Below are positions 1-64,000 of a stretch of DNA of 64,000 nucleotides, in pieces (positions within the stretch are counted from its first letter, which is position 1; each line of letters opens with the position of its first letter). The notes beneath the pieces were generated by a model, which was not told where the DNA came from, did not search any database, and saw only the letters and a program-made list of their open reading frames with translations. This DNA is from Halosimplex salinum (GTDB taxonomy: Archaea; Halobacteriota; Halobacteria; Halobacteriales; Haloarculaceae). The stretch covers positions 186,001 through 250,000 of the forward strand of contig NZ_QWGG01000005.1 in the NCBI RefSeq assembly GCF_003730195.1, in the 5' to 3' direction. The position numbers and the translations under genes were made by a program.

Positions 1-692
1 TCTCCTGGGACGCGGCCACCGACGAGGGCGGCAGCGGCCTCGACCACTACGTCGTGTACGTCGACGGATCGCAGGACCAGACGGTCGGCGCCGACACCAC
101 GTCTGCGACAGTCGACGGCCTGTCCGCCGACACGAGCTACGACGTCGCGGTCTCGGCGGTCGACGGCGCGGGCAACGAGTCGTCGGCCGCGACCGTCACG
201 GCGACGACCGACCAGTCCGACGACGGCGACGACTCCGGCGACGGGACACCGACCGAGGCGATGGTGGTGAACGACTACGACGGCGACCCGGCGTGGTCGT
301 CCCACCGGAACGACCTCGGTCAGTGGTGCGGGGCCGGTTCCTTCGAGAACGGCGGCGGCGAAGTCGATGGCGGCGCACTGGTTCTGGAGTACGACAACGG
401 CGGCTGGTTCCAGGAGCAGATCAACCAGTCGGTCGAGGCGTACTCCGACCTCGTCTTCCGTGTGAGCGGTGCGAACGGGGGCGAAGAGGACGAGGTACTG
501 TTCGACATGGGCGGCGTCCGCACCGTGCTCTCGAACGTCACCGACGACTCGGTGGGGACGAGCGTGTCGGACGTGCGCGTCGACATGGAATCGGCGGGGA
601 TCGACCGCTCTGCGGGGGACCTCTCGGTGCGGCTGAACTTCTGGCAGGGCGGTAGTAGCACACTCCGGATCGACGAGATCCAGCTCGAATAG
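1..692 (+). CDS. C-terminal part of a secreted modular protein (fibronectin III + CBM-like module), cut by window start
   Basis: The reading frame is open from base 3 to the stop at 690-692, so only the C-terminal 229 residues or so are present. The first 65 or so residues are a fibronectin type III domain, with the motif YDVAVSAVDGAGNES. An Asp/Ser/Gly-rich linker follows, then a module starting at AMVVNDYDGDPAW (about base 259) and running to the end. The same module occurs in the four following genes, which argues that the missing N-terminus was a glycoside hydrolase, though no catalytic residue is visible. It probably binds carbohydrate outside the cell. The next gene starts 38 bp downstream in the same direction, so the two may be cotranscribed. 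Confidence 0.75.
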   Translation, partial: SWDAATDEGGSGLDHYVVYVDGSQDQTVGADTTSATVDGLSADTSYDVAVSAVDGAGNESSAATVTATTDQSDDGDDSGDGTPTEAMVVNDYDGDPAWSSHRNDLGQWCGAGSFENGGGEVDGGALVLEYDNGGWFQEQINQSVEAYSDLVFRVSGANGGEEDEVLFDMGGVRTVLSNVTDDSVGTSVSDVRVDMESAGIDRSAGDLSVRLNFWQGGSSTLRIDEIQLE

Positions 693-730
693 GACGGACG
701 ACCGGACGCGAAAACGGCACACACGGAACG

Positions 731-3373
731 ATGACAGACGACACACACGACGACGCGGAATCGACAGCCGACCAGACAGCGGCCGACGGATCGACTGAGG
801 AGTCGGCCGACCTCGACCCGGCGACGGCGGTCGAGACAGAGGTCCTGGACGCCGAGGACGTGCCCGAGGACGGCCTCGCCTCCATGGACCGCCGGGACTA
901 CATGCAGGCGATGGCGGCCGCGGCGGCGATGGCGGGGCTCGGGAGCGCCGCGACCGGGAGCGCGGCCGCGGAGACGGCCGACACGTCGAAGACGGTCGAC
1001 GAGCGCATCGAGGAGCACCGCACGGGGGACCTCGAGGTCGTCGTCGAGAACTCGGACGGGAGCGCGGTCTCCGGCGCCGAGGTCTCGGTGGAGATGCGGG
1101 AGCACGACTTCGGCTTCGGGACGGCGGTCAACGCGAACACGCTGATAAACAGCTCCAGCGAGGGCGACAACTACCGCGAGTACATCCCGGAACTGTTCAA
1201 CAAGGCGGTGCTGGAGAACCGCCACAAGTGGGACTTCTGGGAGAACGAGCAGGGACTGGCCGACCAGGCGACCGAGTGGATACTGGACCAGGGCCTCGAC
1301 GTGCGCGGGCACGTCTGCATCTGGGGCCGCGAGGACGTGGCGGCGATCCCCTCGGACATCCAGACGGCCATCGACAACGGGGACGAGCAGACGATCCGCG
1401 AGCGGTCGATGCAGCACATCGAGGACATCATCACCCACTACGGCGAGGACATGACCGAGTGGGAGGTCGTCAACGAGGCGATGCACACCTACCAGCTACA
1501 ACTGGGTGTGTACGGCGACCAGATCGACACCGACGAGCCGTGGACCGGGGACGTCGTCCCGTGGACCTCGGACCTGCTCGCCGACTGGTACGACCAGGCC
1601 GAGGCCGTCATCGAGGAGAACGACCTCGACGTCGGCATCGCGGTCAACGACTTCAACCAGTTCCCCTACGACTACACCGACCAGCGCTACCGGACGGAGA
1701 TCCAGCACCTCAACGACAACGCCGTCCAGCTGGACACGGTCGGACTGCAGGCCCACGCGGCCGCGCGGACGGGCGAGTTCAACACGAACGACAACCCGGA
1801 CGGCCGGATCAGTGCCAGTCAGGTCGCCGAGGAGATCAACAAGTGGGCAGATCTGGGCGCCCGCGTCAAGATCACCGAGTTCGACATGTACAACGGCGAC
1901 GACTGGAACGGCCAGGAGGAGCGCGCCGACGTGATGGAGAACTACCTCAAGGGCGCGTTCTCGCACCCGGGCGTCGACGACTTCATCATGTGGGGCTTCT
2001 GGGACGGCCGCCACTGGGAGAACGAGGCGCCCCTGTTCTTCCAGGACTGGTCGCAGAAGCCGGCCTACGACGTGTGGACCGGGCTCGTCTACGACGAGTG
2101 GTGGACCAACGACAGCGGCACCACCGACGACTCGGGCACCTACTCCACGAGCGGCTACCTCGGCGAACACGAGATCACCGTCAGCACGGACAGCGACTCG
2201 ACGACGACGACGACGGCCGAGCTGACGGACCCGTCGGGGACGACGACGGTGACCGTCACCGTCGACGGCGACGGCGGAGAGGTCGATACGCAGCCCCCGA
2301 CGACGCCGTCGAACCTCTCGGCGACCTCGACCACCGACTCGACGATCACCGTCTCGTGGGACGCCTCGGAGGACAACGGCACCTCGGGGCTGGACCAGTA
2401 CGTCGTGTACGTCGACGGGTCGCAGGACCAGACGGTCGGCGCCGGCATGACGACCGCGACCGTCGAGGGACTGTCCGCCGACACGAGCTACGACGTCGCC
2501 GTCTCGGCGGTCGACGGCGCGGGCAACGAGTCCGACACGGCGACGGTGTCGGCGACCACGGACCAGTCCGACGACGACTCCGACGACAGCGACGAGTCCA
2601 CCGGTGACGGCCTCGTCGTCCACGAGTTCGACGGCGGCAACTACCCCGGGTCGAACGACCTCGGGAACTGGGCGGACGGGGGCTCCTTCCAGAACGGCGC
2701 GGGCGAGGTCTCCGACGGCGCGCTCAGGCTGGAGTACGACAACGCCGGCTGGATGGGGTCGAACGTCACGCAGTCGGTGGCGGACCGGCCGACCCTGCAC
2801 TTCCGGGTCCGCGGTGACTCCGGCGGCGAGGAGAGCGACTTCACCCTCCAGATCGGCGGCGCGACCGACCTGCTCGCCGACGTCACCGACGACACCATCG
2901 GAACGAGTTACTCGACGGTGTCGGTCGACCTCGAGGCGATGGGCGCGGACCTGCAGAATCCCCAGTCCGTTCGACTGAACTTCTGGCAGGGCGCCTCCGG
3001 CGCCGTCGAGATCGATCGCATCAGTTTCGGCGGTGACGGCTCCGGGAGCGGTTCCGACGGTTCGGACGGCAGTGACGGTTCGGACGGGAGCGACGGCTCT
3101 GACGGCTCCGGGAACGGCAATCTGATCGCGGAGATGAACCCCAGCACGACGGAGGCGTCGGTCGGCGAGCGGGTCACCTTCGACGTGACGGACACGACCG
3201 ACAGCGACAACTGGATCGACTCGCTGGAATGGGAGTTCGGCGACGGCGGGACTGCCACCGGCTGGTGGGCGGAGCACAGCTACGAGTCGGCGGGGTCGTA
3301 CACGGTCACGCTGACCGCGACGAACAACGAGGGCGCTACCACCACCGACGAAGCCACGATCACGGTCTCGTGA
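731..3373 (+). CDS. Secreted GH10 endo-1,4-beta-xylanase with FnIII, CBM-like and PKD modules
   Basis: An 880-residue exported xylanase that would cut internal beta-1,4-xylosidic bonds. A Tat-type signal (MDRRDYMQAM then an Ala-rich stretch) lies unusually deep, with the twin arginine at residues 54-55 behind an acidic leader. The GH10 barrel spans about residues 85-460: acid/base Glu249 lies in WEVVNEAMH and nucleophile Glu383 in KITEFDMYN, the expected spacing for this family. A fibronectin III domain follows (about 515-610), then the CBM-like module shared with neighbouring genes (about 628-765), a Ser-Asp-Gly repeat linker, and a PKD-like domain containing WEFGDGG and GWWAEHSY (about 797-880). 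It lies 38 bp after the preceding gene and 40 bp before the next. GH10 assignment is firm; exact substrate is inferred. Confidence 0.93.
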   Translation: MTDDTHDDAESTADQTAADGSTEESADLDPATAVETEVLDAEDVPEDGLASMDRRDYMQAMAAAAAMAGLGSAATGSAAAETADTSKTVDERIEEHRTGDLEVVVENSDGSAVSGAEVSVEMREHDFGFGTAVNANTLINSSSEGDNYREYIPELFNKAVLENRHKWDFWENEQGLADQATEWILDQGLDVRGHVCIWGREDVAAIPSDIQTAIDNGDEQTIRERSMQHIEDIITHYGEDMTEWEVVNEAMHTYQLQLGVYGDQIDTDEPWTGDVVPWTSDLLADWYDQAEAVIEENDLDVGIAVNDFNQFPYDYTDQRYRTEIQHLNDNAVQLDTVGLQAHAAARTGEFNTNDNPDGRISASQVAEEINKWADLGARVKITEFDMYNGDDWNGQEERADVMENYLKGAFSHPGVDDFIMWGFWDGRHWENEAPLFFQDWSQKPAYDVWTGLVYDEWWTNDSGTTDDSGTYSTSGYLGEHEITVSTDSDSTTTTTAELTDPSGTTTVTVTVDGDGGEVDTQPPTTPSNLSATSTTDSTITVSWDASEDNGTSGLDQYVVYVDGSQDQTVGAGMTTATVEGLSADTSYDVAVSAVDGAGNESDTATVSATTDQSDDDSDDSDESTGDGLVVHEFDGGNYPGSNDLGNWADGGSFQNGAGEVSDGALRLEYDNAGWMGSNVTQSVADRPTLHFRVRGDSGGEESDFTLQIGGATDLLADVTDDTIGTSYSTVSVDLEAMGADLQNPQSVRLNFWQGASGAVEIDRISFGGDGSGSGSDGSDGSDGSDGSDGSDGSGNGNLIAEMNPSTTEASVGERVTFDVTDTTDSDNWIDSLEWEFGDGGTATGWWAEHSYESAGSYTVTLTATNNEGATTTDEATITVS

Positions 3374-3413
3374 TCGACATCGACCACTCACAGACGACGG
3401 ACATCCCACACCA

Positions 3414-5027
3414 ATGACGTCAAACGACACGCCACGAACGGAACGAGACGACGAACAGCCACGCGACGCGGCGGCCGACGGCGACACGGGCCGACTCCCC
3501 TCACCGGAGCGACGGACCGTCCTGCAGGCGGTCGGCGGGGGGGTCGCGCTCGGCGCTCTGGGCACGCTCGGCGCGCAGGTGTCGACCGCGACGGGCGCCT
3601 CCTTCGGCGACGGGGTGAACCTCCAGCCGTCGTACTTCTGTAGCGGCGACCAGGAGCTGGGGTACGACCTGATGACGGACTACCCCGACATCGAGACGGT
3701 TCGCATCGAGATCGAGCCGTTCTCCTTCGACGAGGTCGTCACTACCGTCGAGGACGCCAAGCGCTGGATCGACGAGGCCGCGGCGGCCGGGCTGGACGTG
3801 ATCGCCACGTACCACCACTACCCGGACAACGGGTCGGCCGAGGCCTCGGCGCTCCAGAACGCGGCCGACTTCTGGGCCGAGCACTACGAGACCCTCTCGC
3901 AGGACACCTCGTTCACCGTCAACATGATGAACGAGTGGGGGAACCACCAGGTCTCGGCCGAGGAGTACGCGTCGGCGTACAACGAGGCGATCAGCACGGT
4001 CCGCGAGCAGACGAGCTACTCTGGACCGATCGTCTGCGACGCTCCCGGCTGGGGGCAGGGGACCTACCGGCTCGCCGACGCCGCCGAGATGATCGACGAC
4101 GACGACCTGATCCTCTCCGCGCACGTCTACCCCAGCGCGTACAACGCGACGACTGGGCAGTCGCTCGTGCCCGAGGACCTCGACGTCCTCGACGAGTCGG
4201 AGTATCCGTGCATGATCGGCGAGTTCGGCAACTACGCCAACAGCAGCGGCGCCGACTGGTCCGCCATCGTCGACTACGCCAGCGACCTGGGCTGGCCGGT
4301 CATCGGCTGGGCCTGGAACGGCGACGGCTCGGACGACCCGATGAACATGGCCGACCCCTACTGGGGCGACGACTGCAGCGCCGACTCGTACACGACCAGC
4401 GACTACTTCAGCGTCGTCTACGAGAAGCTCGGGAGCAACCAGACGCGGACGACTCCGACGACGGACGACTCCACCGACGAGCCGACCCCTGAACCGACCG
4501 ACGAGCCCACCGACGAGCCGACACCGGAGCCCACCGACGAGCCGACCCCGGAACCGACGGACGAACCGACGTCTACCCCCGATTCGACGCCGACGGACGC
4601 GATGGTGGTGAACGACTACGACGGCGACCCGGCGTGGTCGTCCCACCGCAACGACCTGGGCCGGTGGTGCGGGGCCGGTTCGTTCGAGAACGGCGACGGC
4701 GAAGTGCAGGACGGTGCGCTCGTCCTCGAGTACGACAACGGCGGCTGGTACCAGGAGCAGATACTCCGGGACGTGAGCGACTACTCGACCGTCGTCCTCC
4801 GGCTCAGCGGCGCGAACGGCGGCGAAGAGGACGAAGTGCTGTTCGGCATGGGCGGCGTCCGCACCGTGCTCTCGAACGTCACCGACGACTCCGTGGGGAC
4901 GAGCGCGTCCGACGTGCGTATCGACATGGAGGCGGCCGGGATCGACCGGTCGTCGCCGTCCGTCCGCCTGAACTTCTGGCAGGGCGGCAGTAGCACGCTC
5001 GAGATCGAGGAGGTGCGCCTCGAGTAG
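3414..5027 (+). CDS. Secreted GH5-like glycoside hydrolase with C-terminal CBM-like module
   Basis: A 537-residue exported enzyme. The Tat signal begins at ERRTVLQAVGGG (twin Arg at 33-34). The catalytic domain (about residues 60-345) has clan GH-A signatures: Glu174 in NMMNEWGNH as likely acid/base and Glu270 in CMIGEFGNY as likely nucleophile, matching GH5 mannanase- or cellulase-like enzymes of compact size. A TDEPTPEPT proline linker (about 350-390) leads to the shared CBM-like module beginning AMVVNDYDGD. That module is almost identical in DNA to the one at the window start. It would attack beta-mannan or beta-glucan; the sequence alone does not decide which. The gene is 40 bp after the xylanase and probably in the same transcription unit. 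Confidence 0.85.
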   Translation: MTSNDTPRTERDDEQPRDAAADGDTGRLPSPERRTVLQAVGGGVALGALGTLGAQVSTATGASFGDGVNLQPSYFCSGDQELGYDLMTDYPDIETVRIEIEPFSFDEVVTTVEDAKRWIDEAAAAGLDVIATYHHYPDNGSAEASALQNAADFWAEHYETLSQDTSFTVNMMNEWGNHQVSAEEYASAYNEAISTVREQTSYSGPIVCDAPGWGQGTYRLADAAEMIDDDDLILSAHVYPSAYNATTGQSLVPEDLDVLDESEYPCMIGEFGNYANSSGADWSAIVDYASDLGWPVIGWAWNGDGSDDPMNMADPYWGDDCSADSYTTSDYFSVVYEKLGSNQTRTTPTTDDSTDEPTPEPTDEPTDEPTPEPTDEPTPEPTDEPTSTPDSTPTDAMVVNDYDGDPAWSSHRNDLGRWCGAGSFENGDGEVQDGALVLEYDNGGWYQEQILRDVSDYSTVVLRLSGANGGEEDEVLFGMGGVRTVLSNVTDDSVGTSASDVRIDMEAAGIDRSSPSVRLNFWQGGSSTLEIEEVRLE

Positions 5028-5182
5028 GGCACGCTCACACCCGTACCCCTTCGGACGCGTCTGCCCGACGCGTCGAGTTCGCAGATCCGGCCGTAGTTCC
5101 TGTCCGGCGAGGTTTGCGTATCGAAAACTTATTTTTACTATTCGTTAATTTTATAATTTATCAGGTGTACGTGTAATCTGCA
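5028..5182. promoter_or_regulatory. AT-rich promoter upstream of the gene at 5183
   Basis: This 155-bp gap changes from GC-rich to very AT-rich over its last 70 bases. A TATA-like element, tttataattta, lies at 5150-5160, about 23-33 bases before the ATG at 5183. That spacing is what a leaderless haloarchaeal transcript needs, so the gene at 5183 probably has its own promoter and does not depend on read-through from the xylanase genes. No Shine-Dalgarno sequence is visible. Confidence 0.65.
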
Positions 5183-7036
5183 ATGGTCGATAGACGAACG
5201 TTCCTGAAAGGGGGAATCGCATTCGGTAGCCTGGGGCTGGCGTCGACAGTCCTGGGGCAGGAGTCGGCGATGGTCGTCCACGAGTTCGACGGTGGCAACT
5301 ATCCCGGGTCGAACGACCTCGGGAACTGGGCCGGTGCCGGGAGTTTCGAGAACGGCGACGGCGAGGTCTCCGACGGCGCGCTCAGACTGGAGTACGACAA
5401 CGCCGGCTGGTTCGCGAGCAACGTCTCGCAGGCGATCACGGACTACCAGTACCTCACGCTCCGCGTTCGGGGGGACGAGGGCGGCGAGGAGTCGGACTTC
5501 CGAATGAAGATCGGCGGGACGGAGGCGCTCCTCTCGGAGCTGACCGACGACAGTATCGGGACGGAGTGGTCGACGGTGACGATAGACCTCGAAGCGGCCG
5601 GCGCCGACCTGGAGAACCCGCAGGCCGTGCGGATGAACTACTGGCAGGGCGCGTCGGGCGCAGTCGAGTTCGACCGGATCGCCATCACCGGCGACCCCGA
5701 CGACGTGGGCGGAACGCCGACGGACGAGCCCACCGACGAGCAGACGCCGACGACAGTTCCACCGACGGACGAGCCGACCGACGAGCCGACGGACGAACCC
5801 ACGGACGAACCCACTGACGAGCCGACCGACGAGCCGGGTGGCGGCGCGGACTGGGACGTGCCCTTCCCGGACCGGCCGCCGGAACCCGACACGCTCCCGT
5901 CCGCGTCGGAGATCACCGAGAGCACCACGGTCGCGGAGCTGTACGAGCACTTCGACGACCCGTACTACGTCCCGCGGAGCTTCCTCGACTACCTGCCCGG
6001 CGAGACCGGGTCGAAGAACCAGGAGTGGACCGACTCCCAGAAGGCCGAGGAGTTCGACTACGACGTGAGCGCGGTCGAGAGCAACGTCGGAGACGGGTCG
6101 CTGACGCTCGGGGAGCTCGGCACGCAGGCGCTCCCCTACGTGAAACAGCTCGCCGAGGAGGACTTCCCCGCGCACGCGACGGTCAAGCTGCTCCCGCGGC
6201 TGGCGCTGTTGCCCGACGAGGAGGAGGACCCCGGCACGCACGACGAACCGTCGACGGTCTGGGACGAGACGGCCGGCCCGACGGCGGCGACCAACGACCC
6301 GGACCAGCTGATCCAGGACCGCTGGCCGACGGACGCGCGGACCTACCAGCCCGACGAGGTCCGCGTGCGCGACCGCGCCCACGACCAGCCCGAGTACGAC
6401 GACAGCCGCGAGTGGGGCAGTTCCGGGTCGCTGCCGGACTCCGTCTACGACAACCCGGACAACCCGGTGCTCGACGCCGCCACGGACAAAGTCGACCCGG
6501 TGACGGGCGATTCGCTCGGCGGTGACGGTTTCACCGCGAACGCGCCGATGGAGGCGGAGATCCGCATCCACGAGACCGGCGGCGGGTACCTCAACCAGTA
6601 CATCAAGCTGAAAAACACCAGCGCGGTGCCGTACTTCCAGGACGCCGCGGTCATCTGGTGGCTGGGTCCGTCCGGCGACGCCGGGAACCTCTCGGACGGA
6701 CACTGGAACAACCCACACCGCCCGAGCGCGTCGCTGGGCCACCCCCAGCGCGACGTGATCGAGGTGAACCACCCCGACTACGACGACATGTCGGTGTACG
6801 CGGTCCGCCTGGCCAACCACGACGAGCCCTACCACATGCGGACGATCTACCCCGGTCAGAGCGTCGCCATGGAGATCGGGACGCCGCGCGACGGGAGCGC
6901 GTGGTCGACCAGCGCCGAGCGCCAGGACCTCGTCGACACGATGCTCGACTCCCTGCACGTCGAGATCGAGACGGACCTGGACAGGAACGACGACGTCATC
7001 GACGCGATCGACCTGAAGTACCGGGTCCCCAACTGA
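5183..7036 (+). CDS. Tat-exported protein: N-terminal CBM-like module plus large domain of unknown family
   Basis: A 617-residue protein. It starts with a short Tat signal (MVDRRTFLKGG, ending near VLGQ at about residue 28), then the shared carbohydrate-binding-like module (about 30-170), placed at the N-terminus and not the C-terminus as in its neighbours. A TDEP-repeat linker (about 178-222) separates this from a 395-residue acidic C-terminal region I do not recognise. That region has conserved-looking stretches such as IRIHETGGGYLNQYIKLKN, DAAVIWWLG and EPYHMRTIYPGQ, rich in His, Trp and Tyr. No GH5 or GH10 catalytic motif is present. Location among polysaccharide hydrolases and the binding module suggest a polysaccharide-active or accessory role; the activity is unknown. 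Confidence 0.85.
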   Translation: MVDRRTFLKGGIAFGSLGLASTVLGQESAMVVHEFDGGNYPGSNDLGNWAGAGSFENGDGEVSDGALRLEYDNAGWFASNVSQAITDYQYLTLRVRGDEGGEESDFRMKIGGTEALLSELTDDSIGTEWSTVTIDLEAAGADLENPQAVRMNYWQGASGAVEFDRIAITGDPDDVGGTPTDEPTDEQTPTTVPPTDEPTDEPTDEPTDEPTDEPTDEPGGGADWDVPFPDRPPEPDTLPSASEITESTTVAELYEHFDDPYYVPRSFLDYLPGETGSKNQEWTDSQKAEEFDYDVSAVESNVGDGSLTLGELGTQALPYVKQLAEEDFPAHATVKLLPRLALLPDEEEDPGTHDEPSTVWDETAGPTAATNDPDQLIQDRWPTDARTYQPDEVRVRDRAHDQPEYDDSREWGSSGSLPDSVYDNPDNPVLDAATDKVDPVTGDSLGGDGFTANAPMEAEIRIHETGGGYLNQYIKLKNTSAVPYFQDAAVIWWLGPSGDAGNLSDGHWNNPHRPSASLGHPQRDVIEVNHPDYDDMSVYAVRLANHDEPYHMRTIYPGQSVAMEIGTPRDGSAWSTSAERQDLVDTMLDSLHVEIETDLDRNDDVIDAIDLKYRVPN

Positions 7037-7166
7037 CGGGGCCCCGGCCCGACCCGGAGCGGCACCCGCCGACCGAACCGCGCGGCCGTCCGCCTCGACC
7101 GCATTGGGGCCTCGGCGGCGGTACCCGAGTCGCGGGTGGCGCTCCGACCAGCGACAATTTATACAG

Positions 7167-8957
7167 ATGTCACACGACGACACGACGAGCGAACCGACTG
7201 ACGAATCGACTACCGGTCGCGCGAGCACCGCCTCTCGGCGGGGGTTCCTGCGGGCCGCCGCGGGCGCGGGCGCCGCGACGGCGCTCGGCCTCGGCGTCAC
7301 CGGGAGCGCCGCAGCCGACGGCATCCCGACGCCGTGGCTCCACCGCGACGGGAACCTCATCAGGGACCCGAGCGACAACAAGGTGCTCCTCCGCGGGGTC
7401 AACGTTCCCGACCCCAAGCGGATGGACACGAAGGACTTCCGACCGGACGCCGACGAGACCATCGCGCGCGCGACGAACGAGGACGACAGCTGGTACTCGC
7501 GGATAATCCGGCTGCCCGTCCAGCCCGTCGACGTCGGCGACCACGGCACCGGCTCCATCCCGCCGGTTCCCGGCTTCGACAGGAGCCAACTGGAGAGTTA
7601 CGTCGAGAATCACCTTCGGCCGGCCGTCGACGTCTGCGCGGAGCGGAACGTCTACTGCATCGTCGACTACCACCGCCACCGCGGCGAGGACGACGAACAC
7701 GCCTACGACAGCGAGGGGATCGACGACGAGTTGACGATGTTCTGGGAGACGGTGGCCCCGGAGTTCGCCGAGGACTCGAACGTCCTCTTCGAGGTGTACA
7801 ACGAGCCGATCCACCCCTTCCAGGGCCACTACGAGCCGAACGTGGACGTCGCGCCGGACGACGACGAGGCCATCGAGACGTGGAACACGTGGAAGGAGGC
7901 GGCCCAGCCGTGGGTCGACACGATCCGCGATCACGCCCCGCGGAACCTGATCCTCGTCGGATCGCCGCGCTGGAGCCAGTGGACCTACCAGGCGCCGCGA
8001 AACGAGTTCGACGGCGACAACCTCGCGTACACCGGCCACGTGTACGCCCACGAGAACCTCCGGCCGCTCTCGAAGTACTTCGGCGAACCGGCCGAAGAGG
8101 TGCCGGTGTTCGTGACGGAGTTCGGCTGGGGCGAGAACGGCGCGAACTACCTCACGGGCACCGCCGATGTCGAGGGCGAGCAGTTCGTCGAGTTCTTCGC
8201 GAACCACGACGTCCACTGGCAGGTCTGGTGTTTCGACAGCAAGTGGTCACCGGCGATGCTCGACCACGACTGGTCGATCAAGGAGTACGGCGAGTTCTGG
8301 CGGGACGAACTCGCCGCACACCGCGACGACGACGTACCGTCGGGCGACGTGGAGACTGACACGGACGCCCAGACGACCGTCGCCAGCACCGCGACGCCGA
8401 CGCCCACGTCGACCGACGAACCGACTCCCACGCCGACCGACGAACCGACTCCCACGCCGACCGACGAACCGACTCCCACACCGACGGACGAACCGACGCC
8501 GACGGCCACCCCGCCGGCGGACGCGATGGTGGTCAACGACTACGACGGCGACCCGGCGTGGTCGAGAAACCGGAACGATCTGGGTCAGTGGTGCGGGGCC
8601 GGCTCGTTCGAGAACGGGAGCGGCGAAGTCGAGGACGGCGCCCTCGTCCTCGAGTACGACAACGGCGGCTGGTACCAGGAGCAGATCAATCGGTCGGTCG
8701 AGGAGTATTCGATCTTGGTCCTGCGGGTCAGCGGCGCCAGCGGCGGCGAGGAGTCGGAGATACAGTTCAGCATGGGCGGCGCGAGCGGGATGCTCGCCGA
8801 CGTGACGAGCGATCCGATCGGGACGAGCGCCGGAGACGTGACCATCGACATGGAGTCGGCCGGCGTCGACCGGTCGTCGTCGTCGCTGTCGCTCCGTCTG
8901 AACTTCTGGCAGGGCGGCAGTAGCACGCTCGAGATCGAGAGCGTTCGACTGGAGTAA
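7167..8957 (+). CDS. Secreted GH5 endoglucanase-type hydrolase with C-terminal CBM-like module
   Basis: A 596-residue protein starting at the ATG at 7167, chosen because it gives a standard Tat leader (twin Arg at 24-25 in SRRGFLRAAAG, cleavage after about residue 50). The GH5 domain (about 52-385) has Glu213 in FEVYNEPIHP as acid/base and Glu318 in VFVTEFGWGENG as nucleophile, with the family's upstream GVNVP motif. A linker of TDEPTPTP octapeptide repeats (about 415-450), encoded by near-perfect 24-bp DNA repeats at about 8411-8490, joins it to the shared module beginning AMVVNDYDGD. It probably cleaves cellulose or another beta-1,4-glucan. It is the last gene of the + strand hydrolase island and resembles the GH5 enzyme encoded at 60680-62350. 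Confidence 0.9.
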   Translation: MSHDDTTSEPTDESTTGRASTASRRGFLRAAAGAGAATALGLGVTGSAAADGIPTPWLHRDGNLIRDPSDNKVLLRGVNVPDPKRMDTKDFRPDADETIARATNEDDSWYSRIIRLPVQPVDVGDHGTGSIPPVPGFDRSQLESYVENHLRPAVDVCAERNVYCIVDYHRHRGEDDEHAYDSEGIDDELTMFWETVAPEFAEDSNVLFEVYNEPIHPFQGHYEPNVDVAPDDDEAIETWNTWKEAAQPWVDTIRDHAPRNLILVGSPRWSQWTYQAPRNEFDGDNLAYTGHVYAHENLRPLSKYFGEPAEEVPVFVTEFGWGENGANYLTGTADVEGEQFVEFFANHDVHWQVWCFDSKWSPAMLDHDWSIKEYGEFWRDELAAHRDDDVPSGDVETDTDAQTTVASTATPTPTSTDEPTPTPTDEPTPTPTDEPTPTPTDEPTPTATPPADAMVVNDYDGDPAWSRNRNDLGQWCGAGSFENGSGEVEDGALVLEYDNGGWYQEQINRSVEEYSILVLRVSGASGGEESEIQFSMGGASGMLADVTSDPIGTSAGDVTIDMESAGVDRSSSSLSLRLNFWQGGSSTLEIESVRLE

Positions 8958-9098
8958 GGGCGGCTTCGCCCTCGCGGTCGCTCGCTTTCGCGCGCACGCG
9001 GGAGAAAATAGCTAAATTCGACCGGGCGATTCTCACGTTCGGAGACCGCTTCTCGAAAGGCGGGAACAGTAGTACTGGTATATCCTCTCGTCAGTCGT

Positions 9099-9121
9099 CT
9101 CTATAGATAGAGGAGATACAA
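9099..9121 (+). promoter_or_regulatory. Leader inverted repeat and Shine-Dalgarno before DoxX-family gene
   Basis: An inverted repeat, ctctat-ag-atagag, occupies 9099-9112 and runs directly into a purine-rich Shine-Dalgarno-like stretch (gaggaga, 9110-9116) before the ATG at 9122. A TATA-like ggtatatcc sits near 9078. The hairpin overlaps the ribosome site and could modulate initiation; that is inference. Confidence 0.4.
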
Positions 9122-9691
9122 ATGGCAACCACGACGAAGTCGAGAGTGAACGAGTTCGAGAGCAGAGTCGGCGGTCTCACGGTGCAGGGGAAGGCACACA
9201 GCCTGAGTGCGTGGTTCGTCCTCGCGCTTCGCCTCATGATGGGCTACGCGTTCCTGTACTCCGGGGTTTCGAAGATCACCGCGGCGGAACCGTTCAGCGC
9301 GGGCGGGTACCTGACCCACAGCGCGGCGGCGAACGGCAACCCCCTGGCCGGCGTGTTCGCCTGGATGGGGTCGACGCCGTGGTTCGTCGAGTTCGCGAAC
9401 GTCGCGGTCCCGTGGGGCGAGCTGCTCATCGGACTGGGCCTGCTCGTCGGCGCGCTCGTTCGCCTCGCGGCGTTCTTCGGCGCGCTCATGATGCTCATGT
9501 TCTACTTCGGGAACTGGAGCATCGAACACGGCCTCATCAACGGGGACTTCGCGTACATGCTCGTGTTCCTCGCCGTCGCCGCCTTCGGCGCCGGCCGGAT
9601 ACTCGGGCTGGACGCACTGATCGAGCGGTACGAAATCGACGGTGAAGCGCTGATCGAGCGCTACCCGCGACTCGAGTACGTCCTCGGCTGA
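9122..9691 (+). CDS. DoxX-family membrane protein
   Basis: A 189-residue integral membrane protein with four predicted membrane segments (about residues 32-52, 95-118, 122-140 and 146-165). The N-terminal segment reads LRLMMGYAFLYSGVSKI, which matches the DoxX/DoxD fold used by thiosulfate:quinone oxidoreductase small subunits and by many uncharacterised haloarchaeal proteins. The family is associated with electron transfer from sulfur compounds or thiols to quinones, but the catalytic partner subunit is not nearby, so the substrate is unknown. It is preceded by a good ribosome-binding sequence and is transcribed alone, convergent with rio2. Confidence 0.8.
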   Translation: MATTTKSRVNEFESRVGGLTVQGKAHSLSAWFVLALRLMMGYAFLYSGVSKITAAEPFSAGGYLTHSAAANGNPLAGVFAWMGSTPWFVEFANVAVPWGELLIGLGLLVGALVRLAAFFGALMMLMFYFGNWSIEHGLINGDFAYMLVFLAVAAFGAGRILGLDALIERYEIDGEALIERYPRLEYVLG

Positions 9692-9894
9692 GGTCGAGGA
9701 CGTTTCCGCACCGCTATTTTCCGAGTTTTTCGCGAATACGGCCGAGACGCTCTCTCCGACCCGTTTCTGTGCGCGGCCGAAACCCGACCGGCCCGAATTT
9801 AATATAGCGGCATGTAATTTACAAGCACGAAATAGCATGGGGATTTTTGTTCTCTATCGATGGTCAGAAAACGGCAGAACGGGGAAACCAGCGC

Positions 9895-10803
9895 TCAGGC
9901 GGTGAATTCGGTGACCGATTCGAAGGAGTCCTCGGCGAGTGTTGCTGCGAGCTCGGGGACGTCCACGTCGTCGACGTGACTGGGGTACTTGCGGGCGAAG
10001 TAGCCGACGAGGTTTTCGACGTCGCGTTCGAGGAGTTCGCGGGCGTTCTCGTGGTCGGTCGGGACGGCCTGGGGCCAGTCGAAGACGACCACCCCCTGCT
10101 CGGTGACGAAGACGTTGTACTCGCTCATGTCCGCGTGAACGTACCCCTCCGCGTAGGCGGTCGCCATCTCCGCGAGGATCAGTTCCATCACCGGGACGAC
10201 CTGCGCGTCGGTGAGTTTCGTCCGCGAGAGCTCGATGCCGTCGACTTTCTCCATCACCAGGGCGTGGCGGTTCTGCCCGATCGGTTGGGGCACGGACACG
10301 TCGGGGTAGAGCGCCTCGAGGGTCTCGTACTCGCGTTCGGCGGCCTTGCGCGCGGTGTAGAGCCAGGAGACGTGGTCGCGGTCGGCGGTGTACTCCCGTT
10401 CTTTCATCACCTCCCGGAAGTTGGTGTACCCCTCGCGGTGGTACTTCAGGGCGAGCGGCCGGTAGGAGCGGACCTCGTACACGTCGCTCTCCTTGCCGAC
10501 GCCCAGCGGCGCGCCGACGCCGTCGAACGTCTCCCGTTCGGCGAACGCGTGGAGCGCGAGCGCGTCGTACCCCTCGAAGGTGAGCTTGAACCCCTCGTAC
10601 TGGATCGTCTTGCGCTCGACCAGTCCGCGGTCCTCACAGCGGTCCAGCCGGTAGTCGACGTCCTCGGCGGTGAGTCGGGAGTACTCGGGCAACTTCTCGC
10701 GGTTGACGTACTCTGAGAAGCGCATCCCCTGTTCGACCCCCGAGAGCAGATAGAAGTCCTCGGGCTCGAGGTCGGCTATCACGGATGCGACGTTCTGGAC
10801 CAT
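9895..10803 (-). CDS. rio2: RIO2-type serine/threonine protein kinase / ATPase
   Basis: A 302-residue protein with the RIO2 arrangement: an N-terminal winged helix (about residues 1-85, with SRLTAEDVDYRLDRCEDRGLV), then a RIO kinase domain with the nucleotide loop GVGKESDVYEV (about 100-110), the catalytic HADMSEYNVFV (His-Ala-Asp, about 225-235) and the metal-binding VVFDWPQ. RIO2 acts in late maturation of the small ribosomal subunit, using ATP hydrolysis to drive its own release. Length and domain order match archaeal RIO2 exactly. It is a single-gene unit on the - strand, convergent with the DoxX-like gene. Confidence 0.95.
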   Translation of the reverse strand: MVQNVASVIADLEPEDFYLLSGVEQGMRFSEYVNREKLPEYSRLTAEDVDYRLDRCEDRGLVERKTIQYEGFKLTFEGYDALALHAFAERETFDGVGAPLGVGKESDVYEVRSYRPLALKYHREGYTNFREVMKEREYTADRDHVSWLYTARKAAEREYETLEALYPDVSVPQPIGQNRHALVMEKVDGIELSRTKLTDAQVVPVMELILAEMATAYAEGYVHADMSEYNVFVTEQGVVVFDWPQAVPTDHENARELLERDVENLVGYFARKYPSHVDDVDVPELAATLAEDSFESVTEFTA

Positions 10804-11021
10804 TACTCGCCCATACTCCGTCGATAGGGAAAAGCCCGACGCGTTCGCCGACAGACAGTGATAAATCGCTCTCCGCTATATCGAATTGCCATCGAGTCCG
10901 CCGGCGGTGAGCACCGGCGATCGCGGAGAGACTGCCTGATACCGGCGTCTCGGGAGTCGTCCGTGGGGCGCGCCGAGTTCGAGCACCGGTCGCGGGCGAG
11001 CACACCCGGTGATCGAAACAA

Positions 11022-11056
11022 CTTGAAGAAATTTTTCTACCCGAAATTATTTCAAG
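11022..11056. promoter_or_regulatory. Imperfect inverted repeat in the promoter of the substrate-binding lipoprotein gene
   Basis: Two 13-bp arms (cttgaagaaattt at 11022-11034 and aaattatttcaag at 11044-11056; 11 of 13 positions complementary) flank a 9-bp spacer. The right arm lies about 27 bases before the ATG at 11083, where the TATA element of a leaderless transcript is expected. It is a plausible operator for the TrmB-type regulator encoded downstream at 13430, but this link is inferred. Confidence 0.45.
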
Positions 11057-11082
11057 GGGTGCTACACAGTAGGGCATGGATC

Positions 11083-13239
11083 ATGGTAGCCAATCACGAG
11101 GGTGGCGGAGACGACAGCGGATCGGACGCCGCGGTCTCCCGTCGCCGGTACGCGCAGTTGTTGGCGGGGATGGGTACAGCCGGATTGGCCGGGTGTCCGA
11201 GCGAGAGCGGGGGCACGCCGACGAGTCTGGATTCGGACGACGACACCGCGACACCGCTGTCGGGCGGAGACGGCGTCAAGATCGAATCGACGCAGACGGC
11301 GACCGAGCGCGACCCGGTCGTCGACAGCATCGCGTACGCGCACTCGAACTCGCCGGACGTGTTCGACTGGAACCCGTGGACGCCACAGGACAACACCAGC
11401 GGCGACCTGTGGATGTCCGATCTGTTCGGGCTCCGCAACGTCCACACGACGAACACCACGTTCAGCGGGACGACGGTTCCGACGCCGCACAAGCCCGACC
11501 ACGACGAGATCGAGATCATGACGTGGGTGGCCGACTGGGAGGTGAACCCGCCGTACGACTGGCGGGACCACCACGACGACCGCTCGTCGTACTGGAACGG
11601 CGACCCGCACGACGCGGTGGCCCGGGAGAAGCACAACCACGTCAACTTCTTTCAGGGCGGCAACAAGTTCACCGAGGACGCGACGTTCAACCAGGAGGCC
11701 GAGGATCAGTGGACGCTCCACCAGTGGACGGACAAGGGCGCGGTGCCGGCCCAGGACCCCGATCCGACGGCGCGAAACATCCTGGTGACGTACGCGGGGC
11801 CGGTCGACGGCGACCCGCCGCTCCATCCCGACTTCACGGAGCCGTACCTCGAACGCTACCGGGACGCGGGCACGCAGGACCAGTCGACCGGCGTCACGGA
11901 CGACCTGAAGAGCGACCGGGTTAGTCTCGACCGGATCGCGCTGAACGGCGGGACGGACGAGACGCTGGCCGGGTCCGGCCCGTACGTCCTCGAATCGATG
12001 GACGACGTGGGCTCGGAGAAGATGGTCCTCCACCTCGACGAGGACCACCCGAACGCCGGGCACACGAACGTCGAGAAACTCGAGGTGTACTGGGCGGAGG
12101 GCGACCGTCGCCAGACCCTGATCTCCGAGGGGGTCCTCGACCTGAACGACGGGGACATCTCGCCGGGGTCCGCGATCAATCGCGACGTGCTCCCCGACTA
12201 CATGCAGGAGTTCACCCGCTGGCTGCGCGCGACGGGCGGGGACATGTGGAAACTCAACTGGAACAACCCGCATCTCCAGAACCTCTGGGTCCGCCGTGCG
12301 CTCGTCGAGGCGATCGACTGGAACGCGGTCAGCGCCAACGGCTGGGGCGAAGGCGGCTCGCAGGTGCTCGAACACGACACGTTCATGCTCGACGCCCAGT
12401 CGGAGAGCGTCTTCTCCGACGAGTTCCTCGACAGTCTCCACACGTACTCGAAGTCACAGAACCTCGAACGGGCCGACGAGTACATGCGCCGCGCGGGATA
12501 CTCGAAACAGGGCGGTCAGTGGGTCGACCCGCAGGGTAACCCCGCGTCGATCGACCTGATCGCCACGTCGGACATCCAGGACCACGTGCAGGCCGCCCAG
12601 ACGATCCGTGCGAACCTCACCAGCTGGGGTTTCGGCATGAACTTCAGCACGCAGGGCTGGTCGACGTGGTCGAACAACATCGACCCGAACGGCGGCCTCA
12701 ACTACGACTCGACCGTCTTCTGGCACGGCGCCGCCTACGTCTTCCAGTACTACCACGACGTGGGCGCGTGGTGGAACGAGGGGCTCGTCGCCGGCAGTCC
12801 GACCGCGGCCAGTCCGTACGAGGCCGACCCCGACGACGAGGTCGACACGCAGGGCAAACCGATCGTCCAGCAGGTGCCCGACGAGGCCGGTGCCTTCGAG
12901 GCGCCCGACGAGGCCGGGAAAGCCCCGGATCTCGAGAACGCGACGGAGGTCAACCTCGTCGAGACGGTCGACGCCATCCGCGAGCCCGGCAACTCGGCCG
13001 AGGACCGCCAGGAGCTCTACCGGACCTGCGCGAAGTACTACAACTTCTACGTCCCGCACTTCCCGTTCCACCAGTACCTGATGGGGTCGTTCGGGAACGT
13101 GCGTGACTTCGACTGGCCCGAGGCGGGCGCGAAGGCGTTCGACTACGAGCACTCGTTCGGCATCGAGGACGCGCTCGTGCTCGGCGGCATCGCACAGGCC
13201 AGCTACGACGAGGAGTTCGAACCGCCGGAGGAGGGATAA
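11083..13239 (+). CDS. ABC-type substrate-binding lipoprotein, family 5 (peptide/oligosaccharide type)
   Basis: A 718-residue exported lipoprotein. The start at 11083 places a twin arginine (SRRRYAQLLAGMG) directly before a lipobox LAGC at about residue 38, a Tat-lipoprotein signal typical of haloarchaea. The mature protein resembles extracellular solute-binding family 5: ligand-binding lobes with WKLNWNNPHLQNLWVRRAL and the helix motif AAQTIRANLTSWGF. It is longer than the usual 550-600 residues. Family members capture oligopeptides, nickel or oligosaccharides for an ABC importer. No permease or ATPase gene is next to it, so it is an orphan that must use a transporter encoded elsewhere or act as a sensor. 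A TrmB regulator follows in the same direction. Confidence 0.85.
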   Translation: MVANHEGGGDDSGSDAAVSRRRYAQLLAGMGTAGLAGCPSESGGTPTSLDSDDDTATPLSGGDGVKIESTQTATERDPVVDSIAYAHSNSPDVFDWNPWTPQDNTSGDLWMSDLFGLRNVHTTNTTFSGTTVPTPHKPDHDEIEIMTWVADWEVNPPYDWRDHHDDRSSYWNGDPHDAVAREKHNHVNFFQGGNKFTEDATFNQEAEDQWTLHQWTDKGAVPAQDPDPTARNILVTYAGPVDGDPPLHPDFTEPYLERYRDAGTQDQSTGVTDDLKSDRVSLDRIALNGGTDETLAGSGPYVLESMDDVGSEKMVLHLDEDHPNAGHTNVEKLEVYWAEGDRRQTLISEGVLDLNDGDISPGSAINRDVLPDYMQEFTRWLRATGGDMWKLNWNNPHLQNLWVRRALVEAIDWNAVSANGWGEGGSQVLEHDTFMLDAQSESVFSDEFLDSLHTYSKSQNLERADEYMRRAGYSKQGGQWVDPQGNPASIDLIATSDIQDHVQAAQTIRANLTSWGFGMNFSTQGWSTWSNNIDPNGGLNYDSTVFWHGAAYVFQYYHDVGAWWNEGLVAGSPTAASPYEADPDDEVDTQGKPIVQQVPDEAGAFEAPDEAGKAPDLENATEVNLVETVDAIREPGNSAEDRQELYRTCAKYYNFYVPHFPFHQYLMGSFGNVRDFDWPEAGAKAFDYEHSFGIEDALVLGGIAQASYDEEFEPPEEG

Positions 13240-13429
13240 CCGTGTAATCGAGTCGTCTGCGCCGACCGCAGTCGAACCGCCAGTCAGCTCCCACACTCCT
13301 TGCCGCGGACCGCCCGGCGACCGCGACGCCGGCGCCGACGAACGGCTCCCCTCAGGCGTCGGGGGTCGCCGGCGACTCCCTCGGCGGAACAGACACACGG
13401 ATTACCCGTGAGTGAGTGATACCAGATCG

Positions 13430-14482
13430 ATGGCAGACTCCGACGACGAGGCACTCAGAGAGCAACTGCGGGTGTTCGGCCTCTCCGACAACGAGATTAA
13501 CACCTACTTCACGCTCCTGGAACTGGGCGAGGCGACGACGAGCACGGTCGCCGACGACACCGGCGTCACCCAGCGGTCGGTGTACAACATCGTCGAGCGA
13601 CTCGAAGCGCGGGCGCTCGTCCGGGTGAACGACCACGTCTCGCCGACGACGATCCGCGCGCTCCCGCCGTCGGAGGCGATGGCGGACATCTCCGACCGCA
13701 TCGACGCGATGACGCCCGCCCTGGAGGAGCGATTCACCGAGACCGAGCCCCGGACCTCGGAGATCGAGATGGCCAAGTCCCGGCGGAAGGCGCTCAGGCA
13801 ACTGACCGAGGACGTCGCGGCCGCCGAGTCGGAGGTGCTGGTCTCCGTGCCGGCGGACGTGTTCCCGGAGATCGAGTCCGAGTTGCGGGCGGCGCTCGAC
13901 CGGGGCGTGTTCGTCCTCCTGCTGGTCGCGGAGGTCGAGGACGCCGACGCCGCGGCCGAGCGCTACGCCGGCGCGGGGACGGTCGTCCGCTGCTGGGGCG
14001 ACGAGATGGCCTTCGCCTACGCGGTCGACGACGAGCGGGCGATGATCGGCAGCGCCGACGTGTTCGACGGCGCCTACTTCGAGGAGGGGGTCGTCTGGGT
14101 CTCGGAGTGGGGACTGACCGGCGCGGTCATCGCCACGTTCCTCGGCGCCTACTGGCCGTTCGCCTGGGAGGTCGACGTCGCGGAGCGGCCGGACCTGCCG
14201 GTGACGTGTTCCTGGTTCCGGCGAGCGACGTTCGCAGCGACCCGGCATCTGCGGGCGGGCGCGGACCTGCGTGTCGAGGTCGAGACCGAGAGCGGCGAAC
14301 GACTCGCCGGTCGGGTCGTCGAGGCGCGGCAGGCGCTGGTCGACCCCGCCACGAACGAGTTCACGCTGGAGAACAGCCTCGTCCTCGAGACGGACGAGGG
14401 GCGGGTCAGCGTCGGCGCGCCCGGCGGCTTCCTCGAGGAGTTCCGCGGGTCGTCGGTCACGCTCCGGTCGGTCTCCGAGTGA
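13430..14482 (+). CDS. TrmB-family transcriptional regulator
   Basis: A 350-residue regulator; the ATG at 13430 was preferred over an in-frame GTG at 13412 because it starts the conserved N-terminus. Residues about 5-75 form the TrmB winged helix (FGLSDNEINTYFTLLELGEA, VTQRSVYNIVERLEARALV). A short coiled segment follows, then the phospholipase-D-like domain (about 115-240) and the C-terminal TrmB sensor domain, which in characterised members binds sugars. It lies 190 bp after the substrate-binding lipoprotein gene and is transcribed the same way, so it may control that gene in response to a sugar. That regulatory link is inferred. Confidence 0.88.
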   Translation: MADSDDEALREQLRVFGLSDNEINTYFTLLELGEATTSTVADDTGVTQRSVYNIVERLEARALVRVNDHVSPTTIRALPPSEAMADISDRIDAMTPALEERFTETEPRTSEIEMAKSRRKALRQLTEDVAAAESEVLVSVPADVFPEIESELRAALDRGVFVLLLVAEVEDADAAAERYAGAGTVVRCWGDEMAFAYAVDDERAMIGSADVFDGAYFEEGVVWVSEWGLTGAVIATFLGAYWPFAWEVDVAERPDLPVTCSWFRRATFAATRHLRAGADLRVEVETESGERLAGRVVEARQALVDPATNEFTLENSLVLETDEGRVSVGAPGGFLEEFRGSSVTLRSVSE

Positions 14483-14527
14483 GCGCTGACGAGGGGAGAC
14501 GAAGATCGGGAGAAGACGGCGGGACTA

Positions 14528-14905
14528 TTACTCGCTGGCGACGGCTTCGACGGCGGCCATGGCCTCGCTCTCGTCGGCGTCCTCGCCGAGCCACTCGTCG
14601 GCCCACCCCTCGATGGCGTCGAACACCGGGCAGAGCGACTCCCCCTTCGCGGTCAGCGAGTAGAAGGTCGCGACCGGCGCGTCCTCTTCGAGGCGGCGGT
14701 CGACCAGGTTCATGTCCTGCAGGTCGTCGAGCACGCGCGAGAGCGTCCGCGAACTCGCGCCCGTCGAGCGTTTGAGCTCGTTGAAGCGCTTCTCGCCCTC
14801 CTGGAGGTCGTAGAGCACGACCAGTCGCCACTGGGAACCGATCTGTTCGAGCGAGTCGACTACCGGGCACGCATCCGGGTTCGCCGCGTCCGAGTTGGTC
14901 GCCAT
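14528..14905 (-). CDS. HxlR-family winged-helix transcriptional regulator
   Basis: A 125-residue DNA-binding protein with the HxlR pattern: an N-terminal cysteine (Cys13 in PDACPVVDSL), the helix GSQWRLVVLYDL, and the wing region RFNELKRSTGASSRTLSRVLDDLQ. HxlR proteins are dimeric regulators, several of which sense thiols or quinones through that cysteine. It is divergent from the DoxX-family gene at 15229 across 323 bp, and HxlR/DoxX pairing fits redox control. A 7-bp inverted repeat sits just upstream of its start and is a candidate autoregulatory site. Confidence 0.88.
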   Translation of the reverse strand: MATNSDAANPDACPVVDSLEQIGSQWRLVVLYDLQEGEKRFNELKRSTGASSRTLSRVLDDLQDMNLVDRRLEEDAPVATFYSLTAKGESLCPVFDAIEGWADEWLGEDADESEAMAAVEAVASE

Positions 14906-15228
14906 ACCCCTCGATACGACACCGGTGTACTTAGGCGGTTCGCTTACGAACCGGGTGTCGTTCGGATACCTGTGGTAGCAGCGTTACCTGGATTGATTCG
15001 GATACCTGGAGTCGAGACGGAACCTGACACGCCGTCGAAACCGCGCGACCTGCGTTCGTCCGTAACCACCCGACAACGCCCGGTAACACGGGCGTCCCCC
15101 GGTAACACCAATGTCAGATAACGTATATGTGGTGGAGGGTCGTACGTGCTGTCGATGGCAGAGACACGTATTCGACACGACGGGAGCGCGGAAACCAGTG
15201 AAACGGACCGAACCGGGGTGACGGCCTG
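14906..15228. promoter_or_regulatory. Divergent promoter region with inverted and direct repeats
   Basis: This 323-bp gap between divergent HxlR and DoxX genes contains no ORF of substance. An inverted repeat, cggttcg-ctta-cgaaccg, occupies 14936-14953, at the promoter of the HxlR gene. The 12-mer ttcggatacctg is repeated directly at 14961-14972 and 14997-15008, and ccggtaacac occurs twice near 15080-15110. A TATA-like acgtatatgt lies near 15121. Operator function is inferred from position and symmetry. Confidence 0.5.
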
Positions 15229-15648
15229 ATGGTCGTCGAGTCGGCCGCGGGCGAAGTGATCTTCCTGCTCGCGCGGGTCCTGTTCGGTGCCGTGCTCGCG
15301 TTCATGGGGCTCAATCACTTCTCGGGCGTCGAGGGGATGGCCGGTTACGCCGAGATGAAGGGGCTGCCGGCGCCGACGTTCTCCGTAATCGCGGCGGGGG
15401 TCGTGCTCGTGCTCGGCGGCGTCGGGATCGTGCTCGGAGTCGCACCGGTGCTCGCGGCCGGTGCGGTCGCGACCTTCCTGCTGGTCTCGGCCGTGACGAT
15501 GCACGACTTCTGGGCCGTGCCCGAGGACCAGACGCAGGACGAGATGACGCAGTTCCTGAAGAACGTCGCGCTGGCCGGCGGCGCGCTCGCGTTCCTGGCG
15601 CTCGGCGGGCAGGCGTGGCCCTACGCGGTGGACGTCGGCCTGTTCTAG
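15229..15648 (+). CDS. DoxX-family membrane protein
   Basis: A 139-residue membrane protein with four hydrophobic segments (about 8-28, 47-68, 73-92 and 111-130). ARVLFGAVLAFMGLNHF and the small-residue-rich second and third segments fit the DoxX family. The central loop HDFWAVPEDQTQDEMTQFLKN is typical of haloarchaeal members. Function probably concerns quinone-linked redox chemistry, unproven. Its stop overlaps the stop region of the convergent winged-helix gene by 4 bp, and it is divergent from an HxlR regulator. Confidence 0.8.
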   Translation: MVVESAAGEVIFLLARVLFGAVLAFMGLNHFSGVEGMAGYAEMKGLPAPTFSVIAAGVVLVLGGVGIVLGVAPVLAAGAVATFLLVSAVTMHDFWAVPEDQTQDEMTQFLKNVALAGGALAFLALGGQAWPYAVDVGLF

Positions 15649-15929
15649 CTCGGCGCGGTGACGCGGTCGATGATCTCGTCGGCGGTGTCCCAGCTACTGC
15701 GCAGGCGCTCGCTCGGGAGGTAGATCGCGCCGTACTCGTCACCGCTCCGGCGCACGAGGTCCTTCTCCCGGAGGACGTCGAGGTGGTGGCGGACCGTCTT
15801 GTAGTCGAGGTCGAGCGCGTCGGCCAGCTGGTTCGCGTTGCGCGGGCGCTCCCGGAGCGCTCGGATGATGCGCGCTCGGTTCGGGCCGCCTCGCGTTCCT
15901 GCCAGGACGTGCCAGAGTGTTCCTTCCAT
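15645..15929 (-). CDS. ArsR-type winged-helix regulator
   Basis: A 94-residue single-domain DNA-binding protein: GGPNRARIIRALRERPRNANQLADALDLDYKTVRHHLDVLREKDLV is the helix-turn-helix and recognition helix of the ArsR-like superfamily (motif roughly residues 14-60), followed by a short wing ending RRSGDEYGAIYL. There are no metal-binding cysteines, so it is not a metalloregulator of the classic kind. It overlaps the 3' end of the DoxX gene by 4 bp in convergent orientation, and its target is unknown. Confidence 0.82.
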   Translation of the reverse strand: MEGTLWHVLAGTRGGPNRARIIRALRERPRNANQLADALDLDYKTVRHHLDVLREKDLVRRSGDEYGAIYLPSERLRSSWDTADEIIDRVTAPS

Positions 15930-16040
15930 TCGTCGGTGTCCGTGTCGGGGGACCGCTCTCCGTGTGCCCGTGTGTCAGGGTCTGTTTCCCTTAAACCCAG
16001 TGACGCGACGTACCGCGGACGTTACCGGCGACGGCACGGC

Positions 16041-17906
16041 TCAGCGCGTCACGTCTCTCCCATTGGACCGCGACCGTCGTTTCTGTGTGACGCCGTACGC
16101 GGCGAGACACAGCGTCACGAGGAGGTTGAGTGCGCCGAACAGGGGTACGCCGCCGAGGCCGCCCAGGAGGCCGGCGGCCGAGGCGTCGCGCTGGCTACCG
16201 TCGTCAGCGCCGAGCGCCGCCGCATCGTCGGTCGTCTGCCGGTCGGTCGTCGACTCGTCCTCGCTCGTCGGGTCAGCGTCGCTCTCGGCCGTCGATTCGC
16301 CGTCGACGCTCGCGAGGCGTTCGAGCACCGCGAGGTCCTGCTCCATCCGGTCGGCGTCGAGTGCGGACTGCTCGGCGCGGAAGTACTCGTGGAACCGGTC
16401 GATCCGCGCGTCGTAGGGTTCGGAAACCTCCAGCGACACCGACCCCTGTTCCCACTGGCTGTCGTACTCGCGGTACTCGATGGGGTCGTCCGAGCGCTCG
16501 GCGGCGGGTTCGCCGTCGGCGCGCTCGTGGGCCATCCAGTTGCGCATCAGCGTGCCGTACTCGCTGAGCGCGACCGCCTTGCGGACGCCCGTCGACTCGT
16601 AGTAGGGCGCCTCGTTCGCCTCGAAGTCGACGCTCCGGGTCACCTCGCGGGCCTCCCCGCCGGGCTCCTCGTAGCTCGCGACGAGGTCGAGTGCGGGGTC
16701 CTCGCCGGTCCGCTCGACTTCCAGGAGGACCACGCCGCCCTCGGTCCTGTTGCCCTCGCGTCTGGAGGGGAACAGCGTCGTGACCTCCATCAGTTCGTCG
16801 CTGGCGGCGTCGGCCTGGGGCGACCCGTAGACGTTCTCGATCTCGTAGCCGTCGCCGGCGACGCGCAGGGAGAGGTTGTACACAAGCGGCGTGACCATGT
16901 ACGAGAACCCCTCGTCCATGCGCTCCTCGAACTCCGCCGGCGAGTGGACGGAGTAGTAGTTGGCGCCGCGGACCGTCGAGATGGTCTCGGTCAGCCGGGA
17001 GTTGAAGTCGACGCCCACGCCGACGAACGTGGTGTGGATGCCTTCGTCGGCGTAGCTCTGCATGCGCGATTCGAGCGACCCGCCGTCGGTGTCGCCGAGG
17101 TTCGGCATCGCGTCGGTGACGTAGACGACGCGGGTCTCGCGCTCGCTGTCGTCTGCCCGCTCGGCGAGCATGTCGTGGGCCTCGGTCATCCCGGCGTCGA
17201 GGTTGGTCCCGCCGTCGGCGTTCAGGCTCCGAACGTCGCTGCGGAGGTCGCCGCGGTCGATCTCGGAGACCCGCTGGAGGCCCTGCACGGTGCGAGCGGT
17301 GTTGTCGTACCGGACGACACCGACGCGGTCCTCGTCGTTCAGGTGGCCGAGCATGGAGACCACCGCGTCGCCGGCGGCGTCCATCTTCCGCTGGTTCTCC
17401 TCGACCCGCTTCTCCTCGCCGCCGTCGTAGTAGTACTCGTCGAACCGGTTCTCCATCGACCCGGAGGTGTCGACGACGACCACGAGGTTCAGCGGCTTCC
17501 GTTCGAAGTCCTCCTTCGTGATCCCGGAGTTCAGCCCGACCGTGACGAACCGCTCGGTGTCGTTCGAGAGCGGGTCGCGAGTCACCGCCGTGCTGTAGGA
17601 CGGACAGAACAGTTCGTCGCAGGGCCGGTCCTGTCCGGTGTCGAAGTAGTAGTCGTGGAACAGTCCCTCGTAGGTCAGGTCCGTCGGTTGCGGGACGTAC
17701 CCCTCCTCAACGTTCGTCCGGAAGGCGTTGGCGTCCTGTGCGCCGCCGGCGCTGACACCGATGTTGCCGCTGCTGCCGTCGCCGCCGGCCATCGCGCCGC
17801 TCCCGCCGTCGCCGCCGGCCGCCACGTCTGCGCTCCCGCCGCTCCCCGAACAGCCGGCGAGGACTACCAACACGACCACTGCCACCGTACCTATCACCTG
17901 TCGCAT
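16041..17906 (-). CDS. VWA-domain lipoprotein with C-terminal membrane anchor
   Basis: A 621-residue surface protein starting at the ATG at 17906 (a GTG two codons earlier was rejected). The signal peptide ends in the lipobox LAGCSGSGG (Cys19), followed by a Gly/Ser-rich linker. A von Willebrand factor A domain (about 145-335) has an intact MIDAS start, VVVDTSGSM, near residue 150. A further roughly 170-residue domain follows, then an acidic linker and a C-terminal hydrophobic segment (VPLFGALNLLVTLCLAAYGV) ending in basic residues. Family members bind Mg2+ and take part in protein-protein or surface interactions. It stands alone. Confidence 0.85.
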   Translation of the reverse strand: MRQVIGTVAVVVLVVLAGCSGSGGSADVAAGGDGGSGAMAGGDGSSGNIGVSAGGAQDANAFRTNVEEGYVPQPTDLTYEGLFHDYYFDTGQDRPCDELFCPSYSTAVTRDPLSNDTERFVTVGLNSGITKEDFERKPLNLVVVVDTSGSMENRFDEYYYDGGEEKRVEENQRKMDAAGDAVVSMLGHLNDEDRVGVVRYDNTARTVQGLQRVSEIDRGDLRSDVRSLNADGGTNLDAGMTEAHDMLAERADDSERETRVVYVTDAMPNLGDTDGGSLESRMQSYADEGIHTTFVGVGVDFNSRLTETISTVRGANYYSVHSPAEFEERMDEGFSYMVTPLVYNLSLRVAGDGYEIENVYGSPQADAASDELMEVTTLFPSRREGNRTEGGVVLLEVERTGEDPALDLVASYEEPGGEAREVTRSVDFEANEAPYYESTGVRKAVALSEYGTLMRNWMAHERADGEPAAERSDDPIEYREYDSQWEQGSVSLEVSEPYDARIDRFHEYFRAEQSALDADRMEQDLAVLERLASVDGESTAESDADPTSEDESTTDRQTTDDAAALGADDGSQRDASAAGLLGGLGGVPLFGALNLLVTLCLAAYGVTQKRRSRSNGRDVTR

Positions 17907-18090
17907 ACCCACGTATCGTTCACGTTTCCTAATAGGTGGGATGATGGATCAAAGAGGCGTTTCACCGTCCAGCAGCCGTCTATCGACAGAATATCTGAGG
18001 GTGTTCGACGATCGTGATTTCGTGTGAACGCCACGTGGTTCGGGATCGATCGCTGGTCTCGAGACCGGAGAGGTGTGCGTTCCGGTCGAG

Positions 18091-18108
18091 TAGTGTGGTT
18101 ACACACTA
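18091..18108. promoter_or_regulatory. Inverted repeat in front of vapB-vapC
   Basis: The 7-bp arms tagtgtg (18091-18097) and cacacta (18102-18108) flank a 4-bp spacer, ending 33 bases before the vapB ATG and next to a TATA-like gttttac. VapB antitoxins with an AbrB fold usually repress their own operon by binding such repeats, so this is the expected operator position. Function is inferred. Confidence 0.55.
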
Positions 18109-18140
18109 GCGTTTTACGGCTGGACCTCGTTCCCGGAAAT

Positions 18141-18392
18141 ATGAGCAGCGACCGGACCGACGCCGAGAGCAAGGTCTCCGGGAATCAGGCGAACATCCCG
18201 GCTCGGGTTCGCCGCGAACTCGGGATCGACGACGGGGACCAGCTCCGGTGGCACGTCGAAGAGGACGGGACGGTCCGCGTCGAGGTCGTCCAGCAGGAAG
18301 CCGGGACGTTCGCCAAGTTCGAGGGGTACGACGGCGAATCGGCGACGGACGTTTCGGCCGAGCACGACGCCTGGGGCGTCGACGTCGAGTAG
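18141..18392 (+). CDS. vapB: VapB-type antitoxin, SpoVT/AbrB domain
   Basis: An 83-residue protein. The N-terminal half carries the AbrB/SpoVT swapped-hairpin motif (residues about 10-45: GNQANIPARVRRELGIDDGDQL), the DNA-binding fold of many VapB antitoxins; the acidic C-terminus (about 50-83) would wrap the toxin. The start at 18141 sits after the inverted-repeat promoter. Its stop codon is immediately followed by the toxin ATG, with no gap, so the two are translationally coupled. It would neutralise the PIN-domain toxin and repress the operon. Confidence 0.88.
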   Translation: MSSDRTDAESKVSGNQANIPARVRRELGIDDGDQLRWHVEEDGTVRVEVVQQEAGTFAKFEGYDGESATDVSAEHDAWGVDVE

Positions 18393-18827
18393 ATGCCGCG
18401 TGCACTGGTCGATACCACCGTCCTCTTCGCAGCGGCCTACCGGCCGGACAGCGCTCACGACGACGCGCTCCCGATACTCCGGGGTATCGACGACGGTTCA
18501 CTCCCGGAAGTGGTCGTCCTCGATTACGTCCTCGCGGAGACGCTCAACGGCCTCGTGACACACGCGGGTAACGACGCGGCCGTCGACCTCCTCGACCGGA
18601 TCGAAGAGAACGCTCGCTTCCACGTCGACTCACTGACCGCGGACGCCCTCGCGACGGGGAAAGCGCTGTTCAGACAGCACGCTCCGCTCTCGTTCGTCGA
18701 CGCGTGTATCGTCGCCTACATGCGGACCGAGGGGCTGGGCTACCTGTACGCGTTCGACGACGATTTCGACGCGGCCGACGAGGTGTCCCGGCTCCGTACA
18801 CCGACCGACCCGTACGACCCGAGTTGA
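18393..18827 (+). CDS. vapC: VapC-type toxin, PIN-domain ribonuclease
   Basis: A 144-residue PIN-domain protein. Expected acidic active-site residues are visible: Asp7 in ALVDTTVLF, Glu49 in LAETLNGLV, Asp102 in SFVDACIVA, and an Asp in FDDDFDAA. VapC toxins are Mg2+-dependent endoribonucleases, often cutting tRNA or rRNA, held inactive by VapB. The gene begins on the base after the antitoxin stop. This is a type II toxin-antitoxin pair by family and layout; the RNA target is not evident. Confidence 0.9.
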   Translation: MPRALVDTTVLFAAAYRPDSAHDDALPILRGIDDGSLPEVVVLDYVLAETLNGLVTHAGNDAAVDLLDRIEENARFHVDSLTADALATGKALFRQHAPLSFVDACIVAYMRTEGLGYLYAFDDDFDAADEVSRLRTPTDPYDPS

Positions 18828-18887
18828 GGGTGAGATCGGCTGGCGAGCGATTCCGGCAGCGGACCCGTCTCGGCGCAGCCGGTCACG

Positions 18888-20564
18888 TCACCGATCTACG
18901 TCGCCCATGATGGGGTCGAGACTGCCGATGGTGGCGATGAGGTCGGGGACGAACTCGCCGCGTGCGATCTCGGGGAGGACGGAGACGTGCGCGAACGAGG
19001 GCCCGCGGATCTTGAAGCGCGCGGGCTTGTCGGTGCCGTCCGACCGGATGTAGATGCCGAGTTCGCCCTTGGCGGACTCGACGGCCCGGTAGATCTCCGT
19101 GTCGGGGCCCGGGCGGAGCGTCCGGGGGACGTTCGCCTGCACGGTGCGTTCGTCCTCGGGCCAGTCTTCGAGTAGGTCGACGCACTGCTCGACGATGCGG
19201 GCGGACTGCTCTATCTCGCGCAGGCGCACGAGCACGCGCGCGAAGTTGTCACAGCCGTCCTCGGTGGCCACCTCCCAGTCGAGTTCCGGGTAGTAGCCGT
19301 ACGGGTCGTCGCAGCGCAGGTCGTAGTCGATGCCCGACCCGCGGGCGACCGGTCCGGTACAGCCGTACTCCTTCGCGGTTTCGGGCGAGAGGTGGCCCGT
19401 ATCGACGGTCCGTAGCTGGAAGATCTCGTTGCTGGTCAGGAGGTCGTGGTACTCGGCGAGTTTCCGCGGGAGGCCGTCCGTGAACTCCCTGACGTCCTCG
19501 AAGAACGCCTCGCGGGGCCCGGGGAGGTCCCACGCGACGCCGCCGACCCGGAAGTAGTTGAACATGAGCCGCTGGCCGGTCAGGTCTTCGAGCAGGTCCT
19601 GAATGATTTCGCGGTCGCGAATCCCGTACTGGAAGGCGGCGGTGAACTCGCCGACCACGTCCAGGGCGTAGGTGGCGACGGCGAGGAAGTGACCGAGCAT
19701 CCGCGAGAGTTCGGCGCTCATCGTCCGGATCACCTGCGCGTACTCGGGCACCTCGACGTCCGCCAGATCCTCGGCGACGCGGGCGTAGGCCCACTCGTTG
19801 CAGAGGCCGGCGCCGCTCCAGTCCCAGCGGTCGGGGTAGGGCATGATCTGGTGGCGATACGTCCCCTGCTGGCACATCTGCTCCTCGCAGCGGTGGATGT
19901 AGCCGATGTCGGGCGTCACCTCGGCGACGTGCTCGCCGTCGAGAGTCACGCCGAGGTGGAGGACGCCGTGGGTCGCCGGGTGGTGCGGTCCCATGTTGAC
20001 GTGGAGGGTCTCCCCGTCGCGGTGGTCGTCGGCGAGCGGGTTCTCGTGCTCGCGGAAGGTGACGATCTGTGGTTCGGTGGCGTCGTCGTCCGGGTCGAGC
20101 GGGTGACCCTGCCAGGTCTCGGGCAGGAGGATCCGGCGGAGGTCGGGGTGGTCGTCGTACTCGATCCCCACGAGATCGTAGGCCTCGCGCTCGTGCCAGT
20201 CGGCGGTCGGGTACACCGTCGCGCCGCTCTCGCTCACTGGACGGTCCGCGGGCACGGGGACGACCACGGAGAGTTCGACGGTCGGGTCGTCGTAGCGCCG
20301 GAGGTGGTAGATCGACTCGTACCGGTCGCCGTAGGCCTGCCCGGTGACGCAGGCGCAGTGGTCGAAGCCGGCGTCCTCGCGGAGCGTCGACAGCGTCGCC
20401 TGCACGCGGTCGGCGCGGACGACGATCGCGGGGGCGTTCAGATGGTCCTCCGTGTCGGTGACGGCGTCGTCGGGAACGACGGCGAGTGCGGTTTCGAGTG
20501 GCGCGTCGCGGTCGCGCTCGGTCGCGTCGCCACTCGAACCCACCTGTCGCTGCTGCTGGGCCAT
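18888..20564 (-). CDS. nuoCD: NADH dehydrogenase-like complex I subunit, NuoC-NuoD fusion, solitary copy
   Basis: A 558-residue fused C/D subunit of the complex I family. Residues about 25-170 form the NuoC-like 30 kDa domain (YPTADWHEREAYDLVGIEY), and about 180-558 the NuoD-like 49 kDa domain (MGPHHPATHGVLHL, RHQIMPYPDRWDW, GPVARGSGIDYDLR). The 49 kDa subunit lines the quinone site. Length and motifs match haloarchaeal NuoCD and the frame is intact. What is odd is the setting: no nuoA, B, H, I or later subunits lie on either side. The gene stands between vapBC and a divergent HTH-10 regulator. It may be a second copy or a subunit for a different redox module. Confidence 0.92.
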   Translation of the reverse strand: MAQQQRQVGSSGDATERDRDAPLETALAVVPDDAVTDTEDHLNAPAIVVRADRVQATLSTLREDAGFDHCACVTGQAYGDRYESIYHLRRYDDPTVELSVVVPVPADRPVSESGATVYPTADWHEREAYDLVGIEYDDHPDLRRILLPETWQGHPLDPDDDATEPQIVTFREHENPLADDHRDGETLHVNMGPHHPATHGVLHLGVTLDGEHVAEVTPDIGYIHRCEEQMCQQGTYRHQIMPYPDRWDWSGAGLCNEWAYARVAEDLADVEVPEYAQVIRTMSAELSRMLGHFLAVATYALDVVGEFTAAFQYGIRDREIIQDLLEDLTGQRLMFNYFRVGGVAWDLPGPREAFFEDVREFTDGLPRKLAEYHDLLTSNEIFQLRTVDTGHLSPETAKEYGCTGPVARGSGIDYDLRCDDPYGYYPELDWEVATEDGCDNFARVLVRLREIEQSARIVEQCVDLLEDWPEDERTVQANVPRTLRPGPDTEIYRAVESAKGELGIYIRSDGTDKPARFKIRGPSFAHVSVLPEIARGEFVPDLIATIGSLDPIMGDVDR

Positions 20565-20649
20565 ACGGAATCATCAGGCGGACTGACAATCGCGCTTTGC
20601 CCTCACAGGTGACCTGGATTTAAGTTCGAACGCCGCGATCGACCGGTCG

Positions 20650-21315
20650 ATGCGCTACTTGCGGCTCGCGGTCCACCAGGAACCGGCGGTTCGGCATCCG
20701 ATGCACCAGTTCGTGGTCGAGCACGACGGGTACAGCGTCTCTCGACTCCTCCAGTACAACATCGCGCTCGACGACGAACCGGCGTTTCTCTTCCACGTCG
20801 ACGGCGACCCGGAGCCGTACGAACCCGCGCTGCGGGAGACCGAGAGCGTGAGCACCTACGAGATATCGGAGTGCCCGGACGACACGTTCTACCTCTACGT
20901 TCGCGAAGCGATCCCCGAGCACAGCCGGGACTTCGTCGGCGCGTTCTCGCAACCGGGACTGGTGGGGTTGATGCCGGTCGAATATCGCGAGGACGGGACG
21001 GTCAGGCTGACCGGCGTCGGGCCGGCGGAGATGCTCCAGGCCGCCGTCGAGGAGACGCCGGAGGGGATGGACGTCGAGGTGCTGGAGGTCGGGGAGTACG
21101 ACGCCCGGCGGCTGGACGCCGGGAGCGACCTCACCGACCGGCAGTTCGAGGCAGTCGCCGCCGCCGTCGACTGCGGGTACTACGAGACGCCGAGGGAGGG
21201 GAGCGTCGAGGCGGTCGGCGAGCGACTGGACTGCGCGCCCGGAACGGCCGCCGAGTTGCTCCGTCGGGCCGAGCGCTCGGTGATGGGGAACGTCGTCTCG
21301 ACCGGGCCGTTCTGA
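20650..21315 (+). CDS. HTH-10 (bacterio-opsin activator-type) transcriptional regulator
   Basis: A 221-residue protein. The N-terminal roughly 155 residues form the sensor-like domain common to haloarchaeal Bat-type regulators. The C-terminal HTH-10 motif (about 160-215) reads LTDRQFEAVAAAVDCGYYETPREG and ERLDCAPGTAAELLRRAE. Such proteins regulate transcription in response to redox, light or metabolites, with unknown ligands in most cases. It is divergent from nuoCD with only 85 bp between starts, so the pair may be coregulated. Confidence 0.88.
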   Translation: MRYLRLAVHQEPAVRHPMHQFVVEHDGYSVSRLLQYNIALDDEPAFLFHVDGDPEPYEPALRETESVSTYEISECPDDTFYLYVREAIPEHSRDFVGAFSQPGLVGLMPVEYREDGTVRLTGVGPAEMLQAAVEETPEGMDVEVLEVGEYDARRLDAGSDLTDRQFEAVAAAVDCGYYETPREGSVEAVGERLDCAPGTAAELLRRAERSVMGNVVSTGPF

Positions 21316-21358
21316 GCGGGCGGCAGGATTTATCCGACCGCGAGTCGACGGGTTCGCT

Positions 21359-21691
21359 ATGCGACACGACCACAGCGCGCCCGGGTCGCGACCTCGGCGG
21401 CCGCGACACTGGTTCCTCCGCGCGTACGTGAGGGCCGTCGGCGCGCTCCTCCTGGCGCTGTCGGTCCTGTTCGCGGTGTTCCTCCGCGTCGGTCCGAAGC
21501 CGGTCTGGCCGAACCCCGCCGGCGCTCCCGAAGCCATCGCGGCGCGCTACGGCTTCGAGGTCGTCGGTCGGCCGTTCCTGTTCCAGTACGTCGACTTCCT
21601 CGTCGCGCGGCTCTCGTGGTGGCCCGTGCTCGCCGTCCTCGTCGTGGGCGGCGCGGTCGCGGTCGTCGCCGAGTTCCGGTCGGCGCGGTGA
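21359..21691 (+). CDS. Small membrane protein of unknown function
   Basis: A 110-residue protein with a basic N-terminus, a hydrophobic segment at about residues 26-46 (RAVGALLLALSVLFAVFLRV), a roughly 40-residue loop, and a second membrane segment at about 87-105 (WWPVLAVLVVGGAVAVVAEF). I do not recognise a family. Codon use matches the neighbours and it starts 44 bp after the HTH-10 gene, possibly cotranscribed. No functional clue is visible. Confidence 0.6.
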   Translation: MRHDHSAPGSRPRRPRHWFLRAYVRAVGALLLALSVLFAVFLRVGPKPVWPNPAGAPEAIAARYGFEVVGRPFLFQYVDFLVARLSWWPVLAVLVVGGAVAVVAEFRSAR

Positions 21692-21934
21692 CCGGCCGGC
21701 GGCGCTCGCATGCTCTTTCCCCCAGCGCTCGGTGATGCGAACAGTCGTCTCGGCCGGACCGTTCAGCGGCGCTCGATCGTCACTCGCTTTCTCAAACGTC
21801 GGTCGCGCGTGAAAACTACCGGGGTTGATGTGTCGGCGAGGCGAACGAACTGTCGGCGTGCGGTGCGCGACTGGTCGCCCGGCGACCCGACGCATCGTTC
21901 AACCAGTGCGGCGCGTAGCCCGTGGGACCAACAG

Positions 21935-22093
21935 ATGCCACGCCAGGACAACACGGTCGTTCAGTGTACCGACTGCGAGCGGGTGTACGCCGCGTACTAC
22001 ACGTCGGAGGGGGAGATACGGACGCCTGCGGGGGAGTTCTGCCCCAACTGCGACGGCGACCGGTTCCTCGACCTGCCCGAGGTCGGGATCTGA
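21935..22093 (+). CDS. Small zinc-ribbon protein
   Basis: A 52-residue protein that starts at the ATG at 21935. Two CxxC knuckles, CTDCERVY (residues 10-13) and CPNCDGDRF (about 36-39), form a zinc ribbon separated by a short aromatic loop. Haloarchaea encode many such small zinc proteins, whose partners are mostly unknown. A 243-bp gap without recognisable genes precedes it, and the lipoate ligase gene begins 72 bp later in the same direction. Confidence 0.72.
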   Translation: MPRQDNTVVQCTDCERVYAAYYTSEGEIRTPAGEFCPNCDGDRFLDLPEVGI

Positions 22094-22164
22094 GTCGCCC
22101 GGTCGGCCCGCCCCGAACCACCCTGAACGCAATCCCTTTCCTGACACTCCTCCAACCCCCCGGT

Positions 22165-22977
22165 ATGGACCTGGCCGACCGGGAGTGGCGGCTGATCACC
22201 GAGGAGTCCCGTACGGGCCCGACGAACATGGCCCTCGACGAGACCGCCGCCGAGACGGCCGCGACGGAGGGGATCCGGACGCTCCGCGTGTATCGCTGGG
22301 AGCCCAGTACGCTCTCGCTGGGCTATCACCAGGACCCCGCGACCGTCGACTGGGACTTCTGCGAGCGCGAGGGGATCACCGTCACTCGACGACCGACCGG
22401 CGGCGGCGCCATCTACCACGACGAGTGGGGCGACATCTCCTACTCGATCGTCGCGCCCGCCGACGAACTCCCCGGCGACCTCATGGAGTCCTACGAGTCG
22501 CTCTGCGAACCGTTGCTCATCGCCTTCGAGGCGATGGGTATCGACGCGCGCTTCGCCGAGGAGAAGCGACCCGCGGTGTACGAACCGGCGTGTTATCTGC
22601 GGCCGCTCCACCCCGCCCACGACGTCGTCGCGGGCGACGGTCGGAAGATATCGGGTAACGCCCAGTACCGCCAGAAGGACGCGGTGATCCAGCACGGCTC
22701 GATCACCTTCGAGTCGACGACCGAGCGCCACCTGGCGTGTTTCGCCGACCCCGACGCGACGGTCTCGGAGTTCGACGAGCGCGTGACGAGCGTTCACGAG
22801 CAGACCGGGATCACCCGGTCGGAGGCCGTCGCCGAACTGACCGAGACGTTTCGCTGCTGGGCCGATGCCTACGAAGGAAACTGGTCGGACGCGGAGCTGA
22901 CGCGGGCGCGCGAGCGTGCGAGCGAGAAGTACGAGGACGAGGGGTGGACGCGCGACGGTGTGGACCCGACCGGCTGA
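22165..22977 (+). CDS. lplA: Lipoate-protein ligase A family protein
   Basis: A 270-residue member of the biotin/lipoate ligase fold. The signature RRPTGGGAIYHDEWGDISYS (residues about 73-92) is the lipoate-binding glycine loop, and the KISGNAQYRQK segment (about 155-170) carries the catalytic lysine. Related enzymes use ATP to attach lipoate to E2 and glycine-cleavage H proteins, or transfer octanoate. The C-terminal part (residues 210-270) is the short accessory helix bundle seen in archaeal forms. The ATG at 22165 was chosen over upstream in-frame codons because the family motif begins just after it. Confidence 0.86.
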   Translation: MDLADREWRLITEESRTGPTNMALDETAAETAATEGIRTLRVYRWEPSTLSLGYHQDPATVDWDFCEREGITVTRRPTGGGAIYHDEWGDISYSIVAPADELPGDLMESYESLCEPLLIAFEAMGIDARFAEEKRPAVYEPACYLRPLHPAHDVVAGDGRKISGNAQYRQKDAVIQHGSITFESTTERHLACFADPDATVSEFDERVTSVHEQTGITRSEAVAELTETFRCWADAYEGNWSDAELTRARERASEKYEDEGWTRDGVDPTG

Positions 22978-23417
22978 GACCGGGTCCGCTCGCGAGCGGG
23001 ACCCGTGCTCGCACTCGACGGCCGACGGTGGCCGGCCCCGGTGACCAGACTCGGTAGCCAGCCCAGGTGACCAGACTCGGTGGCCAGTCCCGGTGCAGTC
23101 GTCGGATTCGCGGTCGCAGCACCGTTCGGGAAGTCGTCTGCGCGACCGCCGAGACGAACTACGATTCGCCGTGGAGATAGTCTTTGAACGGTGATATCGG
23201 CATCTTTCCGCGTTCTCTCACGTGTGGCGGACATCTATCGGACAAGATTGAAGACGGTTCCGACCAACGGTGTCTGAACAGAGCAATCGCTCACCGTGGA
23301 GAAGACCGTGGAAGTAGGACACCCGGTCCTTCTCCCTCCGGCGAGATAAGCTTTACCCACGGACAGCGGCGCCGCCGGTTCGTCGGCAGGCGTTTCGTGG
23401 GGGGACTACCGACAGAC
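22978..23417. repeat. Intergenic region with a 26-bp tandem duplication
   Basis: This 440-bp gap has no supported gene. Two 26-bp direct copies of gtgaccagactcggt(a/g)gccag plus flank lie at 23041-23066 and 23067-23092, with a third, degenerate half-copy just before. The right half is less GC-rich (around 23160-23280) and probably holds the promoter of the membrane-protein gene at 23418. I see nothing else in it. Confidence 0.5.
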
Positions 23418-23951
23418 ATGGACAACTCACGCGAATCGAACGCAGCACGTATCGACCGGACAGAGTCGTGGATCGACCGCTGGGCGGAAGCCGAAGCGCT
23501 CGGGACCGGTGGTGACGGGCGCGCGCCACCGATCCGGCGTCGCGACGCGCTCTCGTTGCTCGCACCGGCCGCGCTCGCGCTCGTGTACGCGGCCGTCGCG
23601 CTGGCAGCGGGCGGGGCGGTCTTCGACACGGGGCGCCCGTTCCCGGGCGGGGCCGTCGCGTTCGCCTCGCTCGGGGTGCTGTTCGTCGTGTCGGCGCTCG
23701 GGACGCTCGGACTGCACGACGACGCGCGGCGCGTCGCCGGGTCGCGCGCGGAGTGGCGACCGAACCCGTGGCTGTACATCGGTGCCGGGGCGCTCGTTCT
23801 CACCGGACTCCAGGCGGTCCGCTTCGCGGCGTCGGGGCGGGTGGTTCCCGACCCCGTCCCGGTGTACGCCGGCACGCTCGCGGTCGCACTCCCCGTCTCG
23901 TCGCTCCTCGCCGGCCCCGTCTACCTCGTCCAGCGGCTCAGGCACACCTGA
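23418..23951 (+). CDS. Four-helix membrane protein of unknown function
   Basis: A 177-residue protein with an N-terminal soluble segment of about 40 residues (IDRTESWIDRWAEAEALG) and four predicted membrane helices (about 47-67, 74-95, 114-131 and 147-168). The start at 23418 fits the haloarchaeal pattern of a short acidic cytoplasmic tail before the first helix. No family is recognised. It converges with the HerA-like ATPase gene, 30 bp apart. Confidence 0.65.
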   Translation: MDNSRESNAARIDRTESWIDRWAEAEALGTGGDGRAPPIRRRDALSLLAPAALALVYAAVALAAGGAVFDTGRPFPGGAVAFASLGVLFVVSALGTLGLHDDARRVAGSRAEWRPNPWLYIGAGALVLTGLQAVRFAASGRVVPDPVPVYAGTLAVALPVSSLLAGPVYLVQRLRHT

Positions 23952-23981
23952 CCGATCCGGGGGCCGGTCGCCCGGCGCGAG

Positions 23982-25310
23982 TCAGCGGAGGACGAGTCCG
24001 ACGCCCAGTCCGACGACGAGGCCGAGGGCGACGAGCAGTAGCTTCGGGAGCAGCGCCTCGACTCGCCGGCGACCGCGCGGCGTGTCGCTCACCCGCTCGG
24101 CGGTCCAGCGCAGGGCGCGTCCGCCGGCGTCGACGAGTCCGGCGACTCCGCGACCGGCGGCCGAGACCAGTCCGCCGGCCAGATACGTGAGAAACTGCGC
24201 GGCCTCCCAGGCGGGGTCCGCGGCCGGCTCGGCGGCGCTCTCGCCCGCGTCCGCCGTCGCGCTCGCGGCGGCCGTCCGTCCACCGGTCGAGCCAGTCGCC
24301 GTCGACTTCGAGTCCGTTCCGGTCGTCCCCTCGGTCCCGGTCGCGTCGCTGGCGTCCGGGACGTGGTCGCCGCCGCTCGTCTCGTCGGTGCCACCCGTCT
24401 CGTCGGTGTCGTTCGGATCGTCGGTCGCGTCGCCGGCGTCGGTTCCGCCGTTCGACAGGTCGGTCTCGAGTTCGGCGAGCAGGTCGCCGTCGACCGACTT
24501 GAGATCCGGTCGGTCGACGCTGTCGAGGTCCGGCGTCGCCCCGGCGTCGAAGGTGCGCTTGCGCCGGAAGCGCACGCGCTGGACGCGGCCGTCCCAGTCG
24601 GTCATCACGATGGCCTCGCCGTCGTCGAGGTCCTCGACGTCTTCGGCCGCGTCGCTCCCGAGGATCCGCGCGACGACCTTGGTGTCGTTCTCCCAGGTGA
24701 GGCGGTGCCAGACGAGCCAGTCGCACTGCGTGATGTAGTCCTTCGAGACGGAGGCCGGCCGCTGTGAGAGCGCACAGATCCCGAGTCCCCGTTTGCGGCC
24801 GCGCTTCGCTACCCGAATCAGCGTCTCGCTCACCTCGTCGGTGGCGCCCTGTTCGGGGACGAACTCGTGGGCCTCCTCGACGATGACGAGGAACGGCGTC
24901 TTCGCCGTCTTCTCGCGGACGAACAGTTCCTCGACGACCTCCCCGACGAGTTCGTGGCCCTCGTCGGGGTCCCTGAACCCGGAGACGTCGAGGATCACCG
25001 GTACCTGTCGTTCGAGCGCGACCCGTGCGATCCGGCCGGCGTGGGCGGGGGTGACCTGCAGGTCGCAGTGGTCGTCGCCGCCGACGTGGAGCAGTTCGAA
25101 CTCCTCCTTGAGGCCGTAGTACTCGCCGTCTGTGTCGACGATCAGGAGGGGTACCTCGGCGGCGAGCAACTCCTCGGCGACCACGCTGACGGTGTTCGAC
25201 TTCCCGCTGCCGGACTTGCCGGTGACGAACCCGCGGCCCGTCAGGACCTCGAGCGTCGGCATCGAGAAGCCCTCCTCCGAGAGCGTGATCGCGTCGGGCG
25301 TATCGGCCAT
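23982..25310 (-). CDS. HerA-like ATPase (DUF87) with C-terminal membrane-anchor segment
   Basis: A 442-residue FtsK/HerA-clan ATPase. Walker A is GKSGSGKSNT (about residues 31-40), Walker B is FLVIVEEAHEF near 145, and the arginine/sensor region includes RGRKRGLGICALSQRP. A long Gly/Asp/Thr-rich linker (about 285-345) separates the ATPase from a C-terminal region ending in a single hydrophobic segment, LLPKLLLVALGLVVGLGVGL, that could anchor it in the membrane. HerA normally works with the NurA nuclease in DNA end resection; no NurA gene is next to it and the anchor is unlike classic HerA, so a separate role in DNA or protein translocation at the membrane is possible. Confidence 0.85.
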   Translation of the reverse strand: MADTPDAITLSEEGFSMPTLEVLTGRGFVTGKSGSGKSNTVSVVAEELLAAEVPLLIVDTDGEYYGLKEEFELLHVGGDDHCDLQVTPAHAGRIARVALERQVPVILDVSGFRDPDEGHELVGEVVEELFVREKTAKTPFLVIVEEAHEFVPEQGATDEVSETLIRVAKRGRKRGLGICALSQRPASVSKDYITQCDWLVWHRLTWENDTKVVARILGSDAAEDVEDLDDGEAIVMTDWDGRVQRVRFRRKRTFDAGATPDLDSVDRPDLKSVDGDLLAELETDLSNGGTDAGDATDDPNDTDETGGTDETSGGDHVPDASDATGTEGTTGTDSKSTATGSTGGRTAAASATADAGESAAEPAADPAWEAAQFLTYLAGGLVSAAGRGVAGLVDAGGRALRWTAERVSDTPRGRRRVEALLPKLLLVALGLVVGLGVGLVLR

Positions 25311-25418
25311 TCCGCCGTCGATATGTACTCAGCCCGTAAATGCTTCCTGCCCGTTCGCGGGTGACCCCACCCCGTCCACCGCCAGCAAGCTTTTGGGGCC
25401 ACCGTCGGATCTCCGACC

Positions 25419-25859
25419 ATGGCGCTGACCGACGGGTTCGGCGACCGGGTTCGACAGGTCGCGGGCGCACCCGCAGTCCTCGGCGTGGCCGGTCTGACAG
25501 CTCTGCTGACCTGCGCGTTCGTCGGCCTGCTCGCCTTCGTCAGCGGCGCCCGTCCCGACGTCGGGTCGCGACTTCCCTACTACGTCCTCGTCATGGCACT
25601 CGTGTTCGTCGTCGCCGTCTTCCGACTCGACGACCGCGACCGGCAGGGCACGCACGTGCTCTCGTCCGTGTCGGCTGTCTCCGTCGTCGCGTTCGTGCTC
25701 GTCGGACTCGCCGTCGAAGGCGTGGTGTACGCCGTCCAGAACCCCGGCGAACTCGTCGCCTCGCAGTTGATCGTCTACTTCGCGGCCGCCGCGCTGATCT
25801 GTACCGGCGTCTCTGTCTGGGGACTCCGCCACTGGCGCGAGTTCGCTAGCAGTGAGTGA
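25419..25859 (+). CDS. Four-helix membrane protein of unknown function
   Basis: A 146-residue protein with four hydrophobic segments (about residues 17-40, 48-66, 82-102 and 112-135). FRLDDRDRQGTH forms a charged loop between the second and third helices. I do not recognise a family. It is divergent from the HerA-like gene across about 110 bp and is followed by the 57-bp repeat array, so it is probably monocistronic. Confidence 0.65.
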   Translation: MALTDGFGDRVRQVAGAPAVLGVAGLTALLTCAFVGLLAFVSGARPDVGSRLPYYVLVMALVFVVAVFRLDDRDRQGTHVLSSVSAVSVVAFVLVGLAVEGVVYAVQNPGELVASQLIVYFAAAALICTGVSVWGLRHWREFASSE

Positions 25860-25910
25860 CTGAGGTCGTGTCGCAGGTCGGTTTCTCGTCCGTTCCGGTG
25901 GTTCGCTCCG

Positions 25911-26300
25911 AGTCGCGACCGCAAGAGACGGCAAGCGTCGAAAGCCCTCGGCCCGCTCGCTAGGAGTCGTCTCGACCGCAAGAGACTGCAAGCGATGAAA
26001 GCCCTCGGCCCGCTCGCTAGGAGTTACTTCGACCGCACTCGACAGCAAGCGTTGAAAGCCCTCGGCCCGCTCGCTAGGAGTCGATTCGGCCGAAAGGGAC
26101 GGCAAGCGCCGAAAGCCCTCGGCCCGCTCGCTAGGAGTTACTTCGACCGCACTCGACAGCAAGCGTTGAAAGCCCTCGGCCCGCTCGATAGGAGTCGATT
26201 CGGCCGAAAGGGACGGCAAGCGCCGAAAGCCCTCGGCCCGCTCACTAGGAGTTACTTCGACCGCACTCGACAGCAAGCGTTGAAAGCCCTCGGCCCGCTC
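25911..26300. repeat. 57-bp tandem repeat array (seven copies, partly as 114-bp dimers)
   Basis: The core aaagccctcggcccgctc recurs at 25941, 25998, 26055, 26112, 26169, 26226 and 26283, always 57 bp apart. Between cores two spacer types alternate from the third copy on: one beginning ttacttcgaccgcactcg and one beginning tcgattcggccgaaaggg, giving a 114-bp higher-order unit. Because 57 is divisible by three, both strands stay open: + as 19-residue repeats containing KALGPLARS, - as repeats containing ERAEGFRRL. Neither has a convincing start or signal, so I treat it as non-coding. The array follows the membrane-protein gene directly. Confidence 0.85.
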
Positions 26301-26366
26301 GCGCGGTCTGTGCGGGATATCCTCGGTCGCTGGCGCTCCCTCGGATAGGGCCCGCACAGACCGCGC
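26301..26366. repeat. Long perfect inverted repeat (cruciform or hairpin) at the end of the repeat array
   Basis: The 16-bp arms gcgcggtctgtgcggg (26301-26316) and cccgcacagaccgcgc (26351-26366) are exact complements with a 34-bp centre, which itself has a small inner stem (tatcc 26318-26322 with ggata 26343-26347). The structure abuts the last 57-bp repeat. From 26367 to 26656 the DNA is C-rich low-complexity sequence without a gene, including ccctttcagtccacc at 26407-26421, a motif echoed in the element at 51799-51988. Confidence 0.75.
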
Positions 26367-26656
26367 CAGTCGTGGCGCTCCCTGCGGTCGCGCCACGCGC
26401 GCCTCGCCCTTTCAGTCCACCAGGGAATCCGGGAACCGCACGACACAGCAACGCACCTCACACCTCCCCAACCGACTCGCCCGGTCGCTCCGCTCCCTCA
26501 CTCGTCCCTCGCACGGCTCCGTCTCGCGCCCCTCGCAGGGCTCGGGGACGCTCGCCAGCGCGCGCCACCGCACTTCAGGAATGGTGTCCAGTCAGGTACC
26601 GGTCGCTCGCGGGTCGCTTCGATACGACTTTCCCGATCCATTCCCTGCGGTCTGGC

Positions 26657-27490
26657 ATGATCCGGATCGGCGCACACACATCGATCGCGGGCGGCGTCCC
26701 GAACGCCGTCGACGAACAGATCGAGATCGGCGGCAACTGCGGGCAGATCTTCACCCACTCGCCGCAGGTCTGGCAGGACCCCAACATCGGCGACGACGAG
26801 GCGGCGACGTTCCGCGAGATGGCCGAGGAACACGACCTCGGTCCGTGGGTCATCCACTCCTCGTACCTCGTGAACCTCTGTACGCCGAAAGACGACCTCC
26901 GCGAGAAGTCCGTCGACTCGATGCAGAAGGAGGTCGACGCGGCGGACAAACTCGACATCGAGTACGTCAACGTCCACCTCGGCGCGCACACGGGTGCGGG
27001 CGTCGACGGCGGCCTCGACAACGCCGCGAGCGCGCTGGACGAACTCGACATCCCCGACGGCGTGACGGTCCTCGTCGAGTCCGACGCGGGATCGGGCACG
27101 AAACTCGGCGGCGATTTCGAGCACCTCGCGACCGTGCTCGACCGCTCCGAGCAGGACCTCGACGTGTGTCTCGACACCGCCCACATGTTCGGCGCGGGCT
27201 ACGACCTCTCGACGCCCGTGGGCGTCGAGGAGACGATCGAGGAGTTCGACGACGTCGTCGGGCTGGAGCACCTGGAGTGCATCCACCTCAACGACTCGAA
27301 ACACGAGTGCGGGACGAACAAGGACGAACACGCCCACATCGGCGAGGGACTCATCGGCGAGGACGGGATGCGGACGCTGATCAACCACGAGGACCTGCTG
27401 GACGTGCCGCTCGTGCTGGAGACGCCGACGGAGAACGGCAAGAGCTTCGCGTGGAACGTCGAGCGAGTGCGAGAACTGCGCGAGGAGTAA
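26657..27490 (+). CDS. nfo: Endonuclease IV (AP endonuclease)
   Basis: A 277-residue enzyme of the TIM-barrel Nfo family. It begins [13 protein letters not shown] and carries the zinc-ligand motifs [42 protein letters not shown] and HAHIGEG in the family order. It cleaves DNA 5' to abasic sites in base-excision repair. Length is usual for archaeal Nfo. The ATG at 26657 is preferred because upstream in-frame codons encode low-complexity sequence from the intergenic repeat region. It is monocistronic. Confidence 0.96.
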
Positions 27491-27590
27491 CGAGCCAGCG
27501 TCGGGGTGAGGTGTAGCGTCACGTTTTTGACGACCGAGAGTCCCGAGATGGGAGTACTGCGGCCGTCTCGGGGGACCCGAGCGGTGACGG

Positions 27591-28985
27591 TCACTTTCGA
27601 TTCGATGGCCGGGTCACTGACGGGAGCGCGCGGCCCGCGAGGACGGCGCCGAGGGAGAGTCCGACGACAGCGAGGGCAGGTGAGAGCGGCCCGGTGTCCG
27701 CCGTCGTCCTCGCCGTCGCCGTCGGCTCCGCGCTCGCCGTCCCTGCGTTCGCCGTCGCCGTCGGCGCGGCTGTCTCGGGAGCGGTCACGGACCCGCCGTC
27801 CCCGGATGCGGACGTTTCGACGGCCGTCGTGGCCGTGGCGGCGCCAGGTGTGGTTGTCGGCGTCGTATCGGTGAGTGGGGCGGTCGACGGCGGTTCGAGC
27901 GACGATTCAGGCGGCCAGTCGGTGAGGGGGTCGCTGCAATCGACGTTCCCGGTGCAGTCGTCGTCGCCGGCGCCGTTCGCGTCGCCCCAGTAGTTCCGTG
28001 TCGCGTCGCCCGCCGGGTTGGCGTCCGGGGCGCGGATATCGCCCGCCTCGTTGCCGACGAACCGGCTGCCGCGGACGGTCCAGGTCCCGTTCGTCTCGGC
28101 GGTGTAGACGCCGACGCCCTGTTCGAGGGGCGGCTTCCAGAAGCGGACGCCCTCGGTCGTCGAGACGTTCGCCACGGTCGACCGCCGGATCCTCCAGTCG
28201 CCGCTGGCCTCGACGGCGCCGACGCCGACGGTGGCGTCGCGGAGCGTACCGTTGGTCAGTGTCCAGTCGCCGCTCGCGTACGAGGCGTCGACCGCGGCGA
28301 ACTCGACGTCGCTGACGGTGACGTTCGCGAGCGTCCAGTCGCCGGTCGTCGACAGCGCGTCGAGGCCGTCACCCCCGGAGACGTTCCGGACCGTAACGTC
28401 CTCCGCTCGCCAGTCGCCAGTCGCACTCTGCGCCCAGACGCCGGTGTCGACGCGGCGGATCGTGACGTTTTCGAGCACCCAGTCGCCGTCGGACCCGGCG
28501 GCTGCCACTGCCACGAAACTCGCGTTCTCGATCGTCGCGTCGCGGAGTTGCCACTCGTCCGTCGAGCCCCTGGCGGACACGCCGACGTTGAAGTCGACGA
28601 CCGCGAAGCCGGCGACGACCGGCGCTGCGGTGCGTTCGATCTCGACGCCGACCGCGTCGTCGGCGAGGTCCGACCCGTCGAGGGTCGCGCCCCGCGGGGC
28701 GGCGAGCGTCAGGTTCTCGTCGACGGTGACTGTCTCTCGGTAGGTCCCCGGCCTGACACGGACCGTGTCGCCCGGGTCGGCGGCGTCGACCGCGGCCTGT
28801 ACGGTCGCGTATTCGGCGCTTCCGTCGGCGTCGACGACCAGCACGTCGCCCTCCGACGCCGGATCGTCCGGTCGGTTCTGGTCCGGCCCGACGACGGCCG
28901 CGTCGCCTCCGACCGTCGCCGTCACGAGTGCGAGCAACACCACCGCGCACACGGCGAGTCGCCGCGCTACGAGTCGACACGTCAT
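27591..28985 (-). CDS. Secreted right-handed beta-helix protein with C-terminal membrane anchor
   Basis: A 464-residue exported protein. A Sec-type signal covers residues 1-30 (LAVCAVVLLALVTATVGGDA). The segment VVDADGSAEYATVQAAVDAA, followed by GDTVRVRPGTYRETV, is the classic start of a pectate-lyase-like/NosD-type beta-helix. The body (about 90-330) is built of recurring units around SxGDWxxxNxTxxxV. A Thr/Ala/Pro-rich, probably O-glycosylated stalk (about 360-430) precedes a terminal hydrophobic segment (ALAVVGLSLGAVLAGRAL) and a basic tail. The architecture is that of surface-anchored haloarchaeal proteins, but I see no PGF motif. The ligand or substrate is unknown. The start at 28985 was set by the signal peptide. 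Confidence 0.82.
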   Translation of the reverse strand: MTCRLVARRLAVCAVVLLALVTATVGGDAAVVGPDQNRPDDPASEGDVLVVDADGSAEYATVQAAVDAADPGDTVRVRPGTYRETVTVDENLTLAAPRGATLDGSDLADDAVGVEIERTAAPVVAGFAVVDFNVGVSARGSTDEWQLRDATIENASFVAVAAAGSDGDWVLENVTIRRVDTGVWAQSATGDWRAEDVTVRNVSGGDGLDALSTTGDWTLANVTVSDVEFAAVDASYASGDWTLTNGTLRDATVGVGAVEASGDWRIRRSTVANVSTTEGVRFWKPPLEQGVGVYTAETNGTWTVRGSRFVGNEAGDIRAPDANPAGDATRNYWGDANGAGDDDCTGNVDCSDPLTDWPPESSLEPPSTAPLTDTTPTTTPGAATATTAVETSASGDGGSVTAPETAAPTATANAGTASAEPTATARTTADTGPLSPALAVVGLSLGAVLAGRALPSVTRPSNRK

Positions 28986-29089
28986 TCGAGCGTGAGATAG
29001 ACCGGCCGGTGGAAGGGACTGTCGAAAGGTACAATCCGGCTTTGAGCGGGACGCGAGGAACGCGGCGTCCGCGGGCGGTGTCGACCGGC

Positions 29090-30505
29090 TCAGTTCCGCT
29101 CCACCGCGTCGGGCCGATTCTGGACGCGAGGGTAGCGAACGCCCAGTGCCTTCCAGTCGAGCCAGCGGGCGCCGGGGCGGTCGTCGGCGAGGCGGCCGTA
29201 GGGGGGTTCGCCGCCGGTGGGAATCTCCTCGACTGGACCGCTCGGATCGACCGCGTCGCCGACGTAGCCGAGCGTCTCTTCGACCGTGGCCCAGACGCCG
29301 GCGGCGCCGGAGGGGAGGGCGACGCCGACGTTGGCGAGGCCGTCGAGCGGGGCGGCGTGGTGGGCGGTCACCTCGTCGTCGACGCACTGTTCGAGCGTGG
29401 CGTAGGCGTAGAACTCCAGGTCCGCGCCGTTCGCGGCGCGGTCCTTGACCGACGGGGCGAGGTCGAACAGTTTGTTGTACCCCACTTCGACCTTCTCCGG
29501 GTCGAGAATCCCCTTCGCGTCGTCGGTAGCGTCGGCGGGGTCGACGGACTCGAGCGACGACTCGTTAGTGACGTACCAGGTGACGTAGTTCTCGTCGCGA
29601 TAGCGATGGCGACGGGCGACGACGGACATCCCCCTGTGCGGGAGGTAAGCGCTGACCGCCGGGAGGTCGGCCGCCGGTCCGCGCACCGCGAGCACGAGCC
29701 GGTTCCGGTAGGTCACCGGTGAGAGCGACTCACGGACGCGCTCGGCGTCGCCGCCCGCGCGCTCGAACTCTCCACTGCCTACGAGGGAATCGACGAATCC
29801 GTGCGTCCCCGTACCGGTCGCGGCGACGACGTAGTCGGGGTCGAACTCGACGGTCAACTCCTGGTGGGTCTCGACGGTGAGGCCGTCGAGCGCCGGGGCG
29901 GAATCGGTGGCGCTGGCCTCGGTAAACGTGGCGTCCGTCACGTCGCCGACGACGATCCGCTCCTCGTGGCCGTCGGCGAGCGCCCGGACGAGCGCCTCGC
30001 GGTCGATGGTGTACTCGTCGATGGCGGTGACGTGCTCGCCGCTGCCCTTGGCGAAGATGCTGCCGTCGCGGTACACCTCGGGCAGGCCGTCGATTCCGCG
30101 TTCGTCGTACTCGTAGCCGTGCTCGTCCCACTGGTCCGGGAGGTACTGGTAGGGGTGGTCCGTCGAGCAGACGTACCACTCGCCGCCCTCTACGGGGACG
30201 CGCTCGTCCTCGGCGAATGGGAGCCATTCGTCTTCGATGGACTCCCGGACGGTCGGGTCGGGGTCGAGATAGCCCTTCGAGAGCGTGCCCGGCCAGTCGA
30301 ACGACTGCCCGGCGCCCAGCGGCGAGTTCGAGAGGAGCGCCGCGGCGTACCCGCGGTCGGTCAGTTCGTTCAGGAGGGCGAGTCCCTGAATCCCGCCGCC
30401 GACGACGAGTACGTCGACGTCGGCGGTCGGGTACCAGCCCAGCGACTCCCGAATCCGCTCGTACAGCGCCACCCCGGTGTCGAACTCCGGTTCCTCCGCT
30501 GGCAT
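29090..30505 (-). CDS. FAD-dependent oxidoreductase, DAO-like
   Basis: A 471-residue flavoprotein. The dinucleotide-binding motif VDVLVVGGGIQGLALLNEL lies at about residues 28-46, followed by a glycine/serine FAD contact (SNSPLGAGQSFDWPG). The second FAD motif, DPDYVVAATGTGTHGF, lies near residue 225. The fold resembles D-amino-acid oxidase/glycine oxidase-type enzymes, but the substrate cannot be told from sequence. The start at 30505 places the Rossmann motif 25 residues in, as usual. Upstream (30506-30746) is low-complexity intergenic DNA, and no operon partner is evident. Confidence 0.8.
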   Translation of the reverse strand: MPAEEPEFDTGVALYERIRESLGWYPTADVDVLVVGGGIQGLALLNELTDRGYAAALLSNSPLGAGQSFDWPGTLSKGYLDPDPTVRESIEDEWLPFAEDERVPVEGGEWYVCSTDHPYQYLPDQWDEHGYEYDERGIDGLPEVYRDGSIFAKGSGEHVTAIDEYTIDREALVRALADGHEERIVVGDVTDATFTEASATDSAPALDGLTVETHQELTVEFDPDYVVAATGTGTHGFVDSLVGSGEFERAGGDAERVRESLSPVTYRNRLVLAVRGPAADLPAVSAYLPHRGMSVVARRHRYRDENYVTWYVTNESSLESVDPADATDDAKGILDPEKVEVGYNKLFDLAPSVKDRAANGADLEFYAYATLEQCVDDEVTAHHAAPLDGLANVGVALPSGAAGVWATVEETLGYVGDAVDPSGPVEEIPTGGEPPYGRLADDRPGARWLDWKALGVRYPRVQNRPDAVERN

Positions 30506-30746
30506 GTTGTCCCCGCTACTTGCCCGCTGCACATATGCTTGGCTACCATCTTTTCCCCGGACGGATCGAGGAGCGACCCCGCCCGGCAAAAACACGGGTG
30601 ACAACGCCGCCAGAGCAATCTCTGGCGCCCCCTCGTTCGCCTCGCCCGCGAGGAAGGCCGAGCGCTCACTGCGTTCGCGCTCGGTGAACCGATTCGCGTC
30701 GCTCGGTAGCTGCGAAACACAGGACACGGGGAGAACTGTCGTCGAA

Positions 30747-31070
30747 CTACAGGCAGTCGGCCGGAAGTTCGTCTTCGTAGTCGTCCAGCAGTTCGAGCAG
30801 CGGCTTGATCTCGTCGAACCTCGTCCCCTTCTTGACTTCGTAGTCCGTCGGTTCCCAGTCGACGAAGTCGTATTCGACGAGTTTCGGCAGGTGAACCTGT
30901 TTCATCATGAAGAGCGTCTTGACGGCGTCCCTGGCGTCCCTGTCGACCGTCACCGGCACGTCGCGCTGCGGGTCGTGGTCCAGCAACGCGACGAGTAACT
31001 CCCGCCGCTGAACGTCGGCCACCGCGTCCATCATGTCGTCGAACGAGATTGATTTCAGCGTGTTGCTCAT
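30747..31070 (-). CDS. DUF7344-type winged-helix protein
   Basis: A 107-residue protein built of one haloarchaeal winged helix: FDDMMDAVADVQRRELLVALLDHDP, then MKQVHLPKLVEYDFVDWEPTDYEVKKG. That HxHLPKL..fV pattern marks the DUF7344 family, found repeatedly in haloarchaea and twice in tandem in the gene at 41874-43037. It is probably a small DNA-binding regulator with unknown target. It stands alone, facing away from the methyltransferase gene across a 261-bp gap. Confidence 0.8.
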   Translation of the reverse strand: MSNTLKSISFDDMMDAVADVQRRELLVALLDHDPQRDVPVTVDRDARDAVKTLFMMKQVHLPKLVEYDFVDWEPTDYEVKKGTRFDEIKPLLELLDDYEDELPADCL

Positions 31071-31331
31071 ACTTCTACGTCAGTGTGTTCACGGATAACT
31101 TCTCGACTATTTTACGCCAGCGAGACGTTTGAGTAACTGAGTTACAACGTTCGTACGGAGTCACAGCGTTCACTCGGAGTCACCTCGGGACGAGTCGTGT
31201 TCGCTCGATCCGCACGACCGCTGGGCGCCGTCGATGTCGCTCGCTCGTCGCGGGCGGGACCGGGTCTCCGAACGCGACGGATTCTCACAGACCGACGGAC
31301 ATTTGCCGCCGGCCCGCCCACCCACGTTCCA

Positions 31332-32126
31332 GTGCGACAGTTCAGCGCCGACTACCTGGAGACCACGCGCGAGGGCATGTGGGGCGACTCCCGCGCGGCG
31401 CTCGCGGACCTCGACCTCGACAGTCGCGAGCGTATCCTCGACGTCGGGTGTGGCACCGGCGAGTTGACGCGCGTCCTCGCCGAGGAGTCCGGCGGGGAGG
31501 TCGTCGGCGCCGACGTCGACCCCGAACTGCTCTCGGTCGCCGGCGAGTTCGCGCCGGTGGTGCGGGCCGACGCGACCCGCCTCCCCTTCTCCGCCGACGC
31601 CTTCGACCTCGTGGTCTGCCAGGCGCTGCTGATCAACCTGCCCGACCCCGTCGGCGCCGTCCGGGAGTTCGCCCGCGTGTCTTCGGACCTCGTCGCCGCG
31701 GTCGAGCCCGACAACGGCGCCGTGACGGTCGATTCGACCGTCGACGCGGAGCCCCCGCTCGCTCGGCGGGCGCGCGAGCGCTTTCTGGACGGTGTGGCGA
31801 CGGACGTGGCGCTGGGGTCGGGTGCGCGCGACGTGTTCGAAGACGCGGGGCTGGAGGTGGTGTCGACCCACCGGTACGACCACGAGCGGGTCGTCTCGCC
31901 GCCCTACTCCGAGGCCGCGGTCGAGGCCGCCCGGCGGAAAGTGACCGGCGAGGGGCTGGCCGACGACCGCGAGACCATCCTCTCGGGGGAGACCTCCGAG
32001 GGCGAGTACGACGAACTCCGCTCGGCGTGGCGCTCGATGGGTCGCGACGTGGTCTCGCAGATGGGCGCCGGGTCGTACGTGCGCAAAGAGACGGTGCCAT
32101 TCTTCGTGACCGTGGGACGCCTGTAG
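31332..32126 (+). CDS. Class I SAM-dependent methyltransferase (type 11)
   Basis: A 264-residue methyltransferase beginning at a GTG (31332), which gives the family start RQFSADYLETTREGMW. SAM motif I is RILDVGCGTGELTRVL (about residues 34-49); motif post-I GADVDPELL and the aromatic/LINLP region near residue 105 follow as in UbiE/type 11 enzymes. The C-terminal half (about 150-264) is a variable substrate domain. The methyl acceptor is unknown. It is monocistronic, convergent with the cysteine synthase gene. Confidence 0.82.
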   Translation: MRQFSADYLETTREGMWGDSRAALADLDLDSRERILDVGCGTGELTRVLAEESGGEVVGADVDPELLSVAGEFAPVVRADATRLPFSADAFDLVVCQALLINLPDPVGAVREFARVSSDLVAAVEPDNGAVTVDSTVDAEPPLARRARERFLDGVATDVALGSGARDVFEDAGLEVVSTHRYDHERVVSPPYSEAAVEAARRKVTGEGLADDRETILSGETSEGEYDELRSAWRSMGRDVVSQMGAGSYVRKETVPFFVTVGRL

Positions 32127-32222
32127 TCGCATCTGTCGGGCTCTGTGGTGCCGTTATCGGCTCGAAGTGAACGACGCCGACCGCAGTGGACAGCGCGCGC
32201 CGAAAAGAAGGTCCCCTCGCTC

Positions 32223-33176
32223 TCAGTCGTCGGCGGGGGCGGGTTCGTTCGACTCCCAGTAGCTGACGTTCGCGGGCTCGTAGAGATCCGTCGAGAGGTA
32301 GCGCTCGCCGGTGTCGGGGAGGACGACGACGACGAGGTCGTCGGGGCGTTCGCGGGCGACCTCGTCGGCGGCGGCGAGGGCGGCGCCCGCCGAGACGCCG
32401 GTCAGGATGCCCTCTTCGCGGGCGAGTTTGCGAGTGGTCTGGACGGCCCGCTCGTGTTCGACGGTGCGGACCTCGTCGACGAGGTCGGTCCGGAGGATCT
32501 CGGGGATGAACCCGGCGCCGATGCCCTGGATGGAGTGAGAACCGGCGTCGCCGCCGGAGAGGACGGGCGACTCCGCGGGTTCGACGGCGACGCTCTCCAC
32601 GTCGGCGCCCTGCTCCTCTTCGAAGTACTCCGAGACGCCGGTGATCGTCCCCCCAGTCCCGACGCCGGCGACGAAGACGTCGACCTCGCCGTCGGTGTCC
32701 GCCCAGATCTCTGGACCGGTGGAACTGCGGTGTGCCTCCGGGTTCGCGATGTTCTCGAACTGGCTGGCGACGACACCGTCGCGTTGTTCGGCGATGGCGT
32801 CGGCGGCCTCGATCGCGCCGTTCATCCCGCCTTCGGCGGGCGTGAGCACGAGTTCGGCACCCAGTGCGGAGAGGAGCGCGCGGCGTTCCTCGCTCATGGA
32901 CTCGGGCATGGTGAGCACGAGGTCGTAGCCGCGGGCGGCGCAGGCCATCGCGAGACCGATGCCGGTGTTGCCGCTGGTGGCCTCGACGACCACGGGGTCG
33001 TCGTCGAGGTGGCCCATGCGTTCGGCCCGGTCCAGCATCGCGGCGCCGATGCGGTCTTTCACCGAGTTCGCGGGGTTGAACGACTCGACCTTGCCCGCGA
33101 GGTTCTCGGCGAACGAGTCGAGCCACACGAGCGGTGTGTCGCCGATCTCCGCGGCGATGTCGTCTGCGATATCCAT
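32223..33176 (-). CDS. cysK: Cysteine synthase (O-acetylserine sulfhydrylase family)
   Basis: A 317-residue PLP enzyme. The lysine that binds PLP is in [11 protein letters not shown] (about residue 40), the phosphate/substrate loop is [10 protein letters not shown] (about 65-74) and the PLP-phosphate loop is [10 protein letters not shown] (about 170-180). It makes cysteine from O-acetylserine (or O-phosphoserine) and sulfide; the family also includes cystathionine beta-synthase-like enzymes. The start at 33176 gives the normal N-terminus IGDTPLVWL. It is divergent from the M29 aminopeptidase gene across about 150 bp. Confidence 0.93.
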
Positions 33177-33328
33177 CGTCCGAGCGTTGGGTCTCGCGTG
33201 GGTTGGATAACGGCCCTCAACATCGGGGGGAACGACCCCCTCCGACGGCTCGACCGGCGAGCGTATCAGATCCCGTACCGAACGGCAGTTCGGCAAATCG
33301 TTATTGAGCGGGCGGACGACCGTCAGGT

Positions 33329-34420
33329 ATGGACCCACGAGTCGAGGACCACGCGGACGTCATCGTCGACCACTCGATCGATCTGCAGGCCGGCGACGAG
33401 GTACTGATCTCGGCGTCGCCGGAGGCCGACGACCTGGTCGTCGCGCTGAGAGAGCGTATCGGCGAGCGGGGTGCCCACAGCGTCACGATGGGCGGGAGCA
33501 GTCGCGGCGGGCGGGCGTTCATGCGAGCGATGGATCCCGAGGACTACGACAGTCCGTCGGACACGATGATGGCGATCGCCGAGGCGATCGACGTGGCCAT
33601 CTCGATCCGCGCGTCGTCGAACACGCACGAGACCGGCGACGTGCCGCCCGAGAAGAACGCCGCCTACGCGCAGATCATGAAGCCCTTCCAGGACGAGATC
33701 ATGGGCAAGCGCTGGGTCGGCACCCAGTTCCCGGCGCCGGGCAACGCACAGGACGCCGAGATGAGCACCGAGGCGTACGAGGACTTCGTCTACGACGCCG
33801 TCACGAAAGACTGGGACGCCCAGCGAGAGTTCCAGGACAACATGGTCGAGATCCTCGACGGCGCCGAGGAGGTCCGGATCGTCTCGGGCGACACCACGGA
33901 CGTGACGATGTCCGTCGAGGGGATGGTCCCCGTCAACGACTACGCCGAGAAGAACCTCCCCGGCGGCGAGGTGTTCACCGCGCCCGTGCCCGACAGCGTC
34001 GAGGGCGAGGTCCTCTTCGACATGCCGCTGATGGCCCAGGGCCGAGAGATCGAGGACGTTCGACTCGTCTTCGAGGGTGGCGAGGTCGTCGAGTTCGAGG
34101 CGGCGAAGAACGAGGACGTGCTCGCCGCCGTCCTCGACACCGACCCCGGCGCGAAGCGACTGGGCGAACTCGGCATCGGGATGAACCGCGACATCGACCG
34201 GTTCACCTACAACATGCTGTTCGACGAGAAGATGGGCGACACCGTCCACATGGCGCTGGGCCGCACCATCGACGAGAACGTTCCCGACGACCGCGACGAC
34301 CGGGAGGGCAACGACTCCGCGATGCACATGGACATGATCGTCGACATGAGTGAGGACTCGTTCATCGAAGTCGACGGCGAAGTCGTCCAGCGTGACGGGA
34401 CGTTCACGTTCGAGAAGTAG
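33329..34420 (+). CDS. M29-family aminopeptidase
   Basis: A 363-residue cytosolic metallopeptidase of the AmpS/PepS type. The N-terminal domain carries [15 protein letters not shown], and the metal-binding C-terminal domain has [18 protein letters not shown] and GDTVHMALG, in the family order. It releases N-terminal residues from peptides using two metal ions. Length is slightly shorter than the bacterial 400-residue form. It is followed by 360 bp of non-coding repeat-like DNA. Confidence 0.88.
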
Positions 34421-34780
34421 CGAGGCCGACTAGTGAGGGACCTTCGGTCCCTCATACCATGCGAACGGCGTCGAAGACGCCGTGAGCAGACGAAGGGGGG
34501 CCTCGAACATCCGAGCGGGGAGCGAAGCGAGCCGTGAGGAGTAGCGAGGGCTTCGCTCCGCTCAGTCCTCGTAAACCCGAGCGGGGAGTGAAGTGATCCG
34601 CGAGAAGTAGGGAGGTTCGACGGAGTGAGACCCTCCGATGTTTCAAACGGGGGGTGCGCGGCGCGAAGCGACCGTGAGGGAGGTGACTCGAAATCGGCGT
34701 TTCGTGCGTTCCCGTTCCGTCGACTCGAAGTTCGACTGATCTCGAAGACCGATCGCGTCCGGTTTCGGCGAGGAGAGGCG
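34421..34780. repeat. Intergenic region with degenerate 40-bp repeats
   Basis: No gene is seen in these 360 bp. A roughly 40-bp unit starting ccgagcggggag and containing gaagtgat or gaagcgag occurs at about 34511-34550 and 34577-34616, with a third, worn copy around 34645-34682. The array resembles the purine-skewed low-complexity DNA common between haloarchaeal genes; its role is unknown. Confidence 0.55.
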
Positions 34781-35089
34781 TTACGGGGACCGGTCCTCGG
34801 AGCGCTCACGGACGGTGACTCGTTGCCCGTCCACGACCACGATCTCGTACCCGGCGAAGGTGAACGTGACGCGGAGGGGGCCGCTCCGTTCACTCGAGGT
34901 GTGATACAGGGAGTCGAGCGCCTCCGGATCGACGCTGTCGTGTAGTTGCGCGGTGAGTTCGGTGGATTCGATCCCTTCGATGGTCGCGACCGTCTCGACG
35001 ACGGCCCGACTGGTCCGTTGTTCGTCCGAGATGTCTGCCGTCACGAACCCCTGTCCTGATTCGTCGACCGCTCGAATTGCCTGACTCAT
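34781..35089 (-). CDS. HalOD1-domain protein
   Basis: A 102-residue acidic protein matching the halobacterial output domain 1: SRAVVETVATIEGIESTELT, LHDSVDPEALDSLYH, then a beta-strand pair VTFTFAGYEIVVVDGQRVTV. This domain usually ends haloarchaeal response regulators; here it is the whole protein, with no receiver. It may act as an adaptor. It is an isolated gene, 165 bp before the DUF7095-like gene on the same strand. Confidence 0.82.
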   Translation of the reverse strand: MSQAIRAVDESGQGFVTADISDEQRTSRAVVETVATIEGIESTELTAQLHDSVDPEALDSLYHTSSERSGPLRVTFTFAGYEIVVVDGQRVTVRERSEDRSP

Positions 35090-35254
35090 ACGTCTTGTCC
35101 ACTCTCCAATTATCGTGTTACACCGTTGTTATTGGGTGCCTGATGCCCGTCGAAAACGAACAAGCTCGACTTGAAGGCGGACGAGAACCGGCGAGGTGAG
35201 GACTGACGAGCAGTTTCTCCGAACAGACCGCGTTCGGACCCGAGAGAGACCCGA

Positions 35255-35908
35255 TCAGACCACGTCACCGCGAACGGTCGCGCCGTCCTGAGCCTCGCGG
35301 TAGGCCCGAACGGCGTCGGCGGCCTCCTCGGCGACGTCGGGGTCGGCGCCCAGCATCTCCAGGGCGCCCGACAGGGTCGGCAGGACGAACTCGCCGGCAC
35401 GGAGTTTCTGGAAGGCGTCTTCGCTGCGCTGGCCGTCCACCCACAGGCAGGCCCCCCGCGGGTCGAGGATGTTCTCGTAGGTCTCGCGCGCGAGCGCGCC
35501 CTCGAGGCGCTGGGTGACGTTGTCGTCGAAGCTCGCGTTGCACACTTCGAGGTGAACCGGCTCGTCGTCGTCGACGAGGTGCGCGCCGAGGCACTTCTCG
35601 GGGGCGGCGTAGCCGTTCGAATTCGTCCGGACGTGTTCGGGGTGTTCGGCGGCCCAGTCGGCGCGCACGGTCTCGCCGATGCCCTCGACGCCGAGGGCCA
35701 GATCGTCGGGGTCGGTGTCGTCGCTCTCGTCGCCGATAAGGATGTCCTTGGTGAGGTAGACGTCGAGCCGTTCGACGGGGTCGAGGCCGAGGGCCACGTC
35801 GCCGAAGACCCAGATCTCGCGGACGGGGACGGGCATGCGGTCGTCCTCGACGGTGGCGACGAGATCTTCGACGCGGGCGACGGCCTCGTCGCGTGAGAGG
35901 TCGGTCAT
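35255..35908 (-). CDS. Conserved haloarchaeal protein, DUF7095-like
   Basis: A 217-residue acidic cytosolic protein starting at the ATG at 35908 (an upstream in-frame start adds a poorly conserved 16 residues). Visible features include REIWVFGDVALGLDPVERLDVYLTKD near the N-terminus, suggesting a nucleotidyltransferase-like beta strand arrangement, and a C-terminal helical region (EDAFQKLRAGEFVLPTLSGAL). Its function is unknown to me; the DUF7095 label rests on recollection of the family. It is divergent from the histidine kinase gene across 83 bp. Confidence 0.7.
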   Translation of the reverse strand: MTDLSRDEAVARVEDLVATVEDDRMPVPVREIWVFGDVALGLDPVERLDVYLTKDILIGDESDDTDPDDLALGVEGIGETVRADWAAEHPEHVRTNSNGYAAPEKCLGAHLVDDDEPVHLEVCNASFDDNVTQRLEGALARETYENILDPRGACLWVDGQRSEDAFQKLRAGEFVLPTLSGALEMLGADPDVAEEAADAVRAYREAQDGATVRGDVV

Positions 35909-35991
35909 CGACGCGACGTAGCCGTCGGAGCGGCAAAACGGTTTCTCGACAGGCACGCAAATTTAAGGACTCAGTCGGAAAACGTTAGGCG

Positions 35992-37617
35992 ATGCGACTA
36001 CGGACTCGGTTCGCCGTGGCGCTGGTGCTGGTGGGGCTGGTACTCTCCGCCACGTCGCTGGTTGGGTTCGTCCTCTACCGGGACGCGGTCGTCACCCACG
36101 AGCGCGACGAGCTCACGCGCACCTCCGAGTCCATCGCGATGCAACTCGATACGGTCCTCTGGGAGCGCGAGCGCCAGGTCGAACTGTGGGCGAAGTCACC
36201 GTCGCTGACCGACCACGGGTCGCAGTTCCAGCGGTCGCGAGTCCGGTCGTTCGTCCAGGCGACGGAGTTCAGCGGCGCGTCGGTCATCGCGGCCAACGGG
36301 ACGATGGTGGCGCTCCACTCTGCGGGGCTGTCGCCCGCGGACCGGGACCGGGTCGTCGGGGAGCAGTTCGAGAACCGGGAGTACTTCCAGCGAGCGATGG
36401 CCGGCGAGACGTACGTCAGCGACCCCGTCCGGGCGAACACGGGCAACCTCATCGTGACGGTGAGTTCGCCCCTCTACGAGGGCGGCGGTGTGGTGGGGAC
36501 GTTCAACGCCGCGTTCCACCTCGAGGCGGGCGACCTGTCGTCGATCGTCCGGACGAACGCCGGGCCGACGCAGGGGGTCCGGATCGTCGCCAACGGGTCG
36601 ACCGTCTACAGCGCGGGCCAGACCGCGAGCGACGGGTCGGAGATGATCGTCGCCAACGAGACGGTCGAGGGGACGGGGTGGACCGTCTCGACGTCGACGA
36701 CCCGGGCGGCCTTCGAGTCGCGGCTGTGGGCGGTGACGCTCGCGCAGGTGGGAGCGTTCGCGCTGGTCCTCCTGTCGCTCGCGGCGTTCGGCGCGTGGCT
36801 CTACCGGGAGTTCCTGGGCAATATCGAGCGGCTCCACGGCGGGTTCGGGGCGCTCGTCGACGGCGACTACGGGTCGACGGTCACGCTCTCCGGGTCGACC
36901 GAGTGGACGGAACTCGAGACGCAGTTCAACGAGCTGAGCGAGACGCTCGCCCAGCGGCGGACGGAGGTGATCGTCCTCAACCGCGTCCTCAGACACAACC
37001 TGCGCAACGCGATGACGGTCGTCGTCGGCAACGCCGACCGCATCGCCGAGCGCACCGACGACGAGACGACCGCGACCGAGGCCGACCGGATCCGCCGGCG
37101 CGGCGACTCCCTGCTCGACCTCGCCGACCACGCGCGGGCCATCGAGACGTCGCTGGGCGCCCGTACCGACGAGGCGGCGACCCGCACGGTCGACGACATC
37201 GTCGAGGGAGTCGTCGCGACGCTCGTCGAGGAGTTCCCTGACGCGGACGTCCGCGTCGACGGGGCCGAGGAAGCGGCGGCGGTCCCCAACGGCGACCTCG
37301 TGCTGGTCGTCCTCGACGAACTCGCGCGTAACGCGATCACACACAGCGAGACGGACGAACCGACGGTGTGGCTCGCCGCCAGCGTCGACGACGGGACGGC
37401 GACGTTCACCGTCACCGACGAGGGACCGGGGATGCCCGCCGTCGAGCGTCGCGTCCTCACCGAGCAGTTCGTCGAGACGCCGACCCAGCACGGCGCCGGA
37501 CTCGGCCTGTGGCTGGTCAACTGGCTGGTCCGCTGGACCGACGGCGACGTGTCCGTCACTGTCGACGACGGGACGACGGTGACGGTCACCGTCCCCTGTG
37601 AGCCGACCGAGGAGTGA
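35992..37617 (+). CDS. Membrane sensor histidine kinase with extracytoplasmic Cache-like domain
   Basis: A 541-residue kinase: a first membrane helix (about 9-29), an extracytoplasmic dCache/PDC-like sensor (about 40-240, with NREYFQRAMAGETYVSDPV and TVSSPLYEGGGVVGTF), a second helix (about 252-272), a HAMP-like linker, then the phosphoacceptor helix with His335 in LRHNLRN and an ATPase domain (DELARNAITH, DEGPGMP, GAGLGLWLVNW). It would autophosphorylate and pass phosphate to a response regulator, but none is encoded nearby. The ligand is unknown. NcsA follows 77 bp downstream. Confidence 0.9.
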   Translation: MRLRTRFAVALVLVGLVLSATSLVGFVLYRDAVVTHERDELTRTSESIAMQLDTVLWERERQVELWAKSPSLTDHGSQFQRSRVRSFVQATEFSGASVIAANGTMVALHSAGLSPADRDRVVGEQFENREYFQRAMAGETYVSDPVRANTGNLIVTVSSPLYEGGGVVGTFNAAFHLEAGDLSSIVRTNAGPTQGVRIVANGSTVYSAGQTASDGSEMIVANETVEGTGWTVSTSTTRAAFESRLWAVTLAQVGAFALVLLSLAAFGAWLYREFLGNIERLHGGFGALVDGDYGSTVTLSGSTEWTELETQFNELSETLAQRRTEVIVLNRVLRHNLRNAMTVVVGNADRIAERTDDETTATEADRIRRRGDSLLDLADHARAIETSLGARTDEAATRTVDDIVEGVVATLVEEFPDADVRVDGAEEAAAVPNGDLVLVVLDELARNAITHSETDEPTVWLAASVDDGTATFTVTDEGPGMPAVERRVLTEQFVETPTQHGAGLGLWLVNWLVRWTDGDVSVTVDDGTTVTVTVPCEPTEE

Positions 37618-37694
37618 CCGCGGTCGGTCCGTGACGACGCGTCGGCCGCCCGGGAACGAAACGCTCACACCGCTCGGTCCGATACGTCGGGGCG

Positions 37695-38714
37695 ATGGAC
37701 TGCGACAAGTGTGGCGACGAGGCGGTCATGCACGCCGCCTACTCGGGGCTCCACCTCTGCGACGAGCACTTCCGTCGGACGGTGGAGACCCGTGTCCGCC
37801 GGCGGGTTCGCGAGGACAATCTGGTCCCGCGCTCGGCCACGCCCGACGACCCCGAGACGTGGGTGGTCGGCCTCTCGGGCGGGAAGGACTCGGTCGTCCT
37901 CACGCAGGTGCTCCACGACACGTTCGAGGAGGACCCGCGGGTCGAACTCGTCGCCCTCTCGATCCACGAGGGCATCGAGGGGTACCGCGACGAATCGCTG
38001 GCGGCATGCGAGGAACTCACGACGGACCTCGACATCCGCCACGAGGTCGTCTCCTACGCCGAGGAGTTCGGCGTGCAGATGGACGACGTGGTCGAGGACG
38101 ACCCGGAGGGGATGGCCGCCTGCGCGTACTGCGGCGTGTTCCGCCGAGACGTCCTCGAACGCTACGCCGAGGAACTGGGCGCGGACAAGCTCTTCACGGG
38201 GCACAACCTCGACGACGAGGCCCAGACGGCGCTGATGAACCTCTTCGAGGGCGACGTCCAGCAGATGGCGAGCCACTACGGCGCCTCGCTCGGGCCGTTC
38301 CCGGCGGAAGACCGCGACGGGAACCCGGTCGACGAACCGGTCGACCCGACCGAGCGGACTCGACGACCCCAGGACCACCACGTCCCGCGCGCCAAGCCAC
38401 TGCGGGACGTGCCCGAGAAGGAAGTCGCTCTGTACGCGCATCTCGAAGACCTGCCGGCACACATCACGGAGTGCCCCCACGCCGAGGAAGCGTATCGCGG
38501 CGAGATTCAGGGGTTGCTGCTCGGCATGGAGGACAAGCACCCGGGGACGCGTCACTCGGTGATGGCGGGCTACGAGAAACTGGCCGCGCTGGCGGCGTCG
38601 GCGTTCGGTGCGGCGGAGCCGGACGAGTACGGCGAGTGCGACGAGTGCGGCGCGCCGACGGGTCGGGCGGTCTGCCGGAAGTGCGACCTGCTGGACGCGC
38701 TGGAAGCGGTCTGA
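37695..38714 (+). CDS. ncsA: tRNA 2-thiouridine-forming ATPase, NcsA/Ncs6-type
   Basis: A 339-residue TtuA/Ncs6-family protein. It starts with a zinc knuckle (MDCDKCGDEAVM), then the PP-loop SGGKDSVVL (about residues 59-67), catalytic CAYCGVFRR (about 139-147) and a C-terminal zinc ribbon CDECGAPTGRAVCRKC. The enzyme adenylates U34 of tRNAs for Lys, Gln and Glu, and sulfur comes from a ubiquitin-like SAMP protein in haloarchaea. Motifs and length are complete. It is a single gene or is cotranscribed with the upstream kinase. Confidence 0.93.
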   Translation: MDCDKCGDEAVMHAAYSGLHLCDEHFRRTVETRVRRRVREDNLVPRSATPDDPETWVVGLSGGKDSVVLTQVLHDTFEEDPRVELVALSIHEGIEGYRDESLAACEELTTDLDIRHEVVSYAEEFGVQMDDVVEDDPEGMAACAYCGVFRRDVLERYAEELGADKLFTGHNLDDEAQTALMNLFEGDVQQMASHYGASLGPFPAEDRDGNPVDEPVDPTERTRRPQDHHVPRAKPLRDVPEKEVALYAHLEDLPAHITECPHAEEAYRGEIQGLLLGMEDKHPGTRHSVMAGYEKLAALAASAFGAAEPDEYGECDECGAPTGRAVCRKCDLLDALEAV

Positions 38715-38955
38715 ACCGGTCGCACGTTTCGTTTGCTGCAGTCGGTCGTCGCCGCTGGCCAGTGTCGACACCGCGAGCGGAATCGGACGGTGTGAGACGA
38801 GTCGGACACAGTGTGACCAGTCAGACACCGCGAGCGGACGCGAACGGCGTCGTCACTCGACGGGTGAGAACGCAAAGAAGGGTCGAGCGGTCCCTGGAAA
38901 CAGTGGAGGGGTCTCCAGTGATAGTCGACCCGGGAGTCGTCGGACGACCGACCGT

Positions 38956-40203
38956 TCAGTCGGGCCGGATGACGTCCAGCCCGTTGTTCTTCTCGGCGCT
39001 GTCCCGACCGCCGTCCGTGTGGCCGTAGTCGGGTTCGCCGCCGCCGCCGTGACCGCCGCTCGCACCGCCGCGGCCGCCGGAGCCGCCGACGTCGTCGAAG
39101 TTGTCGACGTTCTGACTGGCGTCGAAGGACGCGTCGTCCACGCCGTCGAGCGCCTGTCGCGACTTGTCGGCCTGTTTCTGGGTCGTCGGACCCAGCACCT
39201 GCGCGGACTTGACGCCGGTCATGATGGCCATGACCCGCACCTTGCCCTTGTACTCCTCTTCGATGCGCGCGCCCCAGATGACGTTCGCGCTCGCGTCGAG
39301 GCGTTCGGTGATGTTCTGGGCGATGCCCTCGGCCTCTTTCAGCGCGAGGTCGGGGCCGCCGGTGATGTGGACGAGGCCGCCGGTCGCACCGCGGTAGTCC
39401 ACGTCCAGCAGCGGGTGGTTCATCGCGTCCTTGACGACTTCCTCGGTCTTGTTCTTGTCCTGGGTCTCGCCGACGAGCATCACCGCGACGCCGCCCTGGT
39501 TCATGATGGCGGTCATGTCGGCGTAGTCCAGGTTGATGAGCGAGGGTTGGGTGATCGTCTCCGAGATGCCCTTGACGGTCTCCGCGATGATCTGGTCCAT
39601 CACGGAGAACGCCTTGCCGATGGGCAGGTTGGGGACGTAGTCCAGCAGGCGGTTGTTGTCCAGCACGATGATGGAGTCGGCCTCGCTGCGGAGGTTCTCC
39701 AGGCCTTCCTCGGCTTTCACCGTGCGGGCGCGCTCGACGTTGAACGGCGTCGAGACCATGCCGACCACGATGGCGCCCTGGTCCTTGGCGATGTTCGAGA
39801 CGACGGGGGCGGCACCGGTGCCGGTCCCGCCGCCCATGCCGGCCGTGACGAACACGAGGTCGGCGTCGCCCAGCACTTCTTCGATAGTGCCCTGGGCCAT
39901 CTCGGTGGCGCGCTTACCCATCTCCGGGTCGCCACCGGCGCCGAGCCCGTTGGTCAGCGACTTGCCGACCAGGATCTTCGTGTCGGCCTCGATCATCTGG
40001 AGGTGCTGCTTGTCGGTGTTGATGGCGACGGTGTCCGCGCCGTCGACACCGATGTTGTACAGGCGGTTGACGGTGTTGTTCCCGGCACCACCACAGCCGA
40101 CGATGACGATGCGCGGGTCGCCGAACCCGTCGCCGTCGGTCTCCTCCAGCTGCTGCTGTTCCTGCTCGTCGCGTTCGAGGGCTTCCTTGACGATATCCTG
40201 CAT
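38956..40203 (-). CDS. ftsZ2: Cell-division tubulin homologue FtsZ2
   Basis: A 415-residue FtsZ. The GTP-binding tubulin signature [11 protein letters not shown] and the N-terminal [15 protein letters not shown] are intact, as is the T7 catalytic loop NLDYADM. The N-terminus begins [14 protein letters not shown], as I recall for haloarchaeal FtsZ2, the paralogue needed for constriction. The C-terminal tail (about 365-415) is Gly/Ser/Asp-rich and ends LDVIRPD. It lies 3 bp after cdrS on the - strand, an arrangement reported for the cdrS-ftsZ2 operon in Haloferax and Halobacterium. Constriction at midcell with FtsZ1 is known for the family; FtsZ1 is not in this window. Confidence 0.95.
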
Positions 40204-40206
40204 CGA

Positions 40207-40395
40207 TCAGGCCCTCTGGAAGCTCCGGCGCTTCCGTTTCTCCGACGGGCGCTCCTTGCTCCCGTCCTGCTCATTTAGTTTCTCGCGGACGGCCGCCCGG
40301 ATCGCTTCGCTCCGGTTGGGGTACTCCCCCGTTTCGACCATTCGCTCGACCTCTTCGATCTGCTGCTTCGGAATCCGTAGTGTCACACGCTCCAT
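40207..40395 (-). CDS. cdrS: Ribbon-helix-helix regulator CdrS
   Basis: A 62-residue ribbon-helix-helix protein starting at the ATG at 40395. The beta strand and helices [20 protein letters not shown] and [18 protein letters not shown] are complete, followed by a highly basic tail ([10 protein letters not shown]). Haloarchaeal CdrS is known as a regulator of ftsZ2 and cell division, and sits immediately before ftsZ2 as here. The upstream 250 bp hold a TATA element and operator-like inverted repeats. Confidence 0.93.
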
Positions 40396-40413
40396 GTTTG
40401 ATGTTCCCCTTGG

Positions 40414-40454
40414 GTAAGACGGAACCGGCGGACTGTCCCGCACGTTCGTCTTAC
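40414..40454. promoter_or_regulatory. Split inverted repeat in the cdrS leader
   Basis: The octamer gtaagacg (40414-40421) and its exact complement cgtcttac (40447-40454) are separated by 25 bp, in the cdrS untranslated leader. The same half-site forms a compact palindrome at 40526-40543. The recurrence suggests a second binding site for the same regulator. Function is inferred. Confidence 0.5.
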
Positions 40455-40525
40455 ACGGCGTCTTCGACCTCCCATCCGACGTAATCGCACGATAGCGCGG
40501 GTCACACGTCCGCGCCACGGCCCGT

Positions 40526-40543
40526 GTAAGACGACCGTCTTAC
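40526..40543. promoter_or_regulatory. Operator-like palindrome at the cdrS-ftsZ2 start site
   Basis: Perfect 8-bp arms gtaagacg-ac-cgtcttac. On the - strand it begins about 26 bases downstream of the TATA element centred at 40572, that is, at the expected transcription start. A repressor bound here would block initiation. CdrL (reported to regulate this operon) or CdrS are candidates; I cannot tell which. Confidence 0.6.
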
Positions 40544-40568
40544 GCAAGCATTACATCTGGGTGTGGCA

Positions 40569-40574
40569 TTATAA
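40569..40574 (-). promoter_or_regulatory. TATA element of the cdrS-ftsZ2 promoter
   Basis: On the - strand the sequence reads cctttataatgcc, a good haloarchaeal TATA box, about 175 bases before the cdrS ATG, giving a leader of roughly 150 nt. Confidence 0.6.
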
Positions 40575-40646
40575 AGGTAACGGCGACCGTCATACACTCC
40601 TTCGTTTACGGCGTTTAACGCGCTCTACGTTGCGTTTGCACCGTAA

Positions 40647-41240
40647 TCACGGCTGGTCGAGCACGTCCGCCGCGGGAGTGCGCCGTCCGCAGCTGGGGCA
40701 GAACGCCCAGTCCGACCGGAGTTCGTCCCCGCAATCGCAGAAGACGCGGTGGGACGCCTTCTCTCCGCAGTTCGGGCAGTAAACGTGTCCAGCGGAGACG
40801 TTTTCGCCGCATTTGGAACACGAGCCACCGGTGTCTTCGACCGCGTTTTCGGCCGCGTTCGGGCCTGTCTTACGACCTGGATCGGCGTTAGACGCGTCAG
40901 CGGTCGCGGTGTGTGCCGCGGTCGCCGACGCGTCAGCCGCAGTGGCGTTTTCGCCGTCGAGAGCGATGTTTACGTTGATATCCTGGGGCTGGGACGGTGT
41001 AAACGCTCCGTCCAGTCGGTCGGCGACGATCTCGTCGACGCGCTCGGCGATGAGGTCGTCGATAGACCCGGTGTCGTCGGTCAGGTCGACGGTCGGTTCC
41101 GGCGGCGCGCCCGGGCGCGTGTCCGACACGTCACCGAGGTACTCCCGCAGGGCCTCCCGCATGATCTCGCTCTTCGAGGCGTCGAACCCCTCGAGTTGCT
41201 CGATGAGGTCGTCGTCCGCGCGGAAGGTTATCTTGCTCAT
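40647..41240 (-). CDS. cdrL: Ribbon-helix-helix / double zinc-ribbon regulator CdrL
   Basis: A 197-residue protein starting at the ATG at 41240, which begins the ribbon-helix-helix fold (MSKITFRADDDLIEQLEGF, SKSEIMREALREYL). A linker (about 45-135, Ala/Thr/Asp-rich) leads to two zinc ribbons: CSKCGENVSAGHVYCPNCG and CDCGDELRSDWAFCPSCG. The layout corresponds to CdrL, the long RHH protein conserved next to cdrS-ftsZ2 in haloarchaea and reported to control that operon. It lies 250 bp upstream of cdrS on the same strand. Confidence 0.9.
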   Translation of the reverse strand: MSKITFRADDDLIEQLEGFDASKSEIMREALREYLGDVSDTRPGAPPEPTVDLTDDTGSIDDLIAERVDEIVADRLDGAFTPSQPQDINVNIALDGENATAADASATAAHTATADASNADPGRKTGPNAAENAVEDTGGSCSKCGENVSAGHVYCPNCGEKASHRVFCDCGDELRSDWAFCPSCGRRTPAADVLDQP

Positions 41241-41402
41241 CCGACTCGTCCGTACAGGTTGTCTTCCGGGTATTTCAATCTTCCCGAGCGTCTGACGCAC
41301 GTCTGTCGACCGACAGACGATCGCGTGCGTCTGGTTCGCACACCCGTCCCCGGTGCGAGTCAAAACGGTTAAGTCCGACACGGCGGCTACCTGAAGGTAC
41401 GC

Positions 41403-41476
41403 CCGCCCTTAGCTCAGACTGGTAGAGCAGTCGACTGTAGATCGACTTGCCCCCCGTTCAAATCGGGGAGGGCGGA
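41403..41476 (+). tRNA. tRNA-Tyr (GUA anticodon)
   Basis: A complete cloverleaf can be folded: acceptor stem ccgccct/agggcgg (41403-41409 with 41469-41475) plus discriminator A, D arm gctc...gagc, anticodon stem gtcga/tcgac with loop ctgtaga (anticodon gta), and T arm ccccg-ttcaaat-cgggg. No intron is present and CCA is not encoded. It is followed by a stem-loop at 41484-41509. Confidence 0.95.
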
Positions 41477-41617
41477 TACCTCTCGCGGCGCTCATTCGCG
41501 AGCGCCGCGTGTGTACCCACACCGGATGCGATTTGAACACGAGAGTCGCAGTCCCGGAACGGCGCGGCGCGCCGCAGCCCGGAACGTCTCTCATCTGTTC
41601 AAATCGGGGAGGGCGGA
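41456..41617. repeat. Duplicated tRNA-Tyr 3' end: candidate att sites of an integrated element
   Basis: The 21-bp sequence from gttcaaatcg to gggcgga, comprising the T loop to the discriminator base of tRNA-Tyr (41456-41476), is repeated exactly at 41597-41617. Archaeal integrases recombine at tRNA 3' ends and leave such a direct repeat. Only 120 bp lie between the copies, with no integrase, so this would be a scar or one end of a lost element. Confidence 0.75.
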
Positions 41618-41873
41618 CTTGGAATCCCGTTGAATCACAACAGATAGCTACGCGGCCGTTCGCGTGCTATCTGAGCCTTCTACACCGGGAATCGGTTGCG
41701 CGAAAATCGGCCCGATCTGGTGAGTTCAACTGGAGGCAAACCGCGGGTCCGCGCCGTCCTGCGAATTTTGTAGTCCAGACGGAGGGGTGTGCGTGAGCCA
41801 GCGCGCCACGGCCGACCGGCGCGCGGAGCTCGAGACGGCGCTCACTCGAACCGAGTCCGAATCGCCCAGTGCA
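41477..41873. other. Intergenic region with two hairpins downstream of tRNA-Tyr
   Basis: No supported gene in 397 bp. A perfect hairpin, cgcggcgctc-attcgc-gagcgccgcg, occupies 41484-41509 and probably terminates the tRNA transcript. A second hairpin, with arms cagatagc (41641-41648) and gctatctg (41666-41673) extended by cgcg/cgcg, follows the duplicated tRNA end. A short open frame (41509-41796) is present but has no start context or recognisable domain. The segment is less GC-rich than its surroundings. Confidence 0.55.
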
Positions 41874-43037
41874 CTACAGCGGGAGCTGGGTCAGGAAGTC
41901 CTCGCTCTGGGTGTCGAGATGGTCGAGTCGGTCGCCGAGCAGTTGTCGAAGCAACACGACGAAGGCGTTGTCGTCACCGTCTCCGGTGATCGCCATCTCC
42001 TCGTAGCCGTCTTCGGTCTGTTCGCCGAGCGTGCCGACCAGGACGGCCTCCCGGTCGGCCAGGACGAGCCGGCCGACTTTCTCCTGGTGGGGCGGCAGGT
42101 TCATCCAGTCGAGTTGGGGCTCCCAGATGACCACCTCGGGCAGTTCCTCGCGGACGAAGTCACGAACCTCCGAGGACTGGGAGCCGAGATACACGTCGAC
42201 TCCTCTGTCGAGAGCGTCCTCCAGTCGGGTTACACATCCCCTCTGGAGCAGACCGTCCGTGGAGATCATGAGGAACAGTTCGTCGTCGGCCTGTTCGAAC
42301 AGCGACTGGCCGCGCGCGACGATGTCTCCGGCGCCCTCTATCGACCACACGTTCTCCATCTCGTCGGCCGTGTCCGTCTCCTGTTCGAACGCCCCTTCGG
42401 GCTCGATTTCGAGCCACTCCGATTCGAGGTCGGGATGTCCGGTGTATCGCGACGTCTCACCGTCGTAGCCGACGAGACCGGCGCGCTCGAGCGTCGGGAG
42501 GTGGACGTGGTGGAGCGAGTTCAGGACTTCCTCGACGTCGCTGCGCGCTCCGGGTGTGAGCTGGTTCTCGCGGTTCGCGACGCGCCGGGCGAGTGCGGTC
42601 CTCCCGATACTGTCCGCGGACCGGACGACGGAGAGAGCGAGCCGTCGCCGGGTGTGTCCGATAGCCTCCAGCACGCCGTCCCAGTCGTCGGCCCGGACCT
42701 CGGTCAGGCGTCGAATTCGGTCGTCCCGTATCGCGGGGTGGTCCGTCGTGGTGACGGCATCGTCGTCCGCGTTCCACTCGATAAGACCGGCGTCGGCGAG
42801 TTTCGGGAGATGGGCGTGATACAGGTCGACGTGTACGCTGTCGCGCTCTTCCTGCGAGACGTCCACGAGCGATTCGTCGGCGACCGCGGCCGCGACGTGG
42901 GTCGCCAGTTCCTCGATCGAGACGTGTGTCGTCCGCTCTCGAAGGGTGGAGAGGACTACGCGTCGCTCGTGATCGGCGAGGCACGCCAGTATCTCGTCCG
43001 TCGACCAGTTCCGCTCGCCCGATAGGGGATCCGTCAT
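41874..43037 (-). CDS. Double DUF7344 winged-helix regulator with C-terminal TrmB/PLD-like sensor domain
   Basis: A 387-residue protein starting at the ATG at 43037. Two DUF7344-type winged helices occur in tandem: residues about 12-95 (ILACLADHERRVVLSTLRE, YHAHLPKLADAGLIEW) and about 117-210 (VLEAIGHTRRRLALSVVRS, HHVHLPTLERAGLVGY). A C-terminal roughly 160-residue domain (from VWSIEGAGDIVARGQSLFEQAD) resembles the phospholipase-D-like sensor of TrmB proteins. It is probably a ligand-responsive transcription factor; targets unknown. The related single-domain protein lies at 30747-31070. Confidence 0.82.
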   Translation of the reverse strand: MTDPLSGERNWSTDEILACLADHERRVVLSTLRERTTHVSIEELATHVAAAVADESLVDVSQEERDSVHVDLYHAHLPKLADAGLIEWNADDDAVTTTDHPAIRDDRIRRLTEVRADDWDGVLEAIGHTRRRLALSVVRSADSIGRTALARRVANRENQLTPGARSDVEEVLNSLHHVHLPTLERAGLVGYDGETSRYTGHPDLESEWLEIEPEGAFEQETDTADEMENVWSIEGAGDIVARGQSLFEQADDELFLMISTDGLLQRGCVTRLEDALDRGVDVYLGSQSSEVRDFVREELPEVVIWEPQLDWMNLPPHQEKVGRLVLADREAVLVGTLGEQTEDGYEEMAITGDGDDNAFVVLLRQLLGDRLDHLDTQSEDFLTQLPL

Positions 43038-43556
43038 TATCCCTTCGAGATGCCCGAGCAGGATGTGCCTCGCGCCTAAGCATCTTGGGTCGAGGTGAAC
43101 CTGTCCCATCGAAATGGGTCCTGCAGACGAGAGAGCGCCCGTCTCGGCGAGGAGTCCGCACAGTCCTCCCGCGGCTGGTCGAAGCGTCTGCACGGAGACT
43201 CGAACGGAGCAGGTCCGGGAGCGAAAACGAGGGTGGGGGGACGGTCCGAGAGATCGATTGGGGAGTCGGCCGCTCGGTTCGATGGGGTCGAACTCGGTCG
43301 GGGACCGAGGGCGGGTGCCGGGACCGTTCGCGGTCCCGGCGTAGAATCTCGTGACTGTGACGGCTGCGCGAGGGGACGTGGCTGTGCTACCGTGCGTCGA
43401 GCCGCTGTGGTGAAACGGGGGCTGCGGTCAGTTCATCCCCTATCACGACAGAGGGTGTGAAGACGTAACAACCCCCTACTTCACGCAGATCCTCAAACGT
43501 CGCGCGCCTCGGAGCGGCCCGCCCCGAGTGCGCGCCCGTCCGCGGGGGCGTCCGTC
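43038..43556. other. Intergenic region, no supported gene
   Basis: A 519-bp gap. The part at 43395-43500 is composed differently from flanking DNA and has a 6-bp inverted repeat (gtgaag 43457-43462, cttcac 43479-43484); read on the - strand it is open with a frame containing GGCYVFTPSVVIGDELTAAP but no start. It could be a relic of a mobile element. The remainder is low-complexity GC-rich sequence. Confidence 0.4.
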
Positions 43557-44345
43557 TCACTCGTCGGGTCCGTCGGAGCCCATCGCCTGTGTAACGTGGG
43601 TGAACGTGACCAGACCGAGTCCGCCGACGAGGTTGCCGGCAGTGACGACAGCGGTCAGCGTGACGAGCGTCGTCCGGGTGACGGTCGCACCCAGTAGCGC
43701 GCCCAGGAAGACGTGGAGCACGGAGACGACGACGTGGTCGAAGGGGCCGAGCGCGAGCAGGACTCCGACGGCGTAGGCGAGGCCGAGTCGGCTCCCGTCG
43801 CCGCGGACGGAGACGAGGAGGAAGGAGAGGAGACTGACGAGGGCGCCGCCGGCGATGCCGCGGGTGAACCACGACAGGGGCGAGCGGTGCGCGACCGCCT
43901 CGGCCGTCGTCTCGAGGACCGTCGCGGACTCCGGTGGGACCGCCCCCTCGGCGGCGAAGACGAGCGAGAAGAGGCCGCCGCCTACGAGGTTGAAGACGAG
44001 GGTGACGACCCACAGTCGTCCGAGCGCGGGGAGCGGAGAGACGTCTGATCGTTCGACGGCGGCCGCGGTCGGGTCCGAGAAGTTCTCGTTGAACAGCTCG
44101 GTCCGGCCGGCGACGAGGAAGACGACGCCGAGGCCGAACGCGAGCGCGCCAGCGACGTTCGCCACGTGGCCGAGGGTCGGTTCGACGAACGATTCGACGA
44201 GTCCGAGCGCGACGATCCCGAAGACGATCGTGAACCCCGCGATGAAGCTCGTCGAGGCGAGTTCGAGGAACGACTGGTCGAGACGCCGGTCGCCCTCTTC
44301 GACGGCGCGCTCGAAGATCTCCGAGGGAGTCCTTGGCGCGGTCAC
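43557..44345 (-). CDS. Formate/nitrite transporter (FNT) family protein
   Basis: A 262-residue membrane protein from a GTG start at 44345. Six hydrophobic segments occupy the usual FNT positions, and ELFNENF (about residue 84) is the cytoplasmic motif of the YfdC-like FNT branch. FNT channels pass small monovalent anions such as formate, nitrite or hydrosulfide, and the pore residues here cannot tell which. It is a single gene, divergent from a small lipoprotein gene across 113 bp. Confidence 0.86.
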   Translation of the reverse strand: MTAPRTPSEIFERAVEEGDRRLDQSFLELASTSFIAGFTIVFGIVALGLVESFVEPTLGHVANVAGALAFGLGVVFLVAGRTELFNENFSDPTAAAVERSDVSPLPALGRLWVVTLVFNLVGGGLFSLVFAAEGAVPPESATVLETTAEAVAHRSPLSWFTRGIAGGALVSLLSFLLVSVRGDGSRLGLAYAVGVLLALGPFDHVVVSVLHVFLGALLGATVTRTTLVTLTAVVTAGNLVGGLGLVTFTHVTQAMGSDGPDE

Positions 44346-44458
44346 GATCGCTCTGGGTCCGGTGCGCTCAAAAGCGACAGGCCGGCTATAGAGCGTGTCT
44401 CACGCCGGCTTGCGAGTGCACGCGCGGACGACATCGGTGTCACTCCCGAAACACAGTC

Positions 44459-44758
44459 GTGACCCACACACGGACCGTTCTGACCGTCCTCGTTCTCGTC
44501 GCGCTCGCTATCGGCGCCGGCTGTGGAGAGCCGGGCGGCGGCGTGACCGACGCCGACGGTGCCGACGGCGGCGACGTCCCGACGACCGACAACGACGCGG
44601 GGGCCGAACCGATCGCGCCGAACGGGACGGAGACGGGCCCGACGACGGCCGACACGCAGACCGCGACGCGGACCGCGCAGTCGGCGCTCGAGTCGCCCGG
44701 AGTCGCTGTCGAGCGACGATCGGTGGCGTCCGAGAGCGTGAGCCGGCACGGAGCGTAA
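44459..44758 (+). CDS. Small predicted lipoprotein
   Basis: A 99-residue protein from a GTG at 44459. The N-terminus THTRTVLTVLVLVALAIGAGC is a standard lipoprotein signal with lipobox IGAGC (Cys22), followed by a disordered Asp/Thr/Gly-rich chain. No domain is visible. The lipobox makes it credible despite its length. It lies 24 bp before the next gene and may be cotranscribed with it. Confidence 0.5.
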   Translation: MTHTRTVLTVLVLVALAIGAGCGEPGGGVTDADGADGGDVPTTDNDAGAEPIAPNGTETGPTTADTQTATRTAQSALESPGVAVERRSVASESVSRHGA

Positions 44759-44782
44759 AGGGCCGCGGCCCGAACGAGTGAC

Positions 44783-45157
44783 ATGGACGAGATCGAACTC
44801 GGCCAGGCGACGATCGTCTACGAGGACCCCGACGAGGGGACGACGGAGCTGACGGTCGACAACGAGGAGGTCGTGTACGCGCGCGACCACTGGATGCTCA
44901 GGTCGGGGACCGACGAGGAGGGCAACGACCTGATGAAACAGATCCCGCGCGACCGCGTCTACCGCGTCGACCGGAACGTCGAGCGCTTCGAGGAGGAGGC
45001 GTCGACGGTCCGCCACCGTGTCGAGTCGCTCGCGAGCGAAGTGCGCGACCGACTGCCCGTGGGCGGCGACGGGGAACACCGCCGGCACGCGAGGGAAGAC
45101 GAGGGGCCGACGCGCGTCCCGGTCACCGACGCCAACGACGAGCAGGGAGACGACTGA
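44783..45157 (+). CDS. Conserved-looking small acidic protein, unknown function
   Basis: A 124-residue protein. The first 60 residues predict beta strands (ELGQATIVYEDPDEGTTELT, VVYARDHWML), the next 35 a helix or coiled coil (NVERFEEEASTVRHRVESLASEVRDRL), and the tail is disordered. I do not recognise a family. Codon use matches the neighbours. Confidence 0.68.
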   Translation: MDEIELGQATIVYEDPDEGTTELTVDNEEVVYARDHWMLRSGTDEEGNDLMKQIPRDRVYRVDRNVERFEEEASTVRHRVESLASEVRDRLPVGGDGEHRRHAREDEGPTRVPVTDANDEQGDD

Positions 45158-45328
45158 GCGACTGGGAGCGGTCGAGTCTCCCGTCGAGCCGAAGTGGCAG
45201 ACGCGTGTCGGCCACCGCCCTTAGACCCGCTCACAGACGGCGACAGGGGCCGAAGCAGGTGTTTTCTCGGGACGTAAACTATCCTCGCTCTTTTTAGTGA
45301 GAGGGTGCCTGTCATCTGTGTGGTCACG

Positions 45329-45505
45329 ATGGGCGTCTTGGAACGGGCCAAACGCGCTTCAGGGCTGTCGAAGCCGGAGGCGCTTCCGTACATGTGTCTC
45401 GGCTGCGAGACGCAGTTCGACATCCAGTATCACACCTGCCCGGTCTGTGGGAAGTACGACATCCGACGGGCCAAGTGGGTGCAGTCGGACGGCGAGAGCA
45501 GCTGA
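45329..45505 (+). CDS. Small zinc-ribbon protein
   Basis: A 58-residue protein from the ATG at 45329. One zinc ribbon is formed by YMCLGCETQFDIQ and HTCPVCGKYD, followed by a basic strand DIRRAKWV. Similar short proteins occur widely in haloarchaea; partners unknown. A separate gene upstream of the cobalamin cluster. Confidence 0.72.
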   Translation: MGVLERAKRASGLSKPEALPYMCLGCETQFDIQYHTCPVCGKYDIRRAKWVQSDGESS

Positions 45506-45605
45506 GTTCGGCTCGGAGCGCCGCCGCGACAGCTCAGGCCTGCCCGAAGCCGAGCGCGCGGCCCACGACCCATGTGACCCGGGGCCGATTCGGCCCGCAC
45601 ACCCC

Positions 45606-45615
45606 TTTATTTATA
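45606..45615 (+). promoter_or_regulatory. TATA element of the cobalamin cluster
   Basis: tttatttata stands out in otherwise GC-rich DNA, about 99 bases before the GTG of the HAD gene. It is the only strong TATA-like element before the tightly packed genes 45705-48632. No cobalamin riboswitch fold was recognised. Confidence 0.55.
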
Positions 45616-45704
45616 GCCGACCCGTCGAGCGACGGCGGTCGGGCGATCCGCGAACCGACGAACGGTCCGTACAGTTGAAGGGAACCCGTGTCGATGGGGG
45701 GTTC

Positions 45705-46334
45705 GTGGCAGTCTCGTTCGATCTGTTCGGCACGCTCGTCGCCGTCGAACGACCGGCGGATCCGGCCGACGCGGTCGCTCGCGAACTACGGGACCGCGAC
45801 GTCGCAGTCCCCGGGGACTGGGGCAGCGCCTATCGAGAGCCGCAGGTCGCGGTCGACCCGGGTCGGGAAGCGGCGCTGCCGGACCACGTTCGCGCGGTGC
45901 TGGCGAGTCGCGGCATCGAGGTCGAGGCGGCGCTCGCGGAGTCGGCCGTGCGCGCGGCGTTCGACGGTGCGGTGACGACGCGCGACGGAGCCCGGGCCGC
46001 GGTCGCCGCCGCTGCCGAACGCGGACCGGTTGGCGTCCTCTCGAACTGCAGCGTCCCGGGGCTGGTCGAGCGGTCGCTCGACCGCTCCGCAGTCGACGTC
46101 GACCGGTTCGACGCCGTCGTCGCGAGCGTCGACTGCGGGTGGCGAAAGCCGGACCCGCGGGCGTTCGAGGCGGTCGCGTCGGCGCTGGACGTACCGATCG
46201 AGCGCCTCGTCCACGTCGGCGACGACCCCGAAACCGACGGCGGGGCCGACGACGCCGGTGCGACGAGCGTCTCGCTCTCGGCGGTCTCACTGGCCGACCT
46301 CCCGGCGGAGCTGGAGGCGATCGAGTGTCGCTGA
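45705..46334 (+). CDS. HAD-superfamily phosphatase, first gene of the cobalamin operon
   Basis: A 209-residue HAD hydrolase. Motif I SFDLFGTLVA carries the nucleophile Asp, followed by motif II SNCSVPG, the motif III lysine in GWRKPDPRAFEAV, and motif IV HVGDDPETD. The start at GTG 45705 follows a gggggg stretch that could serve as ribosome site; a TTG at 45675 is an alternative. Its last 10 bp overlap cbiB, so it is translationally coupled to cobalamin genes. HAD enzymes dephosphorylate small metabolites. Since no cobC/cobZ gene is seen here, it may supply the missing alpha-ribazole phosphate phosphatase step; this is hypothesis. Confidence 0.85.
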   Translation: MAVSFDLFGTLVAVERPADPADAVARELRDRDVAVPGDWGSAYREPQVAVDPGREAALPDHVRAVLASRGIEVEAALAESAVRAAFDGAVTTRDGARAAVAAAAERGPVGVLSNCSVPGLVERSLDRSAVDVDRFDAVVASVDCGWRKPDPRAFEAVASALDVPIERLVHVGDDPETDGGADDAGATSVSLSAVSLADLPAELEAIECR

Positions 46335-47275
46335 GCGCCGCCGCGGTCGGGGTCGCGTTCGCGCTCGACGCGGCTCTCGGGGAGCCGCCGACCCGCCTCC
46401 ACCCGGTCGCCTGGTTCGGGCGGCTCGTGGCGCCGTTCGACCGCGAGTGGTCGCGACCGCGGCTCGTCGGCGCGCTCGCGGCGCTCGGGCTCCCACTGGT
46501 CGCGGCGCTCGCACTGGGCGGGCTCGTGGCGGCGGTCGGCGCCTGGCGACCCGTCGCGGGCGCCGCCGTGGGGGCGCTCGCGCTGTTCGCGACGACGAGC
46601 CTCCGCCGACTGCTCGCGGTGGCCCGCGACGTGACGGCCGCGAGCGAGACGGACCTCGACGGTGCGCGCGAGCGGTTGCGCGCGCTGGCCGGGCGCGACG
46701 CGTCGGACCTCTCGGCGGGACAGGTACGCAGCGCGGTCGTCGAGAGCGTCGCGGAGAACCTGGCCGACGGGCTGGTCGCTCCGCTGGGCGCGTTCGCCGT
46801 CCTCGCGGTCGCCGTCGAGGGGCTGGGAGCGACGTTCGTGACGGCGACCGACCCGTCCGTCGCGGCGCTCGCCGTCGGCGCGGCGGGCGCGGTGTGGGTC
46901 AAGGCGGTCAACACCATGGACTCGATGCTCGGCTATCGCTCGAAGCCGGTCGGGTGGGCGCCGGCGCGACTGGACGACGCGGTGATGTGGCTGCCGGCGC
47001 GAGCGAGCGCGGTCCTGATCGCCGCGGCGTGTCTCGCGCCGCGGTCGCTCGGGAGCGCGCGCCGCTGGTCCCCCGAGGTCCCGTCGCCGAACTCGGGGTG
47101 GCCGATGGGGACCGTCGCCGCGGCGCTCGACGTGCGACTCGTCAAGCCCGGCGTGTACGACCTCGATCCCGGCGCGGCGTTGCCGACGGCGAGCGACGCG
47201 GAGCGGGCGGTCCGGCGCGTAGGACTGGCGGGCGCGCTGGCGTATCTCGGGGCGGGGGTGGCGACGTGGGTCTGA
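46325..47275 (+). CDS. cbiB: Adenosylcobinamide-phosphate synthase CbiB
   Basis: A 316-residue membrane enzyme from a GTG start inside the end of the HAD gene (10-bp overlap). Characteristic segments are DAALGEPPTRLHPVAWFGRL at the N-terminus, AVVESVAENLADGLVAPL in the middle, VNTMDSMLGYRS, and the C-terminal SPNSGWPMG. CbiB joins adenosylcobyric acid with (R)-1-amino-2-propanol O-phosphate (made by CobD). Length and several membrane helices match the family. Confidence 0.95.
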   Translation: MSLSAAAVGVAFALDAALGEPPTRLHPVAWFGRLVAPFDREWSRPRLVGALAALGLPLVAALALGGLVAAVGAWRPVAGAAVGALALFATTSLRRLLAVARDVTAASETDLDGARERLRALAGRDASDLSAGQVRSAVVESVAENLADGLVAPLGAFAVLAVAVEGLGATFVTATDPSVAALAVGAAGAVWVKAVNTMDSMLGYRSKPVGWAPARLDDAVMWLPARASAVLIAAACLAPRSLGSARRWSPEVPSPNSGWPMGTVAAALDVRLVKPGVYDLDPGAALPTASDAERAVRRVGLAGALAYLGAGVATWV

Positions 47276-48090
47276 GGGAGGCACCGACGGCGCTCCGCGG
47301 CGCGCTGGGCTTTCTCTCCCGGCTCCCGGTCGGTCGCGACGAGCGCGCCTGGGAGGCGTTTCGGACGGCGCCGTGGACGCTCCCAGTGGCGGGGTACGTT
47401 CTCGGCGCGCTGGTCGCGGTCCCGGTCGCCCTGGCGCTCGTCACCCCCGCGCCGGCCGTGACGGTCGCGCTCGTCTACGTGCTCGCGGTCGTCGCGCTCA
47501 CCGGGATCAATCACTTCGACGGCGTCGCGGATCTGGGCGACGCGGTTGTCGTCCACGGCGACGCGGAGCGCCGCCGCGAGGTGATGGGAGACACGGTCCT
47601 CGGCGTGGGCGGGACGCTCGCCGTGGCGGTCGTGGTCGCCGGGCTCGCGCTGGGCGCGGCCGGCCTCGCGGCCCTGCCGCTCACTGCGGCCGTCGGCCTG
47701 CTCGTCGCCGCGGAGGTCGCTGCGAAGGTCGCAATGGCGACGCTGGTCGCGCTGGGCTCGGCCGCCCAGGACGGGTTCGGCGCGGCGGTCGCCGACGAGA
47801 CGCGGCCCCGTGGCCTCGTCGTCCCGCTCGTGCTCGCGGCGCCTGCCGCCGTACTCACGCTCCCGTCGCTCGCGGCGCTGGGCGCGCTCGTCGGCGCGCT
47901 CGTGGTCGCCGTCGGACTCCTCTGGTGGGCCCGGCGGCGACTCGGCGGCGTGACAGGCGACGTGGTCGGCGCCGCGAACGAACTCGCGCGCGTCGCCGCG
48001 CTCCACGTCGGACTGGTCGTCTGGCGCGCGGCCCTCGACGCGCCGGTCGGCCTCGGTCTCCCGGAGGTGGTCGGATGGACGCTCTGGTGA
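47266..48090 (+). CDS. cobS: Adenosylcobinamide-GDP ribazoletransferase CobS
   Basis: A 274-residue polytopic membrane protein from a GTG that overlaps the cbiB stop by 10 bp. The family's conserved segment INHFDGVADLGDAV (about residues 80-93), followed by RREVMGDTVLGVGG, is present, as is FLSRLPVG near the N-terminus. It transfers alpha-ribazole to adenosylcobinamide-GDP, completing cobalamin or its phosphate. It overlaps cobY by 16 bp. Confidence 0.95.
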   Translation: MGLREAPTALRGALGFLSRLPVGRDERAWEAFRTAPWTLPVAGYVLGALVAVPVALALVTPAPAVTVALVYVLAVVALTGINHFDGVADLGDAVVVHGDAERRREVMGDTVLGVGGTLAVAVVVAGLALGAAGLAALPLTAAVGLLVAAEVAAKVAMATLVALGSAAQDGFGAAVADETRPRGLVVPLVLAAPAAVLTLPSLAALGALVGALVVAVGLLWWARRRLGGVTGDVVGAANELARVAALHVGLVVWRAALDAPVGLGLPEVVGWTLW

Positions 48091-48632
48091 TGTGCGGCGG
48101 GAAGGGGACGCGCCTCGACTGGGACGGCGAGAAGCCGCTCTTCCCGGTCGACGGCGAGCCGATGGTCGACCGCGTGGTCGCCGCGCTCGAAGCGAGCAGG
48201 GTCGAACGGGTGTACGCCGTCGTCTCGCCGCACGCGCCGGAGACGGCCGCTCACGTCGACTGCCCGACGATCGAGACGGCGGGCGAGGGGTACGTCGCGG
48301 ACCTCGGAGCGGCGCTGGACGACGAGCGAATCTCCGAGCCGGTCCTGACGGTCGCGGCCGACCTGCCGCTGCTGGACGCCAAGGTCGTCGACGACGTGCT
48401 CGACGCCTACGAGGGCGGGTCGCTGACCGTCGCGACGCCGACGTTCCTCAAGAGCGCGCTCGGGGTGAGCGTCGACACGTCGTTCGTCCACGAGGGCGAG
48501 GAACTCGCCCCCACTGGCGTCAACGTCGTAGGTGAGGGGCCCGACGAGACGATCGTGCGCGACGAGTCGCGTCTCGCGGTCAACGTCAATCGCCGGGAGG
48601 ACGCCGAGGTCGCCGAGCGGCTGCTGTTCTGA
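48075..48632 (+). CDS. cobY: GTP:adenosylcobinamide-phosphate guanylyltransferase CobY
   Basis: A 185-residue nucleotidyltransferase, the archaeal replacement of bacterial CobU. The N-terminal glycine-rich loop MDALVMCGGKGTRLDWDGEK and the motif PLFPVDGEPMVDRVV are intact, with a catalytic-site LTVAADLPLLD near residue 95. It activates adenosylcobinamide-phosphate with GTP, producing the CobS substrate. It starts within cobS (16-bp overlap), consistent with one operon. Confidence 0.95.
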   Translation: MDALVMCGGKGTRLDWDGEKPLFPVDGEPMVDRVVAALEASRVERVYAVVSPHAPETAAHVDCPTIETAGEGYVADLGAALDDERISEPVLTVAADLPLLDAKVVDDVLDAYEGGSLTVATPTFLKSALGVSVDTSFVHEGEELAPTGVNVVGEGPDETIVRDESRLAVNVNRREDAEVAERLLF

Positions 48633-48685
48633 CGCGGCACCCGGGTGTGGGAAACCCTCAATGGGCTGACCGACGAAGGTGTGGT

Positions 48686-49138
48686 ATGGCATTCGACCCC
48701 GAGATACCCGACCCGCCGAGACTCGACGCCGCGGAGGACCCGGGCGACTACGACGCGGTCGAGGAACCGGAGACGAGGACCGGCGAGGAGGGGCGCCGCG
48801 AGGCGCTCGCGGAATTCCTCGAAGACGGCGCGTGGGAGGACGCCTTCGACGAGTGGGCCGAGCACACGTACCTCTCCGACGAGCAGTTCGAGGCCGCACT
48901 CGAACTGGGGGTGGTCGCCGCGCTCGACTTCTACTGGAACGAGTCCGCGGGCGACGTGGGGTATCTCGCGCCGACGCTGGCCGAGGACCTCCCCGAGCCC
49001 TGGGACGACCGGCTCGCCCGGGCCGACCGCGCGGACATCGACGAGGCGATGGACGACCTCGGCCGGACGACCAGCGAGGTGCTGGAGAACCGATACATCG
49101 ACCGCAGCTCCGAGGCGTTCGGCTACACCTGGGAGTGA
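48686..49138 (+). CDS. Unknown acidic protein in the cobalamin cluster
   Basis: A 150-residue acidic, mostly helical protein between cobY (54 bp upstream) and cobD (99 bp downstream). Visible stretches are TYLSDEQFEAALELGVVAALDFYW and DDRLARADRADIDEAMDDL; there is no signal, membrane helix or metal motif. I recognise no family with certainty. Placement suggests a link to corrinoid metabolism but nothing in its sequence proves it. Confidence 0.72.
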   Translation: MAFDPEIPDPPRLDAAEDPGDYDAVEEPETRTGEEGRREALAEFLEDGAWEDAFDEWAEHTYLSDEQFEAALELGVVAALDFYWNESAGDVGYLAPTLAEDLPEPWDDRLARADRADIDEAMDDLGRTTSEVLENRYIDRSSEAFGYTWE

Positions 49139-49237
49139 GGCCGACGGAGGGATTCGGGGGCCGCGACGAACGGGCCGTCGCGGCCGACGCGAGGCCCGGA
49201 GAGACAGATTCTTGCCGGCGCTGGTCGACGAACGAGC

Positions 49238-50308
49238 ATGGACAGCGAGGCGGTCGCGCGGCTCGCCGGGACGGACGTCACCCACGGGAGTAGCGACGAC
49301 CCGGACGTGCTGGATTTCAGCGCGAACGTGAACCCGGAGATCCCCGACGGGGTCGCGGAGGTGTACGGGGAGGCGCTGGACGGGTCGCGTTCGTACCCCC
49401 CGGAGGACTACCCCGAGTTCCGCGCGGCCGCCGCCGCGTACGTCGGCTGCGAGGGCGAGGACGGAGGTTGCGAGGCCGGAGACGTGATCCCCGCCTCGGG
49501 CGGGCTCGCGGCGATCCGACTCGCGGTCGCGGTCACCGTCGACCCGGGTGACAGCGTGCTCGTTCCCGCGCCGAGCTTCGGGGAGTACGCCCGCGAGGTC
49601 GAACTCCAGGGCGGCGACCCGGTGGCGGTCTCTCACGACGACCTCCTCAATCGCGACCCCGAAGAGTTCGCGCTCGCGGTGGTTTGCAACCCGAACAATC
49701 CGACGGGCGACGCCTACGAGCAGGACGCACTGGCGGCGTTCGCCGACCGCTGTCGCGCGGCGGGGACGCCGTTGCTCGTCGACGAGGCGTTTCTGGGATT
49801 CACCGACCGCGAGTCGCTGGCGGGCGCGGAAGGAGTCGTCGTCGCGCGCTCGCTGACGAAACTGTTCGGGCTCCCGGGGTTGCGCGCGGGCTTCACCGTC
49901 GCGACGGGTGACCTCCGCGACCGGATCCAGACGGCGGCGATCACGTGGGGACTCGGCTGGCCGGCCGCGACAGTGGGGGCCCACTGTCTCGCCCGCGAGG
50001 CGTTCGTCGCGGCGACGCGCGAGCGGGTGGCGAGCGAACGCGAGCGCCTCAGGACTGCCTTCGACGGCGATCCCCGATTCGCGGTGTACAGTCCGTCTCC
50101 GCCGCTGGAACGGTCGAGCGCGCCGTTCCTCCTGCTCGACTGCGGGTCCGACGAACGGGTCGACGAGGTGCTGGCGACGGCTCGCGAGGCGGGCATCGCG
50201 CTCAGGGACGCCCGGAGCTTCGACGGGCTCGACTCGCACGTCCGTGTCGCCGTCAGGCTCCCCGCGGAGCACGACCGATTGCTGGAGGCATTCGATGTTC
50301 GACAGTGA
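49238..50308 (+). CDS. cobD: L-threonine-O-3-phosphate decarboxylase CobD (PLP aminotransferase fold)
   Basis: A 356-residue PLP enzyme of the HisC/CobD family. DFSANVNPEIP near the start, the motif VCNPNNPTGDAY (about residue 150), LLVDEAFLGF, and the PLP lysine in RSLTKLFGLPGLRAGF (about residue 207) are in order. CobD makes aminopropanol phosphate for CbiB. HisC, a close relative, is possible on sequence alone, but the CobD-like SANVNP start and the neighbours favour CobD. It overlaps cbiZ by 14 bp. Confidence 0.9.
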   Translation: MDSEAVARLAGTDVTHGSSDDPDVLDFSANVNPEIPDGVAEVYGEALDGSRSYPPEDYPEFRAAAAAYVGCEGEDGGCEAGDVIPASGGLAAIRLAVAVTVDPGDSVLVPAPSFGEYAREVELQGGDPVAVSHDDLLNRDPEEFALAVVCNPNNPTGDAYEQDALAAFADRCRAAGTPLLVDEAFLGFTDRESLAGAEGVVVARSLTKLFGLPGLRAGFTVATGDLRDRIQTAAITWGLGWPAATVGAHCLAREAFVAATRERVASERERLRTAFDGDPRFAVYSPSPPLERSSAPFLLLDCGSDERVDEVLATAREAGIALRDARSFDGLDSHVRVAVRLPAEHDRLLEAFDVRQ

Positions 50309-51029
50309 GGTCGCGGCGGACGTGCTGTGCGCGCGGCGGCCGGGAACGCGCTGGCTCTCGACGGGCTTCTCCGGCGGGTACGAGACGGCCGACGCGGCGT
50401 ACAACGTCACCGTCCCCGAGGGGTTCGACCGCACCGATCTCTGCGAGTACGTCGCCGAGCGCCGCGAGCGCGCGGGCTTCGAAGCGGCGGGGCCGGCGAT
50501 GCTCACCGGTGTCGCACAGCGCCACGCCCGCCGCGCTCGACTCGACGGCGTCGAGGTGGTCGCGACCGCGGGCGTGTCCAATCCCGCGTCGCTCCCGACG
50601 GACGGCGAGAGCGCGGGCGAGGCGGGGCCGGTCGGCGGTTCAGGTCGAGACGACCCGCCGCGGCCGGGGACGGTGAACCTCGTCGTCGGGACGACGCGGG
50701 CGCTCGACGACGGCGCGCTCGCGACGCTGCTGGCGACCGCCGTCGAGGCGAAGACGGCGACGATGCTGGCCGAGACGGGGTTCACGGGGACGACCTCGGA
50801 CGCGGTGGTCGTCGGCTCCGACCCGTCGGGCGAGCGGGCGGCGTTCGCTGGCAGCGCGACGCCGGTCGGGCGCGCCGCGCGGGTGTGCGTCCGCGACGCG
50901 GTCGGCGCGAGTCTCGCCGCGCGCTACGAGCACGCCGACACGGACGACGCGGTTCCCGAATCCGTCTCGGCGGCCGACTACGGCGTCGTCTCGGCGGGCG
51001 CGGCGACGGTCTCGCGAGTGGACGATTGA
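50295..51029 (+). CDS. cbiZ: Adenosylcobinamide amidohydrolase CbiZ
   Basis: A 244-residue enzyme from the ATG at 50295, overlapping cobD by 14 bp. Family motifs visible: LSTGFSGGYETADAAYNVTV near residue 21, MLTGVAQRHARRA, ATAGVSNPA, and TGTTSDAVVVGSDPSG near 170. CbiZ cleaves the aminopropanol arm from adenosylcobinamide to adenosylcobyric acid so salvaged corrinoids can re-enter at CbiB; it is the archaeal salvage signature. Confidence 0.93.
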   Translation: MFDSEVAADVLCARRPGTRWLSTGFSGGYETADAAYNVTVPEGFDRTDLCEYVAERRERAGFEAAGPAMLTGVAQRHARRARLDGVEVVATAGVSNPASLPTDGESAGEAGPVGGSGRDDPPRPGTVNLVVGTTRALDDGALATLLATAVEAKTATMLAETGFTGTTSDAVVVGSDPSGERAAFAGSATPVGRAARVCVRDAVGASLAARYEHADTDDAVPESVSAADYGVVSAGAATVSRVDD

Positions 51030-51086
51030 GTTGTCCGCGCCCGGCGTGTCGAAGCGGCTACGGTCCCGGGGGGCGTCGGTCCGCCC

Positions 51087-51764
51087 ATGACCGGAGACGG
51101 CGCTGACGACGGCAGCCAGGCCAGTGACGACCCGCTCGAACCGCAGTCGATCGAACCGGCCGCGCCGGAGGAGTTCGGCCTCGTGCAGGTGTGGTGGGGC
51201 GACGGCAAGGGCAAGACGACCGCCGCACTGGGCATGGGCATGCGCGCCGCCGGCCACGGCTACCGCGTCCACATGCTCCAGTTCATGAAGGGCGGGACCA
51301 GTACTGTGGAAGACGTGCGCGGCGAGTACAACGCGATCCACGCGCTCCCGGGCTTCTCCTACGAGAACAGCGGCCACTACGGCTGGCATCGCTTCCACGA
51401 CGGTACCGACGACGACGAGCACGCCGCCCGCGCGAAGGGCGGACTCGAACGGGCGCGCGAACTGGTCGACGCCGCCGGCGAGGCGGATCTCTCGACGCCC
51501 TTCGACAGCGACGCGCCCGCCGACGAGGGCGTCCACATGCTGATCCTCGACGAGATCGGCTACGCCGGCAACCGCGGGCTGGTCGATCAGGAGGAAGTGC
51601 GCGAACTCGTCGAGTCCAAGCCCGACGACCTCGAACTGGTCCTGACGGGCGGTCACGACCGGCCGGAGTTCGTGACCGAACTCGCCGACCTGGTGACCGA
51701 GGTCGGCAAGGAGAAACACCCGATCGAGTCCGGCCACAGCGCGCGGAAGGGCACCGAGTTCTGA
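51087..51764 (+). CDS. cobA: Corrinoid adenosyltransferase CobA (CobO/BtuR family)
   Basis: A 225-residue enzyme. After an acidic 28-residue leader, the nucleotide loop VWWGDGKGKTTAALGMGMRA (about residues 35-54) and the family strand LQFMKGG are seen, then LILDEIGYAGNRGLV (about 151) and VLTGGHDRP. CobA transfers the 5'-deoxyadenosyl group of ATP to reduced cobalt. It follows cbiZ by 57 bp. Adenosylation precedes use by CbiZ and CbiB. Confidence 0.95.
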   Translation: MTGDGADDGSQASDDPLEPQSIEPAAPEEFGLVQVWWGDGKGKTTAALGMGMRAAGHGYRVHMLQFMKGGTSTVEDVRGEYNAIHALPGFSYENSGHYGWHRFHDGTDDDEHAARAKGGLERARELVDAAGEADLSTPFDSDAPADEGVHMLILDEIGYAGNRGLVDQEEVRELVESKPDDLELVLTGGHDRPEFVTELADLVTEVGKEKHPIESGHSARKGTEF

Positions 51765-51798
51765 GGGGATCGGGGTGTGATGCTGTCGGCGCGACCGC

Positions 51799-51988
51799 GA
51801 ACAGCGTGAAAGCCCCGACCCTTTCATTCCCACCCACACAGACCGTCCGGTTGGCCGACACGGGTGGGACTGAAAGGGGCCGGGCGCTCGCCGGTATCTG
51901 ACGACGCAAGCACCGCAGTCGAACGCAGTGAGACGAGGAGCACAGCGAGTCAGGACCGGTCGAGCGCCCGGGGGCTTTCACGCTGTTC
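51799..51988. repeat. Nested inverted-repeat element (potential three-way junction)
   Basis: Outer arms are 18 bp and exact (51799-51816 and 51971-51988, gaacagcgtgaaagcccc and its complement). Inside lie two further hairpins: 51820-51835 with 51862-51877 (15 of 16 pairs) and 51880-51890 with 51961-51971 (11 of 11, ccgggcgctcg). No ORF is present in the 300-bp gap (51765-52064). Such an element can be a transposable palindrome or a structured RNA; no known family was recognised. A ctttcagtcc core is shared with 26407-26421. Confidence 0.75.
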
Positions 51989-52064
51989 TCACTGGATCTC
52001 GTCGTCGCGGTCGCGGATCAGTGTCGAAGGAGAGCAAATACGACTCCCACAGAGCGAACCACAC

Positions 52065-53777
52065 CTAGGCGATGGTGTACCGATCGAACGAGCGGACGGC
52101 GTAGCGGTAGGAGAGCGCGGGGAGGAGCAACAGGACGACGAGCGCGACGGCGCTGGCGTAGTAGAGCGCCGAGGGCGACACGGTAACGTCGGCGGAGACG
52201 ACCAGCGAGAGCAGGCCGGACAGCAGCGCGGCGCCGAGTTCTCGCGCGCCCGTGAGGCCGACGAACAGGGCGGAGAGGGTCGTCGCGACGACGTGGACGC
52301 TGAAGAGGAGGAACGCCCACGGGCTCGGGACGACGGCCTCCATCGACCGGGTGACGTTCGTGGCCTCAAAGCGGGGGAAGGCGACGCCGATGCCGACGGA
52401 GAGGCCGGCCGCGACGACCATCGCGACGGGCGCGAGGCCGGTCAGGATCGCCACCGAGTCGGCTTCGAGCGGGCTCAGGGCGCCGGTGACGGCGACGAGG
52501 ACGGTCCCCAGCGGGACCACGACGAGGAGGCCCGCGAGGACGTGCGCGAGGACGAACCGGTGGCCGGTCACCTCGCTGAGGAGCGTCGTCGAGAGCACCG
52601 ACCCCTGGTCGCCGAGCGGGTTGAGCGTGAAGACGACGCCGCCGGCCCACGCGACGAACACCAGCAGGGCGTAGGGGAGGTAGGCGGGGATCGAACCGGA
52701 CTGGACGATGTCGATGAACGCGCCGGTGCCGAAGAAGAGGGGGTAGGCGGCGTACATGAGTTTCAGCGGGGCGCGGGCGGCCCGGCGCCAGGCGAGGACG
52801 ACGAGCGCCGCGGTGGGACGGTCGAGGACGCGCTCGACGGCCGCGGTGAGTCGGTCCTCCGTCGACGCCGCCGCGGTGTGCTCGGCGTCGGTTGGGCTCC
52901 CCGTCGACTCGTCGGGGGTGGTGTCCTCGCCGGCGAGGGCGGGGTCGGCGAACCAGTGGCGGCCGGCGACCCAGGTGCCCGCGGCGACGCCGACGGCCGC
53001 GACGGCGACGGTGCCGGCGACGACGGCGGCCGCGAGGGTGGGGTCGAGGGCCATCGCGGGGAAGGAGAGTAGCGCGAGGTCGGCGTACCAGCCGACGGGG
53101 GAGGCGGCCATCGGCTCGAACAGCGCGGCGACGATCTGGTTGAACGACCCGGAGACGATGGCGGCCATGTAGACGAGGAAGACAAGCGCGATGAGGCCGG
53201 TCTTGTGGCGCGCGACGAAGGGGAAGCGAGTGACGACGTGGCGGACGGCGAGTCCGAGCGCGTACGCGACGGTGACGGCCGACAGGCCGGCGAGCGCGAG
53301 AGCCACGGGGACGGTAACGGCCAGCGAGAGCGTGCCCGTTCCGAGCGCGAGGCCGACGCCGGCGCCCGCGGCGGGGAGGAGCGCCCAGACGAGCAGGTAC
53401 ACCCACTCGCTGGCGACGAGTCCGAGGTACGCCTCGGCGGTGGGGACGACGGTGAGGATCCCGTCTGCGTTCGTGAGTGTCCCCCGCTGGCCGACGGCGC
53501 GGACGCCGAAGACGACGACGAGGACTACCCAGAGGACGCCGACGAGTCCGCGTGCGGCCGTCGCGGTGCCCGTGGGATCGGTCGGGAACGACCCCGAGGT
53601 GATCGCTCGGGCGAGTGCGCGCGCACCGTACGCGCCGCCGACCGTCAACGCGAGCGTCAGGAGGGCGTAGAGCCCGACGGAGACGACCGCGGTCAGCCAG
53701 CTCTCGGGAGCGGTCCGCTTGCGGATCATCCGCCTGACGTCGATCCGCGCGAGCCGGAGGCTGTGTCCGACGTTCAT
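52065..53777 (-). CDS. ABC-2-type transporter permease
   Basis: A 570-residue membrane protein with about 12 hydrophobic segments, organised as two halves separated by a charged loop (about residues 290-325, with DTTPDESTGSPTDAEHTAAA). The N-terminus RLARIDVRRMIRKRTAPESW and paired short helices fit ABC-2-type exporters. It overlaps the ATPase gene by 4 bp (ATGA), so the two are one translational unit. Substrate unknown. Confidence 0.85.
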   Translation of the reverse strand: MNVGHSLRLARIDVRRMIRKRTAPESWLTAVVSVGLYALLTLALTVGGAYGARALARAITSGSFPTDPTGTATAARGLVGVLWVVLVVVFGVRAVGQRGTLTNADGILTVVPTAEAYLGLVASEWVYLLVWALLPAAGAGVGLALGTGTLSLAVTVPVALALAGLSAVTVAYALGLAVRHVVTRFPFVARHKTGLIALVFLVYMAAIVSGSFNQIVAALFEPMAASPVGWYADLALLSFPAMALDPTLAAAVVAGTVAVAAVGVAAGTWVAGRHWFADPALAGEDTTPDESTGSPTDAEHTAAASTEDRLTAAVERVLDRPTAALVVLAWRRAARAPLKLMYAAYPLFFGTGAFIDIVQSGSIPAYLPYALLVFVAWAGGVVFTLNPLGDQGSVLSTTLLSEVTGHRFVLAHVLAGLLVVVPLGTVLVAVTGALSPLEADSVAILTGLAPVAMVVAAGLSVGIGVAFPRFEATNVTRSMEAVVPSPWAFLLFSVHVVATTLSALFVGLTGARELGAALLSGLLSLVVSADVTVSPSALYYASAVALVVLLLLPALSYRYAVRSFDRYTIA

Positions 53778-54598
53778 GGCTGGCTGTCCGGCGCCGTCGC
53801 GCCCGCCTCCGTCCCGTCCGCCCCGCTCACGGCCGCCTCCTCGGCGTGGTCGGTCGTCACTTCGAGGAACACGTCCTCCAGCGAGCCGGCCTCGCCGCGC
53901 TCGGCGCGCTGTTTGAGCCGGTCGGGCGGGCCTTCGGCGACGAGCCGACCGCGGTGGAGGACGCCGACGGTGTCGGCGAGTTCGTCGACCACCGGGAGGA
54001 TGTGCGTCGAGAGGAAGACGGTCGTCTCGCCGCCCGAGAGCTCGGCGACGAGGTCCTTGACCGTGCGGGCGGCCCGCGGGTCCAGCCCGCTCGTCGGTTC
54101 GTCGAGGAACAGGACCGGCGGTTCGTGGAGGACGGTGGCGATCAGGCCGACCTTCTTGCGCATCCCGGTCGAGAACCCTTCGAGCCGGCGGTCGGCCTCG
54201 CCGGCGAGGCCGAAGCGGTCGAGGTAGCGGTCGATGCGCTCGCGGGCCTGCTCGCGGGGCACGTCGTGGAGCGCGGCGACGTGGCGCAGTTGCTCGCGGG
54301 CGGTCAGCTCGTCGAACAGCGGCGGCTCTTCGGGGAGGTAGCCCACGACCGAGATCAGCTCACGGCGGTCGGTCACGTCGACGCCGGCGACGCGCGCCGA
54401 GCCGCTGGTCGGTCGCGTCAGCGTCGTCAGCATCCGCATCGTCGTGGTCTTCCCCGAGCCGTTCGGGCCGAGGAAGCCGTACACGTCGCCCGTCGGGATC
54501 GAGAGGTTCAACCCGTCGACCGCGAGCACGTCGCCGAAGCGCTTCGTCAGGTCGGTCGTCTCGATGGCGGGGCCGTCGAGACCGGCGTCGGGAACCAT
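53774..54598 (-). CDS. ABC transporter ATP-binding protein
   Basis: A 274-residue ATPase of the ABC-2 exporter class: Walker A GPNGSGKTTTMR (about residues 40-51), signature FSTGMRKKVG (a variant of LSGGQ), Walker B VLFLDEPTSGLD, and H-loop FLSTHILP. The C-terminal roughly 50 residues (GSLEDVFLEVTTDHAEE) are the usual tail. It energises the 570-residue permease downstream, with which it overlaps by 4 bp. Confidence 0.93.
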   Translation of the reverse strand: MVPDAGLDGPAIETTDLTKRFGDVLAVDGLNLSIPTGDVYGFLGPNGSGKTTTMRMLTTLTRPTSGSARVAGVDVTDRRELISVVGYLPEEPPLFDELTAREQLRHVAALHDVPREQARERIDRYLDRFGLAGEADRRLEGFSTGMRKKVGLIATVLHEPPVLFLDEPTSGLDPRAARTVKDLVAELSGGETTVFLSTHILPVVDELADTVGVLHRGRLVAEGPPDRLKQRAERGEAGSLEDVFLEVTTDHAEEAAVSGADGTEAGATAPDSQP

Positions 54599-54661
54599 GG
54601 GGACGTTTCACGCGCGCTACACTTATGTGATCGGGGGCCGGTCGGTCGTTCCGGTTCCCGG

Positions 54662-55483
54662 TCACGCGACGAGTTCGGCCCGCAGGCAGAGCGAGCGCGG
54701 CGGCCGGTGGGCGAGGTCGGACTCCTCGTCGAGGAGGTCGTCGTCGAGTCGCTCCGAGAGGTCGGGTTCGCGGAGGTCGCGGAGCGCGAAGCCCGCCTCG
54801 AACAGCGGGCCGGTGAGGGCGTCGAGCGGCCGTCGGTAGAAGGTCGTCGGGGTTTCGGCCGCTCCCTCGCCGTCGTCGGAACGCGCTCCTGGAACGGTCC
54901 CGCCCCAGTAGAGGTCGTAGCGTTCGGTGTCGTCGTAGGTCGGCGGGCGCGAGTCGGCACGCACGGCCGGGCGCGTATCGAGGTCGTCGATAGCGACCGT
55001 GTCCGGGTACTCCTCGTCGCGGACGACGAGGTACTCGTGGAAGGGGTGGTGGGTGGAGAGGACGGCCGTCCCGTCGGGTCCGAGCACGCGAGCGAACTCG
55101 GTCGCGAGCGGATCGAGGGTCGGCAGGTGTGAGGCGACGTGCTGGCAGAGGACGAGGTCGAACTCGTTTGCGTCGACGAAATCCAGTCCGTCGGCGACGT
55201 TCCCACGACGGAAATCGGCGCGGTCACCGTAGCGCTCCGCCGCTGTGTGGACCATCTCCGCGCTCAGGTCGACGCCGAGCACGTCCGCGCCGCGGTCGGC
55301 CAGCCACGCCGAGTAGTAGCCGTCGCCACAGCCGGCGTCGAGGACGCGCGCTCCGTCGAGGTCGGGGAGCAGTTCCGCCACGGCGGGCCAGAGCACCTGC
55401 TCGCGCCACGGTACCTGTGCGTACTCGCTCCAGTCGTCGGCCAGGTCGTCGTAGTGGGCCGCGACCTCTGAGTCGTCCGCCAT
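54662..55483 (-). CDS. SAM-dependent methyltransferase
   Basis: A 273-residue class I methyltransferase starting at the ATG at 55483. Motif I is VLDAGCGDGYYSAWL (about residue 48), then GVDLSAEMV and LVLCQHVASHLPTLD. The C-terminal half includes a long loop (PGARSDDGEGAAETP) and substrate region. Acceptor unknown. It lies on the - strand between the ABC exporter and the cobalamin-linked lipoprotein gene and has no visible partner. Confidence 0.84.
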   Translation of the reverse strand: MADDSEVAAHYDDLADDWSEYAQVPWREQVLWPAVAELLPDLDGARVLDAGCGDGYYSAWLADRGADVLGVDLSAEMVHTAAERYGDRADFRRGNVADGLDFVDANEFDLVLCQHVASHLPTLDPLATEFARVLGPDGTAVLSTHHPFHEYLVVRDEEYPDTVAIDDLDTRPAVRADSRPPTYDDTERYDLYWGGTVPGARSDDGEGAAETPTTFYRRPLDALTGPLFEAGFALRDLREPDLSERLDDDLLDEESDLAHRPPRSLCLRAELVA

Positions 55484-55564
55484 GCCCGACGATGGATCGC
55501 GGGCAGCAAGACTGTGGGGGTGACGGAGGGAAACTGGTTTGGCGGCGCCAGCGCTGGATCGGGT

Positions 55565-56512
55565 ATGCGACGCCGTTCGTTGCTGACAGCGCTCGCCGGT
55601 CTTGCCAGCGCCTCGCTGGCCGGCTGTTCGACCGGGGAGACCCAGGGCGGCCTGGGGATGGTCGGCGAAGCGCCGACCGCTCGCTTCGAGCTGACCGCCC
55701 GCTCCGACGCGGAACTCGCCCGCGGCGTGCTGTACGGGGTCGACGAGGCGGACGACGACGGGGCGCTGTTCGAGCGGATTCTCGACGGCGGCGCCAGCGT
55801 CGAGCGCACGCGGCCGCCGCTCCCCGAGGCGCGACACGTCCACTTCGACGGCGGCGTCTACGAACTCGCACACGAGGTCGTCGACCGGACGCCAGCGACC
55901 ACCTACTCCGTCAAGGTCGACGTGCCACAGGGGACGGCCGCGGACGCGCGGACGGTGCGGTTCTCTGCCCTCCCCGAAGTGGACCGCGAGACGTTCGCCG
56001 CGCGCGGGCTGGACGACGGCGAGGCGGTCGGGATCGGGACCACCCTCCTCTACACCGACGCCGAGGCCGAGCGGTCGGCGCTCGTGCCCGACTCCGAGTA
56101 CAGCCAGATCGTCTGGCCGGACAGTCGGGCGGAGTGGGTCGTCGGCGACGCCCACGAGACCACGCTGAACGCGTACGAGTACACGGCCGACCGCGTCGCG
56201 AGCGCGAGCGAGTACGGCCGGCGGATGCGCGAGCGGTTCGCGTTCGAATTCGCAGATCTCTCCGACGCAGAGCGGGAGATCGTCGGAACGGCGATCGAGG
56301 AGGACGGGTACGTCGTGGACGCCGACGAGTCGATCCCTTCAGCGTTCGCGTCGCTGGCCGACCGATTCGGTGGGCGCACGCAGGCAGTCGCGCTCGACGA
56401 AGACGGCGAGGGCGACCTGAGCGGCCCGTACGTCGTCCGGTACGACGGCGAGCCGTACTGGACCGTGCTCGTGGTCGACCCCGAGGCGCTCCCGGAGACG
56501 ACGGCGACATGA
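55565..56512 (+). CDS. Predicted lipoprotein upstream of cbiP
   Basis: A 315-residue protein from the ATG at 55565. The signal [24 protein letters not shown] ends in lipobox LAGC (Cys21) and begins with three arginines, consistent with Tat-lipoprotein export. The mature chain is acidic with no known binding motif that I recognise; [16 protein letters not shown] and [15 protein letters not shown]-like stretches alternate. The stop is 16 bp before the cbiP start, so they are probably cotranscribed. A corrinoid link is possible but unproven. Confidence 0.78.
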
Positions 56513-56528
56513 ACGGAGTCGAACACCG

Positions 56529-58142
56529 ATGACACGCACGATCCTCGTCGCGGGAACGGCCAGCCACGTCGGCAAGAGCACCGTCGCCGCCGGACTGTGT
56601 CGCCTGCTGGCCGACCGGGGCGTCGACGTGGCGCCCTACAAGGCCCAGAACATGAGCAACAACGCCCGCGCGGTGCCGAAGGCAGCGGCCGTCACGGACG
56701 AAAACGATGCCACGGCCGAAACGGCGGACGACGAAGACACGGCCACGGCCTTCGGCGAGATCGGCGTCTCCCAGTACGTCCAGGCCCGCGCGGCGCGGGT
56801 GGCGCCGACGACCGACCACAACCCCGTCCTGCTCAAGCCGCGCGGCGACGCCGAGTCGCAACTCGTCCTCGACGGGGAGGCGGTCGCCCACTACAGCGCC
56901 GGCGAGTACTACGAGGACCACTGGGAGCGCGCCCGCGAGACCGCTCGCCGTGCACACGAGCGACTCGCCGCCGAGCACGAAGTCGTCGTCGCCGAGGGCG
57001 CGGGATCGATCGCCGAACCCAACCTCCGCGACCGGGACCTCGCGAACATCGAGACGGCCCGCTTCGCCGACGCCGACGTCCTGCTCGTCGTCGACATCGA
57101 GCGCGGGGGCGCCTTCGCCAGCCTCGTCGGGACCGTCGAACTCCTGCCCGACGACGTCCGCGACCGGGTCGCGGGCGCGCTCCTGACGAAGTTCCGCGGC
57201 GACGAGTCGCTGCTCGACCCGGCCGTCGCCGAGGTCGAGGAGCGGACCGGGGTGCCCGTCCTGGGCGTCGTCCCGCACGACGACCCCGGGCTCCCCGCCG
57301 AGGACAGCGTCGACCTCCCCGCCGAGGGCGAGCGGTCCGTTCGCGGTCGGGACGACGGCGTGGCCGACGAGCGTGCGGTCAGCGTCGCCGTTCCGCGCCT
57401 CCCGCGCATCTCGAACTTCATGGACCTGGAACCGCTGGCGCGAACGCCCGGCGTCCGAGTCGTCTACCTCCCGCTGGACGCCGACCCGTCCGACCCCGAC
57501 GCGGTCGAGTCGGGCACCGGCCGCGGCGCCGACGCGGTCGTGATTCCGGGGACGAAAAACACCGTCGACGACCTGCGAGCGCTCCGCGCGGGCGGGGGCG
57601 CCGAGCGACTCCGGGCGTTCGACGGGCCGGTCGTCGGCCTCTGTGGCGGGTACCAGATGCTGGGCGAGCGCGTCACGAACGCCGGCGTCGAGAGCACCGA
57701 CGAGATCGATGCCGTCGAAGGCATCGGCCTGTTACCGGTCGAGACGCGCTTCTCACGGGAGAAACGAGTCGAACAGACCACTCGCCGGATCGAGGGGGTC
57801 GGACCGCTCGACGGCGCCTCGGGCGAGGTGTCCGGGTACGAGATACACATGGGCGAGACGCGAGCGGTTGCGGGGGACCGCGCCGACGCCGCCGACGGTT
57901 CGACACTCTCGCGGCCGTTCCCGGACGCCGACGCGGGCGCCGCGACCGACCGCGCGTTCGGCACCTACCTGCACGGACTGTTCGAGAATTCACGCGCGCG
58001 CGAAGCGTTCGTCGACCGCGTCTTCGCGAGCGCGGGCGTCGACCGACCGACCGCAGCGGCCGATTCCGATGACCCGTTCGACGGCGCGGCCGCGCTGGTC
58101 GCCGAGAACGTCGACCTCGCGCCGCTCCTGCGCGGTCGCTGA
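56529..58142 (+). CDS. cbiP: Cobyric acid synthase CbiP (CobQ)
   Basis: A 537-residue amidotransferase. N-terminal ATPase domain: [19 protein letters not shown] (P-loop, residues 9-19) and [11 protein letters not shown]. The C-terminal class I glutamine amidotransferase has the cysteine loop [14 protein letters not shown] near residue 375 and the His/Glu end [10 protein letters not shown]. It amidates adenosylcobyrinic acid a,c-diamide at four positions with glutamine. The family's usual GTxSxxGKS loop has His in place of Gly here, within normal range. It is separated from the main cluster by about 4.7 kb. Confidence 0.95.
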
Positions 58143-58299
58143 TCGCTCGGGCGCGTCACCCTCCGCGAAACCGGAACCGAACACGTTCGTTGGGTGCATT
58201 CTCTATACAGTATACAATTGTCTCGAAATACTGCATATCGTCGAAAATATGCCGGTAGGGATCGGAACAAAGTTACCGATGCTGTAGTCTTCTGGATGT
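58143..58299. promoter_or_regulatory. AT-rich intergenic promoter region with short inverted repeat
   Basis: Between cbiP and the MFS gene, 157 bp become AT-rich around 58200-58260. The inverted repeat tatac-a-gtata lies at 58204-58214, and a TATA-like aaaatatgcc lies near 58245, ahead of the ATG at 58300. A promoter for the transporter is likely. Confidence 0.45.
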
Positions 58300-59613
58300 A
58301 TGGGCGAGTATCGGATACGTGGCAGTCCGCGCCGCGGCCTGGCGTCTGCGACGCTGGGCTTTTTCGTCGGGTTCGCCGGCGTCGTGCTGTACGGGCCCGT
58401 CGCCGCCGAGTTCGAGGCGGCCATGGGGCTGTCGGGGGTAGCGCTGGGGCTCCTGGTCGGGGTCCCGCAACTGACCGGGTCGGTCCTGCGGGTCCCCTTC
58501 GGCGCGTGGGTCGACGACGTGGGTCCCAGAAAACCGTTTCTCGCCCTGCTGGGGCTGTCGCTCCTCGGGATGGCGGGGCTGTCGGCGGTGCTCCTGACCG
58601 CCTACCCGGACGGGCTGACGATGGAGCTCTACCCGCTGATACTCTTCTTCGGTGCGCTGAGCGGCTGCGGCATCGCGACGTTCTCCGTCGGGACGACTCA
58701 GACGTCGTACTGGTACCCGAAGGCGCGTCAGGGGACGGTGCTCGCGGTGTACGCCGGGCTGGGCAACTCCTCGCCGGGCCTGTTCACGCTGGTCCTCCCG
58801 GCGGCGCTAGCGGCGCTCGGGCTCACGAACGCGTACCTCGCGTGGTTCGCCTTCCTCGCGCTCGGGACGGTCGCGTACGCGGTCCTCACGGTCGATCCGC
58901 CGTCCTTCCAGTTGCGCGAGCAGGGGATGGAGGCCGACGACGCCCGGGTGCGCGCGGCCGAGCGCGGTCAGGAGCTGTTCCCGGGCGGTGACGCCTTCGC
59001 GTCGATCCGCGACGCGGCGAGCATCCCGCGGACGTGGGCGCTCGTGGCGCTGTTTTTCACGTCGTTCGGCGGGTTCCTCGCGCTGACGGTGTGGCTCCCA
59101 TCCTACTGGGCCGCGGTCCACGAGATGGAGGTGCAGTCGGCCGGGGCGCTGACGGCCGTCGCGTTCACCCTCCCGGCGGCGCTCGTCCGAGTGCCGGGCG
59201 GGTACCTGAGCGACCGCGTCGGCGGCGAGATCACGGCGGTCGCGAGCTTCGTCGTCGTCGGGCTCGCGAGTTTCGCGCTCGTCGGGACTCGTGTCTACAC
59301 CGTCGTGCTCGGAGCGACGGTCCTGCTGGCCGTCGGCGTGGGCGTGGCGAACGCGGCGGTGTTCCAGCTCGTCCCGACCTACGTCCCGGAGGCCGTCGGC
59401 GGCGCCTCGGGACTGGTCGGCGGGCTCGGCGCGTTCGGCGGGTTCGTCGTGCCGCCGGTGCTGGGCGTGTTCGTCGACGTGCACGGCACGTCGGGCTACG
59501 CGACCGGGTTCGTCGTCTTCGTCGCGCTCGCACTCCTCTCGGTCGCGCTCGCCGACCGACTGTATCGGGTCCGGCCGACGGTCGCGCCGGACAGCGCGCC
59601 CGCCGGGGACTGA
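58300..59613 (+). CDS. MFS transporter, NarK-like
   Basis: A 437-residue permease with 12 predicted membrane helices. The first half contains the MFS loop motif RVPFGAWVDDVGPRKPF (about residues 66-82), and the second half the matching RVPGGYLSDRVGGE. The family resembles NarK-type nitrate/nitrite carriers by GNSSPGLFTLVLPAALAALG, but the NarK signature cannot be confirmed. No nitrate genes are nearby. Substrate uncertain. Confidence 0.86.
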   Translation: MGEYRIRGSPRRGLASATLGFFVGFAGVVLYGPVAAEFEAAMGLSGVALGLLVGVPQLTGSVLRVPFGAWVDDVGPRKPFLALLGLSLLGMAGLSAVLLTAYPDGLTMELYPLILFFGALSGCGIATFSVGTTQTSYWYPKARQGTVLAVYAGLGNSSPGLFTLVLPAALAALGLTNAYLAWFAFLALGTVAYAVLTVDPPSFQLREQGMEADDARVRAAERGQELFPGGDAFASIRDAASIPRTWALVALFFTSFGGFLALTVWLPSYWAAVHEMEVQSAGALTAVAFTLPAALVRVPGGYLSDRVGGEITAVASFVVVGLASFALVGTRVYTVVLGATVLLAVGVGVANAAVFQLVPTYVPEAVGGASGLVGGLGAFGGFVVPPVLGVFVDVHGTSGYATGFVVFVALALLSVALADRLYRVRPTVAPDSAPAGD

Positions 59614-59677
59614 CCGCGCACGGGGCCACGCGACCCTCCCGATAGAGTGACACGGGTGGCTGCCGTTGACTCGCGGT

Positions 59678-60550
59678 ATGCACGCACCGTCCCGTGACGA
59701 CGTCCGGGCGTGGGTCGCGAACCGCTCGCTGCGGCGGATCGCGATCCGCGTCGCCGTGGCCGTCGCGGTCCTCGCGGTGATGGGCACGCTCGGCTTCTAC
59801 GCGTACTTCGAGCTCCTCGCTCACCACGCGCCGGACGACGTCCGGGAGTCGGTCCGGGCGGACGCGAACGTCTCCGTCTCGGAGCGGTACGGCGGTTACG
59901 TCGTATCTGACGCCGACCCCGGGGACGAGCACCTCGGACTGGTGTTCTATCCGGGCGGTCGGGTCGCGCCGGACGCGTACCTGCCGATGGCCGCGCAGGT
60001 CGCCGAGCGCGCGAACGTGACGGTCGTCGTGCCCGAGATGCGGGTGAACCTCGCGGTCCTCTCGCCCGGCCGAGCGGACGCGGTCGTCGAGGGGGAACCG
60101 ACCGTCTCGCGGTGGGTGGTCGGCGGTCACTCGCTGGGCGGGGCGATGGCCTGTCGGTACGCCGGCAGCCACGGGGAGACGGTTGACGGACTCCTCCTCG
60201 TCGGGTCGTACTGCGACCGACCGGTCCGCGAACTGTCGGCGCTGGCGGTCCTCGGGACGCGAGACGCGGTGCTCGACCGCGACCGGTTCGCGGCCAACCG
60301 GGCGTTCCTCCCGCCCGACCACACCGTCAGGCGCATCGAGGGGATGAACCACTCGCAGGCCGGGTGGTACACCGGTCAGCGCGGCGGGCAGCCCGCACGG
60401 ATCTCGACCGCGGCGGCCCACCATCGACTCGCGGCGGTCGTCGCCGAGTGGCTCTGTCGCGACCTCGACCACTGCCCGGACGACCGGACCGACCGACAGC
60501 GGGACGTGACGTCGTCTCGAACCGGACCGGTCGGTGTCCCTGTCCGGTGA
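59678..60550 (+). CDS. Alpha/beta hydrolase with N-terminal membrane anchor
   Basis: A 290-residue protein starting at the ATG at 59678 (a TTG 12 bp earlier is less likely). A hydrophobic segment (AIRVAVAVAVLAVMGTLGFY, about 21-40) could anchor it or be a signal. The catalytic domain has the nucleophile elbow GGHSLGGAMA (Ser near residue 153), a strand VDGLLLVGSYC, an acid in LGTRDAVLD, and a His in EGMNHSQAGW. Substrate unknown; related proteins act on esters or lactones. It converges with the GH5 gene. Confidence 0.82.
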   Translation: MHAPSRDDVRAWVANRSLRRIAIRVAVAVAVLAVMGTLGFYAYFELLAHHAPDDVRESVRADANVSVSERYGGYVVSDADPGDEHLGLVFYPGGRVAPDAYLPMAAQVAERANVTVVVPEMRVNLAVLSPGRADAVVEGEPTVSRWVVGGHSLGGAMACRYAGSHGETVDGLLLVGSYCDRPVRELSALAVLGTRDAVLDRDRFAANRAFLPPDHTVRRIEGMNHSQAGWYTGQRGGQPARISTAAAHHRLAAVVAEWLCRDLDHCPDDRTDRQRDVTSSRTGPVGVPVR

Positions 60551-60679
60551 CGGCGTCGTCCTCGGACCCGCTCGAGAAGAGGTGGATGGGTGGGTGGGAG
60601 ATGATGATGTGCGTGCGGTGTCGATTCGACGACCCCCTTGCCCGAAAGGAGTCGTCGTCCGCGGTCGCGAGTCGGCGAG

Positions 60680-62350
60680 TCACTCGACGCTGATCTCGAC
60701 CTCGTGGGTGGTCGACTGGCCGGCGTTGTCGGTCGCGGTGAGCGCGACGGAGTACGTCCCGGTCGACCCGTAGCTGTGGGACGCCCACCAGCCCTCGGCG
60801 GTCTCGCCGTCGCCGAACTCCCACTCGAGGCCCTCGATCCAGCGGTCCTCGCCGGAGCAGTCGCGGGCCTCGAACTCGACGGACTCGTCGACGGCGACCT
60901 CGGTCGCGCTCGGGTCGGCCTTCGCGACCATCTCGGTCACTTCCGTGACCGTCAGGACGACGCCGTGGGTGGTCGACTCGCCGTCGTCGTCGGTCGCGGT
61001 GAGCCGCACCTCGTAGCTCCCGGGCTCGTCGTACTGGTGGTCGACCCACCAGCCCTCGTCGGTGGTGCCGTCGCCCAGCTCCCACTCGAGGGATTCGACG
61101 GACGCGTCGTCGCCGGAGGCGTCGAGGGCCTCGAACTTGACCCAGTCGCCGGCGGTGGCCTCGGTCCTGTCTGGCTGTTGGCGCGCAATTGGACCCTCGG
61201 AGGTCTCGGCGAGCCACTGGCGGATGAAGTCGCCCTCCTCCTCGGGGCCGCCGCGGAGCGTCCACTCGTCGGCGCCGCCCTGCCCGGGGGAGTCGAACAT
61301 CGTCGGCGCCCAGGAGTCGTCGAAACACCACGCGGCCCAGCCCATCGCCTCGTAGGACTCGGCCCACTCGCGGAACGGCTCGCCCCAGCCGGTGTTGGTC
61401 CCGTAGTCGAGGCCGTCGCTGTAGGGGTCCCAGCCAAACTCCGTCACGACGACCGGCACCTCCTCGGCGGGCGCGCCGTACTGGTCGTCGAACTCCGAGG
61501 GCGCGCCGTTGTCCGGGTAGATGTGGGCGGCGTACACCAGGTTCTCGCCCTCGAAGGGGTACTCCGGGGCGAACTCCGTCCGCGAGGTCCAGTGGGGCGA
61601 CCCGATCACGATGGGTGTCTCGGGCGCCGCGTCGCGGACCGCGTCGACCCACGGCTGGGCGGCGTCGCGCCACAGGAGCCAGGCGTCCTCGGGACCCTCG
61701 ACGTTCTCGCCGTTGTCGCTCCAGAACACCGGGTAGGTCGGTTCGTTGAACAGTTCGTAGCAGACGTGTTCGTCGTCGGCGAACGCCGGCGCGACGCCGT
61801 CCCAGAAGGTCCGAACGAGTTCGTCCGGGCCGGTGTCGTAGCCGGCGTCGTCCGAGGCCGCCTCGGTGTAGGGCCGGATGACGTGGTAGTCGATCAGCGC
61901 GTAGACGCCCCGCTCGCCGAGCAGGTCGACGACGGGGCGGAGGACGTCCTCGACGAGGCCGTCGACGCCCAGTTGCTCGACGTCCCACTGCGTGACGGGC
62001 AGTCGGACGACGTTCGGGTACCAGCCGCGGGCGTCGTCGGTCGCCCACCCGACGACTTCTGTGGGGCTCTTGGGGTGGACCCCCTCCACCTCGTAGAACC
62101 CCATCGACGCCGGCGCGACCCCGCGCAGCTCGACGGCCTCGCCGTCGGCGTCCCGGATCCACTTGCCGTCGGTGTGGAGCCGCGACGGCGTCTCGGCGCC
62201 CGCGGCCGCGACGGTCCCTGGGACGCCCCCGAGCGCGAGGCCCGCGGCGGCCACTCCGGCCCCCCGCAGGACGCCGCGTCGCGTCGCCGTCCGTGACCCC
62301 CGTTCGTCCCGCGTGCTCCTCCGATCGTGACAGTCGTGTTCGCGTGTCAT
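60680..62350 (-). CDS. Secreted GH5 endoglucanase with two PKD-like domains
   Basis: A 556-residue exported enzyme. The Tat signal has the twin Arg at 24-25 (TRRGVLRGAGVAAAG). The GH5 domain (about 55-375) has Glu203 in CYELFNEPTYP as acid/base and Glu304 in VVVTEFGWDPY as nucleophile. Two PKD-like domains follow (about 385-470 and 472-556), each with WELGDG or WEFGDG and a GWW/H-Y element. Likely substrate is cellulose or beta-glucan; the shared CBM-like module of the first island is absent. A TrmB regulator gene lies upstream on the same strand, 182 bp away. Confidence 0.91.
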   Translation of the reverse strand: MTREHDCHDRRSTRDERGSRTATRRGVLRGAGVAAAGLALGGVPGTVAAAGAETPSRLHTDGKWIRDADGEAVELRGVAPASMGFYEVEGVHPKSPTEVVGWATDDARGWYPNVVRLPVTQWDVEQLGVDGLVEDVLRPVVDLLGERGVYALIDYHVIRPYTEAASDDAGYDTGPDELVRTFWDGVAPAFADDEHVCYELFNEPTYPVFWSDNGENVEGPEDAWLLWRDAAQPWVDAVRDAAPETPIVIGSPHWTSRTEFAPEYPFEGENLVYAAHIYPDNGAPSEFDDQYGAPAEEVPVVVTEFGWDPYSDGLDYGTNTGWGEPFREWAESYEAMGWAAWCFDDSWAPTMFDSPGQGGADEWTLRGGPEEEGDFIRQWLAETSEGPIARQQPDRTEATAGDWVKFEALDASGDDASVESLEWELGDGTTDEGWWVDHQYDEPGSYEVRLTATDDDGESTTHGVVLTVTEVTEMVAKADPSATEVAVDESVEFEARDCSGEDRWIEGLEWEFGDGETAEGWWASHSYGSTGTYSVALTATDNAGQSTTHEVEISVE

Positions 62351-62532
62351 TCCATCTGGTCGTCGAAACGTTACGTCTTAATACCACAGCTAAATGAAAC
62401 GTCATCCAGGGCTCAGTCGGCGGTTTTCACAGTGTGGAACGGCTAGGGTGACGCATCCGCTACGAGAGGCTGTTCGGGCGGGACCGGCGCGTCACACGTG
62501 GCGGGCGGGACGGTGGCGGTCGGACCGCGGAG

Positions 62533-63351
62533 TCACACCGTGCCGGGGTCGTCGACGGGGAGGAGCCCGGTCGCCATCAGGCGCCGGACGATGGTCACGA
62601 GCCCGTTGTCGAAGCCGCGGCCGAACACGGCCTGTTCGTCGGTGGTGCCGTCCCCGGTGTCGTGGGCGGTACTCACGAGTATCGTCGAGCGGTCGACCAG
62701 CAGGATGCGCGTGATCTCCGTGTCGTCGTCCGGCATCGACCCGTGGAGCCACTCCAGCCCGGAGACGAACACCTCCGCGTCCGGGAACCGGTCCTGGACG
62801 CCCTCGCGGAGCGAGTCGCTGGCCGTCCCGACGACGAGCGTGACGCCGCGACGCTGCGCCTCCTCGAGCGCGTTCAGCAGCGGGTCCGTGGCGACCGAAT
62901 CGCTCCCGAGGATGAGGACGACCTCCTCCTCGGCCTCGCCGACGAGTTGCTTCGTCCGGCCGTCGACCCCTGGCCGACCGGTCAGCGCCCACACCTCGTG
63001 GGTCGCCTCCGGTTCCGTCGCGTCTGTCGCCGGTTCGATCCCCGCCAGCGTCTCCCGGAGCGAGTCGGTCTTCGACTCGTACTCCGTCCGGAGCGTCTCG
63101 GCCGCCTCGTCGATCCCCACCGCCCGGAACTGCTGGGGGTTGGCGTGCTGGATCTCCACGAGCCCCTTGGACTCCAGCACGCGAACCGCGTCGTAGACGC
63201 GGGTCCGCGGTACCTCGGAGATGTCACTGATCTCCTTGGCCGTCGCCTTCGGCAGCCGCGTGAGCGCCACGAAGGCTTTGGCTTCGTACTCCTTGAGTCC
63301 GAGTCCCTGGAGTAGTTCGATCGCTTGATCTCTGTTCGAAATGTTGTCCAT
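62533..63351 (-). CDS. TrmB-family transcriptional regulator
   Basis: A 272-residue TrmB protein. The winged helix (about residues 8-75) reads LLQGLGLKEYEAKAFVALTR and SEVPRTRVYDAVRVLESKGLV. The C-terminal part (about 115-272) is a phospholipase-D-like sensor domain, lacking the long sugar-binding extension of the regulator at 13430. It sits upstream of the GH5 gene on the same strand and is divergent from another TrmB gene (63729), suggesting local control of the glycan locus. Confidence 0.88.
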   Translation of the reverse strand: MDNISNRDQAIELLQGLGLKEYEAKAFVALTRLPKATAKEISDISEVPRTRVYDAVRVLESKGLVEIQHANPQQFRAVGIDEAAETLRTEYESKTDSLRETLAGIEPATDATEPEATHEVWALTGRPGVDGRTKQLVGEAEEEVVLILGSDSVATDPLLNALEEAQRRGVTLVVGTASDSLREGVQDRFPDAEVFVSGLEWLHGSMPDDDTEITRILLVDRSTILVSTAHDTGDGTTDEQAVFGRGFDNGLVTIVRRLMATGLLPVDDPGTV

Positions 63352-63728
63352 AGGGTCCCAACCTCTGCCACCGGTCTCCCGGCGATACTACTGTGTAACC
63401 GCTCCAAGTGAAAACAAGTTCCCCTTGCGCGCTCGCGGCCACGGAGCGGACGGGAGCGTGTAAGAATCCCTCGAGCGCCGGTAAATGGCCTGTATCGGGT
63501 TCTATACTGTTTTCCCCGATTCGAACCCCGTCCGGTGCGGCCGACCACGGGGGTAGTAGCCAGGAACCACCGAGTCACGTACTTAACTCAGATAATCACA
63601 ACACCAATATATGGCTGTGTTCCGAACGGGTATCTGGCACGCGGTGACCAGTAGGGTCCCAACCACGCTGTGGCCGCGTGCCCAACTACCCCGCGGGGTA
63701 GTTTCTGCGGAAGGCAGGCACGTATCCG
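63352..63728. promoter_or_regulatory. Divergent promoter region of two TrmB genes
   Basis: The 377-bp gap has no gene. A TATA-like aatatatgg lies near 63607. The right end carries a perfect 20-bp palindrome (separate entry). The left part, 63352-63420, probably has the promoter of the - strand regulator. Nothing else recognised. Confidence 0.5.
63684..63703. promoter_or_regulatory. Perfect 20-bp palindrome between TrmB genes
   Basis: aactaccccgcggggtagtt equals its own reverse complement, and ends 25 bases before the ATG at 63729. Length, symmetry and position fit an operator for a dimeric winged-helix regulator; either TrmB protein may bind it. It differs from the published TACT-spacer-GAGTA TrmB site of Halobacterium. 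Confidence 0.7.
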
Positions 63729-64000
63729 ATGACACACGACGGCACAGAGTCGCCCCGGTCGGTGGCGATCGAACAGCTGACGGAGTTCGGTTTGAGTACG
63801 TACGCCGCGCGGACGTTCGTGGCGCTCGTGAGTCTCGGTGGTGGCACGGCACAGGAAGTGAGCGACGTGGCCGACGTGCCCAGGACCCGCGTGTACGACG
63901 CGGTCGCGGAGTTACAGGAGCGCGGACTGGTCGACGAGCGCCAGTCGACGCCCAAACAGTTCTGGCCGGTGTCCGGGGAGACGGGCGGGCGCCACTTCGA
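63729..64000 (+). CDS. TrmB-family regulator, N-terminal part, cut by window end
   Basis: The first 90 residues are present from the ATG at 63729; the frame is open at the window end. The winged helix is clear: EQLTEFGLSTYAARTFVALV, then DVPRTRVYDAVAELQERGLVDE. It is divergent from the TrmB gene at 62533 and 50% or so similar in this domain by eye, probably a duplicate. The sensor domain is outside the window. Confidence 0.85.
   Translation, partial: MTHDGTESPRSVAIEQLTEFGLSTYAARTFVALVSLGGGTAQEVSDVADVPRTRVYDAVAELQERGLVDERQSTPKQFWPVSGETGGRHF

What the first reader, a model, noticed from the sequence alone, without database searches (positions are those of the whole stretch)
1..8957. One shared module in five neighbouring secreted proteins
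A roughly 140-residue module starting (A)MVVNDYDGD or VVHEFDGG recurs in all five genes at the start of the window, C-terminal in GH enzymes and N-terminal in the 5183 protein. It contains NDLG(Q/N)W, FENG, LEYDN(G/A)GW, GGEE and RLNFWQG in order. It is probably a carbohydrate-binding module, but I do not recognise an established CBM family, so it may be a new one restricted to haloarchaea.
Basis: partly seen in the sequence, partly recalled or inferred. Interest (0 to 1): 0.7.

Follow-up and report, generated by a model that had tools for sequence, protein, structure and literature searches.

The report
New cellulose-binding-type module in haloarchaea
Five neighbouring secreted proteins of a salt-loving archaeon share a small domain that looks like a new kind of sugar-polymer-binding module, which these microbes seem to attach to many different cellulose-degrading enzymes and to one conserved protein of unknown function.

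Summary
No Pfam, NCBIfam or PDB sequence family claims it. A confident AlphaFold model (pLDDT 96) is a beta-sandwich closest to cellulose/beta-glucan CBMs (CBM8, CBM30, CBM11). Hosts are GH5, GH9, GH10, GH12, esterase, PL14 and dockerin proteins. Of 16 genomes with a strong GH9 cellulase (392 sampled), 15 carry the module. One independent test stands out: the 5183 protein ends in a conserved orphan domain (X). In module-less haloarchaea the same X domain carries chitin-binding CBM5/12 where the module sits here. So the module replaces a known CBM. Most likely it is a candidate new CBM family targeting cellulose or related beta-1,4-glucans; binding was not measured and dbCAN/CAZy could not be searched. 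'Restricted to haloarchaea' is wrong: the actinomycete Nonomuraea gerenzanensis has a full-length copy. Domain X, shared by cellulose and chitin systems and with four conserved histidines, may be the more novel object.

The parts
3..692 (+). C-terminal end (FN3 + module) of a 1002-aa GH5-CBM6-FN3-module protein that starts upstream of the window
   Evidence: whole protein L009:16685-19690
258..689 (+). module copy 1 (VVNDYDGD subtype)
731..3373 (+). secreted GH10 xylanase-family protein: GH10 - FN3 - module - linker - PKD
2609..3031 (+). module copy 2 (VVHEFDGG subtype), internal
3414..5027 (+). GH5 protein with PT-repeat linker and C-terminal module
4599..5024 (+). module copy 3 (VVNDYDGD subtype)
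5183..7036 (+). secreted protein: N-terminal module - linker - conserved domain X of unknown family
5267..5689 (+). module copy 4 (VVHEFDGG subtype), N-terminal
5846..7033 (+). domain X (396 aa), no Pfam/NCBIfam/PDB relative; in 43 of 392 sampled genomes of the order
7167..8957 (+). GH5 protein with linker and C-terminal module (ATG at 7167; the ORF opens at a TTG at 7104)
8523..8954 (+). module copy 5 (VVNDYDGD subtype); query of the AlphaFold model

Best explanation
The shared module is a non-catalytic carbohydrate-binding module of a sequence family not covered by Pfam or NCBIfam. It folds as a beta-sandwich and tethers several unrelated catalytic domains, and domain X, to one insoluble plant polysaccharide, most likely cellulose or another beta-1,4-glucan. 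Shown here: the module, its predicted fold, its hosts, its co-occurrence with GH9 cellulases, and its replacement of CBM5/12 in front of domain X. Inferred: that it binds sugar, the identity of the ligand, and the residues involved (conserved W23, Y45, W50, W129 and neighbouring polar residues).
For: Fold: pLDDT 96.3, pTM 0.90; VIA-align best rows CBM8 Z 14.2 (129 aligned, 2.2 A), CBM30 Z 13.0, CBM11 Z 11.8, CBM4 Z 11.4, CBM29 Z 11.1; Foldseek also ranks CBM30 and CBM8 near the top (E 5e-4). Hosts: of 141 host ORFs, labelled by best match to reference domains, 70 GH5, 16 GH10, 16 GH12, 3 GH9, 20 X, 12 dockerin-type, 4 unlabelled; Pfam also shows an esterase and a PL14 host. Co-occurrence: module in 24 of 392 genomes, strong GH9 in 16 of 392, both in 15 (Fisher p 4e-20, not corrected for phylogeny). 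Swap: X-domain proteins without the module carry CBM5/12 + PKD, some beside GH18 chitinases; no module host matches the CBM5/12 pattern, 0 of 141. Growth: cellulotrophic haloarchaea include Halosimplex, with Halosimplex carlsbadense shown to grow on amorphous cellulose (PMC10267330, section 10 read). Closest fold CBM8 binds cellulose, beta-glucan and glucomannan but not xylan (PMC9079177, passages).
Against: No binding datum exists. The beta-sandwich also occurs in domains not known here to bind sugar: reelin and complex I assembly factor NDUFAF1/CIA30 are in the same list (Z 10-11). 9 of 24 module genomes had no GH9 hit. Hosts include GH10, PL14 and an esterase, so the ligand need not be cellulose.
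Confidence: 0.8

Rival explanations
1. It is a divergent member of an existing CBM family (CBM11, CBM30, CBM60 or CBM8) that Pfam models miss.
For: Weak hits scattered over members: CBM_11 in 4 of 47 (best E 0.0048), CBM60 in 7 of 47 (0.016), CBM30 in 4 of 47 (0.12); similar in the diverse set of 32. Same fold.
Against: No member is reported near a curated cut-off; hits go to several families at once; PDB profile searches find none of them.
Confidence: 0.2
2. It is a protein-protein or cell-surface attachment domain (for example to S-layer or scaffold) rather than a sugar binder.
For: Same fold class occurs in reelin and CIA30; module sits beside dockerins in some genomes.
Against: It replaces CBM5/12 in front of domain X, and tracks cellulases.
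Confidence: 0.08
3. It is a structural spacer or solubility domain without ligand, spread by recombination among neighbouring genes.
For: Copies in unrelated hosts of one genome are still 79% identical on average.
Against: Orthologous modules are closer (82.6%) than copies within a genome (79.1%), and as conserved as the catalytic parts (83.0 against 83.9%, all pairs); W23, Y45, W50, W129 are the same residue in >=89% of 142 modules.
Confidence: 0.05

Closest known systems
CBM8 (DdCBM8 of Dictyostelium CelA, PDB 7t7y)
   Same: Best fold match (Z 14.2, rmsd 2.2, 129 aligned); C-terminal on a cellulase, after a T/P/E linker (PMC9079177, passages).
   Different: 11% identity; shared binding residues not demonstrated; no sequence model of CBM8 was available to test membership.
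CBM30 and CBM11 (Clostridium thermocellum)
   Same: Fold (Z 13.0 and 11.8); weak Pfam hits.
   Different: All weak Pfam hits only; 10-15% identity.
CBM5/12 (chitin-binding)
   Same: Takes the same place N-terminal to domain X in module-less genomes.
   Different: Unrelated Pfam family with a model of only 44 positions; found in loci with GH18 chitinases, not cellulases.
'Gal-db/Dock1' proteins of Natronoglomus mannanivorans (PMC10963439)
   Same: The 578-aa locus 2732 there matches L109:11966-13705 in length (ATG to end 578 aa): module + X.
   Different: Table 1 labels 2732 'CBM3, chitin/cellulose-binding'; no CBM_3 hit was found here. The passages seen do not define the module.

Membership tests
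carbohydrate-binding module (kind) | discrete non-catalytic domain joined to carbohydrate-active enzymes | tested here: met
   141 host ORFs, most with GH5/9/10/12
carbohydrate-binding module (kind) | fold of a known CBM class (beta-sandwich) | tested here: met
   model pLDDT 96.3; Z 11-14 to CBM8/30/11/4/29
carbohydrate-binding module (kind) | demonstrated carbohydrate binding | not testable with these tools
   needs assay
CBM11 (PF03425) | passes the Pfam cut-off | tested here: not met
   best E 0.0048, 4 of 47 members; 4 of 32, best 0.0075; 14.7 against 27 bits in L045:9966-11633
CBM30 (PF21582) | passes the Pfam cut-off | tested here: not met
   best E 0.12, 4 of 47 members
CBM60 (PF16841) | passes the Pfam cut-off | tested here: not met
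   best E 0.016, 7 of 47 members; 13.2 against 28.2 bits in the 5183 protein
CBM8 | sequence membership | not testable with these tools
   no CBM8 family model searched; fold similarity only
CBM8 | planar aromatic site W572/W574/Y600 with Q686 | tested here: inconclusive
   module has conserved W23, Y45, W50, W129, but no residue-level superposition was available
any CAZy CBM family | dbCAN/CAZy profile match | not tested
   library not available

The most novel reading that the evidence does not exclude
Domain X of the 5183 protein is an undescribed polysaccharide-active domain, perhaps a metal-dependent enzyme with the role that lytic polysaccharide monooxygenases have elsewhere. It serves both chitin and cellulose degradation, and haloarchaea set its target by exchanging the attached binding module: CBM5/12 for chitin, the new module for cellulose. 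Four histidines (window-protein residues 463, 520, 546, 592) are conserved in at least 97% of 37 sequences.
Probability: 0.25. Interest if true: 0.8.

Novelty: new member of a known kind. Interest (0 to 1): 0.55.

Why it matters
[quoted passage not shown] this module is a concrete candidate for such a domain. If it binds cellulose it gives a salt-tolerant binding tag and a genomic marker of cellulose use in haloarchaea. The exchange of this module against CBM5/12 in front of one conserved orphan domain points to a component shared by the chitin and cellulose systems that neither Pfam nor NCBIfam names.

Tried and rejected
PDB sequence profiles of the module gave only chance-level rows (spike S2 construct, tape measure protein, DnaK and the like). 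Domain X: no credible Pfam family and no NCBIfam family (16 members) and no PDB relative. Strong concerted evolution of module copies within a genome was tested and not supported. Viral contigs and phages: no relative. A phylum-wide sample found only the known haloarchaea, 3 of 294. The genome-contig scan returned 19 loci, all with haloarchaeal titles, but it uses two strict peptide patterns and cannot exclude bacterial relatives, as Nonomuraea shows.

Rows dropped: two module rows from a frame-broken, undetermined stretch (2 of 49) before the AlphaFold alignment; 2 of 58 with undetermined residues; duplicates and rows with undetermined residues, 55 to 37, for the domain-X alignment. The 141 hosts were made distinct by containment only, so near-identical overlapping copies may remain; labels are best phmmer matches to ten reference domains, and of the four 'unlabelled' hosts one is GH5 and one an esterase by Pfam. 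Locus 2729 of PMC10963439 (835 aa, 'GH5/CBM6') equals L109:6522-9113 in length, but Pfam calls the latter PL14, so that identification is not used.

Full report
WHAT IS THERE. The five ORFs at the start of the window all carry one module of about 142 residues. The copies fall into two subtypes about 50% identical to each other: VVNDYDGD (at 258-689, 4599-5024, 8523-8954) and VVHEFDGG (at 2609-3031, 5267-5689). The window is C24:186001-250000 of a 5.07-Mb genome; eight copies lie between 179034 and 194954 of that contig, three of them upstream of the window. Titles of the closest named loci are Halosimplex pelagicum, aquaticum and carlsbadense. The cluster is flanked by TrmB-type sugar regulators (L009:9084-10154 and window 13412-14482).

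HOST PROTEINS. In this cluster Pfam finds GH5 (L009:10457-12460, L009:12464-14509, L009:16685-19690, window 3414-5027, window 7167-8957), GH12 (L002:373-1926) and GH10 (731-3373), plus FN3, CBM6 and PKD. Across fetched loci, 141 host ORFs were labelled by best match to reference domains: 70 GH5, 20 domain X, 16 GH10, 16 GH12, 12 dockerin-type, 3 GH9, 4 unlabelled. Pfam adds an esterase host (SASA, L045:9966-11633) and a PL14 host (L109:6522-9113). The module is usually C-terminal in hydrolases and N-terminal in domain-X proteins.

FAMILY SEARCHES. No Pfam or NCBIfam family covers the module in the window proteins. Scanning 47 members one by one gives only weak, scattered hits: CBM60 in 7 (best E 0.016), CBM_11 in 4 (0.0048), CBM30 in 4 (0.12), CIA30 in 1 (0.1), and also families of no evident relevance such as DUF2125 in 7 (2.5e-5). 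A more diverse set of 32 behaves alike. Profiles against PDB sequences find nothing credible.

FOLD. AlphaFold with 47 sequences gives pLDDT 96.3 and pTM 0.90, mostly strands. VIA-align 2, a second look at Foldseek's candidates, ranks CBM8 of Dictyostelium first (Z 14.2, rmsd 2.2, 129 aligned), then CBM30 (13.0), an exo-beta-agarase (12.2), CBM11 (11.8), CBM4 (11.4) and CBM29 (11.1) (Foldseek list). The same list holds reelin and complex I assembly factor NDUFAF1 (Z 10-11), so the fold alone does not prove sugar binding. Over 142 unique modules, aromatic residues stand in >=89% at positions 7, 13, 23, 29, 45, 50, 51, 128 and 129, and N18 is invariant.

DISTRIBUTION. The module was found in 15 of 97 genomes of the relatives search, the own genome included, in 24 of 392 genomes sampled from the order (one of them, G113, a weak partial hit) and in 3 of 294 from the phylum. 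A GH9 search over the 392 found 24 genomes, 16 with E below 1e-60; 15 of those 16 have the module. Nine module genomes lack a GH9 hit. The genomes are related, so the Fisher value (4e-20) overstates independence. Outside haloarchaea, the actinomycete Nonomuraea gerenzanensis has a full-length copy at the C-terminus of a DUF4832-FN3 protein, also found from the other subtype. So the family is not restricted to haloarchaea. No copies were found in the phage or viral collections.

DOMAIN X AND THE CBM SWAP. The 5183 protein ends in a 396-residue domain, X, that no Pfam, NCBIfam or PDB search recognises. It occurs in 43 of 392 genomes of the order. Of the 23 genomes with both X and module, 17 have them in one ORF, 4 within 10 kb and 2 far apart. 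Of the 20 genomes with X but no module, I fetched 13. In these X follows CBM5/12 and PKD: Pfam confirms CBM5/12 and PKD in the four I scanned (L126, L131, L132, L136), a motif pattern finds CBM5/12 in 11 of the 13, L132 is missed by the pattern but confirmed by Pfam, and in L129 a partly masked copy is visible by eye. GH18 chitinases stand beside X in L126 and L131 (over the Pfam cut-off) and, below the cut-off, in L132 and L140. None of the 141 module hosts matches the CBM5/12 pattern. The new module therefore takes the place of a known carbohydrate-binding module in the same architecture. I regard this as the best evidence for its role and for a substrate other than chitin. In L138 (genome G030, which has module genes nearby) X stands alone after its signal peptide. 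Over 37 X sequences, four histidines (domain positions 241, 298, 324, 370) are conserved in at least 97%, which suits a metal site but does not show one.

DOCKERIN RELATIVES. In Natrialbaceae-like genomes and in G013 and G291 a small secreted module-dockerin protein is encoded near the module-X protein, mostly directly beside it. The dockerin-like tails are related to Pfam-recognised dockerins. In ten genomes tested, G000 has no dockerin and no cohesin; G013 has 64 dockerins and two strong cohesins; G372 has 18, G385 17 and G291 13 dockerins, each with a cohesin over the cut-off. So two layouts exist: module fused directly to the enzymes (Halosimplex), or module on dockerin proteins.

EVOLUTION OF COPIES. 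In seven Halosimplex-genus genomes, orthologous modules average 83.0% identity and their non-module parts 83.9% (148 pairs); for the VVNDYDGD subtype, orthologues 82.6%, copies within a genome 79.1%, all between genomes 77.6%. There is at most mild homogenisation.

LITERATURE. PMC10267330 (abstract, section 10 and passages) reports growth on amorphous cellulose for Halosimplex carlsbadense and says many GH5 proteins carry additional undetectable domains. PMC10963439 (passages) has a class 'Gal-db/Dock1' in its cluster figure legend; its locus 2732 (578 aa, 'CBM3') matches a module-X ORF in length. PMC12343721 (passages) reports AA10 homologues in two chitinotrophic strains, so known LPMOs exist in this group and X would be something else. 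PMC3102087 (section 24 and passages) mentions no such module. PMC9079177 (passages) describes CBM8. The ten paper searches were made; none listed a paper that I could see to describe this module or X, but subscription journals are mostly absent and CAZy was not searchable.

VERDICT. A real, well-defined module: very probably a carbohydrate-binding module (0.8), probably of a family not yet in Pfam or NCBIfam, with a cellulose-type target inferred. The orphan domain X beside it is the more open question.

Noticed in passing
window 5846-7033; L126-L141: Conserved orphan domain X, fused to this module in cellulose-type loci and to CBM5/12 + PKD in others, some beside GH18 chitinases; four histidines conserved in at least 97% of 37 sequences.
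   Followed up: partly
G013 (L142:505-2043 and L060-L062), G291, G372, G385: Cellulosome-like equipment in haloarchaea: 64 dockerins and two strong cohesins in G013, 13-18 dockerins plus cohesins in the others, while the window's genome has none.
   Followed up: partly
L149 (NZ_CP096020.1 of Halocatena salina): A module-bearing cellulase/xylanase cluster lies on a 532-kb plasmid, so the set may move between strains.
   Followed up: no
L039:18724-19455, L045:17959-18339, L046:6446-6670: Truncated or frame-broken module copies in three relatives of the genus; those in L046 lie beside undetermined bases and may be assembly artefacts of the repeated module.
   Followed up: no
L009:487-2001: A tryptophan-halogenase-family protein (Pfam E 8e-78) is encoded about 8 kb upstream of the first module gene.
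   Followed up: no

Follow-up and report, generated by a model that had tools for sequence, protein, structure and literature searches.

An undescribed haloarchaeal protein domain encoded beside cellulase and chitinase genes

The gene at 5183–7036 and its surroundings

The window, a stretch of 64,000 nucleotides from Halosimplex salinum, contains a forward-strand gene at 5183–7036 that, by its ORF coordinates and sequence, encodes 617 amino acids plus a stop codon; coordinates, length and reading frame were given correctly in the preliminary description. The closest annotated record of the protein is a "hypothetical protein", and the nearest named relatives of the window genome are H. carlsbadense and H. 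pelagicum with 89–90% identity. On the same strand the gene is preceded by one for GH10 with fn3, CBM-X (see below) and PKD domains (731–3373) and one for GH5 with CBM-X (3414–5027), and it is followed by a second gene for GH5 with CBM-X (7170–8957).

The protein starts with MVDRRTFLKGG. Residues 1–26 (5183–5260, + strand) form a putative Tat-type signal peptide with the sequence RRTFLK and without a lipobox cysteine. This N-terminus fits the twin-arginine signal proposed earlier, and RR is found in the printed N-termini of homologues; the Pfam model TAT_signal scores below threshold only. Since Tat export is the norm for haloarchaeal secreted proteins, the signal is barely informative on function. 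Residues 30–167 (5270–5683, + strand) form a binding module, here termed CBM-X, that is indeed common to the neighbouring proteins. Its other copies, including those of the GH10 and GH5 neighbours, lie at 261–683, 2612–3025, 4602–5018 and 8526–8948. No confident match to CBM-X was found in Pfam or the PDB (best CBM60, E 0.13), and the module looks like a CBM family of its own, so far undescribed, from cellulase clusters of haloarchaea. A Thr/Pro/Asp/Glu linker with PTDEPTDE repeats and a variable lead-in follow (residues 168–243; 5684–5911, + strand).

The remainder is the orphan domain, with a core of ~375 residues (244–617; 5912–7033, + strand) delimited by conservation among homologues. Residue 222 had been proposed as its start, but the conserved core begins nearer 244, where the chitin-type relatives described below start; these lack the lead-in. 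The reported richness in His, Trp and Tyr is above average but not extreme: their share is 9.6%, versus a median of 5.6% for window genes (96th percentile) and of 7.4% for the genes of 40 related loci (84th percentile). More unusual is the proline share of the protein (99th–100th percentile). Low-confidence AlphaFold2 models (two runs, four close sequences from the window and L027–L029, pLDDT 38) predict a helical N-terminal and a strand-rich C-terminal half of the domain.

Upstream of the gene, an AT-rich region of leaderless type (5120–5182, + strand) contains the TATA-like sequence TTTATAA at 5150–5156, ~30 nt before the ATG. The AT-rich block (...TTATTTT...ATTCGTTAA...GCAATGG) is kept 5' of Halosimplex homologues of the gene, which likewise show a TATA-like element ~30 nt ahead of the start codon, and less closely at L010/L012. 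Both features support the leaderless promoter that had been assigned to the gene. The block was rejected as a genome-wide regulon motif (4 sites versus 2 control sites).

At a related locus (L075:8043-8762 / L075:6557-7969), the gene directly upstream of the orphan gene encodes CBM-X joined to a dockerin-like domain of type I; such a domain is also part of a GH5 of this locus. Cohesin matches were obtained in eight of ten tested carrier genomes (G046, G064, G196, G210, G230, G231, G399 and G417), and none in the window genome or G074. The dockerin and cohesin matches hint at haloarchaeal assemblies that resemble cellulosomes.

Relatives of the orphan domain and their genomic context

Searches of Pfam, NCBIfam and PDB sequences with the window protein, with alignments of 25 to 30 members and with the C-terminal half alone gave no credible match, and no known structural or non-enzymatic domain emerged. 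Against PDB sequences, neither single-sequence nor profile queries returned anything better than E 0.19, and all family members together yielded scattered sub-threshold noise only in Pfam and NCBIfam. The same Pfam scans clearly recognized GH5 and GH10 in the neighbouring genes. As stated in the preliminary description, the orphan domain is devoid of GH5 and GH10 motifs: neither Cellulase nor Glyco_hydro_10 nor any other Pfam or NCBIfam model matched, and GH18 profiles and catalytic motifs are likewise absent. The Pfam scans also gave no match to CBM families, the N-terminal module being a separate unit. Judged by its sequence, the domain is an undescribed haloarchaeal family. By secretion signal, binding module and co-location with GH genes, the protein falls into the functional class of substrate-targeted CAZyme cluster proteins, a class that is not based on homology.

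A profile search detected the family in 40 of the 391 Halobacteria genomes sampled and in 20 of 86 genera, nearly always as a single copy per genome (416–706 bits). Relatives share 36–91% identity with the window copy. Phylum-wide sampling revealed no member in the sampled genomes outside Halobacteria, and among the viral contigs, phages and plasmids searched the only relative is on the Halocatena salina megaplasmid.

Two architectures occur. The orphan domain is found either with or beside CBM-X near GH5/9/10 genes, or with CBM5/12-PKD near GH18 chitinase genes. At the 19 cellulose-type loci the protein carries CBM-X or, in three cases, stands alone beside CBM-X proteins; at the 21 chitin-type loci CBM5/12, PKD domains or both are part of the protein (for one, the gene call is truncated). 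G399 (L079/L080) and G044 (L065/L066) possess one copy of each kind. In a tree of the domain alone both types are separated by one branch with a support of 99, so that a single substrate switch suffices.

Homologues do lie beside carbohydrate genes. When 20-kb stretches around 40 copies were compared with 20 controls taken elsewhere on these contigs, a GH5/9/10/18 gene was present within ~10 kb in 32/40 loci versus 0/20 controls; eight loci have no GH nearby. GH5/9/10 genes occur in 17 of the 19 cellulose-type loci, whereas chitin-type loci contain GH18 (15/21) and never GH5/9/10 (0/21). Accordingly, Pfam assigned 24 GH5, 9 GH10 and 4 GH9 among 71 proteins adjoining cellulose-type copies, and 29 GH18 and 35 CBM5/12 among 95 adjoining chitin-type copies. 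Every one of the 22 genomes that have a chitin-type copy encodes GH18 somewhere, versus 28 of 369 others, although the sampled genomes are related and such association statistics overstate independence. The binding module attached to the orphan domain tracks the substrate of the neighbouring GHs. The data support a tie of the domain to polysaccharide breakdown in both the cellulose/xylan and the chitin systems of haloarchaea. Since chitinase clusters are also served, the plant polysaccharides named in the preliminary description are too narrow a substrate scope.

Genes for S8 (subtilisin-family) peptidases were found near chitin-type copies at L069, L070, L074, L076, L080–L082, L084, L085, L092 and L097, suggesting a joint attack on protein-chitin material, e.g. 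arthropod cuticle. The order GH18-GH18-S8 peptidase in L081–L085 resembles Natrarchaeobius chitinase clusters (PMC12343721); the part of that account considered here does not discuss the orphan protein. On the cellulose side, growth on amorphous cellulose was shown for Halosimplex carlsbadense, which carries the domain (L027), and the Halococcoides strain HArcel1 is specialized on cellulose (PMC10267330).

In one subclade on the chitin side a plastocyanin-like cupredoxin is fused to the protein (L071:9477-12647 and L072:7346-10519). These copies come from different taxonomic families, and both have five PKD domains with the cupredoxin located between PKD domains. The Cys-x-x-His-x-x-x-Met motif (type 1 copper) is intact in both; the Pfam cut-off is exceeded in L072 only. 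By its sequence the cupredoxin hints at electron transfer, and it may stem from a single fusion event.

Conserved residues and putative activity

In an alignment of 41 sequences the invariant residues of the orphan domain cluster in its C-terminal half. Three histidines and one glutamate are invariant in 41/41 sequences: His520 of the GHPQRD motif (HPQRD at 6740–6754), His546 of the motif His-Asp-x-Pro-Tyr-x-x-Arg-x-x-Tyr-Pro-x-Gln (6818–6859; family form H-x-x-P-Y-x-x-R-x-x-Y-P-x-Q), and His592 and Glu594 of His-Val-Glu (6956–6964; family form H-x-E), all on the + strand like His463 (6569–6571), which is conserved in 40/41. The C-terminal residue Asn617 is invariant as well. A look for His/Asp clusters across homologues, as had been advised, thus revealed clusters of His, Asp, Glu and Arg. 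In general, conservation is much commoner for His, Trp, Asn, Gln and Arg than for Asp, Glu, Ser or Leu. The share of invariant His (4/12 versus ~1 in 6 columns overall) is suggestive only. The three invariant histidines together with the glutamate suggest a metal site. Among 17 proteins with both units, invariant H/D/E/R/K/N/Q residues make up 10.4% of the orphan domain versus 2.9% of the binding module (p 0.004); in a comparison within the same loci, the invariant polar share is 5.2–9.5% for GH18 and 7.3–7.6% for the orphan domain. A density above that of the binding module and on a level with GH18 points to a functional site rather than to a simple surface for binding.

We propose that the orphan domain is an auxiliary enzyme, probably dependent on a metal, that is targeted to its substrate and acts on insoluble beta-1,4-glycans. 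This is a tentative assignment to which we give a probability of about 0.45 and in which catalysis and metal are both inferred. The secreted protein would be held on the insoluble beta-1,4-linked polysaccharide by an exchangeable binding module. His520, His546, His592, Glu594, Tyr550, Tyr556, Arg523, Arg542 and Arg553 would form the catalytic site, with a metal as cofactor. By opening or modifying the surface of the polymer, this site would enable adjoining endo-hydrolases to work. The domain would act in the manner of a lytic polysaccharide monooxygenase (LPMO) on both chitin and cellulose, but it is not an LPMO itself. An oxidative chemistry with copper is favoured but unproven. The restriction of the cupredoxin to one subclade, the eight loci free of GH genes and the models with a pLDDT of 38 count against this proposal. 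It is doubtful whether the orphan domain founds a new family of polysaccharide oxidases, dependent on a metal that is probably copper and unrelated to all LPMO families, with which haloarchaea would attack crystalline chitin as well as cellulose.

The preliminary description left the choice between an undescribed polysaccharide-active enzyme and an accessory factor, which our data support; that the domain is catalytic, and not a helper without activity, is still an inference. It is possible, though less likely, that the domain is a large polysaccharide-binding or surface-disrupting unit that holds or loosens the substrate in an expansin- or tapirin-like role. Such a unit would be expected to show the genomic surroundings and the exchange of modules seen here, it would agree with the single substrate switch in the tree, and it would need no known catalytic signature, which the domain lacks. 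However, the many invariant charged, His, Asn and Gln positions, denser than in the protein's own binding module and GH18-like, argue against it, and in most members the protein already includes a module dedicated to binding.

An undescribed GH family, e.g. a chain-end or crystalline-surface hydrolase with its acid/base among Asp397, Asp524, Glu527 and Glu594, is unlikely. The acidic residues mentioned are conserved, size and modular architecture are typical of GHs, and the gene usually resides within GH clusters. Yet conserved acidic residues are few (2/51 Asp, 2/30 Glu), no GH profile was matched even at E up to 1–10, and a single site would have to handle cellulose/xylan and chitin alike. 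Xylan and chitin are both acetylated polymers, and this together with the invariant His, Asp and Glu residues and with GH10 genes in 20 of 21 cellulose-type genomes would suit a metal-dependent deacetylase or esterase for acetylated xylan in one clade and chitin in the other, but the lack of a Pfam polysaccharide deacetylase match and G041, where the domain adjoins GH5 genes in a genome without GH10 or GH9, make this quite improbable.

The breakdown of insoluble cellulose and chitin by haloarchaea has been described as almost unexplored (PMC10267330). Current CAZyme searches overlook the orphan protein. As one conserved family alongside both archaeal degradation systems it is a direct, testable candidate for a missing helper activity and, if catalytic, would be a salt-tolerant helper of practical use.

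Comparison with known systems

AA10 LPMOs (PF03067) are secreted and often CBM-fused, and this one family has chitin- and cellulose-directed members. The orphan family is like them in secretion, CBM fusion and the presence of a chitin and a cellulose side. In contrast, sequence and profile similarity is missing, and the orphan domain is about twice as large. No Pfam match to LPMO_10 at E<=1 was found in 25 family members, and hhalign of the orphan domain versus AA10 gave a probability of 0.2%. The domain also has no mature N-terminal His1 for a histidine brace. Since signal, module and linker precede it, a free N-terminal His is impossible unless the domain is cut out, whereas genuine haloarchaeal AA10s (L100–L105, six genomes) begin with HG and possess His1. 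An AA10 LPMO is ruled out by the lack of both profile match and His1. AA10 is rare in the class, with any PF03067 match in 7/391 genomes. LPMO_10 is missing from 36 of the 40 carrier genomes, including the window's own, in which no PF03067 match exists, and a true AA10 is present in the other four (4/40). The idea that the orphan domain simply replaces AA10 is weakened by these four carriers, which own both.

With their His/Asp metal site, CE4 deacetylases would act on acetylxylan as well as on chitin, a span that the orphan family would share; the Pfam models for them (Polysacc_deac) do not match the orphan domain. Expansins, tapirins and other non-catalytic cellulose-active proteins would be alike in a helper role beside hydrolases, but none of their Pfam profiles matches the orphan domain, which in addition has dense invariant polar residues. 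The neighbouring GH5, GH9, GH10 and GH18 enzymes have catalytic domains unrelated to the orphan domain, whereas in the kinds of their binding modules, in secretion and in their clusters they are like the orphan protein.
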